Positions 1-64,000 of a DNA stretch of 64,000 bases are shown here, piece after piece. A program made the translations under genes and the position numbers. Every line of letters starts with the position of its first letter. The first letter of the stretch is position 1. The stretch is from a candidate division Zixibacteria bacterium SM23_81 (GTDB lineage Bacteria; SM23-81). Under the pieces are notes generated by a model. The model ran no database searches. It was not told the origin of the DNA and was given only the letters and a program-made list of their open reading frames with translations. The stretch lies in the NCBI GenBank assembly GCA_001304015.1, contig LJUY01000010.1, forward strand, positions 1 through 64,000, given 5' to 3'.

Positions 1-520
1 CGTCCATCTCCCAGCGCTCGGCCAGGGGACGAAAAACGTCCAGGCCCAAATTGCTCAGGAAAACAACCGTGGGATGGAGCAGGGCCGTCAGGCTTCGCGT
101 GAAGGCCACCAGGGGATCGAAGGGCCAGAGTAGAGAACGGCCCAAGAGGCCTAAAAGCAGAAGAAAAGCCAGCAGGTAATATTTGGGAAGTCGGGGAATA
201 TTTTTAATTTTTAAGCGGGCAAGCTTTTTGGAGCAGAGAAAACGGTCGGAAATGTCGATGGTCGTTCCCAGAGGACACACATAGCCGCAAAAAAAACGCC
301 CCAAAAAAATGGTGACTCCCAAAAGTCCCAGGGAGAGCAACATTCTTGGAACTACGGTCCGGCCAGCCAGAAATGAGATCGCGGCAGCCAACGGATCCAG
401 CCTCAATAGCAATTCCACAGGGATGGGGCTGCCCAGGGGAAACTTGGTCAGGGCGAAGAGGAGCAGAAAAAAAAGCAGAAACAGACCTTGGATCACTGCC
501 CGAATGGTTTGGGCCTTCAT
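1..520 (-). CDS. Membrane polyferredoxin (4Fe-4S, NapH/YccM type), C-terminus beyond the window
   Basis: The minus strand from ATG at 520 reads through to base 1 without a stop, so about 173 residues are visible and the C-terminus is missing. A hydrophobic N-terminal segment is followed near residue 70 by CGYVCPLG, the iron-sulfur motif typical of NapH-like polyferredoxins, then a second hydrophobic segment (YYLLAFLLLLGLLGRSLL). Such proteins sit in the inner membrane and pass electrons between quinol or ferredoxin and exported redox proteins. The ATG overlaps the TGA of the DUF362 gene by four bases, which suggests translational coupling. The electron route is inferred; the fold class is fairly clear from the CxxxCP motif and membrane pattern. 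Confidence 0.75.
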   Translation of the reverse strand, partial: MKAQTIRAVIQGLFLLFFLLLFALTKFPLGSPIPVELLLRLDPLAAAISFLAGRTVVPRMLLSLGLLGVTIFLGRFFCGYVCPLGTTIDISDRFLCSKKLARLKIKNIPRLPKYYLLAFLLLLGLLGRSLLWPFDPLVAFTRSLTALLHPTVVFLSNLGLDVFRPLAERWEMD

Positions 521-1449
521 CCCAGCTCGACCTCGGTGAGCTGCACCTGCTCCAGATCGATCTTGCCCAGCCCCAGATCATGAGCGGCCGATATGTGCGC
601 CACCTGTTTGCCCGTCAGGGAGCGATTTTGCCAGGGGGTCATCTGGATCACATGGGCGTCCACGGCCACGGGATCGAGGCCAGCCACTATGGCGTTCAGG
701 TCGAGAATCTTGCCCGGCCCTCTGGGGCCGCCAGTAACCAAAGCCCGGGTGGCGTCCACCAGGGTGAGGTTTGGCCGGATGACAGTGGAGAGCTCTGCGA
801 TGGCCTGATGAAGATCGGTGGCCTGATGGAAGTGACCCCGGTCCCAGATGAGGCCCATCAGGTTCTTCATCCCCAGGCTGACGCCCGTGGCGGAGTGAGA
901 TTTGGCCGTCGGCAGATTGATAATCACGTCGGCCTTGAGGACCTCTTTGGCCACCTCCACCTGCGACAAAGCCGACCCATCTGGTACCGTCACCTGTTCG
1001 AAAAACCGTTGCCGGTCAGACAACACCACCGTGACACCATCAAGATCACTGCAAGCCTCTTTTAATCTCGTCTGTTTCAGACAGATGGCGGGAGACTGGA
1101 GGGGGTGATCGAAAATGATCACCTTCCGGGCGCCGACCTCCAGGCACATCTCGGCCACAGTCTTCACCACCTGGGCGCTGGTGGTGGCTCCCCACTCTGG
1201 TGGTGAGCCGAAGGAGGCGTTGGGCTTCAGCAGCACCCTTTGATCCTTCTGCACGAAGGCGCTCATCCCTCCTAACAGATCCACGGCCTTGCGCACAGCC
1301 GCCACCACAGGCCCCTTCACCTGCACCAGGGTTGTGGCCCTCTCCTCCTGGGCAAAGGCTTGAAACCAAGAGGGTAACAAGGTCCCCAAGCCAATGGCCG
1401 CTCCGGCGCTTTTTTTGATGAACTCACGCCGAGATAGGTGTTCCCCCAT
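517..1449 (-). CDS. Tat-exported DUF362 family protein
   Basis: 310 residues. The N-terminus carries a twin-arginine signal (SRREFIKKSAGAA), so the folded, probably cofactor-bearing protein is exported. The body matches DUF362 in its typical phrases, such as LLKPNASFG, INLPTAKSHSATGVSLGMKNLMG and DPVAVDAH. The biochemical role of the family is not settled; members often neighbour ferredoxins, as here. It is the shortest of three DUF362 paralogues in the first 6 kb and lacks the C-terminal sorting domain of the middle one. The ATG follows a GGAACGAGGG ribosome site. It probably passes electrons to or from the coupled polyferredoxin, which is inference from position. Confidence 0.85.
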   Translation of the reverse strand: MGEHLSRREFIKKSAGAAIGLGTLLPSWFQAFAQEERATTLVQVKGPVVAAVRKAVDLLGGMSAFVQKDQRVLLKPNASFGSPPEWGATTSAQVVKTVAEMCLEVGARKVIIFDHPLQSPAICLKQTRLKEACSDLDGVTVVLSDRQRFFEQVTVPDGSALSQVEVAKEVLKADVIINLPTAKSHSATGVSLGMKNLMGLIWDRGHFHQATDLHQAIAELSTVIRPNLTLVDATRALVTGGPRGPGKILDLNAIVAGLDPVAVDAHVIQMTPWQNRSLTGKQVAHISAAHDLGLGKIDLEQVQLTEVELG

Positions 1450-1488
1450 CCCTCGTTCCTTTCATGGATCAGCATTTGGCATTATCTC

Positions 1489-2040
1489 TCAGGAGATTTT
1501 GCCCGATATGTTTCGAGCGAAGAGTTTGGCCACGTCCAGGGCTTGATCCTCTCCACTGTAGATGTCGATGGTGACGAAGAACTTGTCCTCATGGAACTCG
1601 ACAGAGCAGCTCAAGGAAAACTGTTCTGTCCGAGCCTGGGTGCCAACCGCATCGGTCCCCGTCCACGGGGTGCCCGTTCCGGACCCAGGATCTTCGTACA
1701 GCGCCTGGGCCTGATTGGCGCTCTCTTGTTGAAAGACCCGCACCGAGAGTGTGGTGTTGGACCAGGAGCCGGATCCTTGATAGTCTTGGAAGGCTGCTTC
1801 CTCAAAACCGTATCGTATGTAAATCTCAGCCTCGCCGTTAATCGGCTGATAGAGGGCCTGCCCTACCCACTCCTGGGGATCCCCCTGAGGCGTCCAGCCG
1901 CTTATTTCGTCGGCTGTGGGTAACACATCCACGGGGTCCAGGACTTTCTCTCCCGGATCAGTACCTTTCTCTTTGGAACAGCCCGCCAAGACCATAGCCA
2001 GCAGAATGATAGAGAGCGGAAAAATCATTCGGAATTTCAT
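1489..2040 (-). CDS. Lipoprotein with one DUF6599-like domain
   Basis: 183 residues from the ATG at 2040, nine bases after GGGGAG; an in-frame ATG at 2049 sits too close to that site. The signal peptide ends in a lipobox (LAGC), so the mature protein should be lipid-anchored. The rest is one copy of a domain found twice in the gene at 3490-4764: an opening ADEISGWT, then IYIRYGFEEAAFQDY, a strand with VFQQESANQAQALYEDP, and an EFHEDKFFVTI strand. This resembles DUF6599, a family of unknown function. It lies between two DUF362 genes, repeating the pairing seen upstream. Confidence 0.75.
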   Translation of the reverse strand: MKFRMIFPLSIILLAMVLAGCSKEKGTDPGEKVLDPVDVLPTADEISGWTPQGDPQEWVGQALYQPINGEAEIYIRYGFEEAAFQDYQGSGSWSNTTLSVRVFQQESANQAQALYEDPGSGTGTPWTGTDAVGTQARTEQFSLSCSVEFHEDKFFVTIDIYSGEDQALDVAKLFARNISGKIS

Positions 2041-2058
2041 GAATATCATCTCCCCAGA

Positions 2059-3420
2059 TTACCTCGTCAGGATCATCTTTGCGTTGGCGGCATAGTTGGG
2101 GGTCTGCAACCGACAGAAATACAAACCGCTAGCCACCAGTCCACCCCGCTCATCCTGACCCTCCCAGGCAACCAGATAGTCTCCAGGTCCGCGCATCCCC
2201 TGAAACAGGGTCGAGACTCTCTGGCCGCGAACGTTAAACACCTCCACCCGAACGGGAACCGGCCTTTGGCCCCCGATATGGTAGGGAACGACCGTTCGCG
2301 CGTTAAAGGGATTGGGATAGGCATGCCCCAGGCGGTATCCCCCAGGCTGGAGGCTCGGTCTGTTATCCTCAGAAACACCCGTGGATGGATTGACGATATG
2401 CCGCACGTCCATTTGCCCGGGATCATTGGTGCCCAAATTGTAGGGTACGCCGGCAGCAGTGGCGATGTGCGTGGCCATACCCGTGGTCTGGCAGCCATGA
2501 TTAGCGAGGATCAGCATACCCTGGTAATCCAGGGCCACCGGGTCCTGGCTCAACAGGATACCATTATACGCAAATTGGGGATATCCACTTGGGCCTCCAC
2601 TATATATCCCGAAGATGCCATCGCAGATGCTCACCACCTGGGGATTGCCCAGCTGATCACGAATCTGTTGGTTCAGGGCGGGAAGGTAGGGATCGCAATA
2701 GGACCCGTGGAGCGCTCCAGGGTTGTGGATGCTGCCATAGTGATTCTTGAGGCTGAAGGTCACACCCGACGTACTGTGATTTTTCAGCACAGAGAGGTTG
2801 ATGAGATAATCGCAGTGTTGGCTCATAATGCTGCTTGGATAACAGGTGCGGCCATTGACTTGAAGAGAGGCAGGGTCGTAGCCATATCCAGATTGATCCG
2901 TGCCGAAACAGCGCACCGTGTCCGGGTCGGAGCCGGTATAGCGGCTATAGCCGGCGTTGCTCAGCTCATTATTGGTTCTGTCCCAGATGATGATGTTGTT
3001 CCGGGGAAAATCGCTCCCCCCCACCTGCATGCGGGCCAAGCCCTCCGCGATGGCATAGGCCACCTCCGGATGACTGGAACAGTAGCGGTTAATGCAATTG
3101 ACCTTGATGCCAATTTGACTGGCGGAGGTAATGCCAGGAAATAGGGACAGCCATGCCGCGCCGACAGAGATCTCATCGGTAAGCTCCATGATGGCCCGGT
3201 CCATCATCACATGAACCACATCGGCAACGATGGTAGATCCAGCGGAGGCGGCCTCATCGGTAACGATCACCACCCTGCTGGGCTGGCTATCGCCCCAGGA
3301 GGTCCCCAGGGGGAAATCGGTGAGAGATGACGCTAGAGCGAAGCCGGCGGTGCCCCAGGTCGCTCGCTTTATAAAGTTGCGGCGACTCAATCGCCTTCGG
3401 TGAGATTTCGATTTATCCAT
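2059..3420 (-). CDS. Tat-exported DUF362 protein with C-terminal FlgD/T9SS-type sorting domain
   Basis: 453 residues from ATG 3420 (GAGG ten bases upstream; a TTG at 3441 is in frame). The Tat signal is SRRNFIKRATWG. The DUF362 core spans about residues 40-350 and includes GIKVNCINRYCSSHPEVA and SVLKNHSTSGVTFSLKNHYG. About the last 95 residues form an Ig-like sorting domain with YPNPFNARTVVPYHI and VEVFNVRGQRV, ending AKMILTR. The core is clearly paralogous to the gene at 4790-5971, sharing long near-identical stretches. A Tat signal and a surface-type sorting domain in one protein is unusual, because it implies export of a folded protein followed by outer-membrane handling. Confidence 0.88.
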   Translation of the reverse strand: MDKSKSHRRRLSRRNFIKRATWGTAGFALASSLTDFPLGTSWGDSQPSRVVIVTDEAASAGSTIVADVVHVMMDRAIMELTDEISVGAAWLSLFPGITSASQIGIKVNCINRYCSSHPEVAYAIAEGLARMQVGGSDFPRNNIIIWDRTNNELSNAGYSRYTGSDPDTVRCFGTDQSGYGYDPASLQVNGRTCYPSSIMSQHCDYLINLSVLKNHSTSGVTFSLKNHYGSIHNPGALHGSYCDPYLPALNQQIRDQLGNPQVVSICDGIFGIYSGGPSGYPQFAYNGILLSQDPVALDYQGMLILANHGCQTTGMATHIATAAGVPYNLGTNDPGQMDVRHIVNPSTGVSEDNRPSLQPGGYRLGHAYPNPFNARTVVPYHIGGQRPVPVRVEVFNVRGQRVSTLFQGMRGPGDYLVAWEGQDERGGLVASGLYFCRLQTPNYAANAKMILTR

Positions 3421-3489
3421 AGCGTCATAACCTCGTTTCAAAATAACCCCCTGTCGTTTTCATTGTCAAGGATATTTTCCTCCGATCCC

Positions 3490-4764
3490 TCACCGGCAAA
3501 GGACTAACTTGGTGGTCCTAACCTTAGAACCGCATTGCATGTGGCAGAAATAAATCCCTGAGGCCACGGCTCTGCCCAGATCATCGCGCCCATCCCAGGG
3601 GATTGCGTAGCGTCCCGGAATCGGCTCTTGGGACAAACAAATTTTCCTGATCCTCTGCCCGACCACATTGCATATGTGCAACTGAAAGGGCTGCTGGCTA
3701 TCCCAGTCCTGTGGTATCCGATACTGGATGACCACTCGGTCGTTAAAAGGGTTGGGGAAGGCCTGAATCAGCTCCCAGTGAACAGGTTCCTGCTCAGCGA
3801 TCAACCCTCCCCCCTCAATAGGAGTAGCCTGAATCTTCTGATCTACCAGCTGACAGAAGGAAACCAGATCCGCTAGGGAGGAATCCGATTTATCCTGAAT
3901 CAGCAGGCGGGCCAGATTTCGGTCTCGCCAAAACTGGGCGCTGTATGTCCACGAGCTGGTCGTGTCCAGTCGACCCTCCTGGCCGAAATCAGTCAGAAGA
4001 ACTTCCTCCCCGGTTTCAAGATGGGGATCGTGATACAGGGACTGAGCGTTGCTGGTGGTGCCGAGATCAAAAAGCTCCAGTTGCAGAAGGATAAACTGCC
4101 CGTTGTAGTAGTTTTGCCTGAGGCCGGTTGTACATCCGCACCCCCAAAAGAGGTCCGCCTCGTCGTCTAACAAAGAGGTGAGAGACAAAGAATCGGTGGC
4201 CATCAGGTATCGCTTCCAGCCGGGCATTTCCCCGTTTGTGGGAAGGCCATCCACCGCTGGCTTTGCCCCCAGCTTCTGGTCAACCAATTGACACAAATCC
4301 TTCAGAACCTGAAGACTATAAGAGCTTTTCTGAATGATGGTTCCCCGCACGAAGTACCGATCTCTCCAGAACTCCGCCTTGTAGGAACCCAGAGCCATGG
4401 TGTCTACCCGCCCCTCGACGCCGAAATTATCGCAAGGCACCTCCCAGCCTATTTCCAGAGCAGGATCATGATAGGTGCTCTCGGCATTGATGGTGCTTCC
4501 TTGATCGTATATCTCCAGCAATAGTTCAATGAAGTCAGCATCGTAATACTTCTGAAAGACGGCCTCCTGAAAGCCGTGTTCAACGTACACAATCCCAGCT
4601 CCGTCGATGAGCAAGTAGAGCTCATCTTCATCCTGCGGCCATTGATAGGTCGTCCAGCCAGCTATCTCATCGCTCTCTGGCAGGAAGGAATTCAATTCCG
4701 CTACCCCGGCAGGGACGGCGATGAAAATCAAAAGACCAAGGATGGCCCACGCTGTTTGCCACAT
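3490..4764 (-). CDS. Secreted protein, two DUF6599-like repeats plus FlgD/T9SS-type sorting domain
   Basis: 424 residues. I chose ATG 4764 (AAGG seven bases upstream), which opens directly into a signal peptide (MWQTAWAILGLLIFIAVPAGVA); ATG 4800 would add twelve residues. Two tandem repeats of about 160 residues follow. Each begins with a GW phrase (DEIAGWT; GEMPGWK), carries NAxSxYHDPxLExG and ends CQLVDQKxxAxP. The last 85 residues are a sorting domain (AFPNPFNDRVVIQYRI; DDLGRAVASGIYFC). The single-repeat version is the lipoprotein at 1489-2040. Function is unknown, but the fixed pairing with DUF362 genes suggests a joint task at the cell surface. Confidence 0.8.
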   Translation of the reverse strand: MWQTAWAILGLLIFIAVPAGVAELNSFLPESDEIAGWTTYQWPQDEDELYLLIDGAGIVYVEHGFQEAVFQKYYDADFIELLLEIYDQGSTINAESTYHDPALEIGWEVPCDNFGVEGRVDTMALGSYKAEFWRDRYFVRGTIIQKSSYSLQVLKDLCQLVDQKLGAKPAVDGLPTNGEMPGWKRYLMATDSLSLTSLLDDEADLFWGCGCTTGLRQNYYNGQFILLQLELFDLGTTSNAQSLYHDPHLETGEEVLLTDFGQEGRLDTTSSWTYSAQFWRDRNLARLLIQDKSDSSLADLVSFCQLVDQKIQATPIEGGGLIAEQEPVHWELIQAFPNPFNDRVVIQYRIPQDWDSQQPFQLHICNVVGQRIRKICLSQEPIPGRYAIPWDGRDDLGRAVASGIYFCHMQCGSKVRTTKLVLCR

Positions 4765-4789
4765 GGAGAACCTTCTTGCGGAAAAAGAC

Positions 4790-5971
4790 TCACATACCAC
4801 GAGCGTATCGATTGATAGCCCACTGAACCTGCAGGGGAGTGGCGAGACCCTCTTTGTGAAAGCGAATCATCTTGTCCACATGCTCTCGGGTAGCTGGCGC
4901 GATGGGATTGTGCTCCACCACGTCCATCTCCGCTGGGTTGGCCGTGCCGAGTTCGTATGTGTCGTCGGCAGTTTCGATATAAGTAGCAGCGCCGGTGGTG
5001 GCACAGCCGTTGTCGGCAAGGACTTGTCTGCCATTGTAGTCCACGGCCACTAGATCGGTGCCTATAATAATCCCGCCGTAGATGAACTGAGGGCTACTTC
5101 CGGGTCCCCCCAATCTCACCCCCACCAGCGCATCGATGATGGCCAGCCTGTGTTTGTTGTCCAAACTATCTCGAATTTCCGCACTGAGTTCGGCGATGTC
5201 CGGATCCATACCGTGCATTGCCGATGGATTATGAATTGATCCCAAGTGATTTTTCAAGCTCAAGGTGACACCTGCAGCACCTTGCCAGTTTTTTAAAACG
5301 GCCAGGTTGATGAGATAGTCGCTGTGCTGGGCGAGGATGCTGCTCGGATTGCAGGTGTGGCCGGTGACGATAATGGATGAGCCCGAATCGTATCCGTATC
5401 CGGATTCATCAGTGCCAAAACAGCGAACCGCATCTGGGTCGGAACCGGTGTAATGGTTATACCCCGCGTTGCTCAGTTCAGCATTAAGTCTATCCCAGAC
5501 AATGATGTTGTTCCGGGGGAAATTGCCTGACCCTACCTGCATGCTGGCCAGGCCCTCAACTATGGCGTGAGCCACCTCGGGATGGCTGGAGCAGGAACTG
5601 TTGATGCAATTGACCTTGATGCCAATCACGTTGCTGGCGGTGAGTCCCGGAAATACCTGCGCCCAAGCAAGCCCCGGCGCCTCCTGGCCGGTAAGATCGG
5701 CGATGGCCAAATTGACCAACTCGCCCACGACGCTCTGGTCGAAGGTGACGCTTGGTAAAGACCCTATGACCGAATTGGGATGCCGGGCGATGACCACCTT
5801 GCTCAAATCTTGGGCCTTTTTGGCTTCAGACAGCGCCAGGCCAGAAAATGAACTTGCCAGGGCCACTCCGGCGGCGCCAGTCGACAGATCTCTAATGAAT
5901 TGGCGCCGACTGATGGTCGCCCTGGATTTTCCATCCTTACAACTAGGTTTCATCTTTTCTGGTCGTATCAC
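4790..5971 (-). CDS. Tat-exported DUF362 family protein
   Basis: 393 residues from a GTG at 5971, five bases after AAGGAGAG. The twin-arginine signal is SRRQFIRDLSTGAAG. The DUF362 core contains GIKVNCINSSCSSHPEVAHA, MQVGSGNFPRNNIIVWDR and AVLKNWQGAAGVTLSLKNH, closely matching the paralogue at 2059-3420. It has no YPNPF sorting domain and ends soon after the core, so the two copies differ in final location. It heads the sequence of DUF362 and DUF6599-like genes that runs to base 1; gaps are 25 to 70 bases, so one transcript is likely. Confidence 0.87.
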   Translation of the reverse strand: MIRPEKMKPSCKDGKSRATISRRQFIRDLSTGAAGVALASSFSGLALSEAKKAQDLSKVVIARHPNSVIGSLPSVTFDQSVVGELVNLAIADLTGQEAPGLAWAQVFPGLTASNVIGIKVNCINSSCSSHPEVAHAIVEGLASMQVGSGNFPRNNIIVWDRLNAELSNAGYNHYTGSDPDAVRCFGTDESGYGYDSGSSIIVTGHTCNPSSILAQHSDYLINLAVLKNWQGAAGVTLSLKNHLGSIHNPSAMHGMDPDIAELSAEIRDSLDNKHRLAIIDALVGVRLGGPGSSPQFIYGGIIIGTDLVAVDYNGRQVLADNGCATTGAATYIETADDTYELGTANPAEMDVVEHNPIAPATREHVDKMIRFHKEGLATPLQVQWAINRYARGM

Positions 5972-6022
5972 GGCCGCTCTCCTTGAAACCCTACACCCAA
6001 TAAGCTAAGGCTTAGTTCTCCA

Positions 6023-6913
6023 TCACTTCGCATTATCCAGGTATCTATCGAATTCGCCGGCACAGTTGGAGTCGTCGGATTCCTTGCCGGTGATATCTAC
6101 GGCACGAACCAGATAGAAGCAATTCGTCCCCGGATCACCGATGCAGCCAGCCGCCTCTTCCACATAAAAGGTGTCCATAGTGACACCGATGGAATCACCA
6201 CCGCCGGAGTCAAATTCCGGAAAGGTATCCCGAAAGACCACGTAATGATCGATGCCCACATCGTCCCGGGGAGGACTCCAGAACAGGAATATGTCCGCAC
6301 CAGAAAGAATCACCCCCAGATCATCTATCGTTGAGAGGATGTCCGAGGAGACGAGAACGGAGTCATTGTAGCCAAAAGTCTCCACAACGTTCGTTCCAGT
6401 AAGCTGGCCTGACCAGGTGTATCCCGGAAAATGGAGCCTGCCACCGGTGGTACATCGTGCCGTGTAGACAATTTGCAGGCTTCCCGTGCTGGGATTGATG
6501 ATCTGGCTGCATGGGCGATCTCCCAGGGAGTCCGGTGGTGCTTCAATGACCCAACGGTGGGGCTCTGTGCCGATAAAAACCTCGTCTCCTGCACCTACTT
6601 CGTGAATATAGGCCGTGTCGGACAGCAAAACGCCATTGACCCAAACCTCCACGGTGGAGATATCGAATAACTCCTGGGGTATGTGATCAGCAAAATACAG
6701 GTTGCGCAGCGAGTCCGGCTCTGAGTTGATCAAGCTCACCGTCACCACGAGGGTGTCCCCTTCGCTCACCAAAGTCGAATCGAAGGCTCTTGTAGCAGAG
6801 ATACCTACGGTGTCAGGAAAGACATAATCTGTAGCATGCGGAATTCCTCTCAACAACAAGATGGTCAATATCCCTAGCAGGGAAACGGCCATCATTCGAC
6901 CCATCCTATCCAT
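6023..6913 (-). CDS. Secreted protein with a fibronectin III-like domain and a GEFDR tail
   Basis: 296 residues from ATG 6913, seven bases after GGGAGG; the frame is open to 6958. A signal peptide (MAVSLLGILTILLLRGIPHA) precedes a domain with the look of a conserved-repeat or DUF11-type beta sandwich (SEGDTLVVTVSLINSEP). The C-terminal third is fibronectin III-like (LFWSPPRDDVGIDHYVVFRD; YLVRAVDITGKES). It ends KESDDSNCAGEFDRYLDNAK, almost the same ending as the protein at 49090-51129. There is no YPNPF sorting domain. The exact family is not recognised. Confidence 0.7.
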   Translation of the reverse strand: MDRMGRMMAVSLLGILTILLLRGIPHATDYVFPDTVGISATRAFDSTLVSEGDTLVVTVSLINSEPDSLRNLYFADHIPQELFDISTVEVWVNGVLLSDTAYIHEVGAGDEVFIGTEPHRWVIEAPPDSLGDRPCSQIINPSTGSLQIVYTARCTTGGRLHFPGYTWSGQLTGTNVVETFGYNDSVLVSSDILSTIDDLGVILSGADIFLFWSPPRDDVGIDHYVVFRDTFPEFDSGGGDSIGVTMDTFYVEEAAGCIGDPGTNCFYLVRAVDITGKESDDSNCAGEFDRYLDNAK

Positions 6914-7219
6914 GAAGAGACCTCCCGGAGACAATTGATTTCCCTTCTCTGGCTTCATCTCACATAATAGAACACTTTTATGAGCGAGTCAAGAAAGTAA
7001 AACCGGATATATCTTCGTTAGTTCAGCATTCTCCCGCAGCGTTCCGCTATTTGAAGAAAACAAAGGAAGGGTGAAACAGTATAATTTTTAGTGGAGTTCC
7101 CTCTTTTAACCTGTTATATTATGTGAGGAAAGATCAAAGGATTTGCTAATTTAGCGATAAGCATCGAAAATTTTTTAAACGCCCGCTGTACCTGGGCGTC
7201 CAATTAATGGAGCTTCTCA
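6914..7219. other. Divergent intergenic region
   Basis: About 300 bases between the minus-strand DUF362 block and the plus-strand sigma operon. It is AT-rich and should hold both outward promoters. I see TATAAT-like (about 7080) and TATATT-like (about 7117) hexamers toward the sigma gene but no convincing -35 partner for either. No RNA gene or open frame is supported. Confidence 0.5.
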
Positions 7220-7789
7220 TTGGGTGTCGACAAAGTAGCCGAAGAGAATGAACTGATTCAAAAGTTCCTGCGGGGCGAGCAATGGGCCTTCGACAGACTT
7301 ATGATCCTCCACCAAAAGAAAGTCTACCGCGTCGCCCTGGGCATGTTGGGAGACCATGACGAGGCGGCTGATGTCACCCAAGAGGCTTTCATTCGGGCTT
7401 TCCGATCTCTGAAAAACTTCAAATTCGGCTCCAGCTTTGGCACTTGGCTGCATCGTATCACCGTTAATCTGTGCATCAGCCATATTCGCCGGAAGAAGTT
7501 TCGCCAACATCTTTCTCTCTCCGAGGTGTCTCACATGCTCAGATCGCCGCTGGGCAGGCCGGCACGAGATCTTGCGTTGAAGGACCTAGGCCAACAGATC
7601 GATCAGGCCATCGCCGCTCTGCCGCCGAAGCAGCGAGCCATTTTCGTGATGCACTACTATGAAGAATTGCCCCACAAGGAGATCGCCGAGATCATGAACC
7701 GCACCGAAGGGGCCATCAAATCCAGTTATTGTCAAGCGGTTAAGAAACTGCGCAAAAGGTTGCTTGATCATGGCCAAATCGAGTCCTAA
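7220..7789 (+). CDS. ECF-type RNA polymerase sigma factor
   Basis: 189 residues. The start is a TTG at 7220: GGAG lies seven bases upstream (7209-7212) and an in-frame stop at 7205 rules out a longer form. Region 2 is clear (FDRLMILHQKKVYRVALGML, then DVTQEAFIRAFRSL and SSFGTWLHRITVNLC), as is region 4 (ALPPKQRAIFVMHYYEELPH, then IAEIMNRTEGAIKSSYCQAV). It directs polymerase to an alternative promoter set. It overlaps the anti-sigma gene by 20 bases and leads an operon of envelope proteins, so an envelope-stress role is likely. That role is inference. Confidence 0.93.
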   Translation: MGVDKVAEENELIQKFLRGEQWAFDRLMILHQKKVYRVALGMLGDHDEAADVTQEAFIRAFRSLKNFKFGSSFGTWLHRITVNLCISHIRRKKFRQHLSLSEVSHMLRSPLGRPARDLALKDLGQQIDQAIAALPPKQRAIFVMHYYEELPHKEIAEIMNRTEGAIKSSYCQAVKKLRKRLLDHGQIES

Positions 7790-8492
7790 AGAAGTAAGCC
7801 GCCGGATCCGAGCCCACTGTAAACGCGTCCAGGCGTCGCTGGTAGCGCATCTGGAAAACCAGCTTACTCCGGAGGAGCAACGAAGGGTGGGCCAACACTT
7901 GAAAGTCTGCCCTCGCTGCGCTGACGAAAAGGCCTCTTTACAGAAAACCTTGAACCTTCTGAGCCAGAGGTCCTTTCATGAACCAGATGAGAGTTTCTGG
8001 ATGGAGCTGAGGCACGTTGTGCGCCAGGGCATCAGGGAGAAAGAGGGTGTCTCTCGTGTGAGACCTCCCTTTCCGGCCAGAGCCTGGGTACCGGCGGTGG
8101 TGGTCGCTTCACTTCTGGTTTTCCTCTTTCTGTGGTGGTCGCGCTCTCCCCATCCCCCTGTGCCTGGAGAGGGCTCTCTCCTAGCCCACCTGGAGCAAGA
8201 AGGCCTGCGGAATTTGGTGCAACTGGGGGATGAGTGGTCGAGCATGGAGGAGTTCGAACCTGCAGAAACTGTAGAGGACTCTTTGGTAGTGTTGTTGGCG
8301 ACCATACCTCGGCCAGCACTAGCTCTAGAGCAGCTGTTAGTTCAAGAAAAAATGGGAGAGGACCCGGGCCTTTGGGAGACGGTTATCGAGGAAGAACGTG
8401 CGCCAGAGTCAGCTCTCGAGGACTTGCTGGAAGACCTCTCAGAACCACAGCTTATGGAGCTGTCATCAAGATTGGAAAAGATTATAGGGTAA
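7770..8492 (+). CDS. Membrane anti-sigma factor with zf-HC2 domain
   Basis: 240 residues from ATG 7770 (a TTG at 7764 is also in frame), beginning inside the sigma gene. The N-terminus has the zinc-binding anti-sigma pattern: a Cys in RAHCKRV, then HLKVCPRC, giving a C...HxxxCxxC site. A single membrane helix (VPAVVVASLLVFLFLWW) lies near residue 110, and an acidic segment follows outside. This is the normal topology of a membrane anti-sigma factor that holds the ECF factor until an envelope signal arrives. The overlap with the sigma gene supports the pairing. Confidence 0.9.
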   Translation: MAKSSPKEVSRRIRAHCKRVQASLVAHLENQLTPEEQRRVGQHLKVCPRCADEKASLQKTLNLLSQRSFHEPDESFWMELRHVVRQGIREKEGVSRVRPPFPARAWVPAVVVASLLVFLFLWWSRSPHPPVPGEGSLLAHLEQEGLRNLVQLGDEWSSMEEFEPAETVEDSLVVLLATIPRPALALEQLLVQEKMGEDPGLWETVIEEERAPESALEDLLEDLSEPQLMELSSRLEKIIG

Positions 8493-8532
8493 CAGAATTG
8501 TTCACCGCAAATTCTATGCCCAGGAGGGGAAC

Positions 8533-9399
8533 ATGATACGCAAAGCGACATTGTTTTTGGTCAGCGCTCTCATCCTTTTGAATTCTCCAATGGCCTTCTG
8601 TCTGAAGGAACAGGAAAAAGAGAAAGTTCGCAAACAGATCAGCAGCGTGAAGGCCTGGCAGTTGACCGAGGACTTGAACCTCTCCGAGGAACAGGCTCAG
8701 GTCCTTTTCCCCGCGCAGAAGGCCTATCAAGAGCAAAAAGAGGAGTTGCGCAAACAGCGCGAGGCTGAAGAAAAGGAATTGGATCAACTCTTGGAGGCCA
8801 AGGAGAAAAACAGGGGTCTGATCCAGAAAAAAATGGCTCGTCTTAAAGACATCGATAAACAGTGCCGGGCTAACGAGGATCAATTTCGCAAGAAGATCTC
8901 CAAAATTCTCACCGTGGAGCAACAGGCAAAATATGAGCTCTTTGATAAAAAATTCAACACCAGACTGCGGGAGATGATACGGGACATCAAAAGAGAGGAT
9001 ACCAAGGCGAAAAGTCGCGAGGCAGTGAAATCAGAAAGTCCTCCGCGCCAAGAGAGAGAGGCCTCTAAGGATGAGAGGCAAAGCGATGGTCGCCCAGAGA
9101 AGCAAGTTAAAAAACGTGACACCAGAGAGGAGAGCAAGAACCAAAAACAGAGCAGCTCCAGCCAAAAGAAATCGTCTATTGACAGATCAACGCGTGAAAA
9201 AGAATCTTCACAGATCTCCAAGAGCCAAAAACAAAGAGACGATCGCCCAGAAGAGAAGCAGGTCAAAAAACGAGAAGCTAGAGAGGAAAACAGCAGCAAA
9301 AGCCAAAACAGCTCTGGCCAAAAGAAATCGTCCAATGAGGGTTCATCTCGTGAAAAAGGATCATACCAGGAAGAATCAGCTCGGACCAAGCGTCACTGA
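8533..9399 (+). CDS. Spy/CpxP-like periplasmic protein with long Lys/Ser/Glu-rich tail
   Basis: 288 residues with a signal peptide (ATLFLVSALILLNSPMAFC). Residues about 20-150 are charged and helical, with two LTxxQ-like marks (LSEEQAQ, LTVEQQAKY) as in Spy/CpxP chaperones. From about residue 165 to the end the chain becomes low complexity: blocks such as REESKNQKQSSSSQKKSS and KQVKKREAREE repeat two or three times with small changes. The ribosome site is GGAGGGG just before ATG 8533. Position after the sigma and anti-sigma genes suggests an envelope-stress chaperone. The tail may be extended or bind anionic polymers; that is speculation. Confidence 0.75.
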   Translation: MIRKATLFLVSALILLNSPMAFCLKEQEKEKVRKQISSVKAWQLTEDLNLSEEQAQVLFPAQKAYQEQKEELRKQREAEEKELDQLLEAKEKNRGLIQKKMARLKDIDKQCRANEDQFRKKISKILTVEQQAKYELFDKKFNTRLREMIRDIKREDTKAKSREAVKSESPPRQEREASKDERQSDGRPEKQVKKRDTREESKNQKQSSSSQKKSSIDRSTREKESSQISKSQKQRDDRPEEKQVKKREAREENSSKSQNSSGQKKSSNEGSSREKGSYQEESARTKRH

Positions 9400-9427
9400 T
9401 CCTATTACGGAGAGGGGGTGCATCTCG

Positions 9428-10348
9428 ATGAAAAAGAGACTCTTGCTACTGAGGTTTCTGCTCCCGATGTGGGTAGGACTTACGATGATTGGGTGCAGCG
9501 ACGTCAATCGCTGCAGCGATTACACACCTCCCCCCATTCCTTCGGGTGTGTACACCATCACCGGGGACGGTTTGGTGGAGGTCCTGTGGAGTGAGGTGCG
9601 CATCGAGGACCTGGACGGGTACAAAATCTACCGCAGCCCACGAGAAGACGGGATCTACAGACGTATCGGCCGAAGCGAGGATAACTACTTCGTGGACCAG
9701 GATGTGCAAAATGGTGTCGTCTATTATTACGCCGTGTCTTCTTACGACTGGGATGGAAATGAAAGCGATTTGAGCTATGAGACGGTACACGACACCCCTC
9801 GTCCCGAGGGTTTCGATCTGATCATCTACGATGAGGACGCCAGGGCGGGCGTGGACTTCTCCGGATATTATCACCACATGATCCAATCGTGGGACGATCC
9901 TTTTGTGGACTTATATCTTCTCTGGTTAAACGGTCGGTACTGTCTGGCCAGTACAGATGTAGAGTATCAAGGCGCCATTTACGGGACGGATGTCCAATAC
10001 GCCGGATATGTCAACTCACTGGACGAAATCGATTGGGCCCCGGATGGCGGTTGGTCTGTGGACATCGCCGACACGGTGCGGCTCTACGAGGACCATGCCT
10101 ATCTGGTCTGGACCTGGGAGAATAACTTCGCCAAATTCCAGGTGGTACATATCGGTTACGACTATGTGGTCATCGACTGGGCTTTTCAAGTGGATGAGGG
10201 CAATCCGGAGCTAAAAACTCTACCTACGTCTGGAAACCAGCAACCCCCCGACCTTCGTGCGCCCAGAAATGTGGGGTCTAACTATGAGATACCCATCACC
10301 AGACCCAGCCGTGAGCCCAAAATTGAAAACAAGGAACAAGGAAAGTAA
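9428..10348 (+). CDS. Lipoprotein with fibronectin III-like domain
   Basis: 306 residues from ATG 9428 (GAGAGGGGGTG upstream). The frame is open back to 9071, but that part is only another reading of the preceding gene's repeat tail. The signal peptide ends in a lipobox-like MIGC. Residues about 30-120 are fibronectin III-like (VEVLWSEVRIEDLDGYKIYR; YYYAVSSYDWDGNESDLS). The middle is Tyr/Asp-rich beta sequence with no family I can name, and the C-terminus is polar. It belongs to the sigma operon (29 bases after the preceding stop, 14 before the next start). Confidence 0.75.
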   Translation: MKKRLLLLRFLLPMWVGLTMIGCSDVNRCSDYTPPPIPSGVYTITGDGLVEVLWSEVRIEDLDGYKIYRSPREDGIYRRIGRSEDNYFVDQDVQNGVVYYYAVSSYDWDGNESDLSYETVHDTPRPEGFDLIIYDEDARAGVDFSGYYHHMIQSWDDPFVDLYLLWLNGRYCLASTDVEYQGAIYGTDVQYAGYVNSLDEIDWAPDGGWSVDIADTVRLYEDHAYLVWTWENNFAKFQVVHIGYDYVVIDWAFQVDEGNPELKTLPTSGNQQPPDLRAPRNVGSNYEIPITRPSREPKIENKEQGK

Positions 10349-10362
10349 AGGGGGCGATTTCC

Positions 10363-11757
10363 ATGAGAAAGCTTTTGATAGTATTGCTCATCATTGGGAC
10401 GGCGACGGCCTGGTCCCATCTGGCGTCGGCCTTTGAAGAGGTGGGCGACCGTCCCTCCAGACATCTGGAGGTGGAGGTGTGGCTCAACAAGCACAACGGC
10501 GCTGTATATAAACCTGGTCAGCATGTGCGGGCCTACTTTCAAACCTCCGAGGATTGCTACGTGGTGGTCTACAACGTGGACACCGAGGGTTTCGTTCACG
10601 TTCTCTACCCGAAATACAACGACCGGGCCTGGGTCGCGGCGGGGATGATCTACGAGATCCCCGATCCTTATGATGACTACGATCTCATAGTGGACAGCCC
10701 CACGGGCATCGAATATGTGGTGGCCGTGGCATCTCACTACCCCCTTGATGTTCAGGCTCTCCACGACCTAGGCGAGGATGTGGAAAGCGACATCTACTGG
10801 CCCATGGGACGCATCACTGGGGATCCCCATCTGGCCATTCAAGAGATCAACCAACAGTTGGTTTGGGGAGATGGGGACCACGACCCAGAGGGTTATTCCA
10901 GCGATATAAGCTGGTTTTACGTCCGCCGGTGGGTACCCTACCCCCGCTACATCGTCTACCACTGGTATCCACACTACTACTATGAGCCCTGGTGGGATCC
11001 TTACGTGCATGCGAACATCTTCTTGGACTTCTACTGGGATCACTATTGGTGTCGTTCCTGGTGGTGGTGCCGCGGCTGTCGGCCCATCTATGTATACTGG
11101 TATATCGACCGGGATAGCGGCCGCCGATACACATGGAAAGGCCACTACTATAGGGACCGGCGCAAGCCCGACTGGTACCGGGAAAAACCGGTGCGGCGGG
11201 ACGGCGGTGGCGGACGTCCAGCGAAGCCGGGCGATGAGACGGGCACAGCTGCATGGGAACAGAGAAGGCGTCCTTCGCCCAGTGGACCCAGCCAACCCGC
11301 GGAGGTAATCAAGGAGAAAGCGTCGACTCCAAACCGCCGAACGCGAACGGATGTCATCAACGAAAACCGGGAGAAGAGCATAAGGGAGCGCAAGTCAAGG
11401 GACGGTTCCACTCCAACGGACCGCGCAAAGGCCTCAAAAAAGCAAACCCGGATGGAAATGCGGCCTTCTCGGGAATCCGAAAAATCCAGAGATGAGACAC
11501 TTAACCGGGAGAAAAAATCGTCCGAGAGAGTCACTAAGAGCGTGAAGAAGAGCTCTCGCCGCAGCTCCGGTCTCAGCAAAGTGATCGGCAGTGTTGCCAA
11601 ATTCTTCAGCGGCGGTTCCAAAAAGGAGAAGAGCAGGTCTCAAAAGAGCTCTCAAGATTCGGGCTCAAAACAGCAATCTTCCAGCAGCCAGCGGAGTTCC
11701 AAGCAGAGCTCAAAGGAGAGCTCTAGCAGAGAGGAACAGTCTCGCAGAAGGAAGTAG
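10363..11757 (+). CDS. Exported DUF4384-type protein with Trp/Tyr-rich middle and basic Ser/Lys tail
   Basis: 464 residues with a signal peptide (MRKLLIVLLIIGTATAW). Residues about 35-140 match the DUF4384 pattern (VWLNKHNGAVYKPGQHVRAY; EDCYVVVYNVDTEGFVHVLYP). Residues about 182-272 are extremely rich in Trp and Tyr (PHYYYEPWWDPYV; CRSWWWCRGC; YVYWYIDRD). From about 280 to the end the sequence is basic and low complexity (Arg, Lys, Ser, Glu), like the tail of the protein at 8533-9399. DUF4384 domains occur in envelope and secretion-linked proteins; the precise role is unknown. It is the last gene of the operon and is followed by a strong terminator. Confidence 0.75.
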   Translation: MRKLLIVLLIIGTATAWSHLASAFEEVGDRPSRHLEVEVWLNKHNGAVYKPGQHVRAYFQTSEDCYVVVYNVDTEGFVHVLYPKYNDRAWVAAGMIYEIPDPYDDYDLIVDSPTGIEYVVAVASHYPLDVQALHDLGEDVESDIYWPMGRITGDPHLAIQEINQQLVWGDGDHDPEGYSSDISWFYVRRWVPYPRYIVYHWYPHYYYEPWWDPYVHANIFLDFYWDHYWCRSWWWCRGCRPIYVYWYIDRDSGRRYTWKGHYYRDRRKPDWYREKPVRRDGGGGRPAKPGDETGTAAWEQRRRPSPSGPSQPAEVIKEKASTPNRRTRTDVINENREKSIRERKSRDGSTPTDRAKASKKQTRMEMRPSRESEKSRDETLNREKKSSERVTKSVKKSSRRSSGLSKVIGSVAKFFSGGSKKEKSRSQKSSQDSGSKQQSSSSQRSSKQSSKESSSREEQSRRRK

Positions 11758-11800
11758 TTTCCTAGATTGCCACAGTTTAGCGGATCTGTATAAACGTCGA

Positions 11801-11827
11801 GGGCCGGCTTTTCAGCCGGCCCTTTTT
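11801..11827 (+). terminator. Rho-independent terminator of the sigma operon
   Basis: A perfect 9-bp GC-rich stem (11801-11809 with 11814-11822, GGGCCGGCT/AGCCGGCCC), a 4-base loop and a run of five T. It sits 43 bases after the last stop codon. Confidence 0.93.
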
Positions 11828-11856
11828 CATACAGAGCTTACCAGAAGAATTCCAGA

Positions 11857-12216
11857 CTAGGATCTGGGCTGATAGATCCCAACGACGTTCCCGTCCAGAT
11901 CCCCGAAAAGGGCGTACCAGCCTATTTCTGGAATCTCTGTCTTCTCCTTGATCACGCTGCCCCCCAGCTCCATGACCTTGGCCAGAGTCTCTTGGATCTC
12001 ATCGACGCTCACATAGATGAGCACACCATGCTCGCCAACGGATTCGACCCTATCAACCCTGTTGAACCCACCGCCAGGGTCCATGCCCGTCTCGAAGGAA
12101 GCCCAGTTCATTTGAGGCATCAGCGTGATTTGCCATCCGAACAGATTGGAGTAGAATGTCTTAGCTTTCTCAAAGTCAGTGGTTGGAATCTCCACGTGGC
12201 AGATAGCATGTACCAT
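11857..12216 (-). CDS. VOC (glyoxalase/bleomycin-resistance fold) family protein
   Basis: 119 residues, one VOC module pair: opening HAICHVEIPTTDFEKAKTFY, LFGWQI, then a second half with LIYVSVDEIQETLAKVMELG and a closing FGDLDGNVVGIYQP. The fold binds a metal and acts on small electrophiles or carbon skeletons, but the substrate cannot be read from sequence. GGGAGGAAG precedes the ATG. It stands alone, converging on the sigma operon terminator. Confidence 0.88.
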   Translation of the reverse strand: MVHAICHVEIPTTDFEKAKTFYSNLFGWQITLMPQMNWASFETGMDPGGGFNRVDRVESVGEHGVLIYVSVDEIQETLAKVMELGGSVIKEKTEIPEIGWYALFGDLDGNVVGIYQPRS

Positions 12217-12338
12217 GTGCTCTTCCTCCCATACATCTGGGGTATTTAAAAAGCAATATTCCTAGATCAAATCATTAAGTTATTGGGCAAAGATGAGATT
12301 TATGACCATTAAACAGGAATTGATCAGCTATAGGCGCA

Positions 12339-12734
12339 CTACTTCTCAAGTGACTGGTAATTCTCGACGATCTTTTTCATCCCCCCTTTAAGGAAAGAGA
12401 CCAGAATAGCCCTTCCCTTCTGGGATTCCTTTCCCTTCTCCATCACAATTCCGTAGTCATCCCAAACTTTGTGGTAGAAAATCTGACCGACATCGTAGGT
12501 CCCACAGAGGTCGTATTCAGCGCACTCACTTTTCATCACCGTTCCCGGAAGCTTTTCTTTCAGCCCCATCATCTCCTTGGCCGCAGCGGAAAGCAACGGA
12601 ACGATTCCCTCGCAGTTTGGACAACTGAGCCAGGTAACCTGATCAGCAAGCCCCTTGCGCAACATATTCATTCTCACAACTCTTTGACACACGGTGCAAA
12701 AGTGAGACTTTCTTCTCTGTATCTCTGTTCCCAT
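12339..12734 (-). CDS. Zinc-ribbon protein with CarD/TRCF-like C-terminal module
   Basis: 131 residues from ATG 12734 (GGAGGG five bases upstream; the frame is open to 12776). Two CxxC knuckles (FCTVCQR; LSCPNCEG) form a likely zinc ribbon in the first 60 residues. The end reads YDVGQIFYHKVWDDYGIV, then AILVSFLKGGMKKIVENY, which resembles the small beta module shared by CarD-like and transcription-coupling proteins (YxxGxxIxHxxxxxGxV...IxVxFxxGxKxL). A nucleic-acid or polymerase role is possible but not shown. Cysteines elsewhere (SECAEYDLCG) may add a second metal site. Confidence 0.6.
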   Translation of the reverse strand: MGTEIQRRKSHFCTVCQRVVRMNMLRKGLADQVTWLSCPNCEGIVPLLSAAAKEMMGLKEKLPGTVMKSECAEYDLCGTYDVGQIFYHKVWDDYGIVMEKGKESQKGRAILVSFLKGGMKKIVENYQSLEK

Positions 12735-12856
12735 AGCTACCCTCCGCATATTGTCGAGGTGAACGATCTGTAACAACGGTAATTGCTTACAACTCCTAGC
12801 TATGTACTTTCAGATTTCAATGGTCTCATCGACGAACGATAATCGTCTCCTGGCAC

Positions 12857-13840
12857 CTATTCCTGACCGGGGGTGATCATCTTCAGATCCACTACCCCCT
12901 CTCCATGCTCCCTATCCAAAACGTACTTACGGATCTTGGGGAAAATCTTCTCCACGGCCTCTACATATAACCGGGTCTCGGTAACATCCCTGCTCTCGCG
13001 GTACTCCTTCAACACAGCCAGGAAACGCTCCGCCTCCCCCTGGGCTCGATTCACTCGCTCGGTTCTATAGGCTTCGGCCTCTTTAACCATCGCCTGGGCT
13101 TGTCCCCTCACTTTTGGTAGTTTCTCGTTCCGATAGCCATGAGCTTCGTTGATCAGACGATTTCTATCTTCCCGGGCGCTGGCCACATCTCGAAAGGCAA
13201 AAGCCACTTCCGCCGGAGGACTGATGTCCAGGAAATAAGCTCCGGAAATCCTCAGCCCGCATGCGTATTCGTCCAAGATCGCCTGGGCCTCTGTCTTCAC
13301 ACGCTCCTGAATAATCAGCTTATCCGTGGTCAAAACCTGATCTACACCCATTGAACCGATGATCTCGGTAAGACAGCTCTCAGCAGCTTTGCGCACGAGC
13401 CAACGTGGCGATTCCACGGAAAACAGGTAAGCTCGGGGATCCCCAACCCTATACTGTACGATCATCTGGACATTGATGATGTTCTCATCCCCGGTGAGCT
13501 TCTGCGTCTCCTCAGGCTGAGGACCAAGTCCCTTCATTTTATCTACCATCCGGAAACCGACACTCATTACTTTAACTTGGAGGGTCTTTGGACGGTTGAT
13601 CTTCTCGAATGGCCAGGGCAGATGATAGTGGATTCCCGGCATCACCCGATCATTCACGACTCGGCCAAAACGCCGGACCACGCCCAGCTCGTTAGGCTGA
13701 ACCACATAAGTGCCAGAAAGTAAATAGAACCCCACGAGACAGAAACTGCCTATGAGAGCGAGCTTGCGCCAAGTCGGCAAAGCCGCCTTCACCTGCTGGA
13801 AAACTGTCTTGGGAAGAAGCGATTGATCCTTCTTGACCAT
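12857..13840 (-). CDS. hflK: HflK-like SPFH protein (third gene of hfl operon)
   Basis: 327 residues: an N-terminal membrane helix (LIGSFCLVGFYLLSGTYVV), then a band 7/SPFH domain with the HflK signature start (VQPNELGVVRRFGRVV, GIHYHLPWPFE) and a helical stretch with SAREDRNRLINEAHGYRNE. In E. coli HflK and HflC form a large membrane cage around the FtsH protease, with the SPFH domains on the periplasmic side. It lies 10 bases after the hflC-like gene. The operon has two HflK-type proteins, this one and the fusion at 14735-16438, so a three-subunit cage is possible. Confidence 0.9.
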   Translation of the reverse strand: MVKKDQSLLPKTVFQQVKAALPTWRKLALIGSFCLVGFYLLSGTYVVQPNELGVVRRFGRVVNDRVMPGIHYHLPWPFEKINRPKTLQVKVMSVGFRMVDKMKGLGPQPEETQKLTGDENIINVQMIVQYRVGDPRAYLFSVESPRWLVRKAAESCLTEIIGSMGVDQVLTTDKLIIQERVKTEAQAILDEYACGLRISGAYFLDISPPAEVAFAFRDVASAREDRNRLINEAHGYRNEKLPKVRGQAQAMVKEAEAYRTERVNRAQGEAERFLAVLKEYRESRDVTETRLYVEAVEKIFPKIRKYVLDREHGEGVVDLKMITPGQE

Positions 13841-13850
13841 GCTCCCTCGC

Positions 13851-14738
13851 TTACTTCTGGGATTTGCCTTCGGTGAGTAGCTTCAGGAGTTCTGAATCTG
13901 TGGACAGCACCACGGTGGTTTTCTCGTTCAAGAATTTTGTGTAAGACTCCAAAGTCCTAACTAACTTATAGAAACGAGGATCCCGGTTAAAAGCCGCAGC
14001 GTAAACGCGGGCTGCTTCTGCATCCCCCTCCCCGATGATCTTCTGCGCCTGCTCATAAGCCTCGGAGAGGATCGCTCGACATTCTCTGTCGGCCTCAGCA
14101 CGTATTTTAATAGCCTCCTCCTCTCCTTCGGAGCGGTACTTTTTAGCCATGCGCTCTCGCTCTGTGCGCATGCGCTGGAAGACACTCTCCTTATTCTGAT
14201 CGGGCAAATTCAACCTCTTAAGGTGAACCTGCAGGATCTCAATACCATAATCGCGGCCTGCCTTATCTCGACACTTGGCGCTCACTTCCTCCATAATCTG
14301 GTCTACTTTGATCTCCAGAGGATCGATAGAAGCCAAAGCTGATAGAGGATAATTGCCCAGAGCCGCCCCAATGGTCGCTGAGGCGATGTCGGCCAGAAAA
14401 ATCTCAGCCACTGGTCGCTCTTTCACGGCCTCAAGAAACTTCAAGGGCTCCTCTATACGCCAGCCTATGTAGGTATCTACCAACACGTTCTTCTTGTCCT
14501 GGGTCAAAAACTCACCTGCCTCCGGATCGAAGAGCAGCAGCCGTCTATCAAGCCGCCTTAGCGATTGGGCGGGGTCCGGCCACTTCACCTGTAGGCCCGC
14601 CGTTGAAATCACTCGAACGGGCTTTCCAAATTGTGTGATGATAACGAATTCCGTCTCATCAACCTGGAAAAGTATGGAGTTCAGCAAGAGAATGAGAAAT
14701 CCGGCAAGAATGAGGGGGACTATCAGTTTTCTCTTCAT
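13851..14738 (-). CDS. hflC: HflC-like SPFH protein
   Basis: 295 residues. A membrane helix (IVPLILAGFLILLLNSILF) leads into the HflC signature (VDETEFVIITQFGKPVRV; LQVKWPDP; DTYIGWRIEEPLKF). The coiled tail has RMRTERERMAKKYRSEGEEE, the usual HflC helix, and ends with TTVVLSTDSELLKLL. Its ATG overlaps the TGA of the CDF-HflK fusion gene, so the two are co-translated. It partners HflK in controlling FtsH or in membrane microdomain formation. Confidence 0.92.
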   Translation of the reverse strand: MKRKLIVPLILAGFLILLLNSILFQVDETEFVIITQFGKPVRVISTAGLQVKWPDPAQSLRRLDRRLLLFDPEAGEFLTQDKKNVLVDTYIGWRIEEPLKFLEAVKERPVAEIFLADIASATIGAALGNYPLSALASIDPLEIKVDQIMEEVSAKCRDKAGRDYGIEILQVHLKRLNLPDQNKESVFQRMRTERERMAKKYRSEGEEEAIKIRAEADRECRAILSEAYEQAQKIIGEGDAEAARVYAAAFNRDPRFYKLVRTLESYTKFLNEKTTVVLSTDSELLKLLTEGKSQK

Positions 14739-16438
14739 CTTTCTACCCCTTCATAAATTTCTGCTTCTTGACCTTTAAAAAATCTGAGATCCAGAGGTTC
14801 CTTGGATGCATTAGGTTCGACGATGAATTTCTCCAATCCAGTGAGTGACTGCTCCATGGTCTCCAGGAACATACGTACCTCGGTGACCTCGCGAGCCTTC
14901 TGATATTCTCCAAAGAGTGCCATAAATTTCTGGGCCTCGCCCCGAGCGTGATGTATCCTCTCCTGCTTTTCGGCTTCTGCTTTGTGAATTTCACCAACCA
15001 CATTACCCCGCGCCCTGGGAAGCACCTCGTTTCGATATGCGTAGGCCTCGTTGATTAATCTATTTTTGTCCTCCCTCGCACTGGCCACCTCTCGAAAGGC
15101 ATCCACCACCTCTAAAGGAGGGTGGACATCCTGAAGTTTCACTGCGGTCACCTTGATGCCCGCATCATTATTCGCCAAAGTCTTGTGAAGAACTTCCAGA
15201 ATCTGCTTCTCCACACGCGATCGCTCAGAGGTGAGCAGATCGTCCAGGGGCTCCATGGCCACAACGATCCTGATGGCTTCCTCGGCCGCCGACTTGACTA
15301 AGGTCTCTGGATCTTCCACGTGCAACAGAAATGATGTTATTTCGGCCACCTGATACTGAACGATGGTGTTGATGTCGATGAAATTTTCGTCGCCGGTGAA
15401 CATGATAGACTCTTCGGGTTTTTTGGTATATTTTCCCACAATGTGCCGGCTCTCCCATTGGTAGGAGCGCACATCCTCCCCCCAGTTGGTGGGCTGGGTG
15501 CGAAAACCTATTTCGACCCGCCTCATGGCACTCATAGAGGTCTTTTGCATCATATCCACAGGCCATGGCAGGTGCACGTGCAGACCAGGACCTTGACCTG
15601 AAGGGTCCAACAACCGGCCAAATCGAAACACCAGCGCTCGCTCTCCTGGACTTACAACATATAATCCTGAAGAAAGCCAGAGAAGAATGATTATCCCTAA
15701 CGGCCAGAGCACCAGAGATCGGCTTCGATGGCGCATCCACAGAATGATCTCAAGAGATTTACGGCCTAATCTCCAGGTCTTTTTCGATCCCACCAGTGGA
15801 TGGCCAAAGAGATTAGCCAGCCAATATTCCTCCAGCGATGTTCCTCTCAACAGCGCCTTGACAGCTCCATAAATGACCTCCAAACCCGTGGCGGCGATGA
15901 GCAAGGCAATCAATCCAGCAGCCTGGGCATCCAAATTGAGGCCAATCATCCCACCCACCAGACCACTCATCACCCCGATGGAGGAATACATGTCCATTCG
16001 CGAGTGATAGCCATCAGCCACTAGGCTACGGGAGGACTGCTCCTCTCCCACCCTTATTTTAAGTCGGGCGACGAAACCGGAGACCAAAATGCACAAGAAG
16101 ATGCCCACTAATGCTATCGGCAAGCGAATCAGCTCTTTCGGGGGACCAGCCACTGCGCCGGCGAAGATCTGGACGGCGGCGAGAAGAATGAACAGACCTA
16201 CTGCGATGGCCACGATGTCCTCGACTTTGCGCCAACGAGCGGTTTGACTCTTTTTGATCAGAATTGATAGAACAAGGCCGCTGAGGACCAGCAGGGAGAC
16301 CAGTATATCAGAAAGGGAATGTATGGCGTCAGCGAGGATGGAGCTACTATATGTCCATCTGGCCAGCAGAAATTTGATGCCCACCAGGAAAACATTGATG
16401 ACAACGGAGATGATGGCAATGCGGACTTTTAGATTCAT
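14735..16438 (-). CDS. Fusion of a cation diffusion facilitator (CDF) transporter with HflK
   Basis: 567 residues from ATG 16438 (GAGGAG directly abuts it; GTG at 16480 is in frame). Residues 1-200 are a CDF membrane unit: TM2 has ADAIHSLSD (H40xxxD44) and TM5 has ADGYHSRMD (H145xxxD149), so the usual metal site is intact. The normal cytoplasmic CDF C-domain is absent. Instead, after a linker, a further helix (LWPLGIIILLWLSSGLYVV) leads into a full HflK SPFH domain (SPGERALVFRFGRLL, GLHVHLPWP, SAREDKNRLINEAYAYRNE). Six plus one helices put the SPFH part in the periplasm, as in normal HflK. The frame is continuous. The transported metal is unknown; HxxxD pairs suggest zinc. Confidence 0.88.
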   Translation of the reverse strand: MNLKVRIAIISVVINVFLVGIKFLLARWTYSSSILADAIHSLSDILVSLLVLSGLVLSILIKKSQTARWRKVEDIVAIAVGLFILLAAVQIFAGAVAGPPKELIRLPIALVGIFLCILVSGFVARLKIRVGEEQSSRSLVADGYHSRMDMYSSIGVMSGLVGGMIGLNLDAQAAGLIALLIAATGLEVIYGAVKALLRGTSLEEYWLANLFGHPLVGSKKTWRLGRKSLEIILWMRHRSRSLVLWPLGIIILLWLSSGLYVVSPGERALVFRFGRLLDPSGQGPGLHVHLPWPVDMMQKTSMSAMRRVEIGFRTQPTNWGEDVRSYQWESRHIVGKYTKKPEESIMFTGDENFIDINTIVQYQVAEITSFLLHVEDPETLVKSAAEEAIRIVVAMEPLDDLLTSERSRVEKQILEVLHKTLANNDAGIKVTAVKLQDVHPPLEVVDAFREVASAREDKNRLINEAYAYRNEVLPRARGNVVGEIHKAEAEKQERIHHARGEAQKFMALFGEYQKAREVTEVRMFLETMEQSLTGLEKFIVEPNASKEPLDLRFFKGQEAEIYEGVER

Positions 16439-16460
16439 CTCCTCGACAGGGCTTAGGGTA

Positions 16461-16499
16461 GGTAAACATGGTTTTACCACCCCCTTAGGGGTGGTAAAC
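16461..16499 (-). promoter_or_regulatory. Palindrome cluster before the CDF-HflK gene, candidate operator or leader hairpin
   Basis: A perfect 11-bp inverted repeat, TTTACCACCCC (16473-16483) and GGGGTGGTAAA (16488-16498), with a 4-base centre. A third half-site, GGTAAAC (16461-16467), forms a second, looser palindrome with it. There is no T-run, so it is not a normal terminator. The position 25-60 bases before the ATG suits a repressor site or translational control. The regulator is unknown. Confidence 0.5.
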
Positions 16500-16777
16500 T
16501 GGGGATTTTGAAACGCGAGAAAAATGCAGATCAGAGTCGCAACGCCTTGTTTTTAACTTAACTATAAATAAGACAGAATGCAAGAAATTTCTGCCCTTAC
16601 ACAGAATCTCTTCAACCACCGCCAACGAAAAACAACAAATTTCTCTAACAGACTTTAATAAAGGGATATAGGAGAGATGAATATGGCCTTTCCGAGGGGG
16701 CGACTCTTGAAAAGCCCCTGCTTTTGATCAAGAGATTCAGAGCATATTTTCGATGACATCTGCTCACGACATAAAGA
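16500..16777. other. Intergenic, no gene seen
   Basis: AT-rich spacer between the hfl operon leader and the terminator of the next gene. No sigma-70 promoter of good quality and no RNA or reading frame is supported. Confidence 0.4.
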
Positions 16778-16805
16778 AAGGAAGGAGCCCTTTCTCTCCT
16801 CCCTT
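16770..16805 (-). terminator. Likely terminator of the giant secreted protein gene
   Basis: A 10-bp stem with one G-T pair (16796-16805 with 16778-16787), an 8-base loop, then TTCTTTAT on the minus strand. The T-run is weak. It lies 30 bases after the stop at 16836. Confidence 0.6.
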
Positions 16806-16835
16806 CGGATTTTGTCCCACTGTTGATGAGTGCGT

Positions 16836-19800
16836 CTACTTGATTAGCACCATTTTCTTCGTCTTTGTAAACTCTCCTGCTGTAAGCCTGTAAAAATAAA
16901 TCCCGCTGGCCAAGGAATTGGCATCCCACCTAACGGACTTGTATCCAGCTTGCTGCTGACCATCTGCCAACATGGCCACCCTCTGACCCAAGATATTGTA
17001 AACCTCTAGCCTGACCCACCCATCCTGTGGCAAAGTGTATTTGATCTCGGTTACCTGATTGAAGGGATTGGGGTAATTCTGAGAAAGCGAGCAGCTTCTG
17101 GGAAGGTCACCAGGGAATTCATCTCTCTCCTCATAAGCGGTGGGATTCTGAAGCCATTTGATAACCCTATCCATGATCAGATTCCTGGTTTCCTCCTGGG
17201 CAATAGCTTCAAAGCCAAAGGCAAAAGTGACAGCGGCATAATTAATGCGATAAGACATAATGCCAGCGGAACCTTGGGCTCCATAATCCGAATATTCAAA
17301 TACTGGGTAAACCCATGGGTAGGAGTGAACAAGAGCCGATGGAACAAACTGATTATGGGCCCCTGATCCGCCTGTAATGATCGGTGATAGACCGTCGCCC
17401 ACGGGGTTCCCATTTACTCCTATAAGTGTGTCAATATCGGTGTTGAATTCAAATTTCTGAATACCCAAAATGGACTGCAAAAGTTGACCTTCAAGATCAG
17501 AGATACCCTGGCCCGAAAGAAATAGTCTGCCACCTTTGAAAAGAAGATAAAACTGCAGAGCGAAGTTCTCAGCACTCGTGATCGCCTCCGAGTTGTAATA
17601 CTCCTCCGGATAGCTGAGCTTGCCGCAAGTCTCCCCAGTCTCCCAGATGATCACCTCATACCTGTCCAGCACAGTTGTATCGGGACTCCCGTAGCAAAAT
17701 ACATCCCAGACATCGTAGCTATAACCAGTAGCCTCTAGGGCATCTGTATAGTAGGTCTCGTAAAATTTGGGGGTACCTTGGTAAGGGCGGTTGTAGTTAT
17801 CATCGTCCACAACCAGTATTTCTGCAGTAGTAGCGAAGGGCTTAGTGGTAAACTCCATCAGGTTAACATAGGACTTCTGGTTGTCCAAACTGTCCTCGGC
17901 AAATACATTGACATTGTAAAACCTCTCCTCTCCTGCCGTAGACGTCCAGGTATTGCCAAACACCCCATCACCAGCTAAATAATCAGCATGGGTACCGTCA
18001 TCATAAAGAGGGAGTTCATCCACGATCACATTGCCCACCGGACTTTCGATGTCCGCCGTGGCCAATTCGATGCCAGCACCATCTACCAGTTTTACCCTAA
18101 TGGCTACACTACTTCCAGCACTTGTAGAGGTAGGATCACATTGAGGATAATGAAGGGCCGGAGAGGCATCGTCTGTTATCTCTATCGTGAGAGTATCAAG
18201 CCAGTGGCTGGTCACAGAAGCTGAATCGGTGATGCTCAGGTCGAGCTTGATGGTCTCCTCAGCGATCCAGTCCTCGGGAATGGCGATAGTCAGACTGTCC
18301 CGGCTTTTCACCATCTCTCCGGGTTGTATATCTCCAAAGAGGAGATCACTTCCCCCACCAATAGAGACAGACACGCTTGCCCTCACCTCGTTCACCATCG
18401 TTTGACCTTCGTTCTCAAGACTTAGTTGGAGATGCACGAGATCACCAGGGCTGAGGATGGTATCCTCGCCAGCCGCTTGATAACCAGAGGCGATAACCGG
18501 GCCAAGGGTGGTAAAATACGTAGCGCTGTCGAAAACTCTCATGTTTGAAAGGCTATCCTCGACGGTGATGCCTACCAGATAGGCCATTCCCACCACATCG
18601 GTTGTCCAACTATTTCCATAAAGGTGATCGCCTGCAGCCCCATCGCCATGATTGCCGTCATCATAAAGGGATAATGTGTCAAGCAAAGGTGGAGACACAA
18701 ATGATGCCGTGACCTTCAAAATACCATCTGGATCCCACACATGGGCGTTCACCTGCACCTCTTCTCCCGGCTGAACCTGTCTCGGGCTCACCTGCACCCC
18801 AGAAATAAAGGTTTCCCAGACTAAGAAACCTCTGTCATAGAGGGCCTGAACGCTATCAGCGTGCTCCTGCAACTCTTCCAGGGTATATCCAGCAATCATG
18901 GCGACGGTAACCTCGACCTCCTCCCCGGGGGCCAGACTCTCATAGGATCCGCTGGCCATAAGAGACCGAACATCTCTGGGCTCCTCAAAGATCTCAAAAA
19001 CGGCCGGATCTGGATCATCGACAAAAGCATACCCCGATCCATCTGGATCTCCAACCAGCTCGGCGTATTTGAGGGGATCTTGTTCCTCAAGGTCCACGAT
19101 GCCCTCGGGCCCGTGATCTGACCTCACCCAGGTGGAAAAGGCGGTCAGCCCCACATCTCCCGGAGTTTTCAAGAAGACATTGCCAATATAGCCCGCCGGC
19201 GTCGTCCAGCTCGGCTCCGCACCATTCGAATCGTAGGTATAGCCCAAGTTACGAGATATATCGAAACCGATGAGGTCATCGTTGGGGCCCACGTCCGGTT
19301 CCGATAAGTCTCCCGGGCCCACATCGGCATCCATGAAGTACCCGACATACAAGCTGTCTAAGGGAAACTCGTTCATATTCTTTATCTTATATGATAAAAA
19401 GACGTAATTCATCTGGGGACCAGATCCCCAACAATAGCTCCTCTGCTCCACTCGTATGCCCAGGCCATCGGTGTCGTAGCCGAAGGAGGGCCACAGGAAA
19501 TGGCCTTCTTCCTCCAAAATCCAATCGCCATATACGCACCAGGAATCCTGTTCGGAGACGATATCCCCTCCGACTGGATCAAGATCGAAAAGATCCGTGC
19601 CAAAGTATTCCCTCCGAAGGGGATTAAGCGAGGCGGTATCGGCATATTCCCAAAACCTTTGATGCGGAGCGGGCATACCCCCGGGGGGGACAAAAAGAAG
19701 ATCCCCAGCTCCAGCTTGATCTGGAGGAATGATCTGCGTGCTCAGATATAGAGGGCTCATCGGCGTTACATCGGGACTATACGCTCCAGTGGCCACCCGT

Positions 19801-20249
19801 GGAACCCAGGTGGTATCATTTCCTAAAATGACTGGATACATGGCTCCGATCCACAATCCCGATGAGAACAGGTAAAATTGCCTCGATCCTCTGGGATATT
19901 CGGCCACATATCCATTCCAGTTCGTCATTTCAGCGACTATAGATCCGTCATAGGTGCCATCCCAATATTCAGGAGCTTCATAGAGTCCTATCAGGCCGGC
20001 ATTATCAACGGTGACCCGTGCCAGATCACCCAGACCCATCCAGGTGATCTGAGCCATAGAAGGCTCATCATCTGTGCTTTTTGAGCCCCTTCTTTGGCTT
20101 TCAACCAAAAGGGGACCAATTTCTTCTTTCACCGGTCTGGCCTCGATGACCATCGATAATATGACCTCAAAAAACCCACTTAGCAGAAAAGCAACTAAAA
20201 GCACCGCCTTGCGCTCTCCCCGAATCCGAAAAGCTCTCACCTCAACCAT
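16836..20249 (-). CDS. Giant secreted protein with Ig-like domains and T9SS/FlgD-type sorting domain
   Basis: 1137 residues. ATG 20249 directly abuts AGGGGAG; the GTG nine bases further in may be the true start. A signal-like hydrophobic stretch (VLLVAFLLSGFFEVILSMV) leads to a large N-terminal region with Asp/Gly-rich phrases (GPNDDLIGFDISRNLGYTYD). The middle has two copies of a beta module marked LYDDGNHGDGAAGDHLYGN and LYDDGTHADYLAGDGVFGN. A region near residue 830 starts EILVVDDDNYNRPYQGT. The last 85 residues are a sorting domain (SQNYPNPFNQVTEIKYTL; ASGIYFYRL). It is likely a surface or released protein; no catalytic family is recognised. Confidence 0.85.
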   Translation of the reverse strand: MVEVRAFRIRGERKAVLLVAFLLSGFFEVILSMVIEARPVKEEIGPLLVESQRRGSKSTDDEPSMAQITWMGLGDLARVTVDNAGLIGLYEAPEYWDGTYDGSIVAEMTNWNGYVAEYPRGSRQFYLFSSGLWIGAMYPVILGNDTTWVPRVATGAYSPDVTPMSPLYLSTQIIPPDQAGAGDLLFVPPGGMPAPHQRFWEYADTASLNPLRREYFGTDLFDLDPVGGDIVSEQDSWCVYGDWILEEEGHFLWPSFGYDTDGLGIRVEQRSYCWGSGPQMNYVFLSYKIKNMNEFPLDSLYVGYFMDADVGPGDLSEPDVGPNDDLIGFDISRNLGYTYDSNGAEPSWTTPAGYIGNVFLKTPGDVGLTAFSTWVRSDHGPEGIVDLEEQDPLKYAELVGDPDGSGYAFVDDPDPAVFEIFEEPRDVRSLMASGSYESLAPGEEVEVTVAMIAGYTLEELQEHADSVQALYDRGFLVWETFISGVQVSPRQVQPGEEVQVNAHVWDPDGILKVTASFVSPPLLDTLSLYDDGNHGDGAAGDHLYGNSWTTDVVGMAYLVGITVEDSLSNMRVFDSATYFTTLGPVIASGYQAAGEDTILSPGDLVHLQLSLENEGQTMVNEVRASVSVSIGGGSDLLFGDIQPGEMVKSRDSLTIAIPEDWIAEETIKLDLSITDSASVTSHWLDTLTIEITDDASPALHYPQCDPTSTSAGSSVAIRVKLVDGAGIELATADIESPVGNVIVDELPLYDDGTHADYLAGDGVFGNTWTSTAGEERFYNVNVFAEDSLDNQKSYVNLMEFTTKPFATTAEILVVDDDNYNRPYQGTPKFYETYYTDALEATGYSYDVWDVFCYGSPDTTVLDRYEVIIWETGETCGKLSYPEEYYNSEAITSAENFALQFYLLFKGGRLFLSGQGISDLEGQLLQSILGIQKFEFNTDIDTLIGVNGNPVGDGLSPIITGGSGAHNQFVPSALVHSYPWVYPVFEYSDYGAQGSAGIMSYRINYAAVTFAFGFEAIAQEETRNLIMDRVIKWLQNPTAYEERDEFPGDLPRSCSLSQNYPNPFNQVTEIKYTLPQDGWVRLEVYNILGQRVAMLADGQQQAGYKSVRWDANSLASGIYFYRLTAGEFTKTKKMVLIK

Positions 20250-20301
20250 CTCCCCTGGAGACTTTATTTCTCAAGTAAAAAACGATTTCCAATGCATATA
20301 C

Positions 20302-20330
20302 ATTATATCTGAATAAGTATTTTTTGTCAA
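20302..20330 (-). promoter_or_regulatory. Consensus sigma-70 promoter of the giant secreted protein gene
   Basis: TTGACA (20325-20330), exactly 17 bases, TATAAT (20302-20307) on the minus strand, about 50 bases before the start codon. Full match to consensus in both hexamers. Confidence 0.88.
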
Positions 20331-20512
20331 GGTTTTTTCGAGTGGCTTGTGAGTTTTTAGTTTGTGACGAAAAGAGCAATAGCAGTATTTGTTTACGGAC
20401 TTTGGGTAAGAAACCTTTCACTCTTCGACCGGACATGAAAAAAGCCACTCCCTTGCGTTCTAGAGAGAGGCCCAAACCAATACTTGGCAGAATAAATCTT
20501 ACCCAACCCTGC

Positions 20513-21424
20513 TCATACTCCCATAACCGAAGACAACGGCATCTTGCTGACGATCACCGCCTCACCACCTATCTCCAGGCTATTAATTATCTTCCCCTTA
20601 GCCCGGACGCGCACCCGAACCCGACCCTGATGGCCAATGAGATCACCCTGTTCGCCCACATATTCAATCTCATCAGGCTCATCGAGCTGAGCATAGATAC
20701 GATGATAGGCCCCTAGAGGCCCATTTATAGCTCCAGTCACCGGATCCTCATCCACGCCATAAGCTGGAGCGAAATAGCGGCAATGCCATCTATTTTGGAG
20801 CTCGAAGGTCTCGGGCGTAAAAAAGCAGGTGGCGCCCCAGCGCTTCGATGTTCTCATGCGGTCGAAATTCGGCTCGAGACGTTTCAGAACCTCTATGCCG
20901 CAGACGGGAATGTATAAATCTCCATCTGATTTATCTCTGACCGCCGGCAGGCCGAGATGCAAATCCCGTGTCCTTAGGTTAAATATTTTCCTCAGCTGGT
21001 CTGTGTCCAGGGTGACTTCCTGAAAATCAGGTGGTGGGATCTCTAACCAGTGAAATTGGCCCTCGCGCGTTTTTTCCACCCTGACCTGGAGGATTCCAGT
21101 CAGGGTCTCTATGTGTGCGGAGCGACCCTCGGCGGGGAAGAGATTAAGCGCAACCAGCACCTTCAAAGTGGCTACGGTAGCATGGCCGCATAGCCTGACC
21201 TCTATGGTGGGAGTAAACCAGCGCAGTTGAAAAAGACACCTAGGCTGTCTTGAGGGAAACACGAAGGCCGTCTCAGAAAGCCCCATAAACGTGGCAACGG
21301 CTTGCATCTGATGATCATCCAGCTGGGCCGCCTGGGGCACTACCCCAGCGGGGTTTCCCTCTCTTGGATTTGCGGTAAAAGCGTGAACGCGGTAAATCTG
21401 AGGATTTACGCTCTTCGGCGACAA
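20513..21424 (-). CDS. PhzF family isomerase/epimerase-like protein
   Basis: 303 residues from the TTG at 21424, which has AGAGG and GGAGG just upstream; in-frame ATGs at 21463 and 21460 have only weak sites. PhzF marks are clear: VHAFTANPREGNPAGVV, GLSETAFVFPS, LRWFTPTIEVRLCGHATVA, and near the end YGVDEDPVTGAINGPLGAY. The Glu in the SETAFV motif is the family's catalytic acid. PhzF-type enzymes isomerise small acids; most members outside phenazine pathways have unknown substrates. It follows the amylase gene and is probably co-transcribed, although nothing ties it to starch use. Confidence 0.85.
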   Translation of the reverse strand: MSPKSVNPQIYRVHAFTANPREGNPAGVVPQAAQLDDHQMQAVATFMGLSETAFVFPSRQPRCLFQLRWFTPTIEVRLCGHATVATLKVLVALNLFPAEGRSAHIETLTGILQVRVEKTREGQFHWLEIPPPDFQEVTLDTDQLRKIFNLRTRDLHLGLPAVRDKSDGDLYIPVCGIEVLKRLEPNFDRMRTSKRWGATCFFTPETFELQNRWHCRYFAPAYGVDEDPVTGAINGPLGAYHRIYAQLDEPDEIEYVGEQGDLIGHQGRVRVRVRAKGKIINSLEIGGEAVIVSKMPLSSVMGV

Positions 21425-21518
21425 ACTTCCTCTCACCTCCGCTTTTCCTAACGTGTCCATCATCGAAGAGAAGATCCATCATCGGCATTTCAAAGGCAAC
21501 CAGTTCCCCTCTCTACTT

Positions 21519-23990
21519 TCACCGCCCACCGCGCTCAGATATCCGTTCCAGTTTCAGCAGATAGCCAGACTGCGGCTCCAGCTGAAGTCGTGGACGATAT
21601 CCGGCGATGTGCCCCTTGGGACCCACCTGAAGCTTGGAACATTCCCGATCTGGTCCGCTCCTCAGCAGATCGGTGACCGTATACCAACCCGGCGCCAGGA
21701 AAGAGGTCTGGGCTCGAAGCTTGTATCTCTCAAGGGGTAGATCGGATACATTAACCATGACTATAAAGGGGATTGCTCCCTGGACGTGCCGCACATAGGC
21801 GTATAGGTATTCGTGGTTGGTTTTTAAACCCTGATAGCTGCTTACAGACCGATCATCTCTGGCAGCGAGCACCGGATTGAGACCCCTTAATCGAATCAGG
21901 TGGCTATACCAATTGAGCAGAGATTTGGGGTCCTGGCGTTGCTCGGCCACCATTTTCCATTCCATGGGAGTGCGGATGGCCTCATCCGGAGGGTTCACTC
22001 CGGTCATGCCCACCTCCTCGCCGTAGTAAATCAGCGGGGTTCCCGGCAGCGTAAGGAGAATGAGGGCAGCCAGCTTGTTGCGCTGCTGGTTGTTTTCAAC
22101 AACGCTCAGGATGCGGTCGTTGTCGTGATTGTTCAGAAAACGAAGCAGCTGAGCCTGGACGGGGAATCTCTCTCTTTCATCATTTAGAGTGGTCTGCAAA
22201 GCCGATTTATGCTCTTTGTCCAAAAGTCCCAGTATCGCATAATAGGTGGGATAATCGAACTGCATGTCATACTCGTCATCGAAATAACCGTAAATGGTCT
22301 CCACATTATCCCACACCTCTCCCAACAGAAGGAAGTCCCCTCGTACCTGTTTGAGCTCCCGACGGAGCTCCTTCCACCAATCATGGGGCGGTCCTTTTCC
22401 CACATCGCAGCGATAGCCATCGACGCCATCGGAGAAATCCCCGTCGCCATTGGGATCCATCCAATACTTGGCCATCTCCAGCAGATAGTCCCGCATCGGC
22501 CGTGAGTCGAAGTTCAGCTCGGGCATACCCCTGTAGCCAGCGAAGCTCTCATATTCCAAATGTTCGGGGTCCAGGAATTGAAACCAATCCGAATAAGGTG
22601 AAGCCGGATTGCCCAGGGCATCGGCAAAGAAGGGATGTTCGTTGGAGCAATGATTGACCACGAGGTCGAAGATAATCCTGATTCCTCGCCGGTGAGCTTC
22701 CCGACAGAGGTGAAAGAAGTCTTCAGTGGTTCCGTAGTCTTCCTCGATGGTATAGTAGTCGGTGATATCGTACCCATGGTATGATGGCGACTGGCAAATA
22801 GGCATGAGCCAGATGGCATTGACCCCCAGGTCATCGCTCGTATTGGAATCTCCATCGTTCAGGTAGTCCAACATCTGGGTGACGCCGTTCAGGTCCCCGA
22901 TGCTGTCTCCGTCAGAGTCCTTGAAACTGCGCACAAAGATTTCATAGACAACAGCCTGGTCGAAAAAATCAGGCGAATCGAATACTAGCGGCTCCCGGTC
23001 CATGGTGAAATCGATCCGGGTTTGCCCCTGTTTCCCTGAGGAAATGCCTCGTGCGGAAATCAGGAGGCGATAATCAAGATCCGGCAGATCTTCGGACAAC
23101 TGTGCGGTGAACTGACCCGTCGCTGGGCTGTATTGGTGAGACAGGATGGCGTTTTCCAAACGCACCTGAACGCTGTTGGGATCAACCTCATCCCTATAGC
23201 AGCGGAGATGACCAGAGACGGGTGCGATCTCTTTGGGACGCGAGCCGTCAACGGGGAAGGTCATCACGGCATATGGAACGCCCGGTTCGCTGACGAAAAC
23301 CACACTGTTGTTGTAATTGGAGGTATTGACCTCAGGAGCGTTGGGATCGGTGACCCATTCTGTGCCATCAACCACGAATTTATACTCATATCGTCGCCCA
23401 GGCCTCAGGGGATACCAGGTTCTCCAAATACCATCCTCATCATCGTCGAACATAGGTGTAGCGGTCATGGACCATCCATTAAATTCACCGGCCAGATGAA
23501 CAGACTGGGTGCCCTCTGGGGCCAAATAGGAGAAAAGAACGCCGCCCTCCACGGGATGAGGAACCAGCTCACGGTCCTCTGACCAGGGGAGATCAGAGCG
23601 CCGCAGCTTGGCGTCCGGGGGCGGCTCTTGATCGACGTAAACTATGCCGTTATTGAAGTTCTGGTAGTTGACATCATGGGCATGGGGATCCGTCACCCAG
23701 GTTCCCCCATCCACCACGAACTTATACTCCCAACGCCCTCGAGAAAGAGGTATGACCACCGTCCAAACGCCATCGCCGTCCTCGTCAGACATGGGCGTGG
23801 CCTTGATGTCCCAGCCATTAAACTCTCCCGCCAAATGGACCGATTCTACCGCCTTCACAGGACGATGTGAGAACAGAATGCCGCTCTCCACCGGATGAGG
23901 GGCCAGAGAAGACTCGCGCGTCTGACCGGGTGTCTCCGGGGGCACAAGGATCGTTGCTGCTAACAAAAACCATGGGTACACAGATCTCAT
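21519..23990 (-). CDS. Secreted alpha-amylase family glycosidase (GH13) with two glycogen-binding modules
   Basis: 823 residues with a signal peptide. Two tandem CBM48/AMPK-type modules (about 31-122 and 144-236) each carry VHLAGEFNGW and YEYKFVVDG-type strands. A third beta domain follows (about 240-335). The GH13 barrel shows all four regions: DLVVNH (442-447), GYRCDV with nucleophile D529, GEVW with acid E558, and NHDND with D623. It hydrolyses alpha-1,4-glucans outside the cytoplasm. The ATG overlaps the pullulanase stop by four bases, with GGAGGGGG upstream, so the two debranching and cutting enzymes are made together. Confidence 0.93.
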   Translation of the reverse strand: MRSVYPWFLLAATILVPPETPGQTRESSLAPHPVESGILFSHRPVKAVESVHLAGEFNGWDIKATPMSDEDGDGVWTVVIPLSRGRWEYKFVVDGGTWVTDPHAHDVNYQNFNNGIVYVDQEPPPDAKLRRSDLPWSEDRELVPHPVEGGVLFSYLAPEGTQSVHLAGEFNGWSMTATPMFDDDEDGIWRTWYPLRPGRRYEYKFVVDGTEWVTDPNAPEVNTSNYNNSVVFVSEPGVPYAVMTFPVDGSRPKEIAPVSGHLRCYRDEVDPNSVQVRLENAILSHQYSPATGQFTAQLSEDLPDLDYRLLISARGISSGKQGQTRIDFTMDREPLVFDSPDFFDQAVVYEIFVRSFKDSDGDSIGDLNGVTQMLDYLNDGDSNTSDDLGVNAIWLMPICQSPSYHGYDITDYYTIEEDYGTTEDFFHLCREAHRRGIRIIFDLVVNHCSNEHPFFADALGNPASPYSDWFQFLDPEHLEYESFAGYRGMPELNFDSRPMRDYLLEMAKYWMDPNGDGDFSDGVDGYRCDVGKGPPHDWWKELRRELKQVRGDFLLLGEVWDNVETIYGYFDDEYDMQFDYPTYYAILGLLDKEHKSALQTTLNDERERFPVQAQLLRFLNNHDNDRILSVVENNQQRNKLAALILLTLPGTPLIYYGEEVGMTGVNPPDEAIRTPMEWKMVAEQRQDPKSLLNWYSHLIRLRGLNPVLAARDDRSVSSYQGLKTNHEYLYAYVRHVQGAIPFIVMVNVSDLPLERYKLRAQTSFLAPGWYTVTDLLRSGPDRECSKLQVGPKGHIAGYRPRLQLEPQSGYLLKLERISERGGR

Positions 23991-26893
23991 GAGCCCCCCT
24001 CCAAATACATCACCATAGCGCTTCTCCCAGGGACGCGAGCCTTACCCTTTGAAAAAACACGGGAGCCCGTTTTCACGGGATTCTCCCCGGCTTCATCCTC
24101 ATCAACCGTCACCACCCATTTGCCCTTGGGAAGGCTGAAGGTCATCCGGCCCTCGTTGGGATTGAACAATAAAATCACCTGGCTCCAGGCATCGCCGGAG
24201 CTTCCTTTGGTCAGCCGGTAGGCAATGCACCGAGGCGGCACAGGGATGCCCAGGTGATCGTCGAAGAATTTCAGGTTGTCCAACACCTCTTGACGGATCT
24301 TCATCCGGAAAATGGGGTGGGCTTTTCTCAGGGCGATAAGACCACGATAATAATCGAATACGTCGCGGTGATCCACCTTCCACTGCCAGCGGATCTTATT
24401 CACCGCATCGGGCTTGTTATAGCTGTTGTAATCTCCCCCTTTGGTGCGCAGCATTTCCTGGCCGGAGTGGATGAAGGGAATTCCCTGAGAGGTCAACACC
24501 AGGACGGCTCCCATTTTGTCCATCCGAATCCGATCGGCGTCGCTGATATCCGCTTGTCTCTCCGTGGTGATCTTCAGGCGGTCCCAAAAGGTCCGGTTAT
24601 CGTGGCAAGCCACATAGTTCAGCGTCTCCAATGGGCTATCGGTGAAATCGTTGATGCTGCCCTGGATACCCTTCTTAACCCGATCGATATTAATACCCGC
24701 CTGAACGTAACCCGGATTCAGGTCGAAGACCCCTCCCTTTATGGCGTCTCGAAAGTGATCGCCGAAGACGGAGAAGCCCCTGCCTCTCTGAGTGCCCTTC
24801 ACGGTAGGCGTAATGGGTGTCTGTCCAGCTGCCCAGGGCTCCCCATGAATGAGGAGATTTGGATCTATGGCTCGCAACTTTTGGGTTAGCTGGACCATGG
24901 TCTCCAGATCAATCAAACCCATGAGATCGAAGCGAAAGCCATCTACCTTGTAGTGCTTCACCCAGTACTCCACCGAATCCAAAATGAACTTACGGACCAT
25001 GGGCGCCTCCGAGCGGCACTCGTTCCCCGTCCCAGAGCCGTTCCAGTAGCTTCCGTCCTCCTTCAGCCGGTAGTAGTAGCCAGGTACCAGTCCATTGAAG
25101 CTGAAAATCTTGGCGGGGCTGGTTTCGGCGGTGTGGTTGTAAACAACGTCCATAACCACCTTGATACCATTCCGGTGCAAGGCGTCCACCAGCCTCTTGA
25201 ACTCCTCCACACGCGCGGGGCCAAACCTTTGGGTGGCGTACCAGCCATCGGGGGAGTTGAAGTGCACCGGCATGTAACCCCAATTATAGGCATCGCGAGA
25301 CTCGTCATTCTCGAAATCCTGAATGGGCATAATCTGGACAGCGTTTACACCCAGCTCCAACAGGTGATCCAGGCCGGTCTTGATCTCAGAGTTCCCAGGC
25401 ATGGTGGTGCCTTCCTCCGTCAGTCCCAGATACTTCCCCTTGTGTTGGATTCCGGAGTGCTCGTCGATGGTGAAATCCCGGATGTGCAACTCGTAGACGA
25501 TGGCCTCGTCTATACCGAATTGAGGCCCATCGGCCACCGGAGTCTCGTCGTGCAGGATCAGACCGCGTCCGTTGTGAGCGGTATTACACTGGGAGTAGGG
25601 ATCGATGAGCTCTCTCTGGAGATCAAACCGCGGGTCACCTCCCTGCGCCTTCAGGGTGTAGTAGATCCCCCGCAGATCTTCCTGAACGGTGACCTCCCAG
25701 AGGCCGTTTGCTGCGGGAGACATGTCCACCACCCGAGCTTCGCCACCCACAGCTTGCTCATAAAGCAGCACCTGAACCTGAGATGCGGTGGGAGCGAAGA
25801 CGCGGAACAGAGTTCCCTGGGTGGAGACGATGGCGCCCATGGGCATGTCGGAGATATAGGCCGAAGAATCTAAGATACCACGGATAGTCAAGTTGCCTGA
25901 ACGATAGCCCTTTGCGGAGACAGTGAATTTGTCAAGTTGATCCCTGCGGAGCTCAAAGGGGCGACTCAGCGTCACCTTGATCTCTCGCGCCGCGGTGCCC
26001 GAGGGCGGTTGACCTTCAACCTTGAGGATGGGGATCTCTTTCCCCTGAGCGTCATTGATGGAGAATCGCTGTGCCTTGATATCCTTTGTATCCATACCCT
26101 TGGAAAGGGAGACCACCACCTCAGCCGGTCCATCCACGAACCCCCCTCTAATCCAGGGGGAGATGTCGGGCCGCTCCGCATGAAGTTCGGGATCACCGCT
26201 GACGATCCACACCTCGTCCCCCATGAAAGGAAACCACACCCGGTCCGGCGCATCTTTGTTGATCCAGTTGCCGAACTTGGGCAACAGGCCAATCCTGGTG
26301 CCGTTGCCATAATCTTTCTTCGTCACGCGAAAGACGAGACCATAGTCGTCCTGATCCACCGCCTGCAGTTCACGAGAATCTTCCTCAGTCTTGTCGTCCC
26401 AGGTCCACAGGGTCCAACCCTTATAATCACTCTCGGGGCGGTGGTAGTGAACCGTCAACGTCTGTCCACCCTTTTCTTGGGTCATACTCATGTCCGGCTT
26501 CTCCGATAGTAGTTTTGGATAACCTGTTAGGATCCACACCTCATCGCCCATCTCTGGAGCCCATATGCGGTCCGGAGGGTCCTTGCTCTCCCAGTTGCCA
26601 AACTTGGGCAACAGGCCTATTTGAGTGCCATCCCCATAGTTCTCTTTAACGACTCGAAAAATCAACCCGTCCACGCCCTGATCCACCGCAGTCAGCTCCT
26701 GCGAATCTGCCTCCGTCTTATCGTCCCAAGTCCACAGGGTCCAGCCCTTATAGTCCCCCATTGGCCGAAGATAGTGAACGACCAGGACCACCTCCTGCCC
26801 GGCGGTCTCCAAAACAGCGCTAAAATAGAAGGCCCCGGCAAGAGCCAGCAGCAAGGCACCGGCCACACGACCAAGTCGTTCTTTTTGGCCCAT
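23987..26893 (-). CDS. pulA: Secreted type I pullulanase with two CBM41 modules
   Basis: 968 residues with a signal peptide. Two CBM41 alpha-glucan-binding modules (about 35-130 and 145-240) share YKGWTLWTWDDKT and IGLLPKFGNW. An E-set region precedes the GH13 barrel. The regions are DVVYNH (582-587), GFRFDL with nucleophile D656, HGEPW with acid E685, and a later ACHDN. The type I pullulanase mark YNWGYxP is present, but with Met541 where Asp is usual (YNWGYMP). It cuts alpha-1,6 branches in pullulan, amylopectin or glycogen, feeding the amylase encoded next. Confidence 0.93.
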   Translation of the reverse strand: MGQKERLGRVAGALLLALAGAFYFSAVLETAGQEVVLVVHYLRPMGDYKGWTLWTWDDKTEADSQELTAVDQGVDGLIFRVVKENYGDGTQIGLLPKFGNWESKDPPDRIWAPEMGDEVWILTGYPKLLSEKPDMSMTQEKGGQTLTVHYHRPESDYKGWTLWTWDDKTEEDSRELQAVDQDDYGLVFRVTKKDYGNGTRIGLLPKFGNWINKDAPDRVWFPFMGDEVWIVSGDPELHAERPDISPWIRGGFVDGPAEVVVSLSKGMDTKDIKAQRFSINDAQGKEIPILKVEGQPPSGTAAREIKVTLSRPFELRRDQLDKFTVSAKGYRSGNLTIRGILDSSAYISDMPMGAIVSTQGTLFRVFAPTASQVQVLLYEQAVGGEARVVDMSPAANGLWEVTVQEDLRGIYYTLKAQGGDPRFDLQRELIDPYSQCNTAHNGRGLILHDETPVADGPQFGIDEAIVYELHIRDFTIDEHSGIQHKGKYLGLTEEGTTMPGNSEIKTGLDHLLELGVNAVQIMPIQDFENDESRDAYNWGYMPVHFNSPDGWYATQRFGPARVEEFKRLVDALHRNGIKVVMDVVYNHTAETSPAKIFSFNGLVPGYYYRLKEDGSYWNGSGTGNECRSEAPMVRKFILDSVEYWVKHYKVDGFRFDLMGLIDLETMVQLTQKLRAIDPNLLIHGEPWAAGQTPITPTVKGTQRGRGFSVFGDHFRDAIKGGVFDLNPGYVQAGINIDRVKKGIQGSINDFTDSPLETLNYVACHDNRTFWDRLKITTERQADISDADRIRMDKMGAVLVLTSQGIPFIHSGQEMLRTKGGDYNSYNKPDAVNKIRWQWKVDHRDVFDYYRGLIALRKAHPIFRMKIRQEVLDNLKFFDDHLGIPVPPRCIAYRLTKGSSGDAWSQVILLFNPNEGRMTFSLPKGKWVVTVDEDEAGENPVKTGSRVFSKGKARVPGRSAMVMYLEGGS

Positions 26894-26944
26894 TTTTTTC
26901 TTCCTCCCGGCAGGAATCCCAAGAAAAAGGCTCAGGCTGGAAAT

Positions 26945-28228
26945 CTACTCCTTATAACCACGCCAGCCATAAGAGATGTAGCGTAAATCCTCCAGCCGGC
27001 CTTCCCTGAGATTAACCAGCACGTAACCCTCAGGCCAACTGCTGCCTGCAATACGGTGATCCCCCCGCCACCACCCTCCGCTGATCGCCCCTCCTGTGAC
27101 GAAGGTCATGTCGTGCTCGTTGGTGGTCCAGCGGGTGACCTCATAATTGTGATGATGACCCGCCAAAGCCAGGATAACACGGCGATCGGCTAAAACCTCA
27201 TTGATGACCTGGGAGGCATTATTAACCACATGAGTGTAACTGATCGCCTCGGGGTCATCCAGCTTGTAGTTAACAATCTGCCATTGATTATAGCCCGCGA
27301 AGGTGAGGCCGATGCTGACAAAGGGGATATGGCTCACCAAAACGATAGAGGCCTCATCGGGAACCATCTCCAGGTCCTTCTTAAGCCATTCCAGCTGCTT
27401 CGGTCCTACGGTGCCGTAGTAGGTTCTGACGGTGTCTCCCTCAGAGTTTCTCACCTTGGTGACGCCGATGGTGTTGAGTATCACAAAATGATAGGATCCG
27501 TAATTGAAAGAGTAATAGTCCGGTCCCAGATATTCCCGATAAAGACCGACGCCATAAAGGGGATCGTCTTCCTCCACGACGCAGGGATCATCGCCTACCC
27601 CTTCCAGATATATCCCGAACAGCTCGTGGTTGCCCAGGGCGTTAAACAGTGGCACCCTCAGCTGAGAGATCAGCTCCTGGTAGATGCGATACTGAGCTCT
27701 GCTCTTGTCCTCGCAGGCCCTCAAGGCGTCCATGATCAGGTCACCCCCGGAGATGATAAATGCTGCCTTCTGGCCGTTCATATGGTCGACGGCGGCCTGC
27801 AAGCCCGCCACAGCGTTGTATTTCTCCGCAGGGGTCACGTGAGAGTCGGTGAAAAAGAGGAAAGAGAAGGTGTCTGACCAAGGGTGCTTGACCAGGGGGA
27901 AATCGATGATATCCCCATTGTGATGAGCGCGAAGCTGTTCGAAAAAATCGTTGTGGGCCAGATACTCGCCGGGCAGAGAGACGAAAAGCACTCGTGAGCT
28001 CTCCGTGGACAGTCGATACCGGCCCCACTCATCAGTGAGAACCACCCCCATGCCGTCAGACAGCACCACATGAGGCAAGGTACTCTCATCTGCGTCCAAA
28101 CGACCATTGGCGTTAGCATCCTCGAACACGATGCCCGAGATGTCTAAAGGAACGGCGCCCAAGCCTTGGACACAGAGGAGCAATCCGATGAGCGGCCCTG
28201 AGAACCAACCGATTTTGAAATGAGCCAA
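26945..28228 (-). CDS. Secreted calcineurin-like metallophosphoesterase with N-terminal prealbumin-like domain
   Basis: 427 residues from the TTG at 28228, five bases after AGGGGG; this start opens into a signal peptide (PLIGLLLCVQGLGA). The frame is open 166 codons further, but that part has no protein character and contains the promoter. An SdrD-B/MetallophosN-like beta domain comes first (IVFEDANANGRLDADES). The catalytic domain shows TDSHV, GGDLIMD, GNHE, SHIPF and GHHHN, the full dinuclear metal set. The substrate is an unknown phosphoester. It heads the glucan-degrading operon; phosphate removal from starch is one possible link, as inference. Confidence 0.85.
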   Translation of the reverse strand: MAHFKIGWFSGPLIGLLLCVQGLGAVPLDISGIVFEDANANGRLDADESTLPHVVLSDGMGVVLTDEWGRYRLSTESSRVLFVSLPGEYLAHNDFFEQLRAHHNGDIIDFPLVKHPWSDTFSFLFFTDSHVTPAEKYNAVAGLQAAVDHMNGQKAAFIISGGDLIMDALRACEDKSRAQYRIYQELISQLRVPLFNALGNHELFGIYLEGVGDDPCVVEEDDPLYGVGLYREYLGPDYYSFNYGSYHFVILNTIGVTKVRNSEGDTVRTYYGTVGPKQLEWLKKDLEMVPDEASIVLVSHIPFVSIGLTFAGYNQWQIVNYKLDDPEAISYTHVVNNASQVINEVLADRRVILALAGHHHNYEVTRWTTNEHDMTFVTGGAISGGWWRGDHRIAGSSWPEGYVLVNLREGRLEDLRYISYGWRGYKE

Positions 28229-28740
28229 CAGTACCCCCTTGTCAACGGTTATTTGTGAAACTATCGGCAAGGCCGACACGATGGTCTTTCTGCATCGATT
28301 TGTGAGGAGGTCCAGGATATTGTCGCTTGAAGAGACGAGAGTTGTGGCACCAAGCCATTTGATAGTGATAACCACGGAGTGGAGAACTCTGGGCTGCCAG
28401 GCCGTGAAGATCTTGCGTCGGAGCGGGTTATTCTCTCGCTTCCGAACGGATGAACCTGTGCGCAACTTAGAAAAATCAATATACTTTTGGCTAAAAGTAA
28501 AGTCAAGATAAAATGGCATCGGCGTAAGGCCGGAATTGTAGGTTGGATTACGTACAGTAAACCCACAAAAGCTCCTGCAGCGAGTTCTCCCATTTTTCAT
28601 TGTCAATAAACTTCGAAATACACCTATTATGAAATCATTTGGAATGGGATTGATCGCTGGACCGTGGATGATAGCATCCCCAGCGAGCAAGGAATAATCG
28701 CTATCGCCCATCTTTATTGACGCCAAGGCTATTCCCCATA
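28229..28740. other. Gene-less stretch: operon promoter and long leader
   Basis: About 510 bases between the cysK terminator and the phosphoesterase start. It holds the promoter listed separately and a leader of about 240 bases. I recognise no riboswitch class in it. Reading frames here have no protein-like character. Confidence 0.45.
28478..28506 (-). promoter_or_regulatory. Sigma-70 promoter of the phosphoesterase-pullulanase-amylase operon
   Basis: TTGACT (28501-28506), 17 bases, TATATT (28478-28483) on the minus strand. It implies a leader of roughly 240 bases before the TTG start at 28228. Confidence 0.72.
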
Positions 28741-28769
28741 AAAAAACGAGCCGAAACTTGCCGGCTCGT
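28740..28769 (-). terminator. Terminator after cysteine synthase
   Basis: An 8-bp stem ACGAGCCG/CGGCTCGT (28746-28753 with 28762-28769), an 8-base loop and about seven T on the minus strand. It ends the Rrf2-headed operon. Confidence 0.92.
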
Positions 28770-28805
28770 CTGGGTATGTTCTCTAATCTCTTACCGAAGT
28801 AAACG

Positions 28806-29744
28806 TTACCCTATCCCTTTCTCCTCGAATAACTCCGTGCTCAAATACCGCTCACCGGTATCGGGCAAGATCACCACGATGAGTTTGCCCTCATTTTCCA
28901 GCCTTTTAGCCACCTCCAGGGCAGCCCAGGCTGCTGCCCCAGAGGAGATTCCACAGAGCAGACCCTCTTCCCTTGCCATTCTTCTGGCCATCTGCGCTGC
29001 ATCTTCGTCCCTCACTGTGATGATCTCGTCGATCAACTCTGGCCTAAGCACGTCGGGCACAAATCCCGCCCCAATTCCCTGGATCTTATGAGATCCCGGG
29101 GAACCTCCGGAAAGAACGGGAGATCCCTCCGGCTCCACGGCAATGGCCCTGAACTCGGATTTTCTCTCTTTGATGACCTCTGCCACTCCGGTAATGGTCC
29201 CCCCTGTGCCCACCCCGGCCACCAGGATATCTACTTTCCCGTCTGTATCGCGCCAAATCTCCTCGGCCGTCGTCTGGCGGTGAATTTTGGGATTAGCGGG
29301 ATTCCTAAATTGCTGAGGCACATAAGAATTGGGAGTTTCCCCAGCGATTTGCTCCGCCTTTTTCACCGCTCCCGACATCCCCTCTACCCCGGGAGTCAGG
29401 AACAGTTGAGCGCCCAAGGCCACCAGCAACCTCCTTCGCTCCAAGGACATGGTATCCGGCATGGTTAAAATAAGCTGGTAACCCCGGGCGGCACACACGA
29501 ACGCCAGGGCGATACCGGTGTTGCCACTGGTAGGCTCCACGATAACCGTACCCTCTTTGATGAGTCCCTTTTGTTCAGCATCCCGAATCATGGACAGGCC
29601 GATCCGGTCCTTTACCGAGGACAGGGGATTGAAGGACTCCAGCTTGGCCACAATCTGTGCGCCAAGCCCTTCCGTCACGCGGTTTAAGCGCACCAAGGGT
29701 GTATTGGCCACCAGCTCGGTGATATCCCGGGCGATTTTGCCCAT
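28806..29744 (-). CDS. cysK: Cysteine synthase (O-acetylserine sulfhydrylase)
   Basis: 312 residues, the usual length. The PLP lysine lies in [11 protein letters not shown], the phosphate cup is [10 protein letters not shown] and the substrate loop is PTSGNTGIA. It makes cysteine from O-acetylserine and sulfide in the cytoplasm. GGAGGAG precedes ATG 29744. It is the last gene of an operon dealing with sulfur relay and oxygen, which suggests cysteine supply during redox stress. A cystathionine beta-synthase core is a close relative, but the length and lack of extra domains favour CysK. Confidence 0.93.
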
Positions 29745-29806
29745 CTTCTCCTCCTGCTCGATGAATAAAGGATTCCAGATCCATTTATTTGACTCAGAGA
29801 GACGCG

Positions 29807-30157
29807 TTACTTGGCGCGCAGCATGGTCAAAAACATCTTAAACCGCTGCGGCGCCTTTACGGCATGGGGCACGTCTGCGGGCATGATGACCAACTGGCCC
29901 GCTTCGGCGAATACTGACCGGCCACCGATGATCAGCTCAGCTTCGCCGTCCAGGATCTGCACAACGGCATCAAAGGGGGTCGAATGTTTGCTCAAGCCCT
30001 GCCCCGCGTCAAAGGCGAACAGGGTCATGGTGCCAGCATCATTTTTGGCCAGCTGGCGGCTGACGATGGAACCTGAGGCATATTCGATAAGGCCGGCCAG
30101 GTCTATGGCTTCCCCGGCCGGTATCTGGCCTGCTTCTTTATTGCCAGGTTGGGACAT
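29807..30157 (-). CDS. Small cupin-domain protein
   Basis: 116 residues, one cupin barrel. Motif 1 is reduced ([18 protein letters not shown]) and motif 2 is [14 protein letters not shown], with a His in each as possible metal ligands. AAGGAGG precedes the ATG. Small cupins of this kind often lie beside redox or thiol genes in anaerobes; the substrate is not known. It sits between the flavodiiron and cysK genes and is probably co-transcribed. Confidence 0.85.
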
Positions 30158-30217
30158 AGTCTATCCTCCTTCGGGAAAATCTCTGTAGACGATTTCATGA
30201 ACGGTGGCACTCTGGCA

Positions 30218-31408
30218 TCAGGCTTTCTTCGTTGCTTTCCCCACCTCTCGACCAAAGGACCGGCAGGCCTCCAAATCCTCGGCTCGAGGTTGCCACTTAC
30301 ACTTAATTCCCTCCCGAATGACGGGAATCTTGGCCTGATCGAGCTGCTCCTCTATGACCTTGACCCCTTCTCCGCTCCATCCATAACAGCCAAATGCAGC
30401 TCCCAGTTTGTTCTTAAACTTAAGACCTTTCAGATCGTACAGCAGTGGCGCGATAGTAGGCAGAACGCTGTTGTTCAGAGTTGGCGATCCGACGACGACT
30501 GTTTTTGCCCGAAACACCTCTACCAACAAGTCATTGCGATCGGTCACCACGGCATGCAAGATCTTGTGATCTACACCGACATCTGTCAATCCATCGCCGA
30601 TGGCCTCCGCCATCCTCCGAGTACCATCCCACATCGTATCGTAGATGACGACTGCCCGCTGCTCAGGTCTCTGAGCCGCCCATTCCTGGTATTTTTTTAC
30701 GATCTGCAGAGGATCCTTTCGCCAGATAATCCCATGACTGGGACCAATCATATCCACGGGTAGGCTCAGGGCGAGAACCTCATCGATCTTCTTGGTCACC
30801 AGGTCGCTGAAGGGAGTTAATATGTTGGCGTAATATTTGTGAGCTTCCTCGTAGAGCTCCCCTTGGTCAACTTCATCGTTGAACCGATACGCTGAGGCAT
30901 AATGCTGGCCAAAGGCGTCGTTTGGCAATAAGATATTGTGTCCGGTGAGGTAAGTGAACATGCTGTCTGGCCAATGCAGCATAGGCGCTTCCACGAATAT
31001 CAGCTCGTTCTGGCCGATGGAGATATTATGGCCCGTTTTCACCGCCCGAAACTTCCAGGGCTGATGAAAATGACCCTCGACGCTCTCAGCCCCGCGCTGG
31101 GAAACCACCACGGTTGCGTTGGGCGCGTGTCGCATAACCACCGGCAGGCCTCCTGAGTGATCCACTTCGGCATGGTTGGCGACTACGATGTCGATTTTGG
31201 ATGGGTCAATAATCTGGCGGATGTTCTCCACCAGCTGATCCGCAAAGGGACCCCACACTGTATCCACCAACACGGTCTTTTCATCCCTGATAAGGTAAGC
31301 GTTGTAAGTAGTACCTCGATGCGTGGACAGCTCGTAACCGTGAAAGTGCCGTATCCCCCAGTCGACAGCTCCTACCCAATAGACGTTCTTCTTTACTTCC
31401 GCGATCAT
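30218..31408 (-). CDS. fprA: FprA-type flavodiiron protein (copy 1)
   Basis: 396 residues. The beta-lactamase-like half carries the diiron ligands (HAEVDHSGGLP; a His in LHWPDSMFTYL; SHGIIWR). The C-terminal half is a flavodoxin fold (VIYDTMWDGTRRMAEA; SPTLNNSVLPTIAPLLY; CYGWSGEG). Flavodiiron proteins reduce oxygen to water or nitric oxide to N2O in the cytoplasm of anaerobes. Its ATG overlaps the stop of the IscS-like gene (ATGA). A paralogue lies at 36317-37522. Confidence 0.93.
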   Translation of the reverse strand: MIAEVKKNVYWVGAVDWGIRHFHGYELSTHRGTTYNAYLIRDEKTVLVDTVWGPFADQLVENIRQIIDPSKIDIVVANHAEVDHSGGLPVVMRHAPNATVVVSQRGAESVEGHFHQPWKFRAVKTGHNISIGQNELIFVEAPMLHWPDSMFTYLTGHNILLPNDAFGQHYASAYRFNDEVDQGELYEEAHKYYANILTPFSDLVTKKIDEVLALSLPVDMIGPSHGIIWRKDPLQIVKKYQEWAAQRPEQRAVVIYDTMWDGTRRMAEAIGDGLTDVGVDHKILHAVVTDRNDLLVEVFRAKTVVVGSPTLNNSVLPTIAPLLYDLKGLKFKNKLGAAFGCYGWSGEGVKVIEEQLDQAKIPVIREGIKCKWQPRAEDLEACRSFGREVGKATKKA

Positions 31409-32577
31409 GACTGGTCCCCCTTATATAATGGCGATAGTATTCTCAGTCGTTCGATTGTCTCCTTAACGGCCTTTGTGATGAGAGGGATTTGTTTCATGGT
31501 GTTTGAGCGACCCAGGGTTATGACCATCGACCCATGAACCTCCTCGTGTTTCAATCCCAAGGCCAAGAGCACATGAGAAGGCTCTAGCGTCTTCGAGGAG
31601 CATGCTGACCCTGTGGAGACCTGAATATTGTACCCCATATCCATGTTCAACACGATGCTCTCACCCTCTATGCCGCTGAAACGAAAACTGACATGATGTG
31701 GAAGCCTCTGAGCGGGATGGCCGGTGAGATAGGCCTGGTCGATTTTCTGTATCTCCTCAATAAGCTTGTTCCTTATCGTTTTAAGCCTGTTAGTTTCCTG
31801 CTCCATCTCGTCCTTCGCGATCCTGGCCGCCTGACCCATTCCAGCAATGGCGAAGATGTTCTCCGTGCCCGACCTGAGCCCGCGCTCCTGTCCGCCACCG
31901 GGAAGGACGGTTTGCAGCTTGATGCCCTTCTTGATATACAACGCCCCAGCCCCTTGGGGTCCGTAAAGATCGTTCGATGACAGGGTCAGCAGGTCAATTC
32001 CATCTTTTTGCACATCTATGGGGATACGCCCAGCAGCCGCTGTGGCATCAACATGAAAATAAAGCCCTCTTTGGTGCACGATTTCGCTGATCTCCCCGAT
32101 GGGTTCGACGGTCCCGATTTCGTTGTTGGCGTACATGACGGATGTCACCGTGGTCTCTTGGCTGACCATCTCAGAGAGTCTCTCCGCCGAGACGATGCCG
32201 GTCGCATCCACCGGTATACGGTTCAGCTGGAAGCCGCTTTTCTGCAGCTCCTTCATGGGATTGAGGACGGACATATGTTCTATTGCGCTGGCGCCGATCT
32301 CTTTCCCCTGCGCCATATTCCTCACAGCGGCCCCCTTGATGGCCAGGTTGTTCGCTTCTGTTGCTCCGCTGGTGAAGACAATGCATTGCGCCTCTTCAGC
32401 GTTGATGAAGTCGGCGATCTTTCCCCTGGCCTCTTCCACGACCTTTTTGGCCTCTGAGCCTACCGAATGGGTGGATGAAGGGTTGCCGAACCCTTTTCGC
32501 AGAAAAGGTTCGGCAAACTCCCACACCTTAGGATGGATGGGCATCGCGGAGGCGTGATCTAAGTATATCGCTTCCAT
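31405..32577 (-). CDS. Cysteine desulfurase-like protein (IscS/NifS family) lacking the PLP lysine
   Basis: 390 residues, with full-length IscS/NifS alignment: YLDHASAMPIHPKV, FTSGATEANNLAI, IEHMSVLNP (H101), and the catalytic-loop Cys326 in STGSACSSKTLEPSH. In the PLP site, the SxHKxYGPxG motif reads SSNDLYGPQG: His becomes Asn202 and the Schiff-base Lys becomes Asp203. The PLP-contacting Gln after HVDAT is Ala180. Without the lysine, normal desulfurase chemistry should fail. From memory, Archaeoglobus fulgidus IscS also has Asp at this position and shows no desulfurase activity. The frame is intact and the gene sits in a tight operon with TusA and DsrE, so it is not a decaying copy. Confidence 0.88.
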   Translation of the reverse strand: MEAIYLDHASAMPIHPKVWEFAEPFLRKGFGNPSSTHSVGSEAKKVVEEARGKIADFINAEEAQCIVFTSGATEANNLAIKGAAVRNMAQGKEIGASAIEHMSVLNPMKELQKSGFQLNRIPVDATGIVSAERLSEMVSQETTVTSVMYANNEIGTVEPIGEISEIVHQRGLYFHVDATAAAGRIPIDVQKDGIDLLTLSSNDLYGPQGAGALYIKKGIKLQTVLPGGGQERGLRSGTENIFAIAGMGQAARIAKDEMEQETNRLKTIRNKLIEEIQKIDQAYLTGHPAQRLPHHVSFRFSGIEGESIVLNMDMGYNIQVSTGSACSSKTLEPSHVLLALGLKHEEVHGSMVITLGRSNTMKQIPLITKAVKETIERLRILSPLYKGDQS

Positions 32578-32598
32578 AATCTTCGCGTCTCCCTTTGT

Positions 32599-32961
32599 TT
32601 AAAACCACATGGTTGTCCCTGCCTCCAGGGCAAGATCGTTCAGAGTCGCAGCACCTACGATTTTGACATCTGGTATCAGGTCCACTTTGTCCCAACCCAA
32701 CATCTGCTTGGATGCCTCACAGACTAAGATCTCAATTCCCATGTCCAGTGTTTTCTTCATCAGCTCCATAACGGAGGGAAAGGATCCCAGCTTTATGTTA
32801 TCGGCTGCACCCGGCTTCAGTATTTTCAAGCCTTGGCCCAAATAGTAGATTTTTGGATTGAGATCCATAGCCTTGGCCGTCTGGGCCAACACCAGAGGAG
32901 AATACTGCCTCTCTGGCTCGTCGCTGGTCTGCACATAGAGGATTAACTTTTCGTCTTTCAT
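32599..32961 (-). CDS. DsrE family sulfur-relay-like protein
   Basis: 120 residues in a DsrE/DsrF-like fold: LILYVQTSDEPERQYSPLVL, KIYYLGQGLKILKPG, MGIEILVCEAS, ending LNDLALEAGTTMWF. Cys81 in ILVCEAS lies where DsrE-type proteins carry the sulfur-accepting cysteine. It probably receives persulfide sulfur from TusA or a similar donor in the cytoplasm. It lies between the tusA-like and iscS-like genes, with short spacing. Confidence 0.85.
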   Translation of the reverse strand: MKDEKLILYVQTSDEPERQYSPLVLAQTAKAMDLNPKIYYLGQGLKILKPGAADNIKLGSFPSVMELMKKTLDMGIEILVCEASKQMLGWDKVDLIPDVKIVGAATLNDLALEAGTTMWF

Positions 32962-33039
32962 TTCTGCGCTCCTTGCTTGTTTTTCTCTCTCATATATTAC
33001 AGTAACAGAGATAGGTGGAAAGATGACTATCGTTTTGCC

Positions 33040-33282
33040 TCATTTCGTCTTTCGTATCAAGAAGGTCAAGATTGGCCCCTCTTTTTCTAACTTCAAGATC
33101 TCATTCCCAGTCCTCTTGGCCCATCGTTTGATATCCTCCTCCGCCGCAGGATCATCCGCCTCCACCTTTAACACCTGCCCTACATCGATCTGGTCTATTT
33201 TCTCCTTGGTCATAAAGATCGGCATGGGGCAGTAGAGGCCAACACAATCCAACTCAGCATCAGCATTGATGTCCAAATCCAT
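33040..33282 (-). CDS. TusA/SirA family sulfur carrier
   Basis: 80 residues with the hallmark CPxP (CPMP, Cys18) preceded by Cys13, then a betaalpha layout closing LKLEKEGPILTFLIRK. TusA carries a persulfide on this cysteine and hands it to DsrE-type partners. AAGGGGG precedes the ATG. Together with DsrE and the IscS-like protein it makes a complete-looking sulfur relay, except that the upstream desulfurase lacks its key residue. Confidence 0.92.
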   Translation of the reverse strand: MDLDINADAELDCVGLYCPMPIFMTKEKIDQIDVGQVLKVEADDPAAEEDIKRWAKRTGNEILKLEKEGPILTFLIRKTK

Positions 33283-33396
33283 GAGAACCCCCTTTGTCTC
33301 GCAGTTTACCTATTCGACCCTTAAATGACGCTTTTCCTTTTAGCCTGAATTATTCATAAGATTCGATTGATCCTTGAAAACCCGAGACTCGTTAAA

Positions 33397-33480
33397 CGTG
33401 ATTCGTGATTCGTGAAGAACCGCTTCCTGCCTCCCATCTTTTCTGCCAACTGCCAACGCTTCTCTTACTGCCATTGCCAT
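33397..33480. repeat. Short tandem repeat tract
   Basis: CGTGATT occurs 2.7 times in tandem (33397-33415). About 30 bases on, TGCCAAC is doubled (about 33444-33457) and a TGCCAT unit is repeated (about 33469-33482). It lies in a 280-base gap between the ferritin-like and tusA genes that has no reading frame. Confidence 0.6.
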
Positions 33481-33562
33481 TGCCTTTATCCTTGTCCGCA
33501 GAAGCAGATGTTTCTGCAGGACACAAAGAACATTTATGAATAGATCGGCTTAGGTCCGCCCT

Positions 33563-34057
33563 CTACGGTCCCACGTGCATCATGGGCCACTGTGAATCGT
33601 AATCCTCGAATTTTTTGGCATTATCCCTCTCAATCTCAAGGATCTTGTAGTGTCCCAGCTCCATGGACGCGATGTATAGAAGCATTTTTTTGACATCTGG
33701 TTGCTGATCGTATCTATCTGCTAACCTATTGTAAAAATCATGAGCGGCTAGCTCCGCCTCCATGGCGCTCTCCAGAATTTCACTGAGAGGCATATTCTCT
33801 GCATCTATCTGAATCTGAGGCAGGGGAACAGGGCTCTCCTGCGGTAATGTCATCTCCTTATGGGGGAAGCTCTTTTTATAAAGCCGCTCAAAAAACCTTC
33901 TATGCTTTTCTTCCTCTCCTGCCAGGAAGTTCAACCTTTCCTTCAAAATGAAGTTCTCCACACCCTCGGCTAATTGCGAGTAGGCCACTTTAGCCTCAAT
34001 CTCGCTCTTCAACGCCGTCAGCATCAGATCCTCAACGCTGTAATTGCTTAATTCCAT
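33563..34057 (-). CDS. Ferritin-like (rubrerythrin-family) diiron protein
   Basis: 164 residues, all helical, with paired ferritin-like motifs: SEIEAKVAYSQLAE with EEEKHRRFFERLY, and AMEAELAAHDFYNRLAD with ASMELGHYKILEIE. These give the E...ExxH pairs of a diiron four-helix bundle. There is no rubredoxin domain. Such proteins reduce peroxide or store iron in anaerobes. AAGGAGGGGG precedes the ATG. It lies second after the ferredoxin in the Rrf2 operon. Confidence 0.87.
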   Translation of the reverse strand: MELSNYSVEDLMLTALKSEIEAKVAYSQLAEGVENFILKERLNFLAGEEEKHRRFFERLYKKSFPHKEMTLPQESPVPLPQIQIDAENMPLSEILESAMEAELAAHDFYNRLADRYDQQPDVKKMLLYIASMELGHYKILEIERDNAKKFEDYDSQWPMMHVGP

Positions 34058-34100
34058 GGCCCCCTCCTTTCAGTCCTGTTCGCTGGGCTTGGCTACCCCC

Positions 34101-34877
34101 TCAGCTTGTGGCCGTTGCCGCTTGGCTTCGCTCCAATATCTCACCTCGGATGCCGACCTTGGTCAGGACCAGAGGAATCTCCTTTCCAGAATCTCGCAGG
34201 GCCGCTTGTACCAGCTGTACCAAGCCAAAACAGCAGGGCACCTCCATATGGGCCACTTCCACCATTCGAATGTCATTCTGGCGGAATATCTCCGAGAGCT
34301 TCCGGCGATAGGCCTCCATATCATCCAGCTTGGGACATCCCACTACCAGCGCACGACCTTTCAAGAACTTACGATGGAAATCTCCATAGGCGAAGGGAAC
34401 GCAATCGGCGGCGATGAGCAAGTCGGCGTCCTGAAAATAAGGAGCATTCACCGGGACCAAATGAAGCTGTACCGGCCATTGGCCCAGTTGTGTAGCTATC
34501 GCTCCGGTTTCTTCTGCGGCCGCAGACGGGGATGTTCCCTGGCGCTGGAGCACCTGAGACGCGGAACCCGGACAGGTGAAGTCACATGCTGGAGTCTTCG
34601 ATTTAGGCTCCCAATCTGGAGTGGTCTTCTCCTCAAGGAAAGACTCGAGATGCTTCTCGACGGCCCCCTCGTCAAAGGCATCTGCCTCCCTCGTCTCGAT
34701 TGTCAAAGCACCTTGCGGACATTCCCCCAGGCAAGCACCCAAGCCATCACAGTAAACTTCGCCCACCAGCTTGGCCTTGCCGTCGATGACCTGGATAGCT
34801 CCCTCAGCGCAGGCTGGAACGCACAGTCCACAGCCATCACACCTCTCCTCGTCGATCTTGATAATCTCTCTACGCAT
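34101..34877 (-). CDS. Ferredoxin-domain (2x 4Fe-4S) redox protein
   Basis: 258 residues from ATG 34877, six bases after AGGAGG; two further in-frame ATGs upstream overlap the ribosome site itself. The N-terminus has CDGCGLCVPAC (C13, C16, C19, C23) and YCDGLGACLGECP (C43, C49, C53), a dicluster ferredoxin with a modified second motif. The C-terminal 150 residues have extra cysteines (AADCVPFAY, VVGCPKLDD, VPCCFGL) and probably bind another cofactor. The start overlaps the rrf2 gene by eight bases. The electron partner is unknown; the flavodiiron protein in the same operon is a plausible acceptor. Confidence 0.85.
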   Translation of the reverse strand: MRREIIKIDEERCDGCGLCVPACAEGAIQVIDGKAKLVGEVYCDGLGACLGECPQGALTIETREADAFDEGAVEKHLESFLEEKTTPDWEPKSKTPACDFTCPGSASQVLQRQGTSPSAAAEETGAIATQLGQWPVQLHLVPVNAPYFQDADLLIAADCVPFAYGDFHRKFLKGRALVVGCPKLDDMEAYRRKLSEIFRQNDIRMVEVAHMEVPCCFGLVQLVQAALRDSGKEIPLVLTKVGIRGEILERSQAATATS

Positions 34878-35301
34878 CAACATCCTCCTGACCATAAACG
34901 TCAGTTAACTCAGACAACTTCATTCCCTCTAAATAGGCTCGATACCGGTTGTTCGTGGTCAACAAAAGATCGCCGAAAATGCATTGCGCGCCGCTACATA
35001 TAGGAGTTTCAAAAAGACACCTGTTAGATGTAAGGGGGCCGTCAATGGCTTCATATACCTCCAAAAGGGTAATTTCATCGCCCTTTTTTCCTAGCGCAAA
35101 ACCCCCTTTCGGTCCTCGGCTTGACCTGACCAGACCCACTCTAGCAAGTCGCTGCAGTACCTTTGACAGGTGAGCCTCGGAAACGTGAAGAGCGGAGGCA
35201 ATCCCCCTTACCGAGAAAATCGTTTCCGGCTTTGAGGCCAACAAAGCCATTGAATGCAGCGCCAGCGAGGCTGCCTCAGAAATGTGCATCACTTTCGGCA
35301 T
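34870..35301 (-). CDS. Rrf2 family redox or iron-sulfur sensing repressor
   Basis: 143 residues. A winged helix-turn-helix occupies about 30-60 (FSVRGIASALHVSEAHLSKV), with the wing SSRGPKGGFAL. Three cysteines (C95, C102, C107) lie in the cluster-binding loop, the layout of IscR/NsrR-type Fe-S Rrf2 proteins. It heads the operon and has a palindrome over its own -10 region, so it probably represses itself and the downstream sulfur and oxygen genes until its cluster or thiols react. The signal (NO, oxygen, persulfide or Fe-S status) cannot be read from sequence. Confidence 0.9.
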   Translation of the reverse strand: MPKVMHISEAASLALHSMALLASKPETIFSVRGIASALHVSEAHLSKVLQRLARVGLVRSSRGPKGGFALGKKGDEITLLEVYEAIDGPLTSNRCLFETPICSGAQCIFGDLLLTTNNRYRAYLEGMKLSELTDVYGQEDVDA

Positions 35302-35317
35302 TCCCCATCCCTCAAAA

Positions 35318-35363
35318 ATTGGTATTCAAGTACCAATATACCAGAATATTTCCCAGATGTCAA
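35318..35363 (-). promoter_or_regulatory. rrf2 operon promoter with overlapping operator palindrome
   Basis: TTGACA (35358-35363), 17 bases, TATATT (35335-35340) on the minus strand. A 7-bp inverted repeat, ATTGGTA-N6-TACCAAT (35318-35337), begins inside the -10 and covers the expected start of transcription. This is a classic autorepression layout, and the most likely binder is the Rrf2 protein encoded 17 bases downstream. Confidence 0.85.
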
Positions 35364-35394
35364 GAGAAAATTTCGTTCCTCACGAAAAAATTGA

Positions 35395-35421
35395 CAAACC
35401 TCATATGTTTAAAGAGGTTTG
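35395..35421. repeat. Perfect 8-bp inverted repeat
   Basis: CAAACCTC (35395-35402) and GAGGTTTG (35414-35421) with an 11-base AT-rich centre, between the terminator of the rubredoxin-flavin reductase gene and the rrf2 promoter. It has no T-run and could be a second regulator site. Confidence 0.45.
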
Positions 35422-35486
35422 ATCTTTAAAAAGTATTTTCCTTCCCATACGACTGCTTGAGAAGGAACGCGCCAGCGCGGTTTGGT

Positions 35487-35521
35487 AAAAAAAAGCCCCG
35501 ACCGTTATTCCAGTCAGGGCT
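35487..35521 (-). terminator. Terminator after the rubredoxin-flavin reductase gene
   Basis: A 9-bp stem with one mismatch (35494-35502 with 35513-35521), a 10-base loop and eight T on the minus strand (35487-35494). It separates the oxidative stress island from the Rrf2 operon. Confidence 0.88.
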
Positions 35522-35546
35522 AGTGCATACTGTTGAGCGATGATGA

Positions 35547-36308
35547 TTAGCTTTCGGGCGAAAATTGATCCTTGCCGGCTCCACAGACCGGACACACCCA
35601 TTCGTCCGGCAGAGCATCGAACTCGGTCCCCGGGGCGATGTCGCCGTCCGGATCTCCCTGGGCGGGATCGTAGACATAGCCGCACACTTCGCAGATATAC
35701 TTCTGCATCCCTTCCCTCCTCTTCTCTGGTTTCAGTTCCTTTTTTTCGATGTGACCTCTGTAAGTTGGGGCATTCTTCGAGGCCTTGCCCTTCTTCACCT
35801 CATGGTAATGGGCGTACGTCAGGGGCTTTCCCTTACGCAGCCTCTCAGCACGTACCACCTGACCCACAAATATGGTGTGTGTGCCCGCATCGCACTGATC
35901 GATGACCTTGGCTTCGAACACCGAGATGACGGAATCGGTGACCAGAGGACAGCCGGTGATGCCCTTCTTGTACTTGCACATGGCCAGTTTATCGACATCC
36001 CGACCCGACTTGAAGCCGAACAGCCCAATCAACTTCATGGGTGTAGATTCATCCAGAACCGAGACGCCGAACTGGCCACTTTTGACGATGTACTCGTGGG
36101 TCAGATTGTTCTTGGAAATGGCCACTGCAACCCGGGGAGGCTCCGCTGTAACCTGCATGCATGCATTGGCTATCTGGCCATTTAACCTTTCCCCGTCGTG
36201 GGATGAGACGATGTAGAGGCCATAGCTCCAATCGAAGAGCGCCGTGAGATCCACTTGGCCCGTTGCGATGATCACCCTCCTTGTTATAAGATCCCCTTCA
36301 TAGGACAT
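35547..36308 (-). CDS. hrb: High-molecular-weight rubredoxin: flavin reductase domain fused to rubredoxin
   Basis: About 253 residues. The start is uncertain: TTG 36320, ATG 36308 or a later codon near [12 protein letters not shown]; no site is convincing. The first 170 residues are an FMN-binding split-barrel flavin reductase ([20 protein letters not shown]). The end is a rubredoxin with two CxxCGxx knuckles ([31 protein letters not shown]). The same fusion partners FprA in Moorella-type acetogens, moving electrons from NAD(P)H to the flavodiiron protein. Here it directly follows fprA copy 2, matching that pair. Confidence 0.88.
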
Positions 36309-36316
36309 TGACTTCG

Positions 36317-37522
36317 TCAAGAAGACACTTTGCCCAGCTTTTCAGCCACCCTGGATCCCAGGGAAAAGCATTCGGCCAGGACAGACTCATCTGGCACGTA
36401 CTTGACTTTCAAGCCATCGCCTATTAGATCGATCTTCATCTCAGCCAGCACTTCCATCACTTGTCCCACTGCCTCTCCACTCCAGCCGTATGAGCCGAAG
36501 GCCGTGCCCATGAGATTTTTGGGCTTCAATCCCTTTAGATAAGCCAGAGTGCCAGCCACCGTGGGAAACATGTTGTTGTTGATGGTCGGAGATCCCACCA
36601 GAAGAGCGCCCGCATCCAGAACCTCGGTGACCACCTCGCTGCGATGGCATGATTCCAGGGGCATCAATTTCGTCATCGTCCCGCCAGCCCTCAGCCCCTC
36701 GGCGATGGTTCTGGCCATCAATGCGGTGCTCTGCCACATGGTGTCGTATACCACCACGGCCTTATTGGTCGGTCTCTGAGCAGCCCAGGTGGCATACAGC
36801 TTTGGCATCCTGCTCACTTCTTTCCGCCAGATGGGCCCGTGGTCCGGGGCTATGGTCTCGATGGTGATGCCCAGTCCCTTCACCCTTTCCAGAAGCTTGG
36901 AGACGAGTGCAGAAAACGGCAACAGAATGTTGGCATAATACTTGGCCGCCTCATAGTTCAGAATCCAATCCTCAATCTGGTCGGCGAACCGCTCGCTGGA
37001 GGCCAGATGCATTCCAAATGCGTCCTGGGAGAAGAGCAATTTATCCTCGGCCAGGTAGGTGACCATGCTGTCGGGCCAGTGAAGCATGCGAGTCTCCAAG
37101 AAGGTGAGGTTGAGGTTCCCAAGGCTGAGGCTTTCCCCGTCCTTGACCTCGGAGATCTCCCGGTCCAGGTGAAAATGTTCCTGCAAAGCCTTAGTTCCCA
37201 TGACAGAGGCGAATACCTTCTCGGGCTTCACCGCCTGAATCGCCTGGGGCAGGCATCCAGAGTGGTCCATCTCGGAATGGTTGGAGATGATGTAGTCGAT
37301 CTTACGGGGATCGATGACCGAGGCTATCCGGACCAACATCTCCTCTAGGAAAGGAGCTTTGACCGTGTCCACCAGGGTAACCTTATCCGCAAGAATCAGG
37401 TAAGCATTGTAAGTCGATCCCCGATCCGTGGCATAGCCGTGAAAATTTCGAATGCTCCAGTCGATGGCTCCCACCCAGTAGACGCGGTCGTTCACCTGCG
37501 TCGCTTGGAAATATGTTTTCAT
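36317..37522 (-). CDS. fprA: FprA-type flavodiiron protein (copy 2)
   Basis: 401 residues. Diiron ligands lie in [22 protein letters not shown] and [10 protein letters not shown]; the flavodoxin half has [30 protein letters not shown] and SYGWSGEA. It reduces oxygen or NO using electrons from the fused rubredoxin-reductase encoded next. It is a distinct paralogue of copy 1 at 30218-31408, which sits in a different operon, so the two are probably used under different signals. Confidence 0.93.
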
Positions 37523-37544
37523 ATGCCTTCCCCCGGGTGCTGAG

Positions 37545-38042
37545 CTATGGTTTCAGAGAGGTCAATTGGTTACTCAAAATGGTCACGTGTCTCATCTCCT
37601 CCTTGATCACGTCGTCGATCTTGTTCCTGCCCAACCTCTCCGGCACCATCTCCCGGATGCCCTGATAAAAGACGATGGAGTCCTTCTCCAACCCCAGGGC
37701 CGTTCGGTAAATCTCCTCCAGGGTCTCTTTTCCGGTGAGCTTTTCGCTGGGATCCGTCTTCACGTCGAAGACATGTCCATCGGCCATGGCTCGCAAGTAC
37801 ATGGCGGCTTGACCCTCGGGATCGAACATCTCCCAGCCACGATCCTTATCCGGCAGATTGGCTCTCATGTTCGAGAAAATCTTGAGGTGCTGGTCTTCCC
37901 AGGAAGCCAGATTGAGCAGTGTATCGCGTGTCCCAGAACCTTCAAATCCCTCAGCTGCCTTGCGGTAGAACTTGGCGCCATTTCTCTCGATCTGTTCGGC
38001 CATCTCGAAGATCTCGTCAGCATTGAACTCGACACCCATCAT
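37545..38042 (-). CDS. Rubrerythrin-family ferritin-like protein without rubredoxin domain
   Basis: 165 residues, helical, with ferritin-like diiron motifs: [19 protein letters not shown] with [13 protein letters not shown], then [15 protein letters not shown] with [15 protein letters not shown]. This is the rubrerythrin diiron core with no C-terminal rubredoxin. The start overlaps the ferritin stop by four bases (a second ATG follows the first). It probably reduces peroxide or handles iron, in one transcript with ferritin and superoxide reductase. Confidence 0.87.
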
Positions 38043-38560
38043 TCGCCTCCTTCCTCTGCCGCAGGTGGAGTGAACACACGCTGACCCAGCTCCCGATCAA
38101 TCATAAACATCCCTCCCCCTTCCTTGCCCACCATCTTGAGTTTCTGCACGACATCATCAGCGGAGGCCTCTTCCTCCACCTGCTCGGAGACGAACCACTG
38201 GAGGAAATTCTGGGTAGCGTGGTCTCGCTCTGTGATGGCCAAATCCACCAGGCTGTTGATCATGCCAGTGACCTTCTGCTCGTGTTTGTAGACGGTTTGG
38301 AAGGCGGCCAAGGGCGAAGACCAATTGGTGGCCGGTTTCTCTATGGCGCTTACCAGGATCCTGCCACCGCGCTCGTTGACGAAATCGAAAATCTTCATGG
38401 CGTGGGTTGATTCTTCCATGGCCTGCACGCGCATCCAGTTGGCGAAACCTCCAAAACTGATCGAATGAAAGTAAGCGGACATTGACAGATAGAGATATGC
38501 GGAATACAGCTCCGCCACGATCTGCTTATTGAGTGCTGTTTGCATCTTCTTGCTCAGCAT
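38039..38560 (-). CDS. ftnA: Non-heme bacterial ferritin
   Basis: 173 residues, the usual FtnA length. Ferroxidase-site residues are visible in [16 protein letters not shown] and [14 protein letters not shown]. Ferritin stores iron and removes Fe(II) that would react with peroxide. It is four bases after the superoxide reductase gene and overlaps the next gene, so all three are likely to be made together. Confidence 0.93.
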
Positions 38561-38564
38561 GGCA

Positions 38565-38939
38565 TTATCCTTTCCATAAACCGTGAAGATTGCAGTACTC
38601 CCGGGCCGTTACCTGATCTGCCTCGATGCAGAAGGTGGCCTCGGGCACTCCCCCTGGCTTTAAAAACTGACGGTAGGTCTGGCCATCGGCGATGACCTGG
38701 ATCCACTCGATGTAGTGCTGCGCCTCCATGGGATGAGCCACACTCCCCACCTTGACCTTAAAGCCATCGGCGGTCTTCTCCACCACGGGCACGTGCTTCT
38801 CCTTGGCCGCGTCCACCGTGTTCTCGACATAGAGCTTCATGGGCTTTCCGCAGCAGATCATCTGCCCGGCGCCGCCGTGGAGCATCTCCACGATATTGCC
38901 GCAGGTTTCGCATTTATAGACTTGCATTTTCTCAGTCAT
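38565..38939 (-). CDS. dfx: Desulfoferrodoxin (two-centre superoxide reductase)
   Basis: 124 residues. Centre I has C10, C13, C29 and C30 (CETCG; MICCGKP). Centre II has the EKHVP lysine-glutamate pair with H49, then H69, H75, C116 and H119 (EYCNLHGLW), the square-pyramidal iron site that reduces superoxide to peroxide. GGAGGAG precedes the ATG. Peroxide made here would go to the catalase and rubrerythrins encoded nearby. Confidence 0.95.
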
Positions 38940-38983
38940 TTTTCTCCTCCTCTTGGACTATCTTATGACACAGCCACTAGTTT

Positions 38984-38999
38984 AAATATGCTGATATTT
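38984..38999 (-). promoter_or_regulatory. Candidate operator upstream of dfx
   Basis: A perfect 6-bp inverted repeat with a 4-base centre, AAATAT-N4-ATATTT, about 45-60 bases before the dfx start. AT-rich palindromes of this size can be Fur or PerR sites, but no clear -35/-10 pair is seen beside it. Confidence 0.35.
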
Positions 39000-39275
39000 C
39001 AGTCTTCCTAATGAGGCTAAATTTAGATGCAAAATTACCTTTCTCGGTTCAAGACGACAATTCCTTATAAAAGCCACGTCGATGGCTCTCACCTTTGAAT
39101 TCCAACCTGCTTCAACCAGCTACACGCTCATTCTGGCCACCTCCTTTTGAGAGTTCCTGGCGATAGTAACGGATACTAAACCTCTCTCTTAATCCCTACG
39201 GCTGCTGCCTTCCAACAGCCCTATACCCTGTCATTCCAAATCCAATGGAAGGGATATGCTCTTCGTAGGACAGGC
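39000..39275. other. Intergenic region between catalase and dfx
   Basis: About 275 bases without a supported gene or RNA. A strong ribosome-site-like AAAGGAGGTGG on the minus strand is followed by an ATG, but the frame stops after three codons. Confidence 0.4.
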
Positions 39276-40787
39276 TTATTTCTCAGTGGCCTTTATTCGA
39301 TCCTCCTGGGTCATCTCGGCCAAACCCTGAACCTCTTTGACGTCCAACCCGATCCCTGTAGCCACGCGACGACCGTAGTCCTCATCGGCTTTGCCAAACA
39401 GCGCTGTCTGGCGCAGCTGAATGTACTTCTGGGCATTGCCCAGGTGACCCACGATGTTGCCGATCAGGTGGTCGCGATCCTCATCGGTCATCACCTTCCG
39501 ATAGAGATCTCCGGCCTGTACGAAATCGTCATCGGTCAGGGCCTCTGGATGGCGAGCAGCCATTCCTGAGACCTCGAATGGCGGTTCGGCCACGTTGGGG
39601 TCTGGCACAGGACCACCGAAGCTATTGGGATTGTAATTCGGGCCACCTCCGCTGTTGCCATCAACGCGCATGAAACCATCTCGCTGGTAATTGTTCATGG
39701 CTGAGGCCTTGGGTGCGTTGATGGGCAACAGATGATAGTTGGGTCCCAGGCGATACCGGTGAGCATCGTGGTAGGCGAAGATGCGCCCCTGAAGCATCTT
39801 GTCCGGCGATGCAGCCATGCCGGGGACGAAGTTGCCCGGAGAGAAAGCAGCCTGTTCCACCTCGGCGAAGTAGTTTTCCGGATTGCGGTTTAAGACCATG
39901 CGTCCCAATGGCATCACAGGAAAATCGCCGTGGGGCAAAACCTTGGTGACATCGAACGGGTTGAAGCGATATGTCTTGGCCTGTTCGGGTGTCATGATCT
40001 GTACCTGCACATTCCAAGCGGGGCCATCGCCTCGCTCGATGGCATCGAACAGATCCCCGGTGGCATGGTCGGGATCCTTGCCGGCCATGAGTTCTGCTTC
40101 CTGGTTGGTAAAGTTCTGGATGCCCTGGGCTGTCTTGAAATGAAACTTCACCCAGACATACTCTTCTTTGTCGTTGTACCACATCAGGGCATGCCCGCTA
40201 TAGCCGTTCATGTGGCGGTAGCTCTTGGGTGTGCCCCGATCGGAGAAGAGAATGGTGACCTGGTGTATGGACTCCGGGGTCAGGGAGAGGAAATCCCAGA
40301 ACATGTCAGGATCTTTCGCGTTTGTGCGGGGATTCCGCTTCTGGGTGTGGATGAAGTCGGGGAACTTAATCGGGTCCCGAATGAAGAAGACCGGCGTGTT
40401 GTTACCCACCATATCCCAGTTGCCCTCCTCGGTGTAGAACTTCACCGCGAATCCCCGGGGATCGCGCGCCGAGTCGGCCGAACCCTTTTCGCCACCGACG
40501 GTGGAGAATCGAGCGAAGACCTCAGTTCGCTTGCCCACCTTTGACAGAAATTTGGCCTTGGTGTACTTGGTCAAGTCGTGAGTGACCTCGAAATACCCGT
40601 GAGCACCCGCTCCCTTGGCGTGCACCACGCGCTCCGGGATGCGCTCCCGGTTGAAGTGAGCCAGTTTTTCGAAGAAATGGATGTTCTGGATCAAAACAGG
40701 TCCAGGGGAACCAGCGGTCATGAGTTTCTGGTCGTTATCCACCGGTTGACCGAAGTTTCTGGTGAGGGTCTTTTTCCCCTTTGCCAT
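39276..40787 (-). CDS. katA: Monofunctional heme catalase
   Basis: 503 residues from ATG 40787 (GGGAGG eight bases upstream; an ATG at 40796 is in frame), a small-subunit catalase. The distal His is in [33 protein letters not shown] is the signature, and the proximal heme Tyr is in [15 protein letters not shown]. It splits hydrogen peroxide. A heme catalase beside superoxide reductase and rubrerythrin shows an organism that meets oxygen although its other defences are of the anaerobe type. Confidence 0.95.
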
Positions 40788-40901
40788 CTGAAACACCTCC
40801 CTCTACTTAGAACTAGAATGGAGACCTTTGGCCAGGCGCCATTTTAGCTATTTGTTCCCCGATCCCAATGAATTTCTCTTCATTCACAAGAGAGTTTTCC
40901 C

Positions 40902-41474
40902 CTACCAGTTCTCACACAGCAGCTCGAAGTGAGCCTGAGGATGGGCACAGGCTGGACACAGCTCCGGGGCCTCTGAGTCCTCATGTAGATAGCCACAGTT
41001 GAGGCAGCGCCAGACAACCGGCTTGTCCTTCTTGAACACCGTCTCCTGTTCCACGTTGGCCAACAGTCCCAGGTAGCGTTTCTCGTGCTGTTTTTCCGCC
41101 ACGGCTATGGCCCGGAATATGGCGGCTATTTCGTCGAAACCCTCCTCCTCCGCCACTTTTGCGAAGCCGGGATACATATCCGTCCACTCGTAGTTTTCCC
41201 CGGCTGCGGCCTCCTTCAGATTCTCCGCGGTGGTGCCGATGACACCTGCCGGAAAGGAGGCCTGAATTTCAGCCGTTCCGCCCTGAAGCTGCTTGAAGAG
41301 CCTCTTAGCATGCTCTCGCTCCTGATTGGACGTCTCCTCGAAGATGTCGGCGATCTGCCGATATCCCTCCTTTCTAGCTTGGCTAGAGAAATAGCTATAA
41401 CGGTTCCTGGCCTGTGACTCGCCGGCAAAGGCGGTCAACAGGTTTTTCTCGGTTTTGGATCCCTTCAGAGCCAT
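40902..41474 (-). CDS. rbr: Rubrerythrin
   Basis: 190 residues from ATG 41474, which follows AAGGAGGAG by four bases; a start at 41513 would overlap the preceding gene. The ferritin-like half has [29 protein letters not shown] and [15 protein letters not shown]. The rubredoxin-like end has [10 protein letters not shown] and [15 protein letters not shown]. It is an NAD(P)H-dependent peroxidase of the cytoplasm. It begins two bases after the permease stop, so it is in the same transcript as the metal exporter. Confidence 0.95.
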
Positions 41475-41475
41475 G

Positions 41476-42762
41476 TTACTCCTCCTTTTTTGAGGTGCTT
41501 TGTTGTTCTTCATCTACTTTCTCGACCCTATAGCCGATGTTCTCAACACCTCTCCGAAGCGCGGGGATGTCGAGATTCTTCCCTTCGACACGGGCTTTAC
41601 CTTCCTTAAGGTCCACCACCACAGATTGAACGCCGGGCCCCTTGCTGAGCACACGATGCACGCTTTGCACGCAGTGGTGGCAAGTCATTCCCGAAATCGA
41701 AAGAGTCACCATGGGACCCTCCCTGCTAGATGACGTGATCTGCGCCGGCCCGCGAACGGAGAACCAGATGGCAGGCCCCAACACGGCAAGCAAGATGAAA
41801 GCGCAGATAGTTTTGACGAAAGCCGGTATCATCCCAGGCATGCTGGGCGCAGCCGAACCACCTCGGGCGGTGAATATGTAATCCAGAAACAGGCCCGCCG
41901 CCAAAGCAGTGATGGCGACGGTGGTTAAATAGATAACGGCGGTCCTGCGGCCCATAATCTTCCAGGTAGTGGTGATGGCGGCGGCATTTGTGGCTGGCCC
42001 GGTCATGAGGAACACCAAGGCGGCGCCGGGGGACACACCCTTGGCGATGAGAGCCGCTGCCACTGGCACCGAGGCCGTTGCGCACACGTAAACGGGTATG
42101 CCCAAGAGCATCATGACCAGCATAGCCCCTATGCCAGCCCCAAGCACCCCAGAAAGGTAGTCATCAGGGATGATGGCGGATATGAAACCCGCTATGACCA
42201 GTCCGATCAACAAAGCCTTGCCGATGTCCCGAGGGAGTGTCACAAAGCCATAACGAAGAAGCCGAATCACTCTGCCGCTCCGGTTCACATTCGTGCAGCA
42301 TTCGTCCTCACAGCTGGGCACACCGTTCCCCCCTTTCTCAGCCTCAGCCGGCTGAAAAAGGGTCACCAAGGAACCGCCCACGAGCCCTGTGAAAAAGGCA
42401 GCCAGGGGCCGGAAAACGGCGAAGACGGGCCCGAGCAGACTGAAGGTTACCATAATGCTGTCCACGCCCGTCTGGGGGGCCGAGAGAAGAAATGACGTTG
42501 TCGCACCCCGTGAGGCCCGATGTCTGTGCAGAGATGCCGCCACTGGTATCACACTGCAGGAACAGAGGGGCAAAGGTATGCCGAAGATGGTGGCCTTCAC
42601 CACCGGCCATATGCCCCGCCCCCCCAGATGTCGTTCCACCATCTCTGCCGAGAGGAGCACCGAAAGTGTTCCCGCGAAGAGAAAGCCAAACAACAGATAT
42701 GGAGCCATCTCGCTGAGCACAAACCAGAATTCTGTGGCAACATTTATCAAAAGTTCTAACAT
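41476..42762 (-). CDS. SO_0444-type Cu/Zn efflux permease with C-terminal heavy-metal domain
   Basis: 428 residues from ATG 42762 (GTG 42777 is in frame). The permease (DUF318 type, eight or more helices) has the two signature stretches [16 protein letters not shown] with SAPQTGVDS, and [19 protein letters not shown] with [11 protein letters not shown]. The last 70 residues are an HMA domain with GMTCHHC (CxxC), which would bind Cu or Zn. It likely exports soft metals. Placement with rubrerythrin and PerR fits metal stress coupled to oxidative stress. Confidence 0.9.
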
Positions 42763-42877
42763 GTCACGTTCCGTCACAAACTCTATTGAAAGCCGGGATT
42801 CAATTAAGCTCTGAATGGAAGCACAGATTGCAGTTGAAAATACTTACCTCGCCGGCAAATGAAACTCTTCAGAGGCA

Positions 42878-43294
42878 TCACGCGGCTTCGTCTCCACCCT
42901 CCTCATCCTGACACCGGGGACAGACGCCGATGAATTCCAGACAGTGACCGACAATCTTATATCCAGTCTGCGCGCTGAGGATCTCTTCAGATAGATTCAG
43001 AGGGTCCAAAGGCAGATCATCCACACGATCACAACGCAGACAACGGATATGATAATGCTCATCCCTGCAATCGTCGAACCGCATCTGAGCGCCGCCCAAT
43101 TGTACTTTTCTGATCACTCCAGATGAAGTGAGTATTTCCAGATTGCGGTACACGGTGCCCAGACTGATGTGTGGCACCTTCCGCCGAACCATCTCGTAAA
43201 CCTCATCGGCAGTGGGATGGCAATGGAGGTCATTCAATGCTTCCAGAATGGCCTTTCTCTGGCGGGACATCCGTAACTTCTTGTTCGAAAGCAA
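42878..43294 (-). CDS. perR: PerR-like Fur-family peroxide regulator
   Basis: 138 residues from a TTG at 43294, five bases after GGAGG; ATG 43306 would place the ribosome site inside the gene. The regulatory metal ligands match PerR: His in CHPTADE, Asp in RFDD, two His in EHYH, and Asp (not the Fur-type Glu) in RVDD. Two CxxC pairs (CLRC, CPRC) form the structural zinc site. PerR senses peroxide by oxidising a metal-bound His and then leaves its operators. A 15-base 7-1-7 palindrome covers its own start of transcription. It lies at the head of the peroxide-defence genes. Confidence 0.88.
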   Translation of the reverse strand: MLSNKKLRMSRQRKAILEALNDLHCHPTADEVYEMVRRKVPHISLGTVYRNLEILTSSGVIRKVQLGGAQMRFDDCRDEHYHIRCLRCDRVDDLPLDPLNLSEEILSAQTGYKIVGHCLEFIGVCPRCQDEEGGDEAA

Positions 43295-43311
43295 GTTATC
43301 CTCCATTCTCA

Positions 43312-43357
43312 GAATAGTAATTATTCCTAATATACCTCCCGCTCTCTCATTTGTCAA
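43312..43357 (-). promoter_or_regulatory. perR promoter with 7-1-7 Per/Fur-type box
   Basis: TTGACA (43352-43357), 17 bases, TATATT (43329-43334) on the minus strand. Immediately downstream GAATAATTACTATTC (43312-43326) is a 7-1-7 inverted repeat with one mismatch, spanning the expected +1. This is the normal layout for PerR autoregulation. Confidence 0.85.
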
Positions 43358-43540
43358 GTCTTTTTTTTAAAATTTTTTCATTCCGCTGATGAATGAAATG
43401 TTTTGGGAGGATTTAGGGAAGGCATTTCATGGAGGTTCTGATTCACCTGAGATGGGTTCAAAACCCTTGCAACGACTCCAGGAGCGAATTTTTCCCGCCG
43501 ATATTCGCTTGGCTTCTCTTTATCTCGACTACCTATTTAT

Positions 43541-44389
43541 CTATGGGGAACCTTCTTTTCTATCTGTACTGTTTGTACTGGGAAATTCATCTAATGTCGA
43601 ATGCCTGTCTTTATAGAAGATTAAATGGCGTAGCTCCTTTTCAGCCCTTTCAATATTCCTGCGATAATGCTCCAACTGTGCTTTGAATGAAGACAGAGGA
43701 AAGGCTGCTTTATAACCGGCCGTCATTTGATTGTACCAATCCCTGAGGATTTCCATGTCGGCTTCCCCATAGCACGGCGCGTTGGAGAGAATGGCTTCCA
43801 GTGGCAATTTGGGGGGCATCGGTGCAAAACCACCTTGTGAGTATCCAAATACCATGGTCATCAAGGGAAATACGCCATTGGGCAGCGACAATTTCTCTTT
43901 CAGATATTGGGCATCGAAATAACCACTCTTCCCAGTTTCTGAAAGCATCACCGATGAGACTTTTAAAGCTTCTGCGGCGATGTTCATATTCATGGCGGCG
44001 AGAGAGGCGTTAATTACCGCTGTCGTGTATTCTACCAACGGAGAGTAAGGAAAGGTAGTGATAATCTGTTTTGTCCGGTTTATGTCGCCCAGTACGATCA
44101 CAGCCCGGTTGCCTTTGAAGGGAATTTGTTGGCCAAAATGCTGCTTCCAAGAACTATTGGTGAAGGCTATAAAATGCCAGGTCTGTAAATTCACCGTCGA
44201 TGGAGCTAAACGACCGGCTTCGAGTATTGCTCCAAAAACGTCATGGGGGATATCCTGATCTGAAAATCTCCTTATGCTGCGCCTATGGAGGATCATCTGC
44301 AATGGTTCATTCTCGCTCAAAGACTCAGGTATGTGAGGTTTTGCTCGAAGAATTTTGATGAGATTTTTAAAAAAATCGAGGGGATTCAT
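43541..44389 (-). CDS. Nitroreductase family FMN enzyme
   Basis: 282 residues. The FMN-binding nitroreductase marks are HRRSIRRFSDQDIPHD, GRLAPSTVNLQTWHFI and, later, VFGYSQGG. About 70 C-terminal residues beyond the core are charged and helical. These enzymes move hydride from NAD(P)H to nitro groups, quinones or cofactors. It follows the radical SAM gene by 20 bases, suggesting that the pair works in one pathway, for instance reducing or opening a product. No substrate can be assigned. Confidence 0.85.
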   Translation of the reverse strand: MNPLDFFKNLIKILRAKPHIPESLSENEPLQMILHRRSIRRFSDQDIPHDVFGAILEAGRLAPSTVNLQTWHFIAFTNSSWKQHFGQQIPFKGNRAVIVLGDINRTKQIITTFPYSPLVEYTTAVINASLAAMNMNIAAEALKVSSVMLSETGKSGYFDAQYLKEKLSLPNGVFPLMTMVFGYSQGGFAPMPPKLPLEAILSNAPCYGEADMEILRDWYNQMTAGYKAAFPLSSFKAQLEHYRRNIERAEKELRHLIFYKDRHSTLDEFPSTNSTDRKEGSP

Positions 44390-44409
44390 CTGTTGCTCGC
44401 AGTCACGTT

Positions 44410-45690
44410 TTATTTTTCATCCGACGTAGGATGAGATCCTGCTTCTAGCTCGGCTCTCGGGCTGTTCTTACCCTCCTGGAAGGCCACATTGACAAAACCG
44501 CCCAACTTGCGATACTCATCCAGACGACACGAATTTACCAAATGCCCTTCATAGACGGTCATATCAGGACAACTATCGCACATGTCGGCCTGACCGTCCG
44601 GCAGCACATCTGGAGCCTGGATGATGGCCACACTCTGCAAATATACTCTTCGAAAAACATGAAGTGGATTATGCAAAGCGCTTCTCAGAAATTTTCCAAA
44701 TGCTTTTCGTATGCTTTTGTCGAAGAAAGCCGTGAGGAAGACAGCCTTGCTCGTTTTGGACAAATTTGGATATGCCACATAGGTGCCCCATAAAAGGTGA
44801 TGAAAGGTCTGAGTCAACTCCATGGTTTTCTTCCCCACAGATCCATAAACCTCATTTTTAGAGGCCAGAAGAGCGGCAATAAACCACTTATAGGCATCAT
44901 GCGAACCTGTCCCCCCGAGGTAACCAGAGGGTTCGTATTCCTCAAGCTCGTTTTTGATAATGGTGTAGATATCGGTAGACATGATGTCGATCTCTGAGAG
45001 CTTATCCGTGGTATATGAAAGTTTGTCTTGTACACGAATCGTCTTATCTCCAACGACGTAATCTATCTTATCGCTTATGGGCACTCCCCGATAGGTGATA
45101 AATATGATGCCGTTTACGATGTCGATGTTTTCTATGGCCCACCGGAGTACCTCTGGTATATGCCTGAAATTGGAATAATAGATGGTGGAGTTGAAGCTGC
45201 AATATACGTCCTTTTCTTCGCTGACCATCTCGGCGTAGTATTGTCGAAGCTCGTTTAATTCCGCCTCATTTTTCCCTTTCCACTTAGGCCTATCCTGAAG
45301 ACAATCTATGTGTATGGTAAGCCCTGCTAATCCAGCTTTTTTCAGCTCTCTCAGTTTTTCTCTGCTGAGAGTGAGGGCATTTGTCAGAACAACGGGTTTC
45401 ATGCCATTTTCGGCAGTAAATTCAACGACTTTCTCAATTTCCGGATAAATTAATGGCTCTCCTCCTGCAATGGAGATGTTATCGCAATTTCGCCATCTCT
45501 TGAAAAAGCGTATCTCCTCCTTTATCTCATCCAATGTTTTATGACCCGTCAGTCTTTGGCGATAACATCCCTTGCAATGCATATCGCAGATGTCAGTTAC
45601 TTCGAGCCAGCCTATGGGATTATCGTTTTTGGACCACGGCAATCTGTAATAGTTTTTCTTAGGTGGGTAGATGCTCTCAAAATCCTTCAC
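44410..45690 (-). CDS. Radical SAM protein
   Basis: 426 residues from a GTG at 45690 (GGGGAAGAGA upstream). The CxxxCxxC cluster site is CDMHCKGC (C35, C39, C42), followed by the GGEP motif in ISIAGGEPLIYPEIE. The C-terminal region has a second cysteine group (CDSCPDMTVYEGHLVNSC) that may bind an auxiliary cluster. The family within radical SAM is not recognised; possibilities are methyltransfer, peptide modification or lipid chemistry. Pairing with the nitroreductase is the main clue. Confidence 0.85.
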   Translation of the reverse strand: MKDFESIYPPKKNYYRLPWSKNDNPIGWLEVTDICDMHCKGCYRQRLTGHKTLDEIKEEIRFFKRWRNCDNISIAGGEPLIYPEIEKVVEFTAENGMKPVVLTNALTLSREKLRELKKAGLAGLTIHIDCLQDRPKWKGKNEAELNELRQYYAEMVSEEKDVYCSFNSTIYYSNFRHIPEVLRWAIENIDIVNGIIFITYRGVPISDKIDYVVGDKTIRVQDKLSYTTDKLSEIDIMSTDIYTIIKNELEEYEPSGYLGGTGSHDAYKWFIAALLASKNEVYGSVGKKTMELTQTFHHLLWGTYVAYPNLSKTSKAVFLTAFFDKSIRKAFGKFLRSALHNPLHVFRRVYLQSVAIIQAPDVLPDGQADMCDSCPDMTVYEGHLVNSCRLDEYRKLGGFVNVAFQEGKNSPRAELEAGSHPTSDEK

Positions 45691-45903
45691 GTCTCTTCCC
45701 CATCAGTCGCAGAATCAAAGTACAAGGATTAATTCACAGCTCCAGTGATGAAGCAGTCGAGGCTGTTATCATGAAACAGATGAAGCGCCATCGCTCCCCC
45801 ATGACTTTCCTCTGCAGCCCTTAGCTGCACAAGTCCAGGCGAGCTCTCCAAGGATATTGCATACCCATGATGCTGCCAAGCGCCTCATGCACTCTCTGTA
45901 TCG

Positions 45904-46860
45904 TCATCCACCAGGTGGCAAGCTTTTCAGATACTTGAGATAGTCGCTGTCGGTCGTCAAGATCAGCCAGGTGTTCTCATCAAGGGTGTTCTTGTAGATC
46001 TCTAAGGTTTTGACAAATGAATAAAACTCCGGGTCTTTCTTGAACGCATCCGCGTATATTTTGGTGGCCTCGGCGTCGGCCTGGCCCTTTATTTCCTGGG
46101 ACTGGCGGTAGGCCTGGGACAGGATCGTCTTCAGCTGAATTTCCTTGTCTCCCAAGATCTTCGATTTTTCCCCCTCTCCCTGGGATCGGTACTGAGCCGC
46201 CATCTGCAGTCGTTCGGCGATCATCCTCTCGAATACCCTCTCCCGCACGGTCTCCACGTAGTTGATGCGCTTGATCCGCACATCTACAAGCTCAATTCCC
46301 AGAGCTAAAGTTTTCTCCGCGGCATCTTCCAAGATAGCCCGGGTTATCTTCTCTCGACCCACCTCTATCTCCTCCACCTCTTTCTGCACCCGCACCTCCG
46401 CGCCCCCCGAACTCACCTGAGTGGTGTATATGGGCCGATTAGAATTTCTCACCACCTCGATAAGTGCATTGTCGGCTATTCGGTTTCTCACAGCCCCCTC
46501 GATGATATTGTCCAGCTTTGCCTGGGCAATGCTCTCATTGCCCTCTACCGATTCCAAGAATTTTAAGGGGCTGATGATCCGCCACCGAGCGCAGGTGTCT
46601 ACCCAAATGTACTTCTTATCCAGGGTGGGAATACGAGTAGGGCGACCATCCCATTGAAGAAGCCTCTTGTCAAAAAGGATCACCCGCTGTATGAATGGCC
46701 ATTTGACCTTTAGCCCGGGTTCCTTCACTTCCCTGATGGGTTTGCCAAATTGCGTGATGATGGCCTGCTTGGTTTGATCAACGATAAAAAAGGCACTATT
46801 GATAATGATCAATCCGAAGATCACAACGACGATGAGCAATATTACTTTGTTCGGTCTCAT
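45904..46860 (-). CDS. hflC: HflC-like SPFH protein (second locus)
   Basis: 318 residues. Membrane helix VILLIVVVIFGLIIINSAFF, then VDQTKQAIITQFGKPIREV, LKVKWPFIQRV and DTCARWRIISPLKF, the HflC signature. The tail helix has RMIAERLQMAAQYRSQGEGE and the protein ends NTWLILTTDSDYLKYL. The start overlaps the hflK stop by four bases. It forms the standard HflKC pair, separate from the unusual set at 12.9-16.4 kb. Confidence 0.93.
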   Translation of the reverse strand: MRPNKVILLIVVVIFGLIIINSAFFIVDQTKQAIITQFGKPIREVKEPGLKVKWPFIQRVILFDKRLLQWDGRPTRIPTLDKKYIWVDTCARWRIISPLKFLESVEGNESIAQAKLDNIIEGAVRNRIADNALIEVVRNSNRPIYTTQVSSGGAEVRVQKEVEEIEVGREKITRAILEDAAEKTLALGIELVDVRIKRINYVETVRERVFERMIAERLQMAAQYRSQGEGEKSKILGDKEIQLKTILSQAYRQSQEIKGQADAEATKIYADAFKKDPEFYSFVKTLEIYKNTLDENTWLILTTDSDYLKYLKSLPPGG

Positions 46861-47804
46861 TTGGCACCTCCAGCCTGAGGAGTAATTCCCAGGAGGGGCA
46901 TCAAGCCCTTCACCCCATCGTCGATGATATATTTCTTCTCCAGTCTAGGAATCACCTCTTGAATGGTTTCCAGGTATAACCTCCTCTTGGTCACATCCTT
47001 AGCATTTCTGTATTCCCTCCACAGGGCCATGAACTTTTGGGCGTCACCTCTGGCCGTGTTGACCCTCTCCACCGCATACCCCTCCGCCTCTTTGATCATC
47101 TTCTCCGCCTCCCCCGAGGCCCGAGGCACCACCTCGTTATACTCCCTTCTGGCTTCCTGAATGAGCTTGTCCTTGTCCTGCATGGCTGAGTTGACCTCGT
47201 CAAAGGCCGGCTTGACCTTGTCCGGAGGATTCACGTCCTGCAGGGCCACCAGGATGATCTGGATTCCCAACTCATACGCGTCCAGAACCGCTTGGAGCCG
47301 CTCCCTCACCTCCTCGGCGATGTCCATTTTGCCAAAGGTCAACACCTCGTCCACGCTGCCATCTCCCACGCTGAGCCTCATGGCCACCTCGGCGATGTCC
47401 CGAATGGTCTCCTCCGCTTCCCTGACGTTGAAGAGGTAAGCCTTGGGATCCTCAATTTTATATTGCACGATCCATTCGACGACCCCCACGTTCAGATCGC
47501 CTGTTAACATCAGGGATTCATCTGCATAGCCGGTCTTCCTGATCTGGGTTAGCACTCCGGGCTTGACGGTCCTGAAACCGAACTCCTGGGTGAAATTTCT
47601 CTTCACTTTGGGTTTCTTCAACGTCTCGATGCCAAAGGGCCATTTGAGATGCAGCCCTGGCTGGGTGGTACGGCTATAACGCCCAAAACGGCGAATGATT
47701 CCCACTTCGTCGGCACCAACTTTGTAAAAGGTGGTCACCAAAAAGATCAACCCCACCACGATGATGACAACGAATCCTATCGTCCTCTTGCTGATGGCGG
47801 GCAT
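46857..47804 (-). CDS. hflK: HflK-like SPFH protein (second locus)
   Basis: 315 residues from ATG 47804, six bases after GGGGAGGAG; an ATG at 47855 is in frame. Helix GFVVIIVVGLIFLVTTFY, then VGADEVGIIRRFGRYS, GLHLKWPFGIE, EESLMLTGD-type core and MQDKDKLIQEARREYNEV. It differs from HflK at 12857-13840 in the start of the SPFH domain and in length. With HflC it would form the FtsH-regulating cage. A sigma-70 promoter lies about 240 bases upstream. Confidence 0.93.
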   Translation of the reverse strand: MPAISKRTIGFVVIIVVGLIFLVTTFYKVGADEVGIIRRFGRYSRTTQPGLHLKWPFGIETLKKPKVKRNFTQEFGFRTVKPGVLTQIRKTGYADESLMLTGDLNVGVVEWIVQYKIEDPKAYLFNVREAEETIRDIAEVAMRLSVGDGSVDEVLTFGKMDIAEEVRERLQAVLDAYELGIQIILVALQDVNPPDKVKPAFDEVNSAMQDKDKLIQEARREYNEVVPRASGEAEKMIKEAEGYAVERVNTARGDAQKFMALWREYRNAKDVTKRRLYLETIQEVIPRLEKKYIIDDGVKGLMPLLGITPQAGGAK

Positions 47805-48046
47805 GTGGAACTCCTCCCCACCGAGCACGACACTGTTCCTTCCTCTAGAATCCATGATTTTACCCTCCGTGGCTTCTTGTAAGTGCTTCTACTAAATTGC
47901 TTTACTCTAGGAAATGCCGAATTTCCTTTGAAAACTCATGGGATCTCACCAGACTTTCAGCGCTCACCTCCTCAGCTGTCTCATCAAGAGACAGAAAGTG
48001 CCTCCCGTTATCGCTAAAAGGAGAAACCAAAAGTTTCCACTTTAGC

Positions 48047-48074
48047 ATAATAGGGGGTCAAAAACAAAAGTCAA
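48047..48074 (-). promoter_or_regulatory. Likely promoter of the second hflKC operon
   Basis: TTGACT (48069-48074), 16 bases, TATTAT (48047-48052) on the minus strand. The implied leader is about 235 bases long. The 47.8-48.2 kb gap contains nothing else I can identify apart from the terminator at its upper end. Confidence 0.6.
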
Positions 48075-48175
48075 GATAAATGTTGTCAAGCACCTTCTCC
48101 TGATCATTTAGATGCTTGCCCATGTCAACATCACAAAAGCCTTTTCAATAAACATCAACGCAACAGACCGCCTTG

Positions 48176-48208
48176 AAAAAAAATAGGCAGAGCCATGAAG
48201 ACTCTGCC
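48176..48208 (-). terminator. Terminator after the iron-sulfur flavoprotein gene
   Basis: A 7-bp stem GGCAGAG/CTCTGCC (48186-48192 with 48202-48208), a 9-base loop, then TAT and about eight T on the minus strand. Confidence 0.9.
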
Positions 48209-48232
48209 CAAAATCGACCTTAATCTCGGCCA

Positions 48233-48802
48233 TCAGCAAGCACCCACGATATCCTTGGCCATTTGCCTGGCCACTTCTATGGCTTTGTCTTTGAGGGCAT
48301 CTGGTGTCGAGGAGAAGGGGATAATATATTTGCCGACGAGATCACATCGCACGTAATCGCCGATCCTCTCAAAAGCTACTTGGATGAGGTCGGCATTATT
48401 CTCGATGGGCCCGTCACAGGTGACCAGGAGCGCCAGCCGTTTGCCAGCTATCAGCGACTGGTAATCCGGACCACCGTATCCTGTTACTAAGCAAAAATGC
48501 CGATCGATAAATGCCTTCATCTGTGAGGTAAAACCCCAGGAGTAAAGCGGTGATGCATATATCAGTATATCAGAGTCCAGCATGCGCTCAAACAGCGCAT
48601 TCGCCTCGTCATCTTGAACGCATCCCGGCTGATCGGTTATTTTCTTACAGGCACCACATCCCAGGCATCCCCTCACCTGGAAGTCCGCGATGTCGATTCG
48701 GTCAACCTTATGCCCCTGGGCAAGGAGCTTCTCGAGAAGACCAAGCACTTTTGCCGTATTTCCATTTTTCCTTGGGCTTCCCAGGATGGTCGTCACTTTC
48801 AT
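48233..48802 (-). CDS. Iron-sulfur flavoprotein / NADPH-dependent FMN reductase family
   Basis: 189 residues. The flavodoxin-like FMN site is ILGSPRKNGNTAKV and YASPLYSWGFTSQMKAFIDR. A compact cysteine motif C46-x2-C49-x2-C52-x8-C61 (GCLGCGACK...GC) marks the 4Fe-4S iron-sulfur flavoproteins of anaerobes. They pass electrons from ferredoxin or NAD(P)H to oxygen, peroxide or small substrates. AAGGAGG precedes the ATG. It stands alone, flanked by a terminator below and the structured hairpin above. Confidence 0.9.
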   Translation of the reverse strand: MKVTTILGSPRKNGNTAKVLGLLEKLLAQGHKVDRIDIADFQVRGCLGCGACKKITDQPGCVQDDEANALFERMLDSDILIYASPLYSWGFTSQMKAFIDRHFCLVTGYGGPDYQSLIAGKRLALLVTCDGPIENNADLIQVAFERIGDYVRCDLVGKYIIPFSSTPDALKDKAIEVARQMAKDIVGAC

Positions 48803-48965
48803 AGGTATTCCTCCTTGTTTATCAATTGTATCATTAGCAAATCCTTTTCGTCAGTGCAGAAAAATATATGCTGATGAAGTCGTCTTGTCAAGCATCCAGG
48901 CATTGCCAAATGTGGCTGAGCGTGCCTCACCGGGATCTCGGGTTCCCGTTTCTCCCAAAACCGAC

Positions 48966-49066
48966 AAAAAAAAGCGGGTGCCCAAGCATGGGTTCCAGAG
49001 GTGCTAGAATTACTCTCTCGGCTCGCGTAGCAGAGAAAGCCACCTCTCACATTTCGGCACCCGCTT
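48966..49066 (-). ncRNA. Structured RNA candidate or very large terminator
   Basis: Two perfect 11-base arms, 49056-49066 and 48972-48982, pair across 73 bases and are followed by eight T on the minus strand. Inside, AGAGGTG/CACCTCT pair (49041-49047 with 48997-49003), a further CT-rich/GAGAGAG stem lies within that, and a small CCCA/TGGG hairpin lies at the 3' side. The nested multi-stem form goes beyond a simple terminator. It does not match tRNA, SRP, 6S or a riboswitch class I know. It lies 24 bases after the stop of the gene at 49090 and may be a 3'UTR-derived RNA. Confidence 0.5.
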
Positions 49067-49089
49067 AAAAAGAAGCCTTCTTTATGAAA

Positions 49090-51129
49090 TTACTTTGCGT
49101 TCATCAAAGCTCGGTCGAACTCTCCCACCGGATCGGAATCGTCCGACTCTTTGGTGACGGAGACGGCAGTCACCGAGTAGTAATAATGGGTCCCGGTGTC
49201 GCCCACCACTCCAGTGGTGTCCAAATAGAAGAGATCCTCGGTGGAATCGATCAAGGTGCTACCCGCATCCTGGGCGGTGGTATCTCGATAGATACGATAG
49301 CGATCCACCCATACGGGATGATCATTCAAATTCAAGGTCACCGCCGACCACTCGAGAGAGATATCGCCGCTGCTGGACTTGGAGCTGCCGTCCGAAAGAG
49401 TGGCCGACAGATCATCAACAGCCTTAGGGATCACGTCCAGAAAGTACCCGAAAAGGTCCGCGGGTCTCACCTGCGGATTGCCCACGGAATAGTTGTCGTC
49501 GTCGACGATATGGACCCTGTTGACAAATGGTGGTAGATCATTGTCCTCGGCGCCGTTGCCGTACTTGTAGTCCACCCACTTGTTGGACCCCAGGGGGAAA
49601 GTGACGGTGATGGTCCAGATGCTATCCCCTGCGGTGGCATCGCCGTTGAGACCCTCATCGTTAAGGGTATCCGGATTCGTCGGCAGGAAGTCCCAGGTGA
49701 GCGGAGAGACGCTACCCACGATGATCAGTGGGCTCTTCACCGTATCCACCATGCTCATGTCCACGCTGAAGACGACTGCCACAGCCTGTTCGGTCAGCTC
49801 AATGGGTGTGTAGGTAAGCTTTTGATCCGTGGTGTCGGTCACCTGGAACTGCCAGTTGCCATCGATCCAGATCCCACCCGTGTCGGTGACACCCCACTGC
49901 CATGTGTTGGCTCCATTGTCTGTCACCAAATCAAGGATGTGCGTCCAGATGTGGTCTCCGGGGGTCTCATCCCCGTTGCTTCCATCGTCGTACATGTCGT
50001 AGAGGAAACCCATGCCCCAGGATGGATCGTAGGCGTGATAGGTGTTGGTATCCCAGCTCCCCTTGAACTTGTAGCCGGGTGCATAGAGGGTATCCATGGT
50101 GTCGATAACGCAGAAGCTCACCTGTGCGATGCCGAATCCGATGAAGCTGGCATCATCGGCGGTGGGGTCCATACCATTACCCCCCAGGTCCTTCACATTT
50201 GAGCTAACCGTCACGGTATAGGAAACGCCATAAGTTTGGCTGCTGGTTGTTAACAGCACCTGGTCGGTGGCTAGAGACTCGGCAGCCGATACCACCAGAC
50301 CATCAGTAATGGAGTAATTGGCGGGATTATAAGCCGATGTGTCCATGGCCTCGCTGAAAGTCACACTCACATGGGTCCAGTCCGTGGCGACAGCACCTTC
50401 CACCCGCGGCTTAGTTGTATCCGCTCCCACGGATCGGTGAACCAGGGTGGAGAGGGCGATCTTGGCCGTGTCGGCCCAATCGCCCGCCACGCCGTTCCAA
50501 TCGTCGGACGGGTCGTTAGATGTGTCCCTGGCGTTGTCGCTGCTTCCACCTCCGGTACTCCATACCTCACACCACAGGGAGTCTGGGTTGCCGATTCTCG
50601 ACCTGGCTATCTTCCACTCCAAACCCGAGGTGTCCCCCGCGCTCAGGGCTGCGCCATCTAAGCCATTAAACATAGCCCAACTACCTGCACTGTCGCTATA
50701 CCCCCAAAACTGCGTGTGGTCGGTGCCATAGGGGGGGCTGTCCACCCAGCTGTATAGGCCGTACTCAGGCAAATGCGTGGCTATGCCGCGGACGCTGCGG
50801 GTCCAGGCGTCGGAGGTGGCTCCTAAGCTGCTATCTCCGTTCGTGTCCAGATAGATGACGTACTTGCCCCAGTTGGTGGTCGCGATGTCGTCGTCAATGG
50901 TGAAGCAGAAGTACCAGTAGGAACCGTCATTACACACATATAGATTGAGCAGGTCCATGTTGTCGTTGCCGGCTCCATCCGTATCGGGGTCGGCAGCCTC
51001 AAAGGTCCCATAAATGGCATCGGGAATTCCATCCATGATGGGCGAGCCAAAACCCTCAGACCATGCCCCCGAGGTCCAAACCAGTGAGCAGGCCACCAGC
51101 ATCACCATAGACAAAATGATCCTTTTCAT
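49090..51129 (-). CDS. Secreted multi-domain protein with Ig/CBM-like modules and a GEFDR tail
   Basis: 679 residues from ATG 51129 directly after AGGAGGAGAG (the frame is open to 51180). Signal peptide IILSMVMLVACSLVWTSGAW. Domain 1 (about 25-220) is Asp/Gly-rich with GIPDAIYGTFEAADPDTDG and KYVIYLDTNGDSSLGA, resembling DOMON-like carbohydrate-linked modules. Domain 2 is an SbsA-type Ig (VSVTFSEAMDTSAYNPANYS). Two further beta modules follow, the second with VVFSVDMSMVDTV. The end is fibronectin III-like and closes KESDDSDPVGEFDRALMNAK. There is no enzyme signature. A sugar-binding surface role is plausible. Confidence 0.8.
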   Translation of the reverse strand: MKRIILSMVMLVACSLVWTSGAWSEGFGSPIMDGIPDAIYGTFEAADPDTDGAGNDNMDLLNLYVCNDGSYWYFCFTIDDDIATTNWGKYVIYLDTNGDSSLGATSDAWTRSVRGIATHLPEYGLYSWVDSPPYGTDHTQFWGYSDSAGSWAMFNGLDGAALSAGDTSGLEWKIARSRIGNPDSLWCEVWSTGGGSSDNARDTSNDPSDDWNGVAGDWADTAKIALSTLVHRSVGADTTKPRVEGAVATDWTHVSVTFSEAMDTSAYNPANYSITDGLVVSAAESLATDQVLLTTSSQTYGVSYTVTVSSNVKDLGGNGMDPTADDASFIGFGIAQVSFCVIDTMDTLYAPGYKFKGSWDTNTYHAYDPSWGMGFLYDMYDDGSNGDETPGDHIWTHILDLVTDNGANTWQWGVTDTGGIWIDGNWQFQVTDTTDQKLTYTPIELTEQAVAVVFSVDMSMVDTVKSPLIIVGSVSPLTWDFLPTNPDTLNDEGLNGDATAGDSIWTITVTFPLGSNKWVDYKYGNGAEDNDLPPFVNRVHIVDDDNYSVGNPQVRPADLFGYFLDVIPKAVDDLSATLSDGSSKSSSGDISLEWSAVTLNLNDHPVWVDRYRIYRDTTAQDAGSTLIDSTEDLFYLDTTGVVGDTGTHYYYSVTAVSVTKESDDSDPVGEFDRALMNAK

Positions 51130-51195
51130 CTCTCCTCCTTTCTGTCCCTGAGCCAATACCCAAGGAATGAAAAAGGTCACTTTCGGTATATTTTT

Positions 51196-51224
51196 ATTCT
51201 ACCAGATGAATATCCTTGTGTCAA
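51196..51224 (-). promoter_or_regulatory. Sigma-70 promoter of the 49-51 kb secreted protein gene
   Basis: TTGACA (51219-51224), 17 bases, TAGAAT (51196-51201) on the minus strand, about 65 bases before ATG 51129. Confidence 0.8.
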
Positions 51225-51269
51225 GAAATTTTTTTAAAAAATACCCGGCCCAGCAGTTTCCTTTGCATA

Positions 51270-52140
51270 ACCTAAAAGAACAAAATCTTTACAATATAAT
51301 CTCTGCCTTCTAATTTCGTGGTTACAAAAAGATCGCCAGAGCCACAGAATGCCATCCCTATGTTGCCTCGAATCTTCATTATTCACTCAGCTGTTAATTT
51401 CCGTCCGACATCACAGAGACATCACGTTACGAGGCTTCTCTGGTCCTGATGGGATAGAGGCAAAGAAGAATCCATGTTCTTATGGGGATTTGAAAAGGTC
51501 ATAAAGGGCAGAGGCACATATGGTTTCCTCTTATTCTTTTAACTCGATTATGGCCCAGTGATCATTGAATCAACAGGAGGGAGCGAGCCTCATCGCCTGG
51601 TCGATGGTCATAGTCTCATTATATGATCCGGCTACGGTGATCACAGTTCCCCTTGATAGCACTTTGGAACTCCTCCGTATAGCGCGCATCGAAGGGTCAG
51701 AAGATAGTGCCATCTTCATCGACAATGAGATGACCTTTATCGACATAAACGACATTCAGGCCTGGGAGGGTCTTAATGGCATTTCCCAGATCATAATTCT
51801 CAAAACCGTTTCCTATACTCCCCGTACCAGGTGGCTCACATCCCCAGAGTTATGGACTCCGACTGCCACCGTCGAAGTTAAAATGCTAACTGGTGCCCCG
51901 GAGTTACCTTCCTTTGTACCAATAAAGGTACTCGATCATGACATCTGAGGACCCCGATATCCTCACCAGAAAGTCGCCCGAACTCGGGTGGATTGCATAC
52001 ACCAGGCTCCCCTGAATGCCACAGAGAATGGATTTCTACGGCATCGTGTCCCGTCGTTCCACAGTGTAGCTTTTGCAAAGGGCACGTGTTCAAGGACACA
52101 ACAGTTCTGTTAAACCTTTGAACACTCAAGATTCCCACAT
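51270..52140 (-). pseudogene. Decayed NHL/beta-propeller repeat gene
   Basis: No intact frame, but the minus strand keeps protein-like pieces in different frames, broken by stops. Examples are GSLVYAIHPSSGDFLVRI, GLNVVYVDKGHLIVDEDG, then RRSSKVLSRGTVITVAGS (NHL style: GTVxTVAGS), and NIGMAFCGSGDLFVTT. These read like blades of an NHL or PQQ-type propeller in which stops and frameshifts have built up. The plus-strand frame at 51565-51948 is its antisense shadow. The boundaries are approximate. Confidence 0.42.
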
Positions 52141-52290
52141 AATATTAGGACGAGCGGGATCAGTTTTCCTAATTTGTTCCGAATTAGTTTTTACTCAATA
52201 GGTTTCGGCGACCTAGCAAATTTGAAGCAACCATCGGCAGCCCCTATGGCATACATTTTGCCGATATCCATCAATTAGGTGAAGCATCGA

Positions 52291-52349
52291 AACGGGAAAT
52301 CAGGAAAAATTCCCGATATCGTGAAGCCACGCGGCAAGCCTCGTGGCTT
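52291..52349 (+). promoter_or_regulatory. Two leader hairpins before the envelope operon
   Basis: CGGGAA/TTCCCG (52293-52298 with 52310-52315) and a perfect 8-bp AAGCCACG/CGTGGCTT (52324-52331 with 52342-52349). They lie 35-90 bases before ATG 52384, with no T-run. They may act on translation or messenger stability. No known riboswitch class is recognised. Confidence 0.35.
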
Positions 52350-52383
52350 AAAAAATAAGAGGTCCAATCTAGCGAGGTGGGTA

Positions 52384-55300
52384 ATGGTGAACGATATTTT
52401 CAAACGCTCTCACACTGCCTTCTTTCTTGCGGTGGCGGTGCTGTTCGGCGCTGTTTTAATCCCAACGTCGACTCTTGGCCAAGCCTACACGCAATTGCAG
52501 GTCTTGTTACCAGGAGAAACCGAGGCTCCTGGAACCCCAACTGGGAAATTGGGCTCCCCACAAGCGCAGACTGTACAAGTCCCTTTTACAGTCAAGGTGA
52601 GGGCCTGCGACTTATCTTGGAATACCGTGACTTCAATCACAAACATCGTACTGATCGGCTCCTCGGATGAAAGTGCCACCTTGCCGGGATCCACTCCGCT
52701 GGTCAACGGACAGGTCAATCTGACCGTCACGCTAAACGCGGCGGGTTCGTTCACAATCTGGGCACGTGATGAGACAGATCCTACGATCCCGGAGGCGACT
52801 TCTGCCGCCGTCACAGTGTTAGCCCTACAGACCTTCCAGTTCTCCGACATTCATCAAAAGCACACATACGCCGGTGTGTCAGAATCGTATACCATCTGGG
52901 CGATGGACCCCACCGGAAATGTGGTGACGGGATATTCAGGGCCTGTCCGCCTGAGGCAAATCACCAGTTATGGCGATGGACGCGTCTCACCCGAGGTGGT
53001 CACGCTCACGGGGGGGATCTGGTCGGGCTCGCTGACGATGTACCGAGCCGATGAGTCCAGCATCAATCGCGGCAACGTAAACCTTTTTGCATTTCTAGAA
53101 GCGAATCCATCGATAAACGGCACCAGCGATCCCTTCATCGTGCACCCTGGTCCTTTTACGCGCGTGCAAATAGTTGTCCCCGGCCAGAATCCAGCGCCCG
53201 GAAGCGTAAGTGGAGTCTCCGGCTCACCGGCCACCCAGGGAGCTGGCCAGAACTTCAACGTTGACATCTACGCCACCGACACATATTGGAATCCAGTCCC
53301 GAGCTTTGATAATGTCCGCATCACCTCCAGCGATCCTGGAGCTAGCACTCCGGTGTCTGGTGCTTTGATGGAGGGTTTTCGGCAGTTCAGCATTTCCCTT
53401 GGCACCGTGGGATCCCAAACCCTTACGGTCACCGACCAGACCAATGGTTCCATCCAGGGAATGACCAGCACAGGAATCCCGGTCATTCCCAGTGCGCCGG
53501 ATCACTTCGAGATCGATCCAATTTCCTCGCCGCTTGTGGCCGGCGAACCTGAGATCGTCACGATACGCGCCACCGATGTAGGCGGCAACACTCTTCCTGA
53601 CTATCACGGCAATGCCACATTATCGGCCAACACCGGACCTGGAAGCATTTCCCCAGAGGACATCGTCTTCAGCAACGGCGCATGGACCGGCGAGATGATC
53701 TTCCGAGGCGCAGGGGGTGCTGTTTCGTTCACCTGTTCTGACTTCGCAACACCTCCCCACACCGGGACGAGCATCAATTTTCAGGTTTTGCCGGGACCAT
53801 TTGCGGGGCTTCAGGTCCTTCTGCCCGGACAGGTTCCTCAGGGCGGAACGGACTCGGGCTTCAGCGGAACCCCCTCGATCCAGAACGCCGGATCGAGCTT
53901 CAGCATCATGGTTCGGGCGGTCGATGCCTTCTGGAACAGGGTGCCAGGTATTGACGATAGAATCGCCTTAAGTTCCAGCGATGCGTTCGCCGACATCGTG
54001 CCTGAGACCACCCTGGTCAACGGAGAGCTCATTCTCCCCGTCACGTTGTTCAAGTCGGGCAGCCAAACCATCTCGGCTGCGGATCTCGACTCTGCCAGCA
54101 TCGACCCTCATACCTCTAGCGCCGTGGAGGTCCTCACAGGGCCATACTCACGTCTTCTCATCCTGGTCCCAGGCGAGGAGCTCGCGCCGGGCACAGAGAA
54201 TGGCCGCACCGGCACGGCTACCGATCAATCCATAAACTACGCCTTCACCATCACGGTATATGCTACCGACGCCTGGTGGAACCCAGTGACTGGGGTGAGC
54301 GACCTGGTCCGCATCACTTCCAGCGACCCATTAGCCGAGCTACCACAGGACACACCCTTAGTAGATGGACGAGTCGATCTGAATGTTCGATTATCCACAG
54401 GCGGATATCAACAGATCACCGTGTCCAACATCACTCAGCGGGGAATGCCGACCAGCACAACCGAAGTTCGTGCCATCTCCAGTGGCTTACACCTCGAGGC
54501 GGAAGTGAACCCGACCACGGTTCAGGCCGGTGAGTCATTCACCCTCACAGTGAAGGTGACCAACGACGCTGGGAGCATCATCCAGGAAATCAACTCCTTT
54601 GTAGACGTCGAGGTGCAGAACGCGTCAACTCAAGAGCCAGGCAAGGGCACTCTGCTGACCACACGCTTCCAGCTCCTACAAGGGCAGCGTTCCATCCAGG
54701 AAACGTACACGTTTGCAGAATCTATCATCCTTATTGTGAACGACAACCAAGGGAGCGCGCCAGCGGCCACTGACGTGATCCTCATTGAGCCAGGTCCTCC
54801 TGTGGCCATCGAAGTTGCCAGCAATCCCACCTGGGTTGGCGGAAACAAACACGCCGCGGTGAACGCTCGTGTGATGGATCTCTATGATAATGGTGTCCCC
54901 GAGCAACCTGTAGACTTCGAGCTGATCAGCGGTTTGGGAACCCTCACGTCCATCGATTCCATAACGAACGCCGATGGGGTGGCCAGAGCCGACTTCTTAA
55001 GCCCACGCATCCCCGAGATCAGCCGCGTCCGGGCCACTTCAAACAGTCTTGTCGCAGAGCTAGATATCGAAACGGCCCTGGTGAATCCCAACCTGCCGGG
55101 TGGAACCGTTACCAACTACCCCAATCCGTTCCATCCCGGCGAGGCTCCCACAACGATTGCATATAAGCTCGCGGACAACGCCACCGTTGCCCTGCGAATC
55201 TACACCCTGAGTGGGGGACTGGTGCTCCGCAAAGATTTCTCATCCGGCAGGCCCGGGGGAATCGCCGGGCTCAACGAGTACAAGTGGGACGGCCGAAACG

Positions 55301-55407
55301 GCGCTGGTGACTATGTCTCCAGCGGGGGTTACGTCCTGGTCATCGAAGCCAAAGGTAGCGGCGAAACACTTCACGTCATGCGCCGCAAGATTGCGGTGGT
55401 GCGTTAA
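52384..55407 (+). CDS. Large secreted Ig-repeat protein with FlgD-like C-terminal domain
   Basis: 1007 residues from ATG 52384 (GAGGTGGG upstream), which opens a signal peptide (FFLAVAVLFGAVLIPTSTLG); the frame is open from GTG 52279. Four repeats of a distinctive module begin LLPGExxAPGTxxGxxGxP and carry AxDxxWNxV (near residues 20, 260, 480 and 590), alternating with filamin/invasin-like Ig domains (DHFEIDPISSPLVAGEP). The last 100 residues are FlgD/T9SS-type (VTNYPNPFHPGEAPTTIAYK; WDGRNGAGDYVSSGGY). It is first in an operon with a PorV-like barrel and ExbBD/TonB, so it is the likely exported substrate or surface adhesin. Confidence 0.85.
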   Translation: MVNDIFKRSHTAFFLAVAVLFGAVLIPTSTLGQAYTQLQVLLPGETEAPGTPTGKLGSPQAQTVQVPFTVKVRACDLSWNTVTSITNIVLIGSSDESATLPGSTPLVNGQVNLTVTLNAAGSFTIWARDETDPTIPEATSAAVTVLALQTFQFSDIHQKHTYAGVSESYTIWAMDPTGNVVTGYSGPVRLRQITSYGDGRVSPEVVTLTGGIWSGSLTMYRADESSINRGNVNLFAFLEANPSINGTSDPFIVHPGPFTRVQIVVPGQNPAPGSVSGVSGSPATQGAGQNFNVDIYATDTYWNPVPSFDNVRITSSDPGASTPVSGALMEGFRQFSISLGTVGSQTLTVTDQTNGSIQGMTSTGIPVIPSAPDHFEIDPISSPLVAGEPEIVTIRATDVGGNTLPDYHGNATLSANTGPGSISPEDIVFSNGAWTGEMIFRGAGGAVSFTCSDFATPPHTGTSINFQVLPGPFAGLQVLLPGQVPQGGTDSGFSGTPSIQNAGSSFSIMVRAVDAFWNRVPGIDDRIALSSSDAFADIVPETTLVNGELILPVTLFKSGSQTISAADLDSASIDPHTSSAVEVLTGPYSRLLILVPGEELAPGTENGRTGTATDQSINYAFTITVYATDAWWNPVTGVSDLVRITSSDPLAELPQDTPLVDGRVDLNVRLSTGGYQQITVSNITQRGMPTSTTEVRAISSGLHLEAEVNPTTVQAGESFTLTVKVTNDAGSIIQEINSFVDVEVQNASTQEPGKGTLLTTRFQLLQGQRSIQETYTFAESIILIVNDNQGSAPAATDVILIEPGPPVAIEVASNPTWVGGNKHAAVNARVMDLYDNGVPEQPVDFELISGLGTLTSIDSITNADGVARADFLSPRIPEISRVRATSNSLVAELDIETALVNPNLPGGTVTNYPNPFHPGEAPTTIAYKLADNATVALRIYTLSGGLVLRKDFSSGRPGGIAGLNEYKWDGRNGAGDYVSSGGYVLVIEAKGSGETLHVMRRKIAVVR

Positions 55408-55419
55408 TTAGGAGGACCC

Positions 55420-56688
55420 ATGAATTACTTTCTTAGTCATAGAAACGGCACGTTCGCCCTGGCCTTGGCTATAAGTTTCGGGCTGGCCATGGCCGGTGGA
55501 ACCAGCGCACGGGCCGCAGATCAAAACGGAGGAGTGCCGGGAGACTGGCTCTCTCGTTATGCAGGAGCTCGTGCCCTAGGCTTTGGAGGAGCGTTTGTCG
55601 CTACTGCCGACGAGCCTTTGGGTGTGGTGTGGAATCCGGCAGGCCTCTCCCAGATGTTTCAGAACGGGGTCCACTTCGAGACGGCCTATCTCTTCGAAGG
55701 GACATCGATCAACGCTTTCAGCTTTGGAGTGCCTGCAAGATGGTTTCCAAGCTTCGGTCTGACCGTGCTCTCCTTGCGATCCGATGGTTTCGAGCGGACC
55801 AATGAGCTCAATGAATCGCTGGGAAGCTTTTACGAAGGGGAAATGGCCTTCTTGCTTTCCGCTTCCAAGAACCTCTCGCCACGCCTCTCGCTTGGCGCCA
55901 ACGTCAAGGTTGTCCGTCAGACCATCGAGGAGTTCGACGCCGCGGGCGTTGGGGCCGACTTCGGCCTCCTCCTCTATCTCACTCCGACGTTGCGTCTAGG
56001 TACATCCCTGCTCAACGTGGGCGGGCCTAGGCTGACTCTGCGCGAAACAGATGAGGTTTATCCATTAGAGATCCGTGGTGGGCTCTCCAAAAATCTCTTT
56101 TCTGATAGAGGTTTAATTACGTTTGAGATCGACCGACGCTCTGGACCAGGGGTGAGCTTTCACGGCGGCAGCGAGTTTTGGGTTCATCCCAGTATGGCAT
56201 TGCGTCTCGGCTACTATGACGACTCCCCTACTGGAGGCTTTAGCTATCGCTTTCCACATGGCATACGTCTCGACTATGGGTTGTCTGACCACGAATTGGG
56301 CGTTATCCACCGCATCGGGCTCTCGTTTCAGTTCGGCGGTTTCTTCGCCAGCTCTGAGGCTATCCCGCCGGTTTTTTCTCCTATCGGGGAGCAGTCAGTG
56401 ACCAAGTTTCACCTGAAGGCCAAGACCAAGGCGAGCAGCAGTAACTGGAGCCTTGAGATTGTGGATAAATCCAACCAGATGGTGCGCCGTTTTAGTGGAA
56501 AAGGAGCACCTCCAGCGCACGTGATGTGGGACGGCAAGGGCGAATCAGGGCTATCTCTGCCCGATGGCCTCTACAGCTATCAACTCACGGTGGAGGATCA
56601 GGAGGGACGGAAATTCACCGGGCCCAAAAGGACAGTCGAGATCACCACATCCGGGCCGCAAGGAACGGTGCCCATCGTCATCCAGTAA
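55420..56688 (+). CDS. PorV/PorQ-like outer-membrane beta-barrel with C-terminal Ig module
   Basis: 422 residues with a signal peptide. The barrel begins with the PorV/PorQ mark GARALGFGGAFVATADEPLGVVWNPAGLSQ (split: GARALGFGGAFVAT, then VVWNPAGLSQ) and continues through alternating strands to about residue 310. The last 95 residues are a FlgD-type Ig module (WSLEIVDKSNQMVRRFSGKG; SLPDGLYSYQLTVEDQ). In type IX secretion PorV carries cargo with sorting domains at the outer membrane. AGGAGG precedes the ATG, 12 bases after the Ig-repeat gene. A FadL-type barrel is the alternative. Confidence 0.8.
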   Translation: MNYFLSHRNGTFALALAISFGLAMAGGTSARAADQNGGVPGDWLSRYAGARALGFGGAFVATADEPLGVVWNPAGLSQMFQNGVHFETAYLFEGTSINAFSFGVPARWFPSFGLTVLSLRSDGFERTNELNESLGSFYEGEMAFLLSASKNLSPRLSLGANVKVVRQTIEEFDAAGVGADFGLLLYLTPTLRLGTSLLNVGGPRLTLRETDEVYPLEIRGGLSKNLFSDRGLITFEIDRRSGPGVSFHGGSEFWVHPSMALRLGYYDDSPTGGFSYRFPHGIRLDYGLSDHELGVIHRIGLSFQFGGFFASSEAIPPVFSPIGEQSVTKFHLKAKTKASSSNWSLEIVDKSNQMVRRFSGKGAPPAHVMWDGKGESGLSLPDGLYSYQLTVEDQEGRKFTGPKRTVEITTSGPQGTVPIVIQ

Positions 56689-56712
56689 ATAGAATAATAA
56701 GGAGTCGAAGGC

Positions 56713-59700
56713 ATGTCTCACCTGAAACCGAAGAGCTCGATGGCTTTTGCCACGCTGGCACTTTCAGGAATGGTCCTGTTCGCCATGGCCATCTTGTCTG
56801 GGCCTGCAGCCTCAGAGGCCAATGCTCCCGTTAACGCTCAGCCGACCACATTATCTGACGTCGGAATGGAGCTAGAAAAAATACGACTATTCCCAATTAC
56901 AGGGCGACAGAACGCTCTGGAAGAGGTGGCGCGTTCCATAAACGAGCTGATGCGTGTTGGCATCCCCTCAGAGCAACGCAGCGCGGCCTACTTCTTGTCC
57001 GGAGAAATCCGCTATGACCTGGGCAACTACCTCCAAGCTGCTGAGGAGTTTCGAAAATCCGAGAAGGCCAGCAAACACAACTCGTTCTCTGGCGCAGCCG
57101 CAGCCGCGTCCATCATGGCCCTGGAGGCATCAGGGAGGGACGATGATGCCGCCCGGGCTTGGATGAAGTGGGAAAACAAGTACAAGAACAATCCGTTTCT
57201 TCCAGAAGTTCTCCTGGCTCGAGCATGGAACGCTCTTCGTCGAGACACCCTCGCCACAGCGACAAAAAGATTGGAACAGTTGACGTCGAGCTTTCCATGG
57301 ATGGAGAAGGACCCCCGTACCATTCTGTTGATCGCCACGGTGGCCTATCTCGAGGAGCGTCCCGCGGACGCTCTCGCTGCCCTAACGGATGAAATCACCG
57401 GTGCTGCGGCAACTTATCTGCGCGCTCTGTGCTATGAAGCTGAGGGGGCGATGCTGAAGGCAGCAGCCCAATACCAGGAGGTGGTAGAGCGTTATCCCGA
57501 ATCGACGCTTCGGGACCATGCCATGCTGGCCAAGGCCAATATCTTTATGACCAGCGGTGTTTATCGGAGCGCCACAGAGGAGTTCACACTCGTGGTCGAG
57601 AAGGCCTCGCAGCCATACGTACATGCCGAAGCAGCACTGCGGAATGCAGCCTCGGTCTTTTTGGACGGCGACGCCACAGGAGGAGCTGATCTTCTCCGCG
57701 AGGTAGTGAAGAATCATGCAGGTACCGACCAGGCGGCTCGTGCACAGCTCCTCCTGGGCGAAGTGCTCTTTAGCCAATCATTATATAAGGAGGCCATCCC
57801 CGAGTTCAATCGTGTGCTGACAGATTATTTCGAGCATTCGCTCGCCGCAAGAGCCCAATACCGCGTGGGTCGATGTCTCGACGCCTTGGGACGCCAGTCC
57901 GACGCGACCAGCACATATCAAGCTGTTGTTTCAGGTTACCCTTTGGCCCCAGAGGCGCCGGCGGCAGCATATCTCGCGGGTGTCGGTCTTTTGGAACAAG
58001 ATCGTCCTCTTGCAGCTGTGCCCTATTTCCAGCTGGTGCTGGACCGCTATGCTCGCGACGACAGCACTGGAACGCTCGTTTTTGCATCGCCCGATCATCA
58101 GGAGCTCGTCGAGGCTTCGCTGTGTCTCCTGGAGCTCTCATATCACAGGGCGGGAGACCTGGGACAGCTTTCGGGCGTGCCTCATCTCATGCTTCAAAAG
58201 ATGCCACACAGTAGCTCGCCGTGGCGAGCGTATGCTCTCCTGATTGATGCCGACGCCCTGGCGGCACAGGCCCGCTATTCCGATGCCCAGGCCGTTCTGG
58301 ACAATCTCATTCAAGAATTTCCCGAACACCCTGTGGGGATCTCTGCCAACCGCCTTTTGGCATGGACCTTTGCCCAGCAGGGTCGCGATGACCTGGCCAT
58401 CAAAACCGAGGAACGGATGCTGGCGCGATACGCATCCCACGGTGACATGAAAAGCCTGAGTTCGGCATACCTCAACAAAGCCCATATTCTTTTCAATAGG
58501 AAAAGCTACCAGGAGGCCGCCGCGACATATGATGAGTTTCTAGATCGATTCCCGAATAATCCGCAACACTTGCTGGCACTATATCAGGCAGGACTTTGCT
58601 ACCTGCGCCTCAACCTGGCTGGTGACGCGGTGGATCGCTGGGAAGCTATTGTCGCCAAGGCGCCAGATGCGGAAATCGCGGAGCGCGCCTGGGTGCGCGC
58701 CGGAGACTTGTATTTCCAGGCGGAGCGCTTCGAAGATGCCAAACGCTGCTACCAAGGTTTGCTCGACCATTTTACCAACAGTCGCATCACCGCCTTGGGC
58801 TTACTTCGCCTGGCACAGTGCGAGTACAACGCGAGCCGGGACCCAGAGGCTCTGGAGCTCTACTCAGTTGTAGTGGCCCGTTTCCCTGACTCGGCCGAGG
58901 CTCGCGAAGCGGAGCGGGGTATGGAGTTGGCTCTTTACCGCTTAGGGCAAAGGGAGGACGGCAGCGAAGTATTGGCCCAGCTGGTCGAGCGCTATCCCAC
59001 CAGTGCCTTCGCGGCGGACGCGCAGTTCGAGATCGCCATGCGTCACTACAAGGAGAAGCATTTCCGTCAAGCAGCCGAGGAATTCCGCCGTGTTGTGAGC
59101 CAGTTTCCCGACTATTCCGCGGCTGATCGAGCCCATTTCCTTATGGCAGACGCCCACGGCCAGGTTGGCTCGGCTCAGGAAGCTCGCCTCGCCTATGAGC
59201 AGTTTCTGCTGTTCTTCCCCGAAAGCGAACTTCGCACCACGGTGCGGTTCCGTCTGGGATCACTCCGATTCGGTGAAGGTGACTACATACGTGCGGCTGT
59301 TGATTTCACAAGTGTCCTGGATGCGAATGCCTCTGAGGAACTGTCGTCGGCCTCCCTCTATAACCTGGCACTATGCCATCGCATGATGGGGGAGGCTGCT
59401 CAGGCCCAAGAGGCGCTCGAGCGTTACCGAGAGCAACATTCCACCGACGATGAACGTGCGGCTGATGTAGCTTATCAACTGGGCGAAATCCATGATTCTG
59501 CAGGTCGGACTGCACTGGCAGCGGAGGAGTTTAAGCGGGCACTTGCCTCACAGCCCTCCGCGAATCTGACCATAGAGCTCTACTATCGTCTCGGTCAGTG
59601 CCGGGAGCAACTCGGCGATCACGACGGTGCCATCAATGCCTACAAAAAGGCCGGCGCCGCAAAAGATAAAGCCGATGCTTTCCGCCTCTCCGCGGTGGCC

Positions 59701-59844
59701 CGTTGCGCAGCTCTTTACGAGGAAGAAGGCAAATTCAAAGAAGCTCTCTCTGCTTACTATTCTCTCATCCAAGATGCCGAAGATCCCGAGCTGGTATTTG
59801 CGGCTGAGCAGCGCGCTTCTCAGCTCGAGACCATTATCAAGTGA
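56713..59844 (+). CDS. Giant periplasmic TPR protein
   Basis: 1043 residues with a signal peptide (ATLALSGMVLFAMAILSGPAAS). Almost the whole chain is tetratricopeptide repeats of the YbgF/BamD style, with recurring AxxxFxxVxxxYPxS units (for example YQEVVERYPESTLRDHAMLA; AAEEFRRVVSQFPDYSAADR). It would form a long superhelical scaffold in the periplasm. TPR proteins of this type join Tol, T9SS and gliding machines to the envelope. It is the largest gene of the operon and lies just before the ExbB motor gene. Confidence 0.88.
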   Translation: MSHLKPKSSMAFATLALSGMVLFAMAILSGPAASEANAPVNAQPTTLSDVGMELEKIRLFPITGRQNALEEVARSINELMRVGIPSEQRSAAYFLSGEIRYDLGNYLQAAEEFRKSEKASKHNSFSGAAAAASIMALEASGRDDDAARAWMKWENKYKNNPFLPEVLLARAWNALRRDTLATATKRLEQLTSSFPWMEKDPRTILLIATVAYLEERPADALAALTDEITGAAATYLRALCYEAEGAMLKAAAQYQEVVERYPESTLRDHAMLAKANIFMTSGVYRSATEEFTLVVEKASQPYVHAEAALRNAASVFLDGDATGGADLLREVVKNHAGTDQAARAQLLLGEVLFSQSLYKEAIPEFNRVLTDYFEHSLAARAQYRVGRCLDALGRQSDATSTYQAVVSGYPLAPEAPAAAYLAGVGLLEQDRPLAAVPYFQLVLDRYARDDSTGTLVFASPDHQELVEASLCLLELSYHRAGDLGQLSGVPHLMLQKMPHSSSPWRAYALLIDADALAAQARYSDAQAVLDNLIQEFPEHPVGISANRLLAWTFAQQGRDDLAIKTEERMLARYASHGDMKSLSSAYLNKAHILFNRKSYQEAAATYDEFLDRFPNNPQHLLALYQAGLCYLRLNLAGDAVDRWEAIVAKAPDAEIAERAWVRAGDLYFQAERFEDAKRCYQGLLDHFTNSRITALGLLRLAQCEYNASRDPEALELYSVVVARFPDSAEAREAERGMELALYRLGQREDGSEVLAQLVERYPTSAFAADAQFEIAMRHYKEKHFRQAAEEFRRVVSQFPDYSAADRAHFLMADAHGQVGSAQEARLAYEQFLLFFPESELRTTVRFRLGSLRFGEGDYIRAAVDFTSVLDANASEELSSASLYNLALCHRMMGEAAQAQEALERYREQHSTDDERAADVAYQLGEIHDSAGRTALAAEEFKRALASQPSANLTIELYYRLGQCREQLGDHDGAINAYKKAGAAKDKADAFRLSAVARCAALYEEEGKFKEALSAYYSLIQDAEDPELVFAAEQRASQLETIIK

Positions 59845-59871
59845 TACACAGGAAAGTCAACCAGAAGGAGA

Positions 59872-60576
59872 ATGAAAATGTTTTCAGACTTCAATTGGAT
59901 GGACGCGATCTTTAATAGCCCCATCTTCCTGGTCTTGGTGGTCTGCAGCGTCGTTACTTTAGGGATTGCCATTGAACGAGCCTACTATTTTTGGAAGCGA
60001 CGTGGCAATCCAGACGAGACGCTCACGCTGGCGCTGAAGAAACTACGCACGGGAAAAATAAAAGAGGCCTCTTGGACCTGCGAGAACAGTCCCCATCCAA
60101 TGGGACCGGTGGCAAGCCAGGTTTTCCAGAGCGAGAACCCCCAGGGAGAATCGTTTGAGGAGCGTCTCCATATCACTTTGAGCCAGCAGAAGATCTTGCT
60201 TGAGCGCAATCTTGGCTTTCTGGGAACAATGGCAGCTATTGCGCCTCTTATTGGACTCCTGGGAACGGTATGGGGCATCATGCGCGCTTTCCACGACATG
60301 GCCCTGACTGGGTCGGCTGCGCCAGCGATAGTGGCTGCAGGTGTAGCGGAAGCGCTCATGACCACGGCCGCCGGCCTGATTATCGCCGTGCCCGCCCTGA
60401 TTCTTTACAACCACTTATCCCGCCGCATGAATGTAATGCTCACAGTGGCCGAGAACCACGCCCGTAGCCTTCGCATGGCTCTGATTGAGGCGATGACAAA
60501 CGAAGCTCCCCAACCTAAGATCAGCGACTCTCGAGTAGACGTGCGTCCTCTGGAGCCGGTGGGCACGGAAGGTTGA
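59872..60576 (+). CDS. exbB: ExbB/TolQ/MotA family proton-channel protein
   Basis: 234 residues. Three membrane segments: IFLVLVVCSVVTLGIAIERA, the conserved LGTMAAIAPLIGLLGTVWGI core, and AEALMTTAAGLIIAVPALIL. The conserved core and the Thr/Ala-rich third helix are those of ExbB/TolQ. It forms a pentameric inner-membrane channel that drives TonB or a TolA-like rod with ExbD. Two closely spaced ATGs follow AGAAGGAGA; the second may be the true start. It is followed at once by two ExbD genes. Confidence 0.93.
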   Translation: MKMFSDFNWMDAIFNSPIFLVLVVCSVVTLGIAIERAYYFWKRRGNPDETLTLALKKLRTGKIKEASWTCENSPHPMGPVASQVFQSENPQGESFEERLHITLSQQKILLERNLGFLGTMAAIAPLIGLLGTVWGIMRAFHDMALTGSAAPAIVAAGVAEALMTTAAGLIIAVPALILYNHLSRRMNVMLTVAENHARSLRMALIEAMTNEAPQPKISDSRVDVRPLEPVGTEG

Positions 60577-60614
60577 CGGGAGAAATCAGAAGGCACGCTG
60601 ACGAGGTGCGCATC

Positions 60615-61025
60615 ATGTTCCACAAAAAGGTACACCAAAACGAACAAGGGGAGCGTGAGATCAACATGACCCCCCTTATCGACGTTTCTCTGGTGCTGGT
60701 GGTGATGCTCCTGCTGGCAACGCCCCTCACCTTCGAATCAAGCATCGCCGTGAACAAGTCTGCTACCAGCGCCCAAACGGCCGATAGCGTGAGTAATGAG
60801 AAACGCATTGAACTACGTGTGGTCTCGGAGGAGAAGGTACAGGTTAATCGCAACCTTGTGAATCGTGAGGTCTTAGTGGAAACGCTGCAGCCTCTCCTAG
60901 AGGCTAGCTCACCTGCTCTAGTGGTGGTGGCGTGTGCAGATAACGTCTCCCATAGAGCTTTCGTGGATGTCCTCGACAAGGCCAAATTATGCGGCGCAAC
61001 AGAGATCGCCGTGATGGGGAGGTAG
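60615..61025 (+). CDS. exbD: ExbD/TolR family protein (first copy)
   Basis: 136 residues from ATG 60615, eight bases after GAGG; a TTG at 60573 overlapping the exbB stop is possible. The helix has NMTPLIDVSLVLVVMLLLAT with the essential membrane Asp (D23). The periplasmic part has the ExbD/TolR layout (IELRVVSEEKVQVN ... VVVACADNVSHRAFVDVLD). It couples proton flow through ExbB to movement of a partner such as TonB. A second, diverged copy follows by one base. Confidence 0.92.
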   Translation: MFHKKVHQNEQGEREINMTPLIDVSLVLVVMLLLATPLTFESSIAVNKSATSAQTADSVSNEKRIELRVVSEEKVQVNRNLVNREVLVETLQPLLEASSPALVVVACADNVSHRAFVDVLDKAKLCGATEIAVMGR

Positions 61026-61026
61026 C

Positions 61027-61452
61027 ATGCGACTCTTCACCGTAACCCCCAATTCCAATATCCCGAAGATTAACGTCGCGCCTATTATCGACGTGGCGCT
61101 TGTTCTGGTCATTATCCTGCTCATCACAGCGCCGATGCTTTCGGTGACAGATATGGGCGTCAGCTTGCCCCAGGCGCAAACGCGCGGCGTAGAAGACGCG
61201 GTCCGATTGAGCATCACGCTGAGCAAGACTGGAGAGATGGCTATCAATGAGCAACCCATCGCGCCTGACGACTTAACCAGTATTCTCTGCTCATGCCTTT
61301 CTAAACAAAACAACGAGAACATGCTGGTTGTGGTACGTGCCGACGAGGACGTCTCTTATCAGGCCGTACGCAAAATCCTCCGGGCAGCACGGGCTGCAGG
61401 AGCAAAGCGCCTCGCCATAGCGACGCGCCAGAGTGGGAGAGAAAACCGATGA
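61027..61452 (+). CDS. exbD: ExbD/TolR family protein (second copy)
   Basis: 141 residues. The membrane helix is NVAPIIDVALVLVIILLITA with Asp22 at the proton-carrying position; then LPQAQTRGVED and a TolR-type domain (LVVVRADEDVSYQAVRKILR). It differs clearly from the first copy, so the motor may use a mixed ExbD pair, as in the Myxococcus Agl gliding motor with two TolR-like subunits. The stop overlaps the TonB start (ATGA). Confidence 0.92.
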   Translation: MRLFTVTPNSNIPKINVAPIIDVALVLVIILLITAPMLSVTDMGVSLPQAQTRGVEDAVRLSITLSKTGEMAINEQPIAPDDLTSILCSCLSKQNNENMLVVVRADEDVSYQAVRKILRAARAAGAKRLAIATRQSGRENR

Positions 61453-62393
61453 ATACATCCACCATGAGCCTTGAACTGACCGCCATCCGGTCACATACCC
61501 GCAAGGGCATGGGAGCTAGCTTCCTGGTTCACATCCTTTTCTTCGTGTGGCTCATTCTGTACAGGAATTTGGTTCCCGCACCGCCCGGGATTATCGAAAT
61601 CACCTGGATCGAATCAGTGGAGGCTGAACCTGTCGCGGCGCCAATCACTGCCGCAGCGATCATAACGGAAACCAATCAGAAATTGGTAGATTGGAGACCT
61701 TCGTCCCAACAATCTCAGGTTCATTTTCCTCGGGAAACGCCCCAGGCTGATGTGGCACTTCGCCCGCAAAATAAGGAAGCAATAGAGGATAAGCTAAGCG
61801 AACGATTAGCTTCACTGCAGAGAAATGCCACCGAAAAGCATACTTATGTGGCTGCGCCGATAACATCCAGCCCCATAGCGAGTTCACCTTTAGCGAACAT
61901 TCCCACCAAGGGGAGTACAACTCACGGATCGATTGAGCTCGCCCGCCAGCCAGTCACTGATTACCAACCCATCGAGCTCCGCTACGCCGAGTCGAAACTT
62001 CCCAGGCCGACCATGGCCATGGTCAAGAACCCAGCGCCCTCAATCACCCCGGCATCGGAAAAAAAGACGGACTACGTGGCGAGGCGCACTCTTGCGGGAG
62101 CATCCCTAGTTGGGCCTGTCGTCGACAGACCGTTAGTCTCGTATAACACCCCTAGGTATCCTGAATGGGCCAAGCGAGAAGCCATAGAGGCCTCGGTAAC
62201 ACTTTACTTTGTAGTTCTCCCCGACGGGCGGGTGAAGGAGAACGTCTTGATTCAGAAAACCTCTGCCTTTGAGGACTTCGACCGTAATGCAACTTCCGCG
62301 CTCCTCACCTGGCGTTTCGAGCCCCTGCAGGGGGACGCTACCGGTGAACAGTGGGGTTTGATCACTTTTCACTACAAGCTGAGCGATGCGTAA
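61449..62393 (+). CDS. tonB: TonB family protein
   Basis: 314 residues. One N-terminal membrane helix (SFLVHILFFVWLILY), a long periplasmic linker (about 40-220) with only modest proline content, and a C-terminal TonB domain (YPEWAKREAIEASVTLYFVV; PDGRVKENVLIQKTSAFEDF; ALLTWRFEPL). It would reach from the ExbB/ExbD motor to an outer-membrane partner. No TonB-dependent receptor is encoded in the window; the PorV-like barrel or TPR protein are the local candidates. Confidence 0.92.
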   Translation: MNTSTMSLELTAIRSHTRKGMGASFLVHILFFVWLILYRNLVPAPPGIIEITWIESVEAEPVAAPITAAAIITETNQKLVDWRPSSQQSQVHFPRETPQADVALRPQNKEAIEDKLSERLASLQRNATEKHTYVAAPITSSPIASSPLANIPTKGSTTHGSIELARQPVTDYQPIELRYAESKLPRPTMAMVKNPAPSITPASEKKTDYVARRTLAGASLVGPVVDRPLVSYNTPRYPEWAKREAIEASVTLYFVVLPDGRVKENVLIQKTSAFEDFDRNATSALLTWRFEPLQGDATGEQWGLITFHYKLSDA

Positions 62394-62425
62394 GTTTGCT
62401 AACTGACAATAAGAAGGAATTAGCC

Positions 62426-63388
62426 ATGTTTTTTACCGTTTCTCGCCACACTTGTTCCGTTTGCACGGCTGCTTTAACGGGGATAGTGCTGCTGTTCTCG
62501 TCTACCTGGGCTGCTGACGACATGGTCTCGCCCGACAGCGGCATGATATTGCGGGGAGGTGAGCAAGGCACCGTGTTTAAGAGCCTGACGGTGGAGGGTG
62601 AAGATCAAATTAGGATCGAGTTCAGCCGCCCCTCACTCGATCTCGAATTGGATCCCAAGTTGGCTCCAGGTCTCGAGTGGGAGAGCACTCACGAACTTCT
62701 CGATCACTATGGGCTCGACCTCGTCTCGCCACTGCTTAAAAAATCCGCCTACGAACGCTGCCCCTATCTCCCTCGTCCCTGGCTAAACCAGTTCGCCTCC
62801 GGCGATATAGTCCACTTTCGCCCCGCTGTGGAAGGCGTCGACCGTTGGGAATTGACCGTTGCCAATTCTCAGGGGCACAGTGTCGCCATCTTTAAGGGAA
62901 AAGGAAAACCTCCCAAAGAAATCGGTTGGGACGGCCGTTCGCTGGACGGAGCTCTAGTACCACCAGGACTTACCTATTCGTATGTCCTGGAGGCATTTGA
63001 TCGTGCTGGGAATAAGCGCAACTTCGTGGGTGAGGGTTTCGAGCTGCCTTCGTACCGGCGAGAGACTCCAGATGGCTTTGCTTTACTGCTCTCGGGCCGC
63101 GAACTTTCGAGGTCAGCATCCCTCAGTCATAACGACAGCGAAGCGCTGCCAGCACCCATCCTCCTGGAGGCCGCAAGCTGGATAAACCTGTTCAGCCGAC
63201 CGGATCACTTGATCCGCGTGGAGGTGACTGCGCGCACCTACGACCAAGCCAACGCCCTGTCTCAAAAGGTTGTGGATACCCTTAAGCCCTTATTATTGGG
63301 GGACCCAATCCGCATCCAAGATTACACAAACGTGCAGCCCGATGCTCCGGACCAGGGAACAGTGTCGATCACCGTTTCTCGCTCATGA
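62426..63388 (+). CDS. Secreted Ig-module protein, last gene of the ExbBD/TonB operon
   Basis: 320 residues from ATG 62426 (AGAAGG upstream; the frame is open from 62351). Signal peptide TAALTGIVLLFSSTWAAD. A middle Ig module (WELTVANSQGHSVAIFKGKG; VPPGLTYSYVLEAFDRAGNK) closely resembles the C-terminal module of the PorV-like protein. The last 55 residues (IRVEVTARTYDQANALSQKV) have a faint OmpA-like look, so peptidoglycan binding is possible. It may anchor or partner the barrel. A terminator follows about 125 bases later. Confidence 0.75.
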   Translation: MFFTVSRHTCSVCTAALTGIVLLFSSTWAADDMVSPDSGMILRGGEQGTVFKSLTVEGEDQIRIEFSRPSLDLELDPKLAPGLEWESTHELLDHYGLDLVSPLLKKSAYERCPYLPRPWLNQFASGDIVHFRPAVEGVDRWELTVANSQGHSVAIFKGKGKPPKEIGWDGRSLDGALVPPGLTYSYVLEAFDRAGNKRNFVGEGFELPSYRRETPDGFALLLSGRELSRSASLSHNDSEALPAPILLEAASWINLFSRPDHLIRVEVTARTYDQANALSQKVVDTLKPLLLGDPIRIQDYTNVQPDAPDQGTVSITVSRS

Positions 63389-63515
63389 GCGAAGAATGCC
63401 CTGTTTTGGATGTCGTATTTTCGAACTCTACCTGGAAGCACATAAAGCTCATTCCTCATTGCCGTAGACCATCTGAAATAATCGCTGTCGCCAATAGTGC
63501 TTGTCAAAAAGAAAA

Positions 63516-63545
63516 GGCTGTCTTTCCACAGAAAGACGGCCTTTT
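63516..63545 (+). terminator. Terminator of the envelope operon
   Basis: A 10-bp stem with one G-T pair (63516-63525 with 63532-63541), a 6-base loop and four T. Flanking A-runs mean that it could work in both directions. Confidence 0.85.
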
Positions 63546-64000
63546 CGATATCTGGCCCCCCAGGTTGGACCATAGATAGACTTTCGAGGTGGTGTTTGAA
63601 TACCCAAGCGTTGATAAAAGGCGTAAGGCCCTCAAGTCAAGCCGTTCAAGCTCTATTGCAATCACAACATCCTGGCCGAGGAGTGGCGAAGGATGATTAA
63701 CAATGGGATTTCTCTTATCCTGCCTGTCTGGCCCGGAAGTCAGGCTTTCCCCACTCCCGGGCGATTTAAATCCTGCGGCTTCTCACGTTCAACTAGGATG
63801 TTTTAAAACCCTGGCGCATTCGGAAAGCCCTCACTTAGGACATTATCAACCAACGGAATTCAGGTCTCTTGTCAACCCCCAGCGAAAAAACAGAATTTGC
63901 ATGAATTTATAGAAAGGGAAAACGTTATAAAAGCTCCTTTATACGAAGCTATAACCTAGATTTTCTTGACTCGCCTTTATTCTGGTAAAGATGAGACCAT
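63546..64000. other. No gene seen at the window end
   Basis: About 450 AT-rich bases with only short, non-protein-like frames. A TTGACT occurs near 63967, but the spacing to a -10 is poor. I cannot assign anything. Confidence 0.4.

Follow-up and report, generated by a model that had tools for sequence, protein, structure and literature searches.

The window, a stretch of 64,000 nucleotides from a candidate division Zixibacteria bacterium (SM23_81), encodes an IscS-like protein, hereafter IscS*, in which the lysine that would bind pyridoxal phosphate (PLP) is replaced by aspartate, and genes for the sulfur carriers TusA and DsrE lie directly upstream of it. This arrangement follows a rule, as TusA and/or DsrE genes are found within 1.5 kb of 122 out of 125 Lys-less IscS loci as compared to none out of 82 Lys-bearing ones. 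With moderate confidence we consider IscS* to be dead as a desulfurase, probably free of PLP, and to be a protein of the Archaeoglobus fulgidus type that under oxygen stress relays persulfide from TusA and DsrE and assists in cluster assembly. More tentatively, and with somewhat less than even confidence, it is proposed that many anaerobic archaea and bacteria possess a PLP-free ISC system, in which sulfur would pass from TusA and DsrE via a Lys-less IscS to IscU without cysteine desulfuration as part of the defence against oxygen stress, the lysine having been lost and the linkage gained up to three times. The protein type itself was already known and what is added here is the operon rule. 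A search of the open-access literature, subscription papers excepted, retrieved no paper naming TusA, DsrE and IscU together and none giving the rule, though an earlier notice of the linkage is possible.

The gene and the residues that matter for its function are the following:

31405..32577, minus strand: IscS*, Lys-less IscS-like protein of 390 residues, ATG start, no internal stop, PF00266 at 253 bits
32275..32277, minus strand: His101 (His104 in E. coli IscS), PLP-stacking position, kept (80/80 in the clade sample)
32038..32040, minus strand: Ala180 in place of Gln183, the PLP-O3' ligand of E. coli IscS
31969..31980, minus strand: Ser200-Ser201-Asn202-Asp203 at the place of SxHK, Asp203 for E. 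coli Lys206 and Asn202 for His205
31600..31602, minus strand: Cys326, the persulfide-loop cysteine (E. coli Cys328), invariant in 82/82

The first-pass annotation had described an intact gene with Asp in place of the PLP lysine, which is what the sequence contains (residues 200-203 are encoded by TCA TCG AAC GAT), albeit on the minus strand; read from the plus strand the same coordinates are full of stops. His101 and Cys326 are present in the translation, as stated there, and so is Asp177. The loss of a histidine next to the lysine also stands but its designation as stacking residue does not, since the lost residue corresponds to His205 of E. coli IscS and the stacking histidine is His101. Missing from that annotation was a third change among the PLP ligands, the replacement of Gln183 by Ala (HVDATAAAG), found in 78 of 82 clade proteins with Asp in the other 4, a count in which Ala was in part selected for, by one of two search patterns used. 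IscS* thus differs from the canonical IscS and NifS proteins, as it has neither the Schiff-base lysine that defines the SxHK motif of cysteine desulfurases nor the neighbouring histidine nor Gln183, but shares with E. coli IscS (PDB 1P3W; 3LVJ with TusA; 3LVL with IscU) the fold, the loop cysteine and most pocket residues. Homology in fold to the cysteine desulfurases IscS and NifS is evident from the PF00266 match and from a Foldseek search with an AlphaFold model (mean pLDDT 81, below 50 in the Cys loop), which returned A. fulgidus structures (4eb5, 4hvk) as the top five matches and E. coli IscS also among the top matches. None of the NCBIfam equivalog cut-offs for desulfurases is reached, the best score being 429 bits for TIGR03402 (NifS) against a cut-off of 530.75. 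The substrate-binding arginine proved unsuitable as a marker of the Lys-less type, being variable in Lys-bearing IscS proteins too.

IscS* is not a unique oddity. Scanning the genome collection with the motif region, using peptide patterns that excluded the Lys site and one of which included the Ala, yielded 188 relatives and 80 loci. According to the record titles the bacterial carriers are WOR-3, Zixibacteria, Cloacimonadota, Aminicenantes, Desantisbacteria, Krumholzibacteria and Desulfobacteraceae, and the archaeal carriers Methanosarcinales, Methanocellales, Thermoplasmata, Bathyarchaeota, Hadesarchaea and others. In the clade sample of 82 proteins (from the 80 loci, from the window and from L042, L042 and L097 being one and the same gene) not a single one has Lys at the PLP site; 67 read SSND, the remainder SCND, SSNN, SGNQ, SSNQ, SSNE, SSNG, SGNA, SSTD or SSSD. 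In two trees the SSND group, to which 4EB5 and the window protein belong, forms one clade apart from Lys-bearing IscS (SH-aLRT 99). A second Lys-less clade comprises L013, L014, L023 and L025 (SAQQ, AAQT, APHR, SASS), a third one L151 and L250 (TAHL, ASHT). Both adjoin IscU and mostly TusA/DsrE, L025 being an exception in which TusA and DsrE are both missing from the surrounding 1.5 kb. At loci L157-L161 and L250, L251 of these extra clades the Lys site is occupied by Gln, Thr, Arg or Ser, and by Leu or Thr. The best tree contains three Lys-less clades, each linked to TusA/DsrE, and requires three changes, but the starred branches force no more than one, and independent loss of the lysine is therefore likely from the phylogeny, not proven. 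In an independent-pairs test of Lys loss against the TusA/DsrE link the events were too few for significance. In one Hadesarchaea genome (G089, L109), a draft that may be incomplete, a search for class I/II desulfurases at E 1e-20 matched only the Lys-less IscS.

The gene order at IscS* loci is nearly always TusA-DsrE-IscS*-IscU. In a first sample TusA and/or DsrE were located at most 1.5 kb from 86 of 88 Lys-less loci and from none of 46 Lys-bearing loci. As this sample was partly motif-selected, with the 1.5-kb radius fixed, the count was repeated by means of an ordinary protein search in 196 genomes of Halobacteriota, in which TusA/DsrE were near 36 of 37 Lys-less and 0 of 36 Lys-bearing IscS genes, even though 20 of the latter 36 are paired with IscU. 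The pooled totals given at the outset count loci and not distinct genes, since the samples have a few genomes in common and, owing to overlapping loci, a few genes were counted twice within them. The first-pass annotation had suggested looking for shared TusA-DsrE synteny among homologues, and the outcome is thus strongly positive. Moreover, TusA is found at 75 and DsrE at 65 of the 80 IscS* loci (mean 12 kb), while 20 neighbourhoods of normal IscS genes from the same genome set (mean 15 kb) served as matched control and contained 0 TusA and 0 DsrE. The CPxP cysteine of TusA (76/76), the cysteine of DsrE (67/67) and the loop cysteine of IscS* (82/82) are invariant in these operons, as are all three cysteines and the aspartate of IscU. 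It is this retention of all residues that handle persulfides and clusters, alongside the loss of those for PLP, that at the level of sequence mainly argues for a relay, and the linkage suggests that Fe-S clusters are built without cysteine breakdown. At the IscS-TusA interface IscS* has Arg or Lys at the place of E. coli Glu49 and its TusA has Asp or Glu at the place of Arg31, a charge swap that is suggestive only, since Lys-bearing IscS proteins vary there too.

In the window, the operon belongs to an oxygen-defence island. All genes between 43357 and 28806 share the minus strand and are listed here from upstream to downstream:

42878..43357, minus strand: Fur/PerR-type regulator, by reading; homologues near 19/80 IscS* genes
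40902..41513, minus strand: rubrerythrin, by reading; homologues near 28/80 IscS* genes
39276..40796, minus strand: catalase, by reading
38565..38939, minus strand: superoxide reductase (desulfoferrodoxin)-like protein (SOR), by reading; homologues near 28/80 IscS* genes
38039..38560, minus strand: ferritin, by reading
36317..37522, minus strand: second flavodiiron protein, by sequence similarity to the first
35547..36320, minus strand: flavin reductase-rubredoxin fusion
34870..35301, minus strand: Rrf2-family regulator with three closely spaced cysteines (CLFETPICSGAQC), rrf2_super above cut-off
34101..34895, minus strand: 2x[4Fe-4S] ferredoxin-domain protein, recurs in IscS* loci
33563..34057, minus strand: rubrerythrin/ferritin-like protein, recurs near IscS* genes
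33040..33282, minus strand: TusA, CPxP Cys18 invariant in 76/76
32599..32961, minus strand: DsrE-like sulfur carrier, Cys81 invariant in 67/67 in homologous loci
30218..31408, minus strand: flavodiiron protein (FDP), its ATG overlapping the IscS* stop by 4 nt, at the place of IscU in most relatives
29807..30157, minus strand: cupin-domain protein
28806..29744, minus strand: cysteine synthase CysK, above cut-off

In addition, a permease gene follows the PerR-type gene and a rubrerythrin-like gene lies between ferritin and the second flavodiiron gene. TusA and DsrE (33282-32599) directly precede IscS*, and the earlier description of a gene between DsrE and flavodiiron genes under an Rrf2 regulator proved accurate, with the Rrf2 gene five genes upstream. 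The spacing of the three Rrf2 cysteines is as in the Fe-S-sensing IscR and NsrR types, in line with which they might serve as cluster ligands. The island contains two flavodiiron paralogues, the one at 30218-31408 translationally coupled to IscS* and the other at 36317-37522. A gene for oxygen defence is present at 41 of 80 IscS* loci (mean 12 kb), about half of the loci having none in the available flanking DNA, as compared to no SOR, rubrerythrin or FDP and two PerR-type genes in the 20 neighbourhoods of normal IscS.

The window operon has no IscU gene, its place being taken by the flavodiiron gene. The adjacent IscS- and IscU-type genes that characterise an MIS system are found in most relatives but not in the window, and IscU is likewise missing from the operons at L079, L080, L090, L100 and L110. 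Among these, L100 (Krumholzibacteriia) mirrors the window, with FDP, rubrerythrin-like, ferredoxin-domain, TusA, DsrE, IscS* (SSSD) and Rrf2 genes. G002, a genome of the same phylum as the window, has the order NfuC-TusA-DsrE-IscS*(SSNN)-IscU. A second, normal IscS, which the first-pass annotation had proposed to look for, does exist in the window genome (SGHK, contig G000:C18, near ThiE and MnmA), and a stand-alone IscU is encoded together with Nfu on contig G000:C75. In a weak tree based on few columns the nearest sequence to this IscU is an IscU partner of a Lys-bearing IscS, which does not support its being the split-off IscU of the operon. Since the operon is devoid of IscU and the C75 IscU resembles the partner of a Lys-bearing IscS, the acceptor of IscS* in this genome is uncertain; the genome is 93% complete and a second IscU may have been lost from the assembly. 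Two divergent NifU_N proteins (L045 on G000:C62, L041 on G000:C87) are each clustered with genes that, by reading, are DUF89-like and dinitrogenase-iron-cofactor-like.

The closest solved sequence to IscS* is A. fulgidus IscS (4EB5, E 1e-128), which with 4HVK shares the SSND motif, the Gln-to-Ala change, the kept histidine and loop cysteine, about 52% identity and membership of the same clade. The statement in the first-pass annotation that this protein has the same Lys-to-Asp change and lacks desulfurase activity agrees with the SSND seen in its sequence and with the literature, which attributes the inactivity to the replacement of Lys by Asp (PMC7585200). A D199K mutant has been deposited as 4R5F. 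A. fulgidus IscS provides a cysteine ligand to a [2Fe-2S] cluster on IscU (PMC7585200; PMC5176006). The A. fulgidus genome in the collection (G208, 100% identical to the crystallised sequence; loci L212, L213 and L282) contains two IscS genes, both SSND, one in a TusA-DsrE-IscS-IscU and the other in a DsrE-IscS-IscU operon. The DsrE upstream of the crystallised copy has 94 residues and a frame that starts late and may be truncated. In the complete A. fulgidus chromosome a Lys-bearing cysteine desulfurase was not found, the third class-V hit being transaminase-like. The archaeal system thus differs from that of the window, in which IscU is not adjacent, a flavodiiron gene is found instead and a normal IscS is encoded elsewhere in the genome.

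How could an IscS that is unable to take sulfur from cysteine, the puzzle posed by the A. fulgidus protein, contribute to cluster assembly? The operon rule offers TusA/DsrE persulfide as the source of sulfur. In the proposed mechanism DsrE and TusA would bind sulfane sulfur through their cysteines and transfer it to Cys326 of IscS*, the loop of which would then pass the sulfur to a U-type scaffold and could transiently ligate the forming cluster there. This scaffold would be IscU in most relatives, and in the window genome either the IscU encoded elsewhere or another acceptor. As the operon lies in an oxygen-defence island, IscS* likely serves to make or repair Fe-S clusters under O2 or NO stress. 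The first-pass annotation had considered a function as cluster scaffold, but since the operon in relatives usually ends in IscU, gene order makes it more likely that IscS* is the partner of the IscU scaffold. To our knowledge, sulfur flows from IscS to TusA in the only known IscS-TusA pair, and the reversed direction proposed here is without precedent. The parts of the relay do have precedents, as in E. coli TusA and IscU occupy separate binding sites on IscS (PMC2854127) and an archaeal DsrE3A hands a sulfur group to TusA (PMC4175335). If the relay exists, cells under oxygen stress would have a way of making Fe-S clusters that does not depend on cysteine, and many annotations as cysteine desulfurase in anaerobes would have to be read differently.

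Alternatively, IscS* could be purely structural, its cysteine serving as cluster ligand on IscU, with sulfur arriving as free sulfide and TusA and DsrE serving another reaction to which they are linked by regulation. The A. fulgidus protein, inactive as desulfurase and with its loop cysteine at the [2Fe-2S] cluster, would fit such a role (PMC7585200; PMC5176006), and the hosts are anaerobic organisms that may have ample sulfide. This explanation is nevertheless unlikely, as TusA/DsrE are near universal at Lys-less IscS and absent at Lys-bearing IscS in the same genomes, and the linkage recurs in three Lys-less clades of the best tree. A docking or regulatory subunit for TusA/DsrE outside Fe-S assembly, for example in tRNA or cofactor thiolation or in persulfide disposal under oxidative stress, would account for the window and the other IscU-less operons, in which TusA-DsrE-IscS* forms the core, and for CysK and two flavodiiron genes adjoining the window operon. 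Yet an IscU with all ligands adjoins in most loci and the window genome keeps an IscU in trans, which renders this possibility quite improbable.

It could also be imagined that IscS* still is a PLP enzyme of low or altered activity, holding PLP non-covalently or through another lysine. The conservation of the PLP-ring contacts His101, Asp177 and Asn151 and the phosphate contact Thr73 in the relatives fits a remaining pocket ligand and counts against a PLP-free relay. However, the only lysines retained in roughly 90% or more of the relatives, Lys109 and Lys343, are outside the pocket-motif segment and were rejected as replacement, Gln183 and His205 are lost too, and inactivity has been reported for A. 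fulgidus IscS, which carries the same change (PMC7585200), so that residual PLP chemistry seems very improbable. For a sequencing error hiding the lysine, named in the first-pass annotation as what would overturn its claim, or for a decaying pseudogene nothing was found in favour. As Lys codons are AAA and AAG, two base changes are needed to arrive at GAT, and Asp occupies this position in scores of further genomes, SSND being the motif in 67 of 82 relatives from genomes other than that of the window and Lys in none. The reading frame is intact, and nonsynonymous divergence from relatives amounts to some 0.14-0.18 per site, whereas the synonymous sites are saturated, indicating strong purifying selection; both possibilities can be regarded as refuted.

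Some other known systems resemble the one described here in part. The minimal Fe-S system MIS consists of MisS and MisU (Garcia et al., as cited in PMC12442378) and like most IscS* relatives pairs an IscS with an IscU homologue, but IscS* operons have TusA and DsrE joined and the lysine lost, and the window operon also lacks IscU. The Hdr-linked dsrE-tusA clusters of sulfur oxidisers similarly have TusA and DsrE side by side with their reactive cysteines, whereas in IscS* operons no Hdr or sulfur-oxidation genes were noticed and the links are to IscS*/IscU and oxygen defence. Methanosarcina acetivorans IscS1 (MA0808) is likewise reported to be without the catalytic lysine, and its gene cluster also contains IscU1 and four genes that have no known function (PMC7585200). 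With an IscU1 of about 24 kDa and an STGSACFS loop it resembles the L151/L250 clade (Lys to Leu or Thr) rather than the SSND clade and would belong there. In L250 and L251 the stacking histidine is replaced by Asp.
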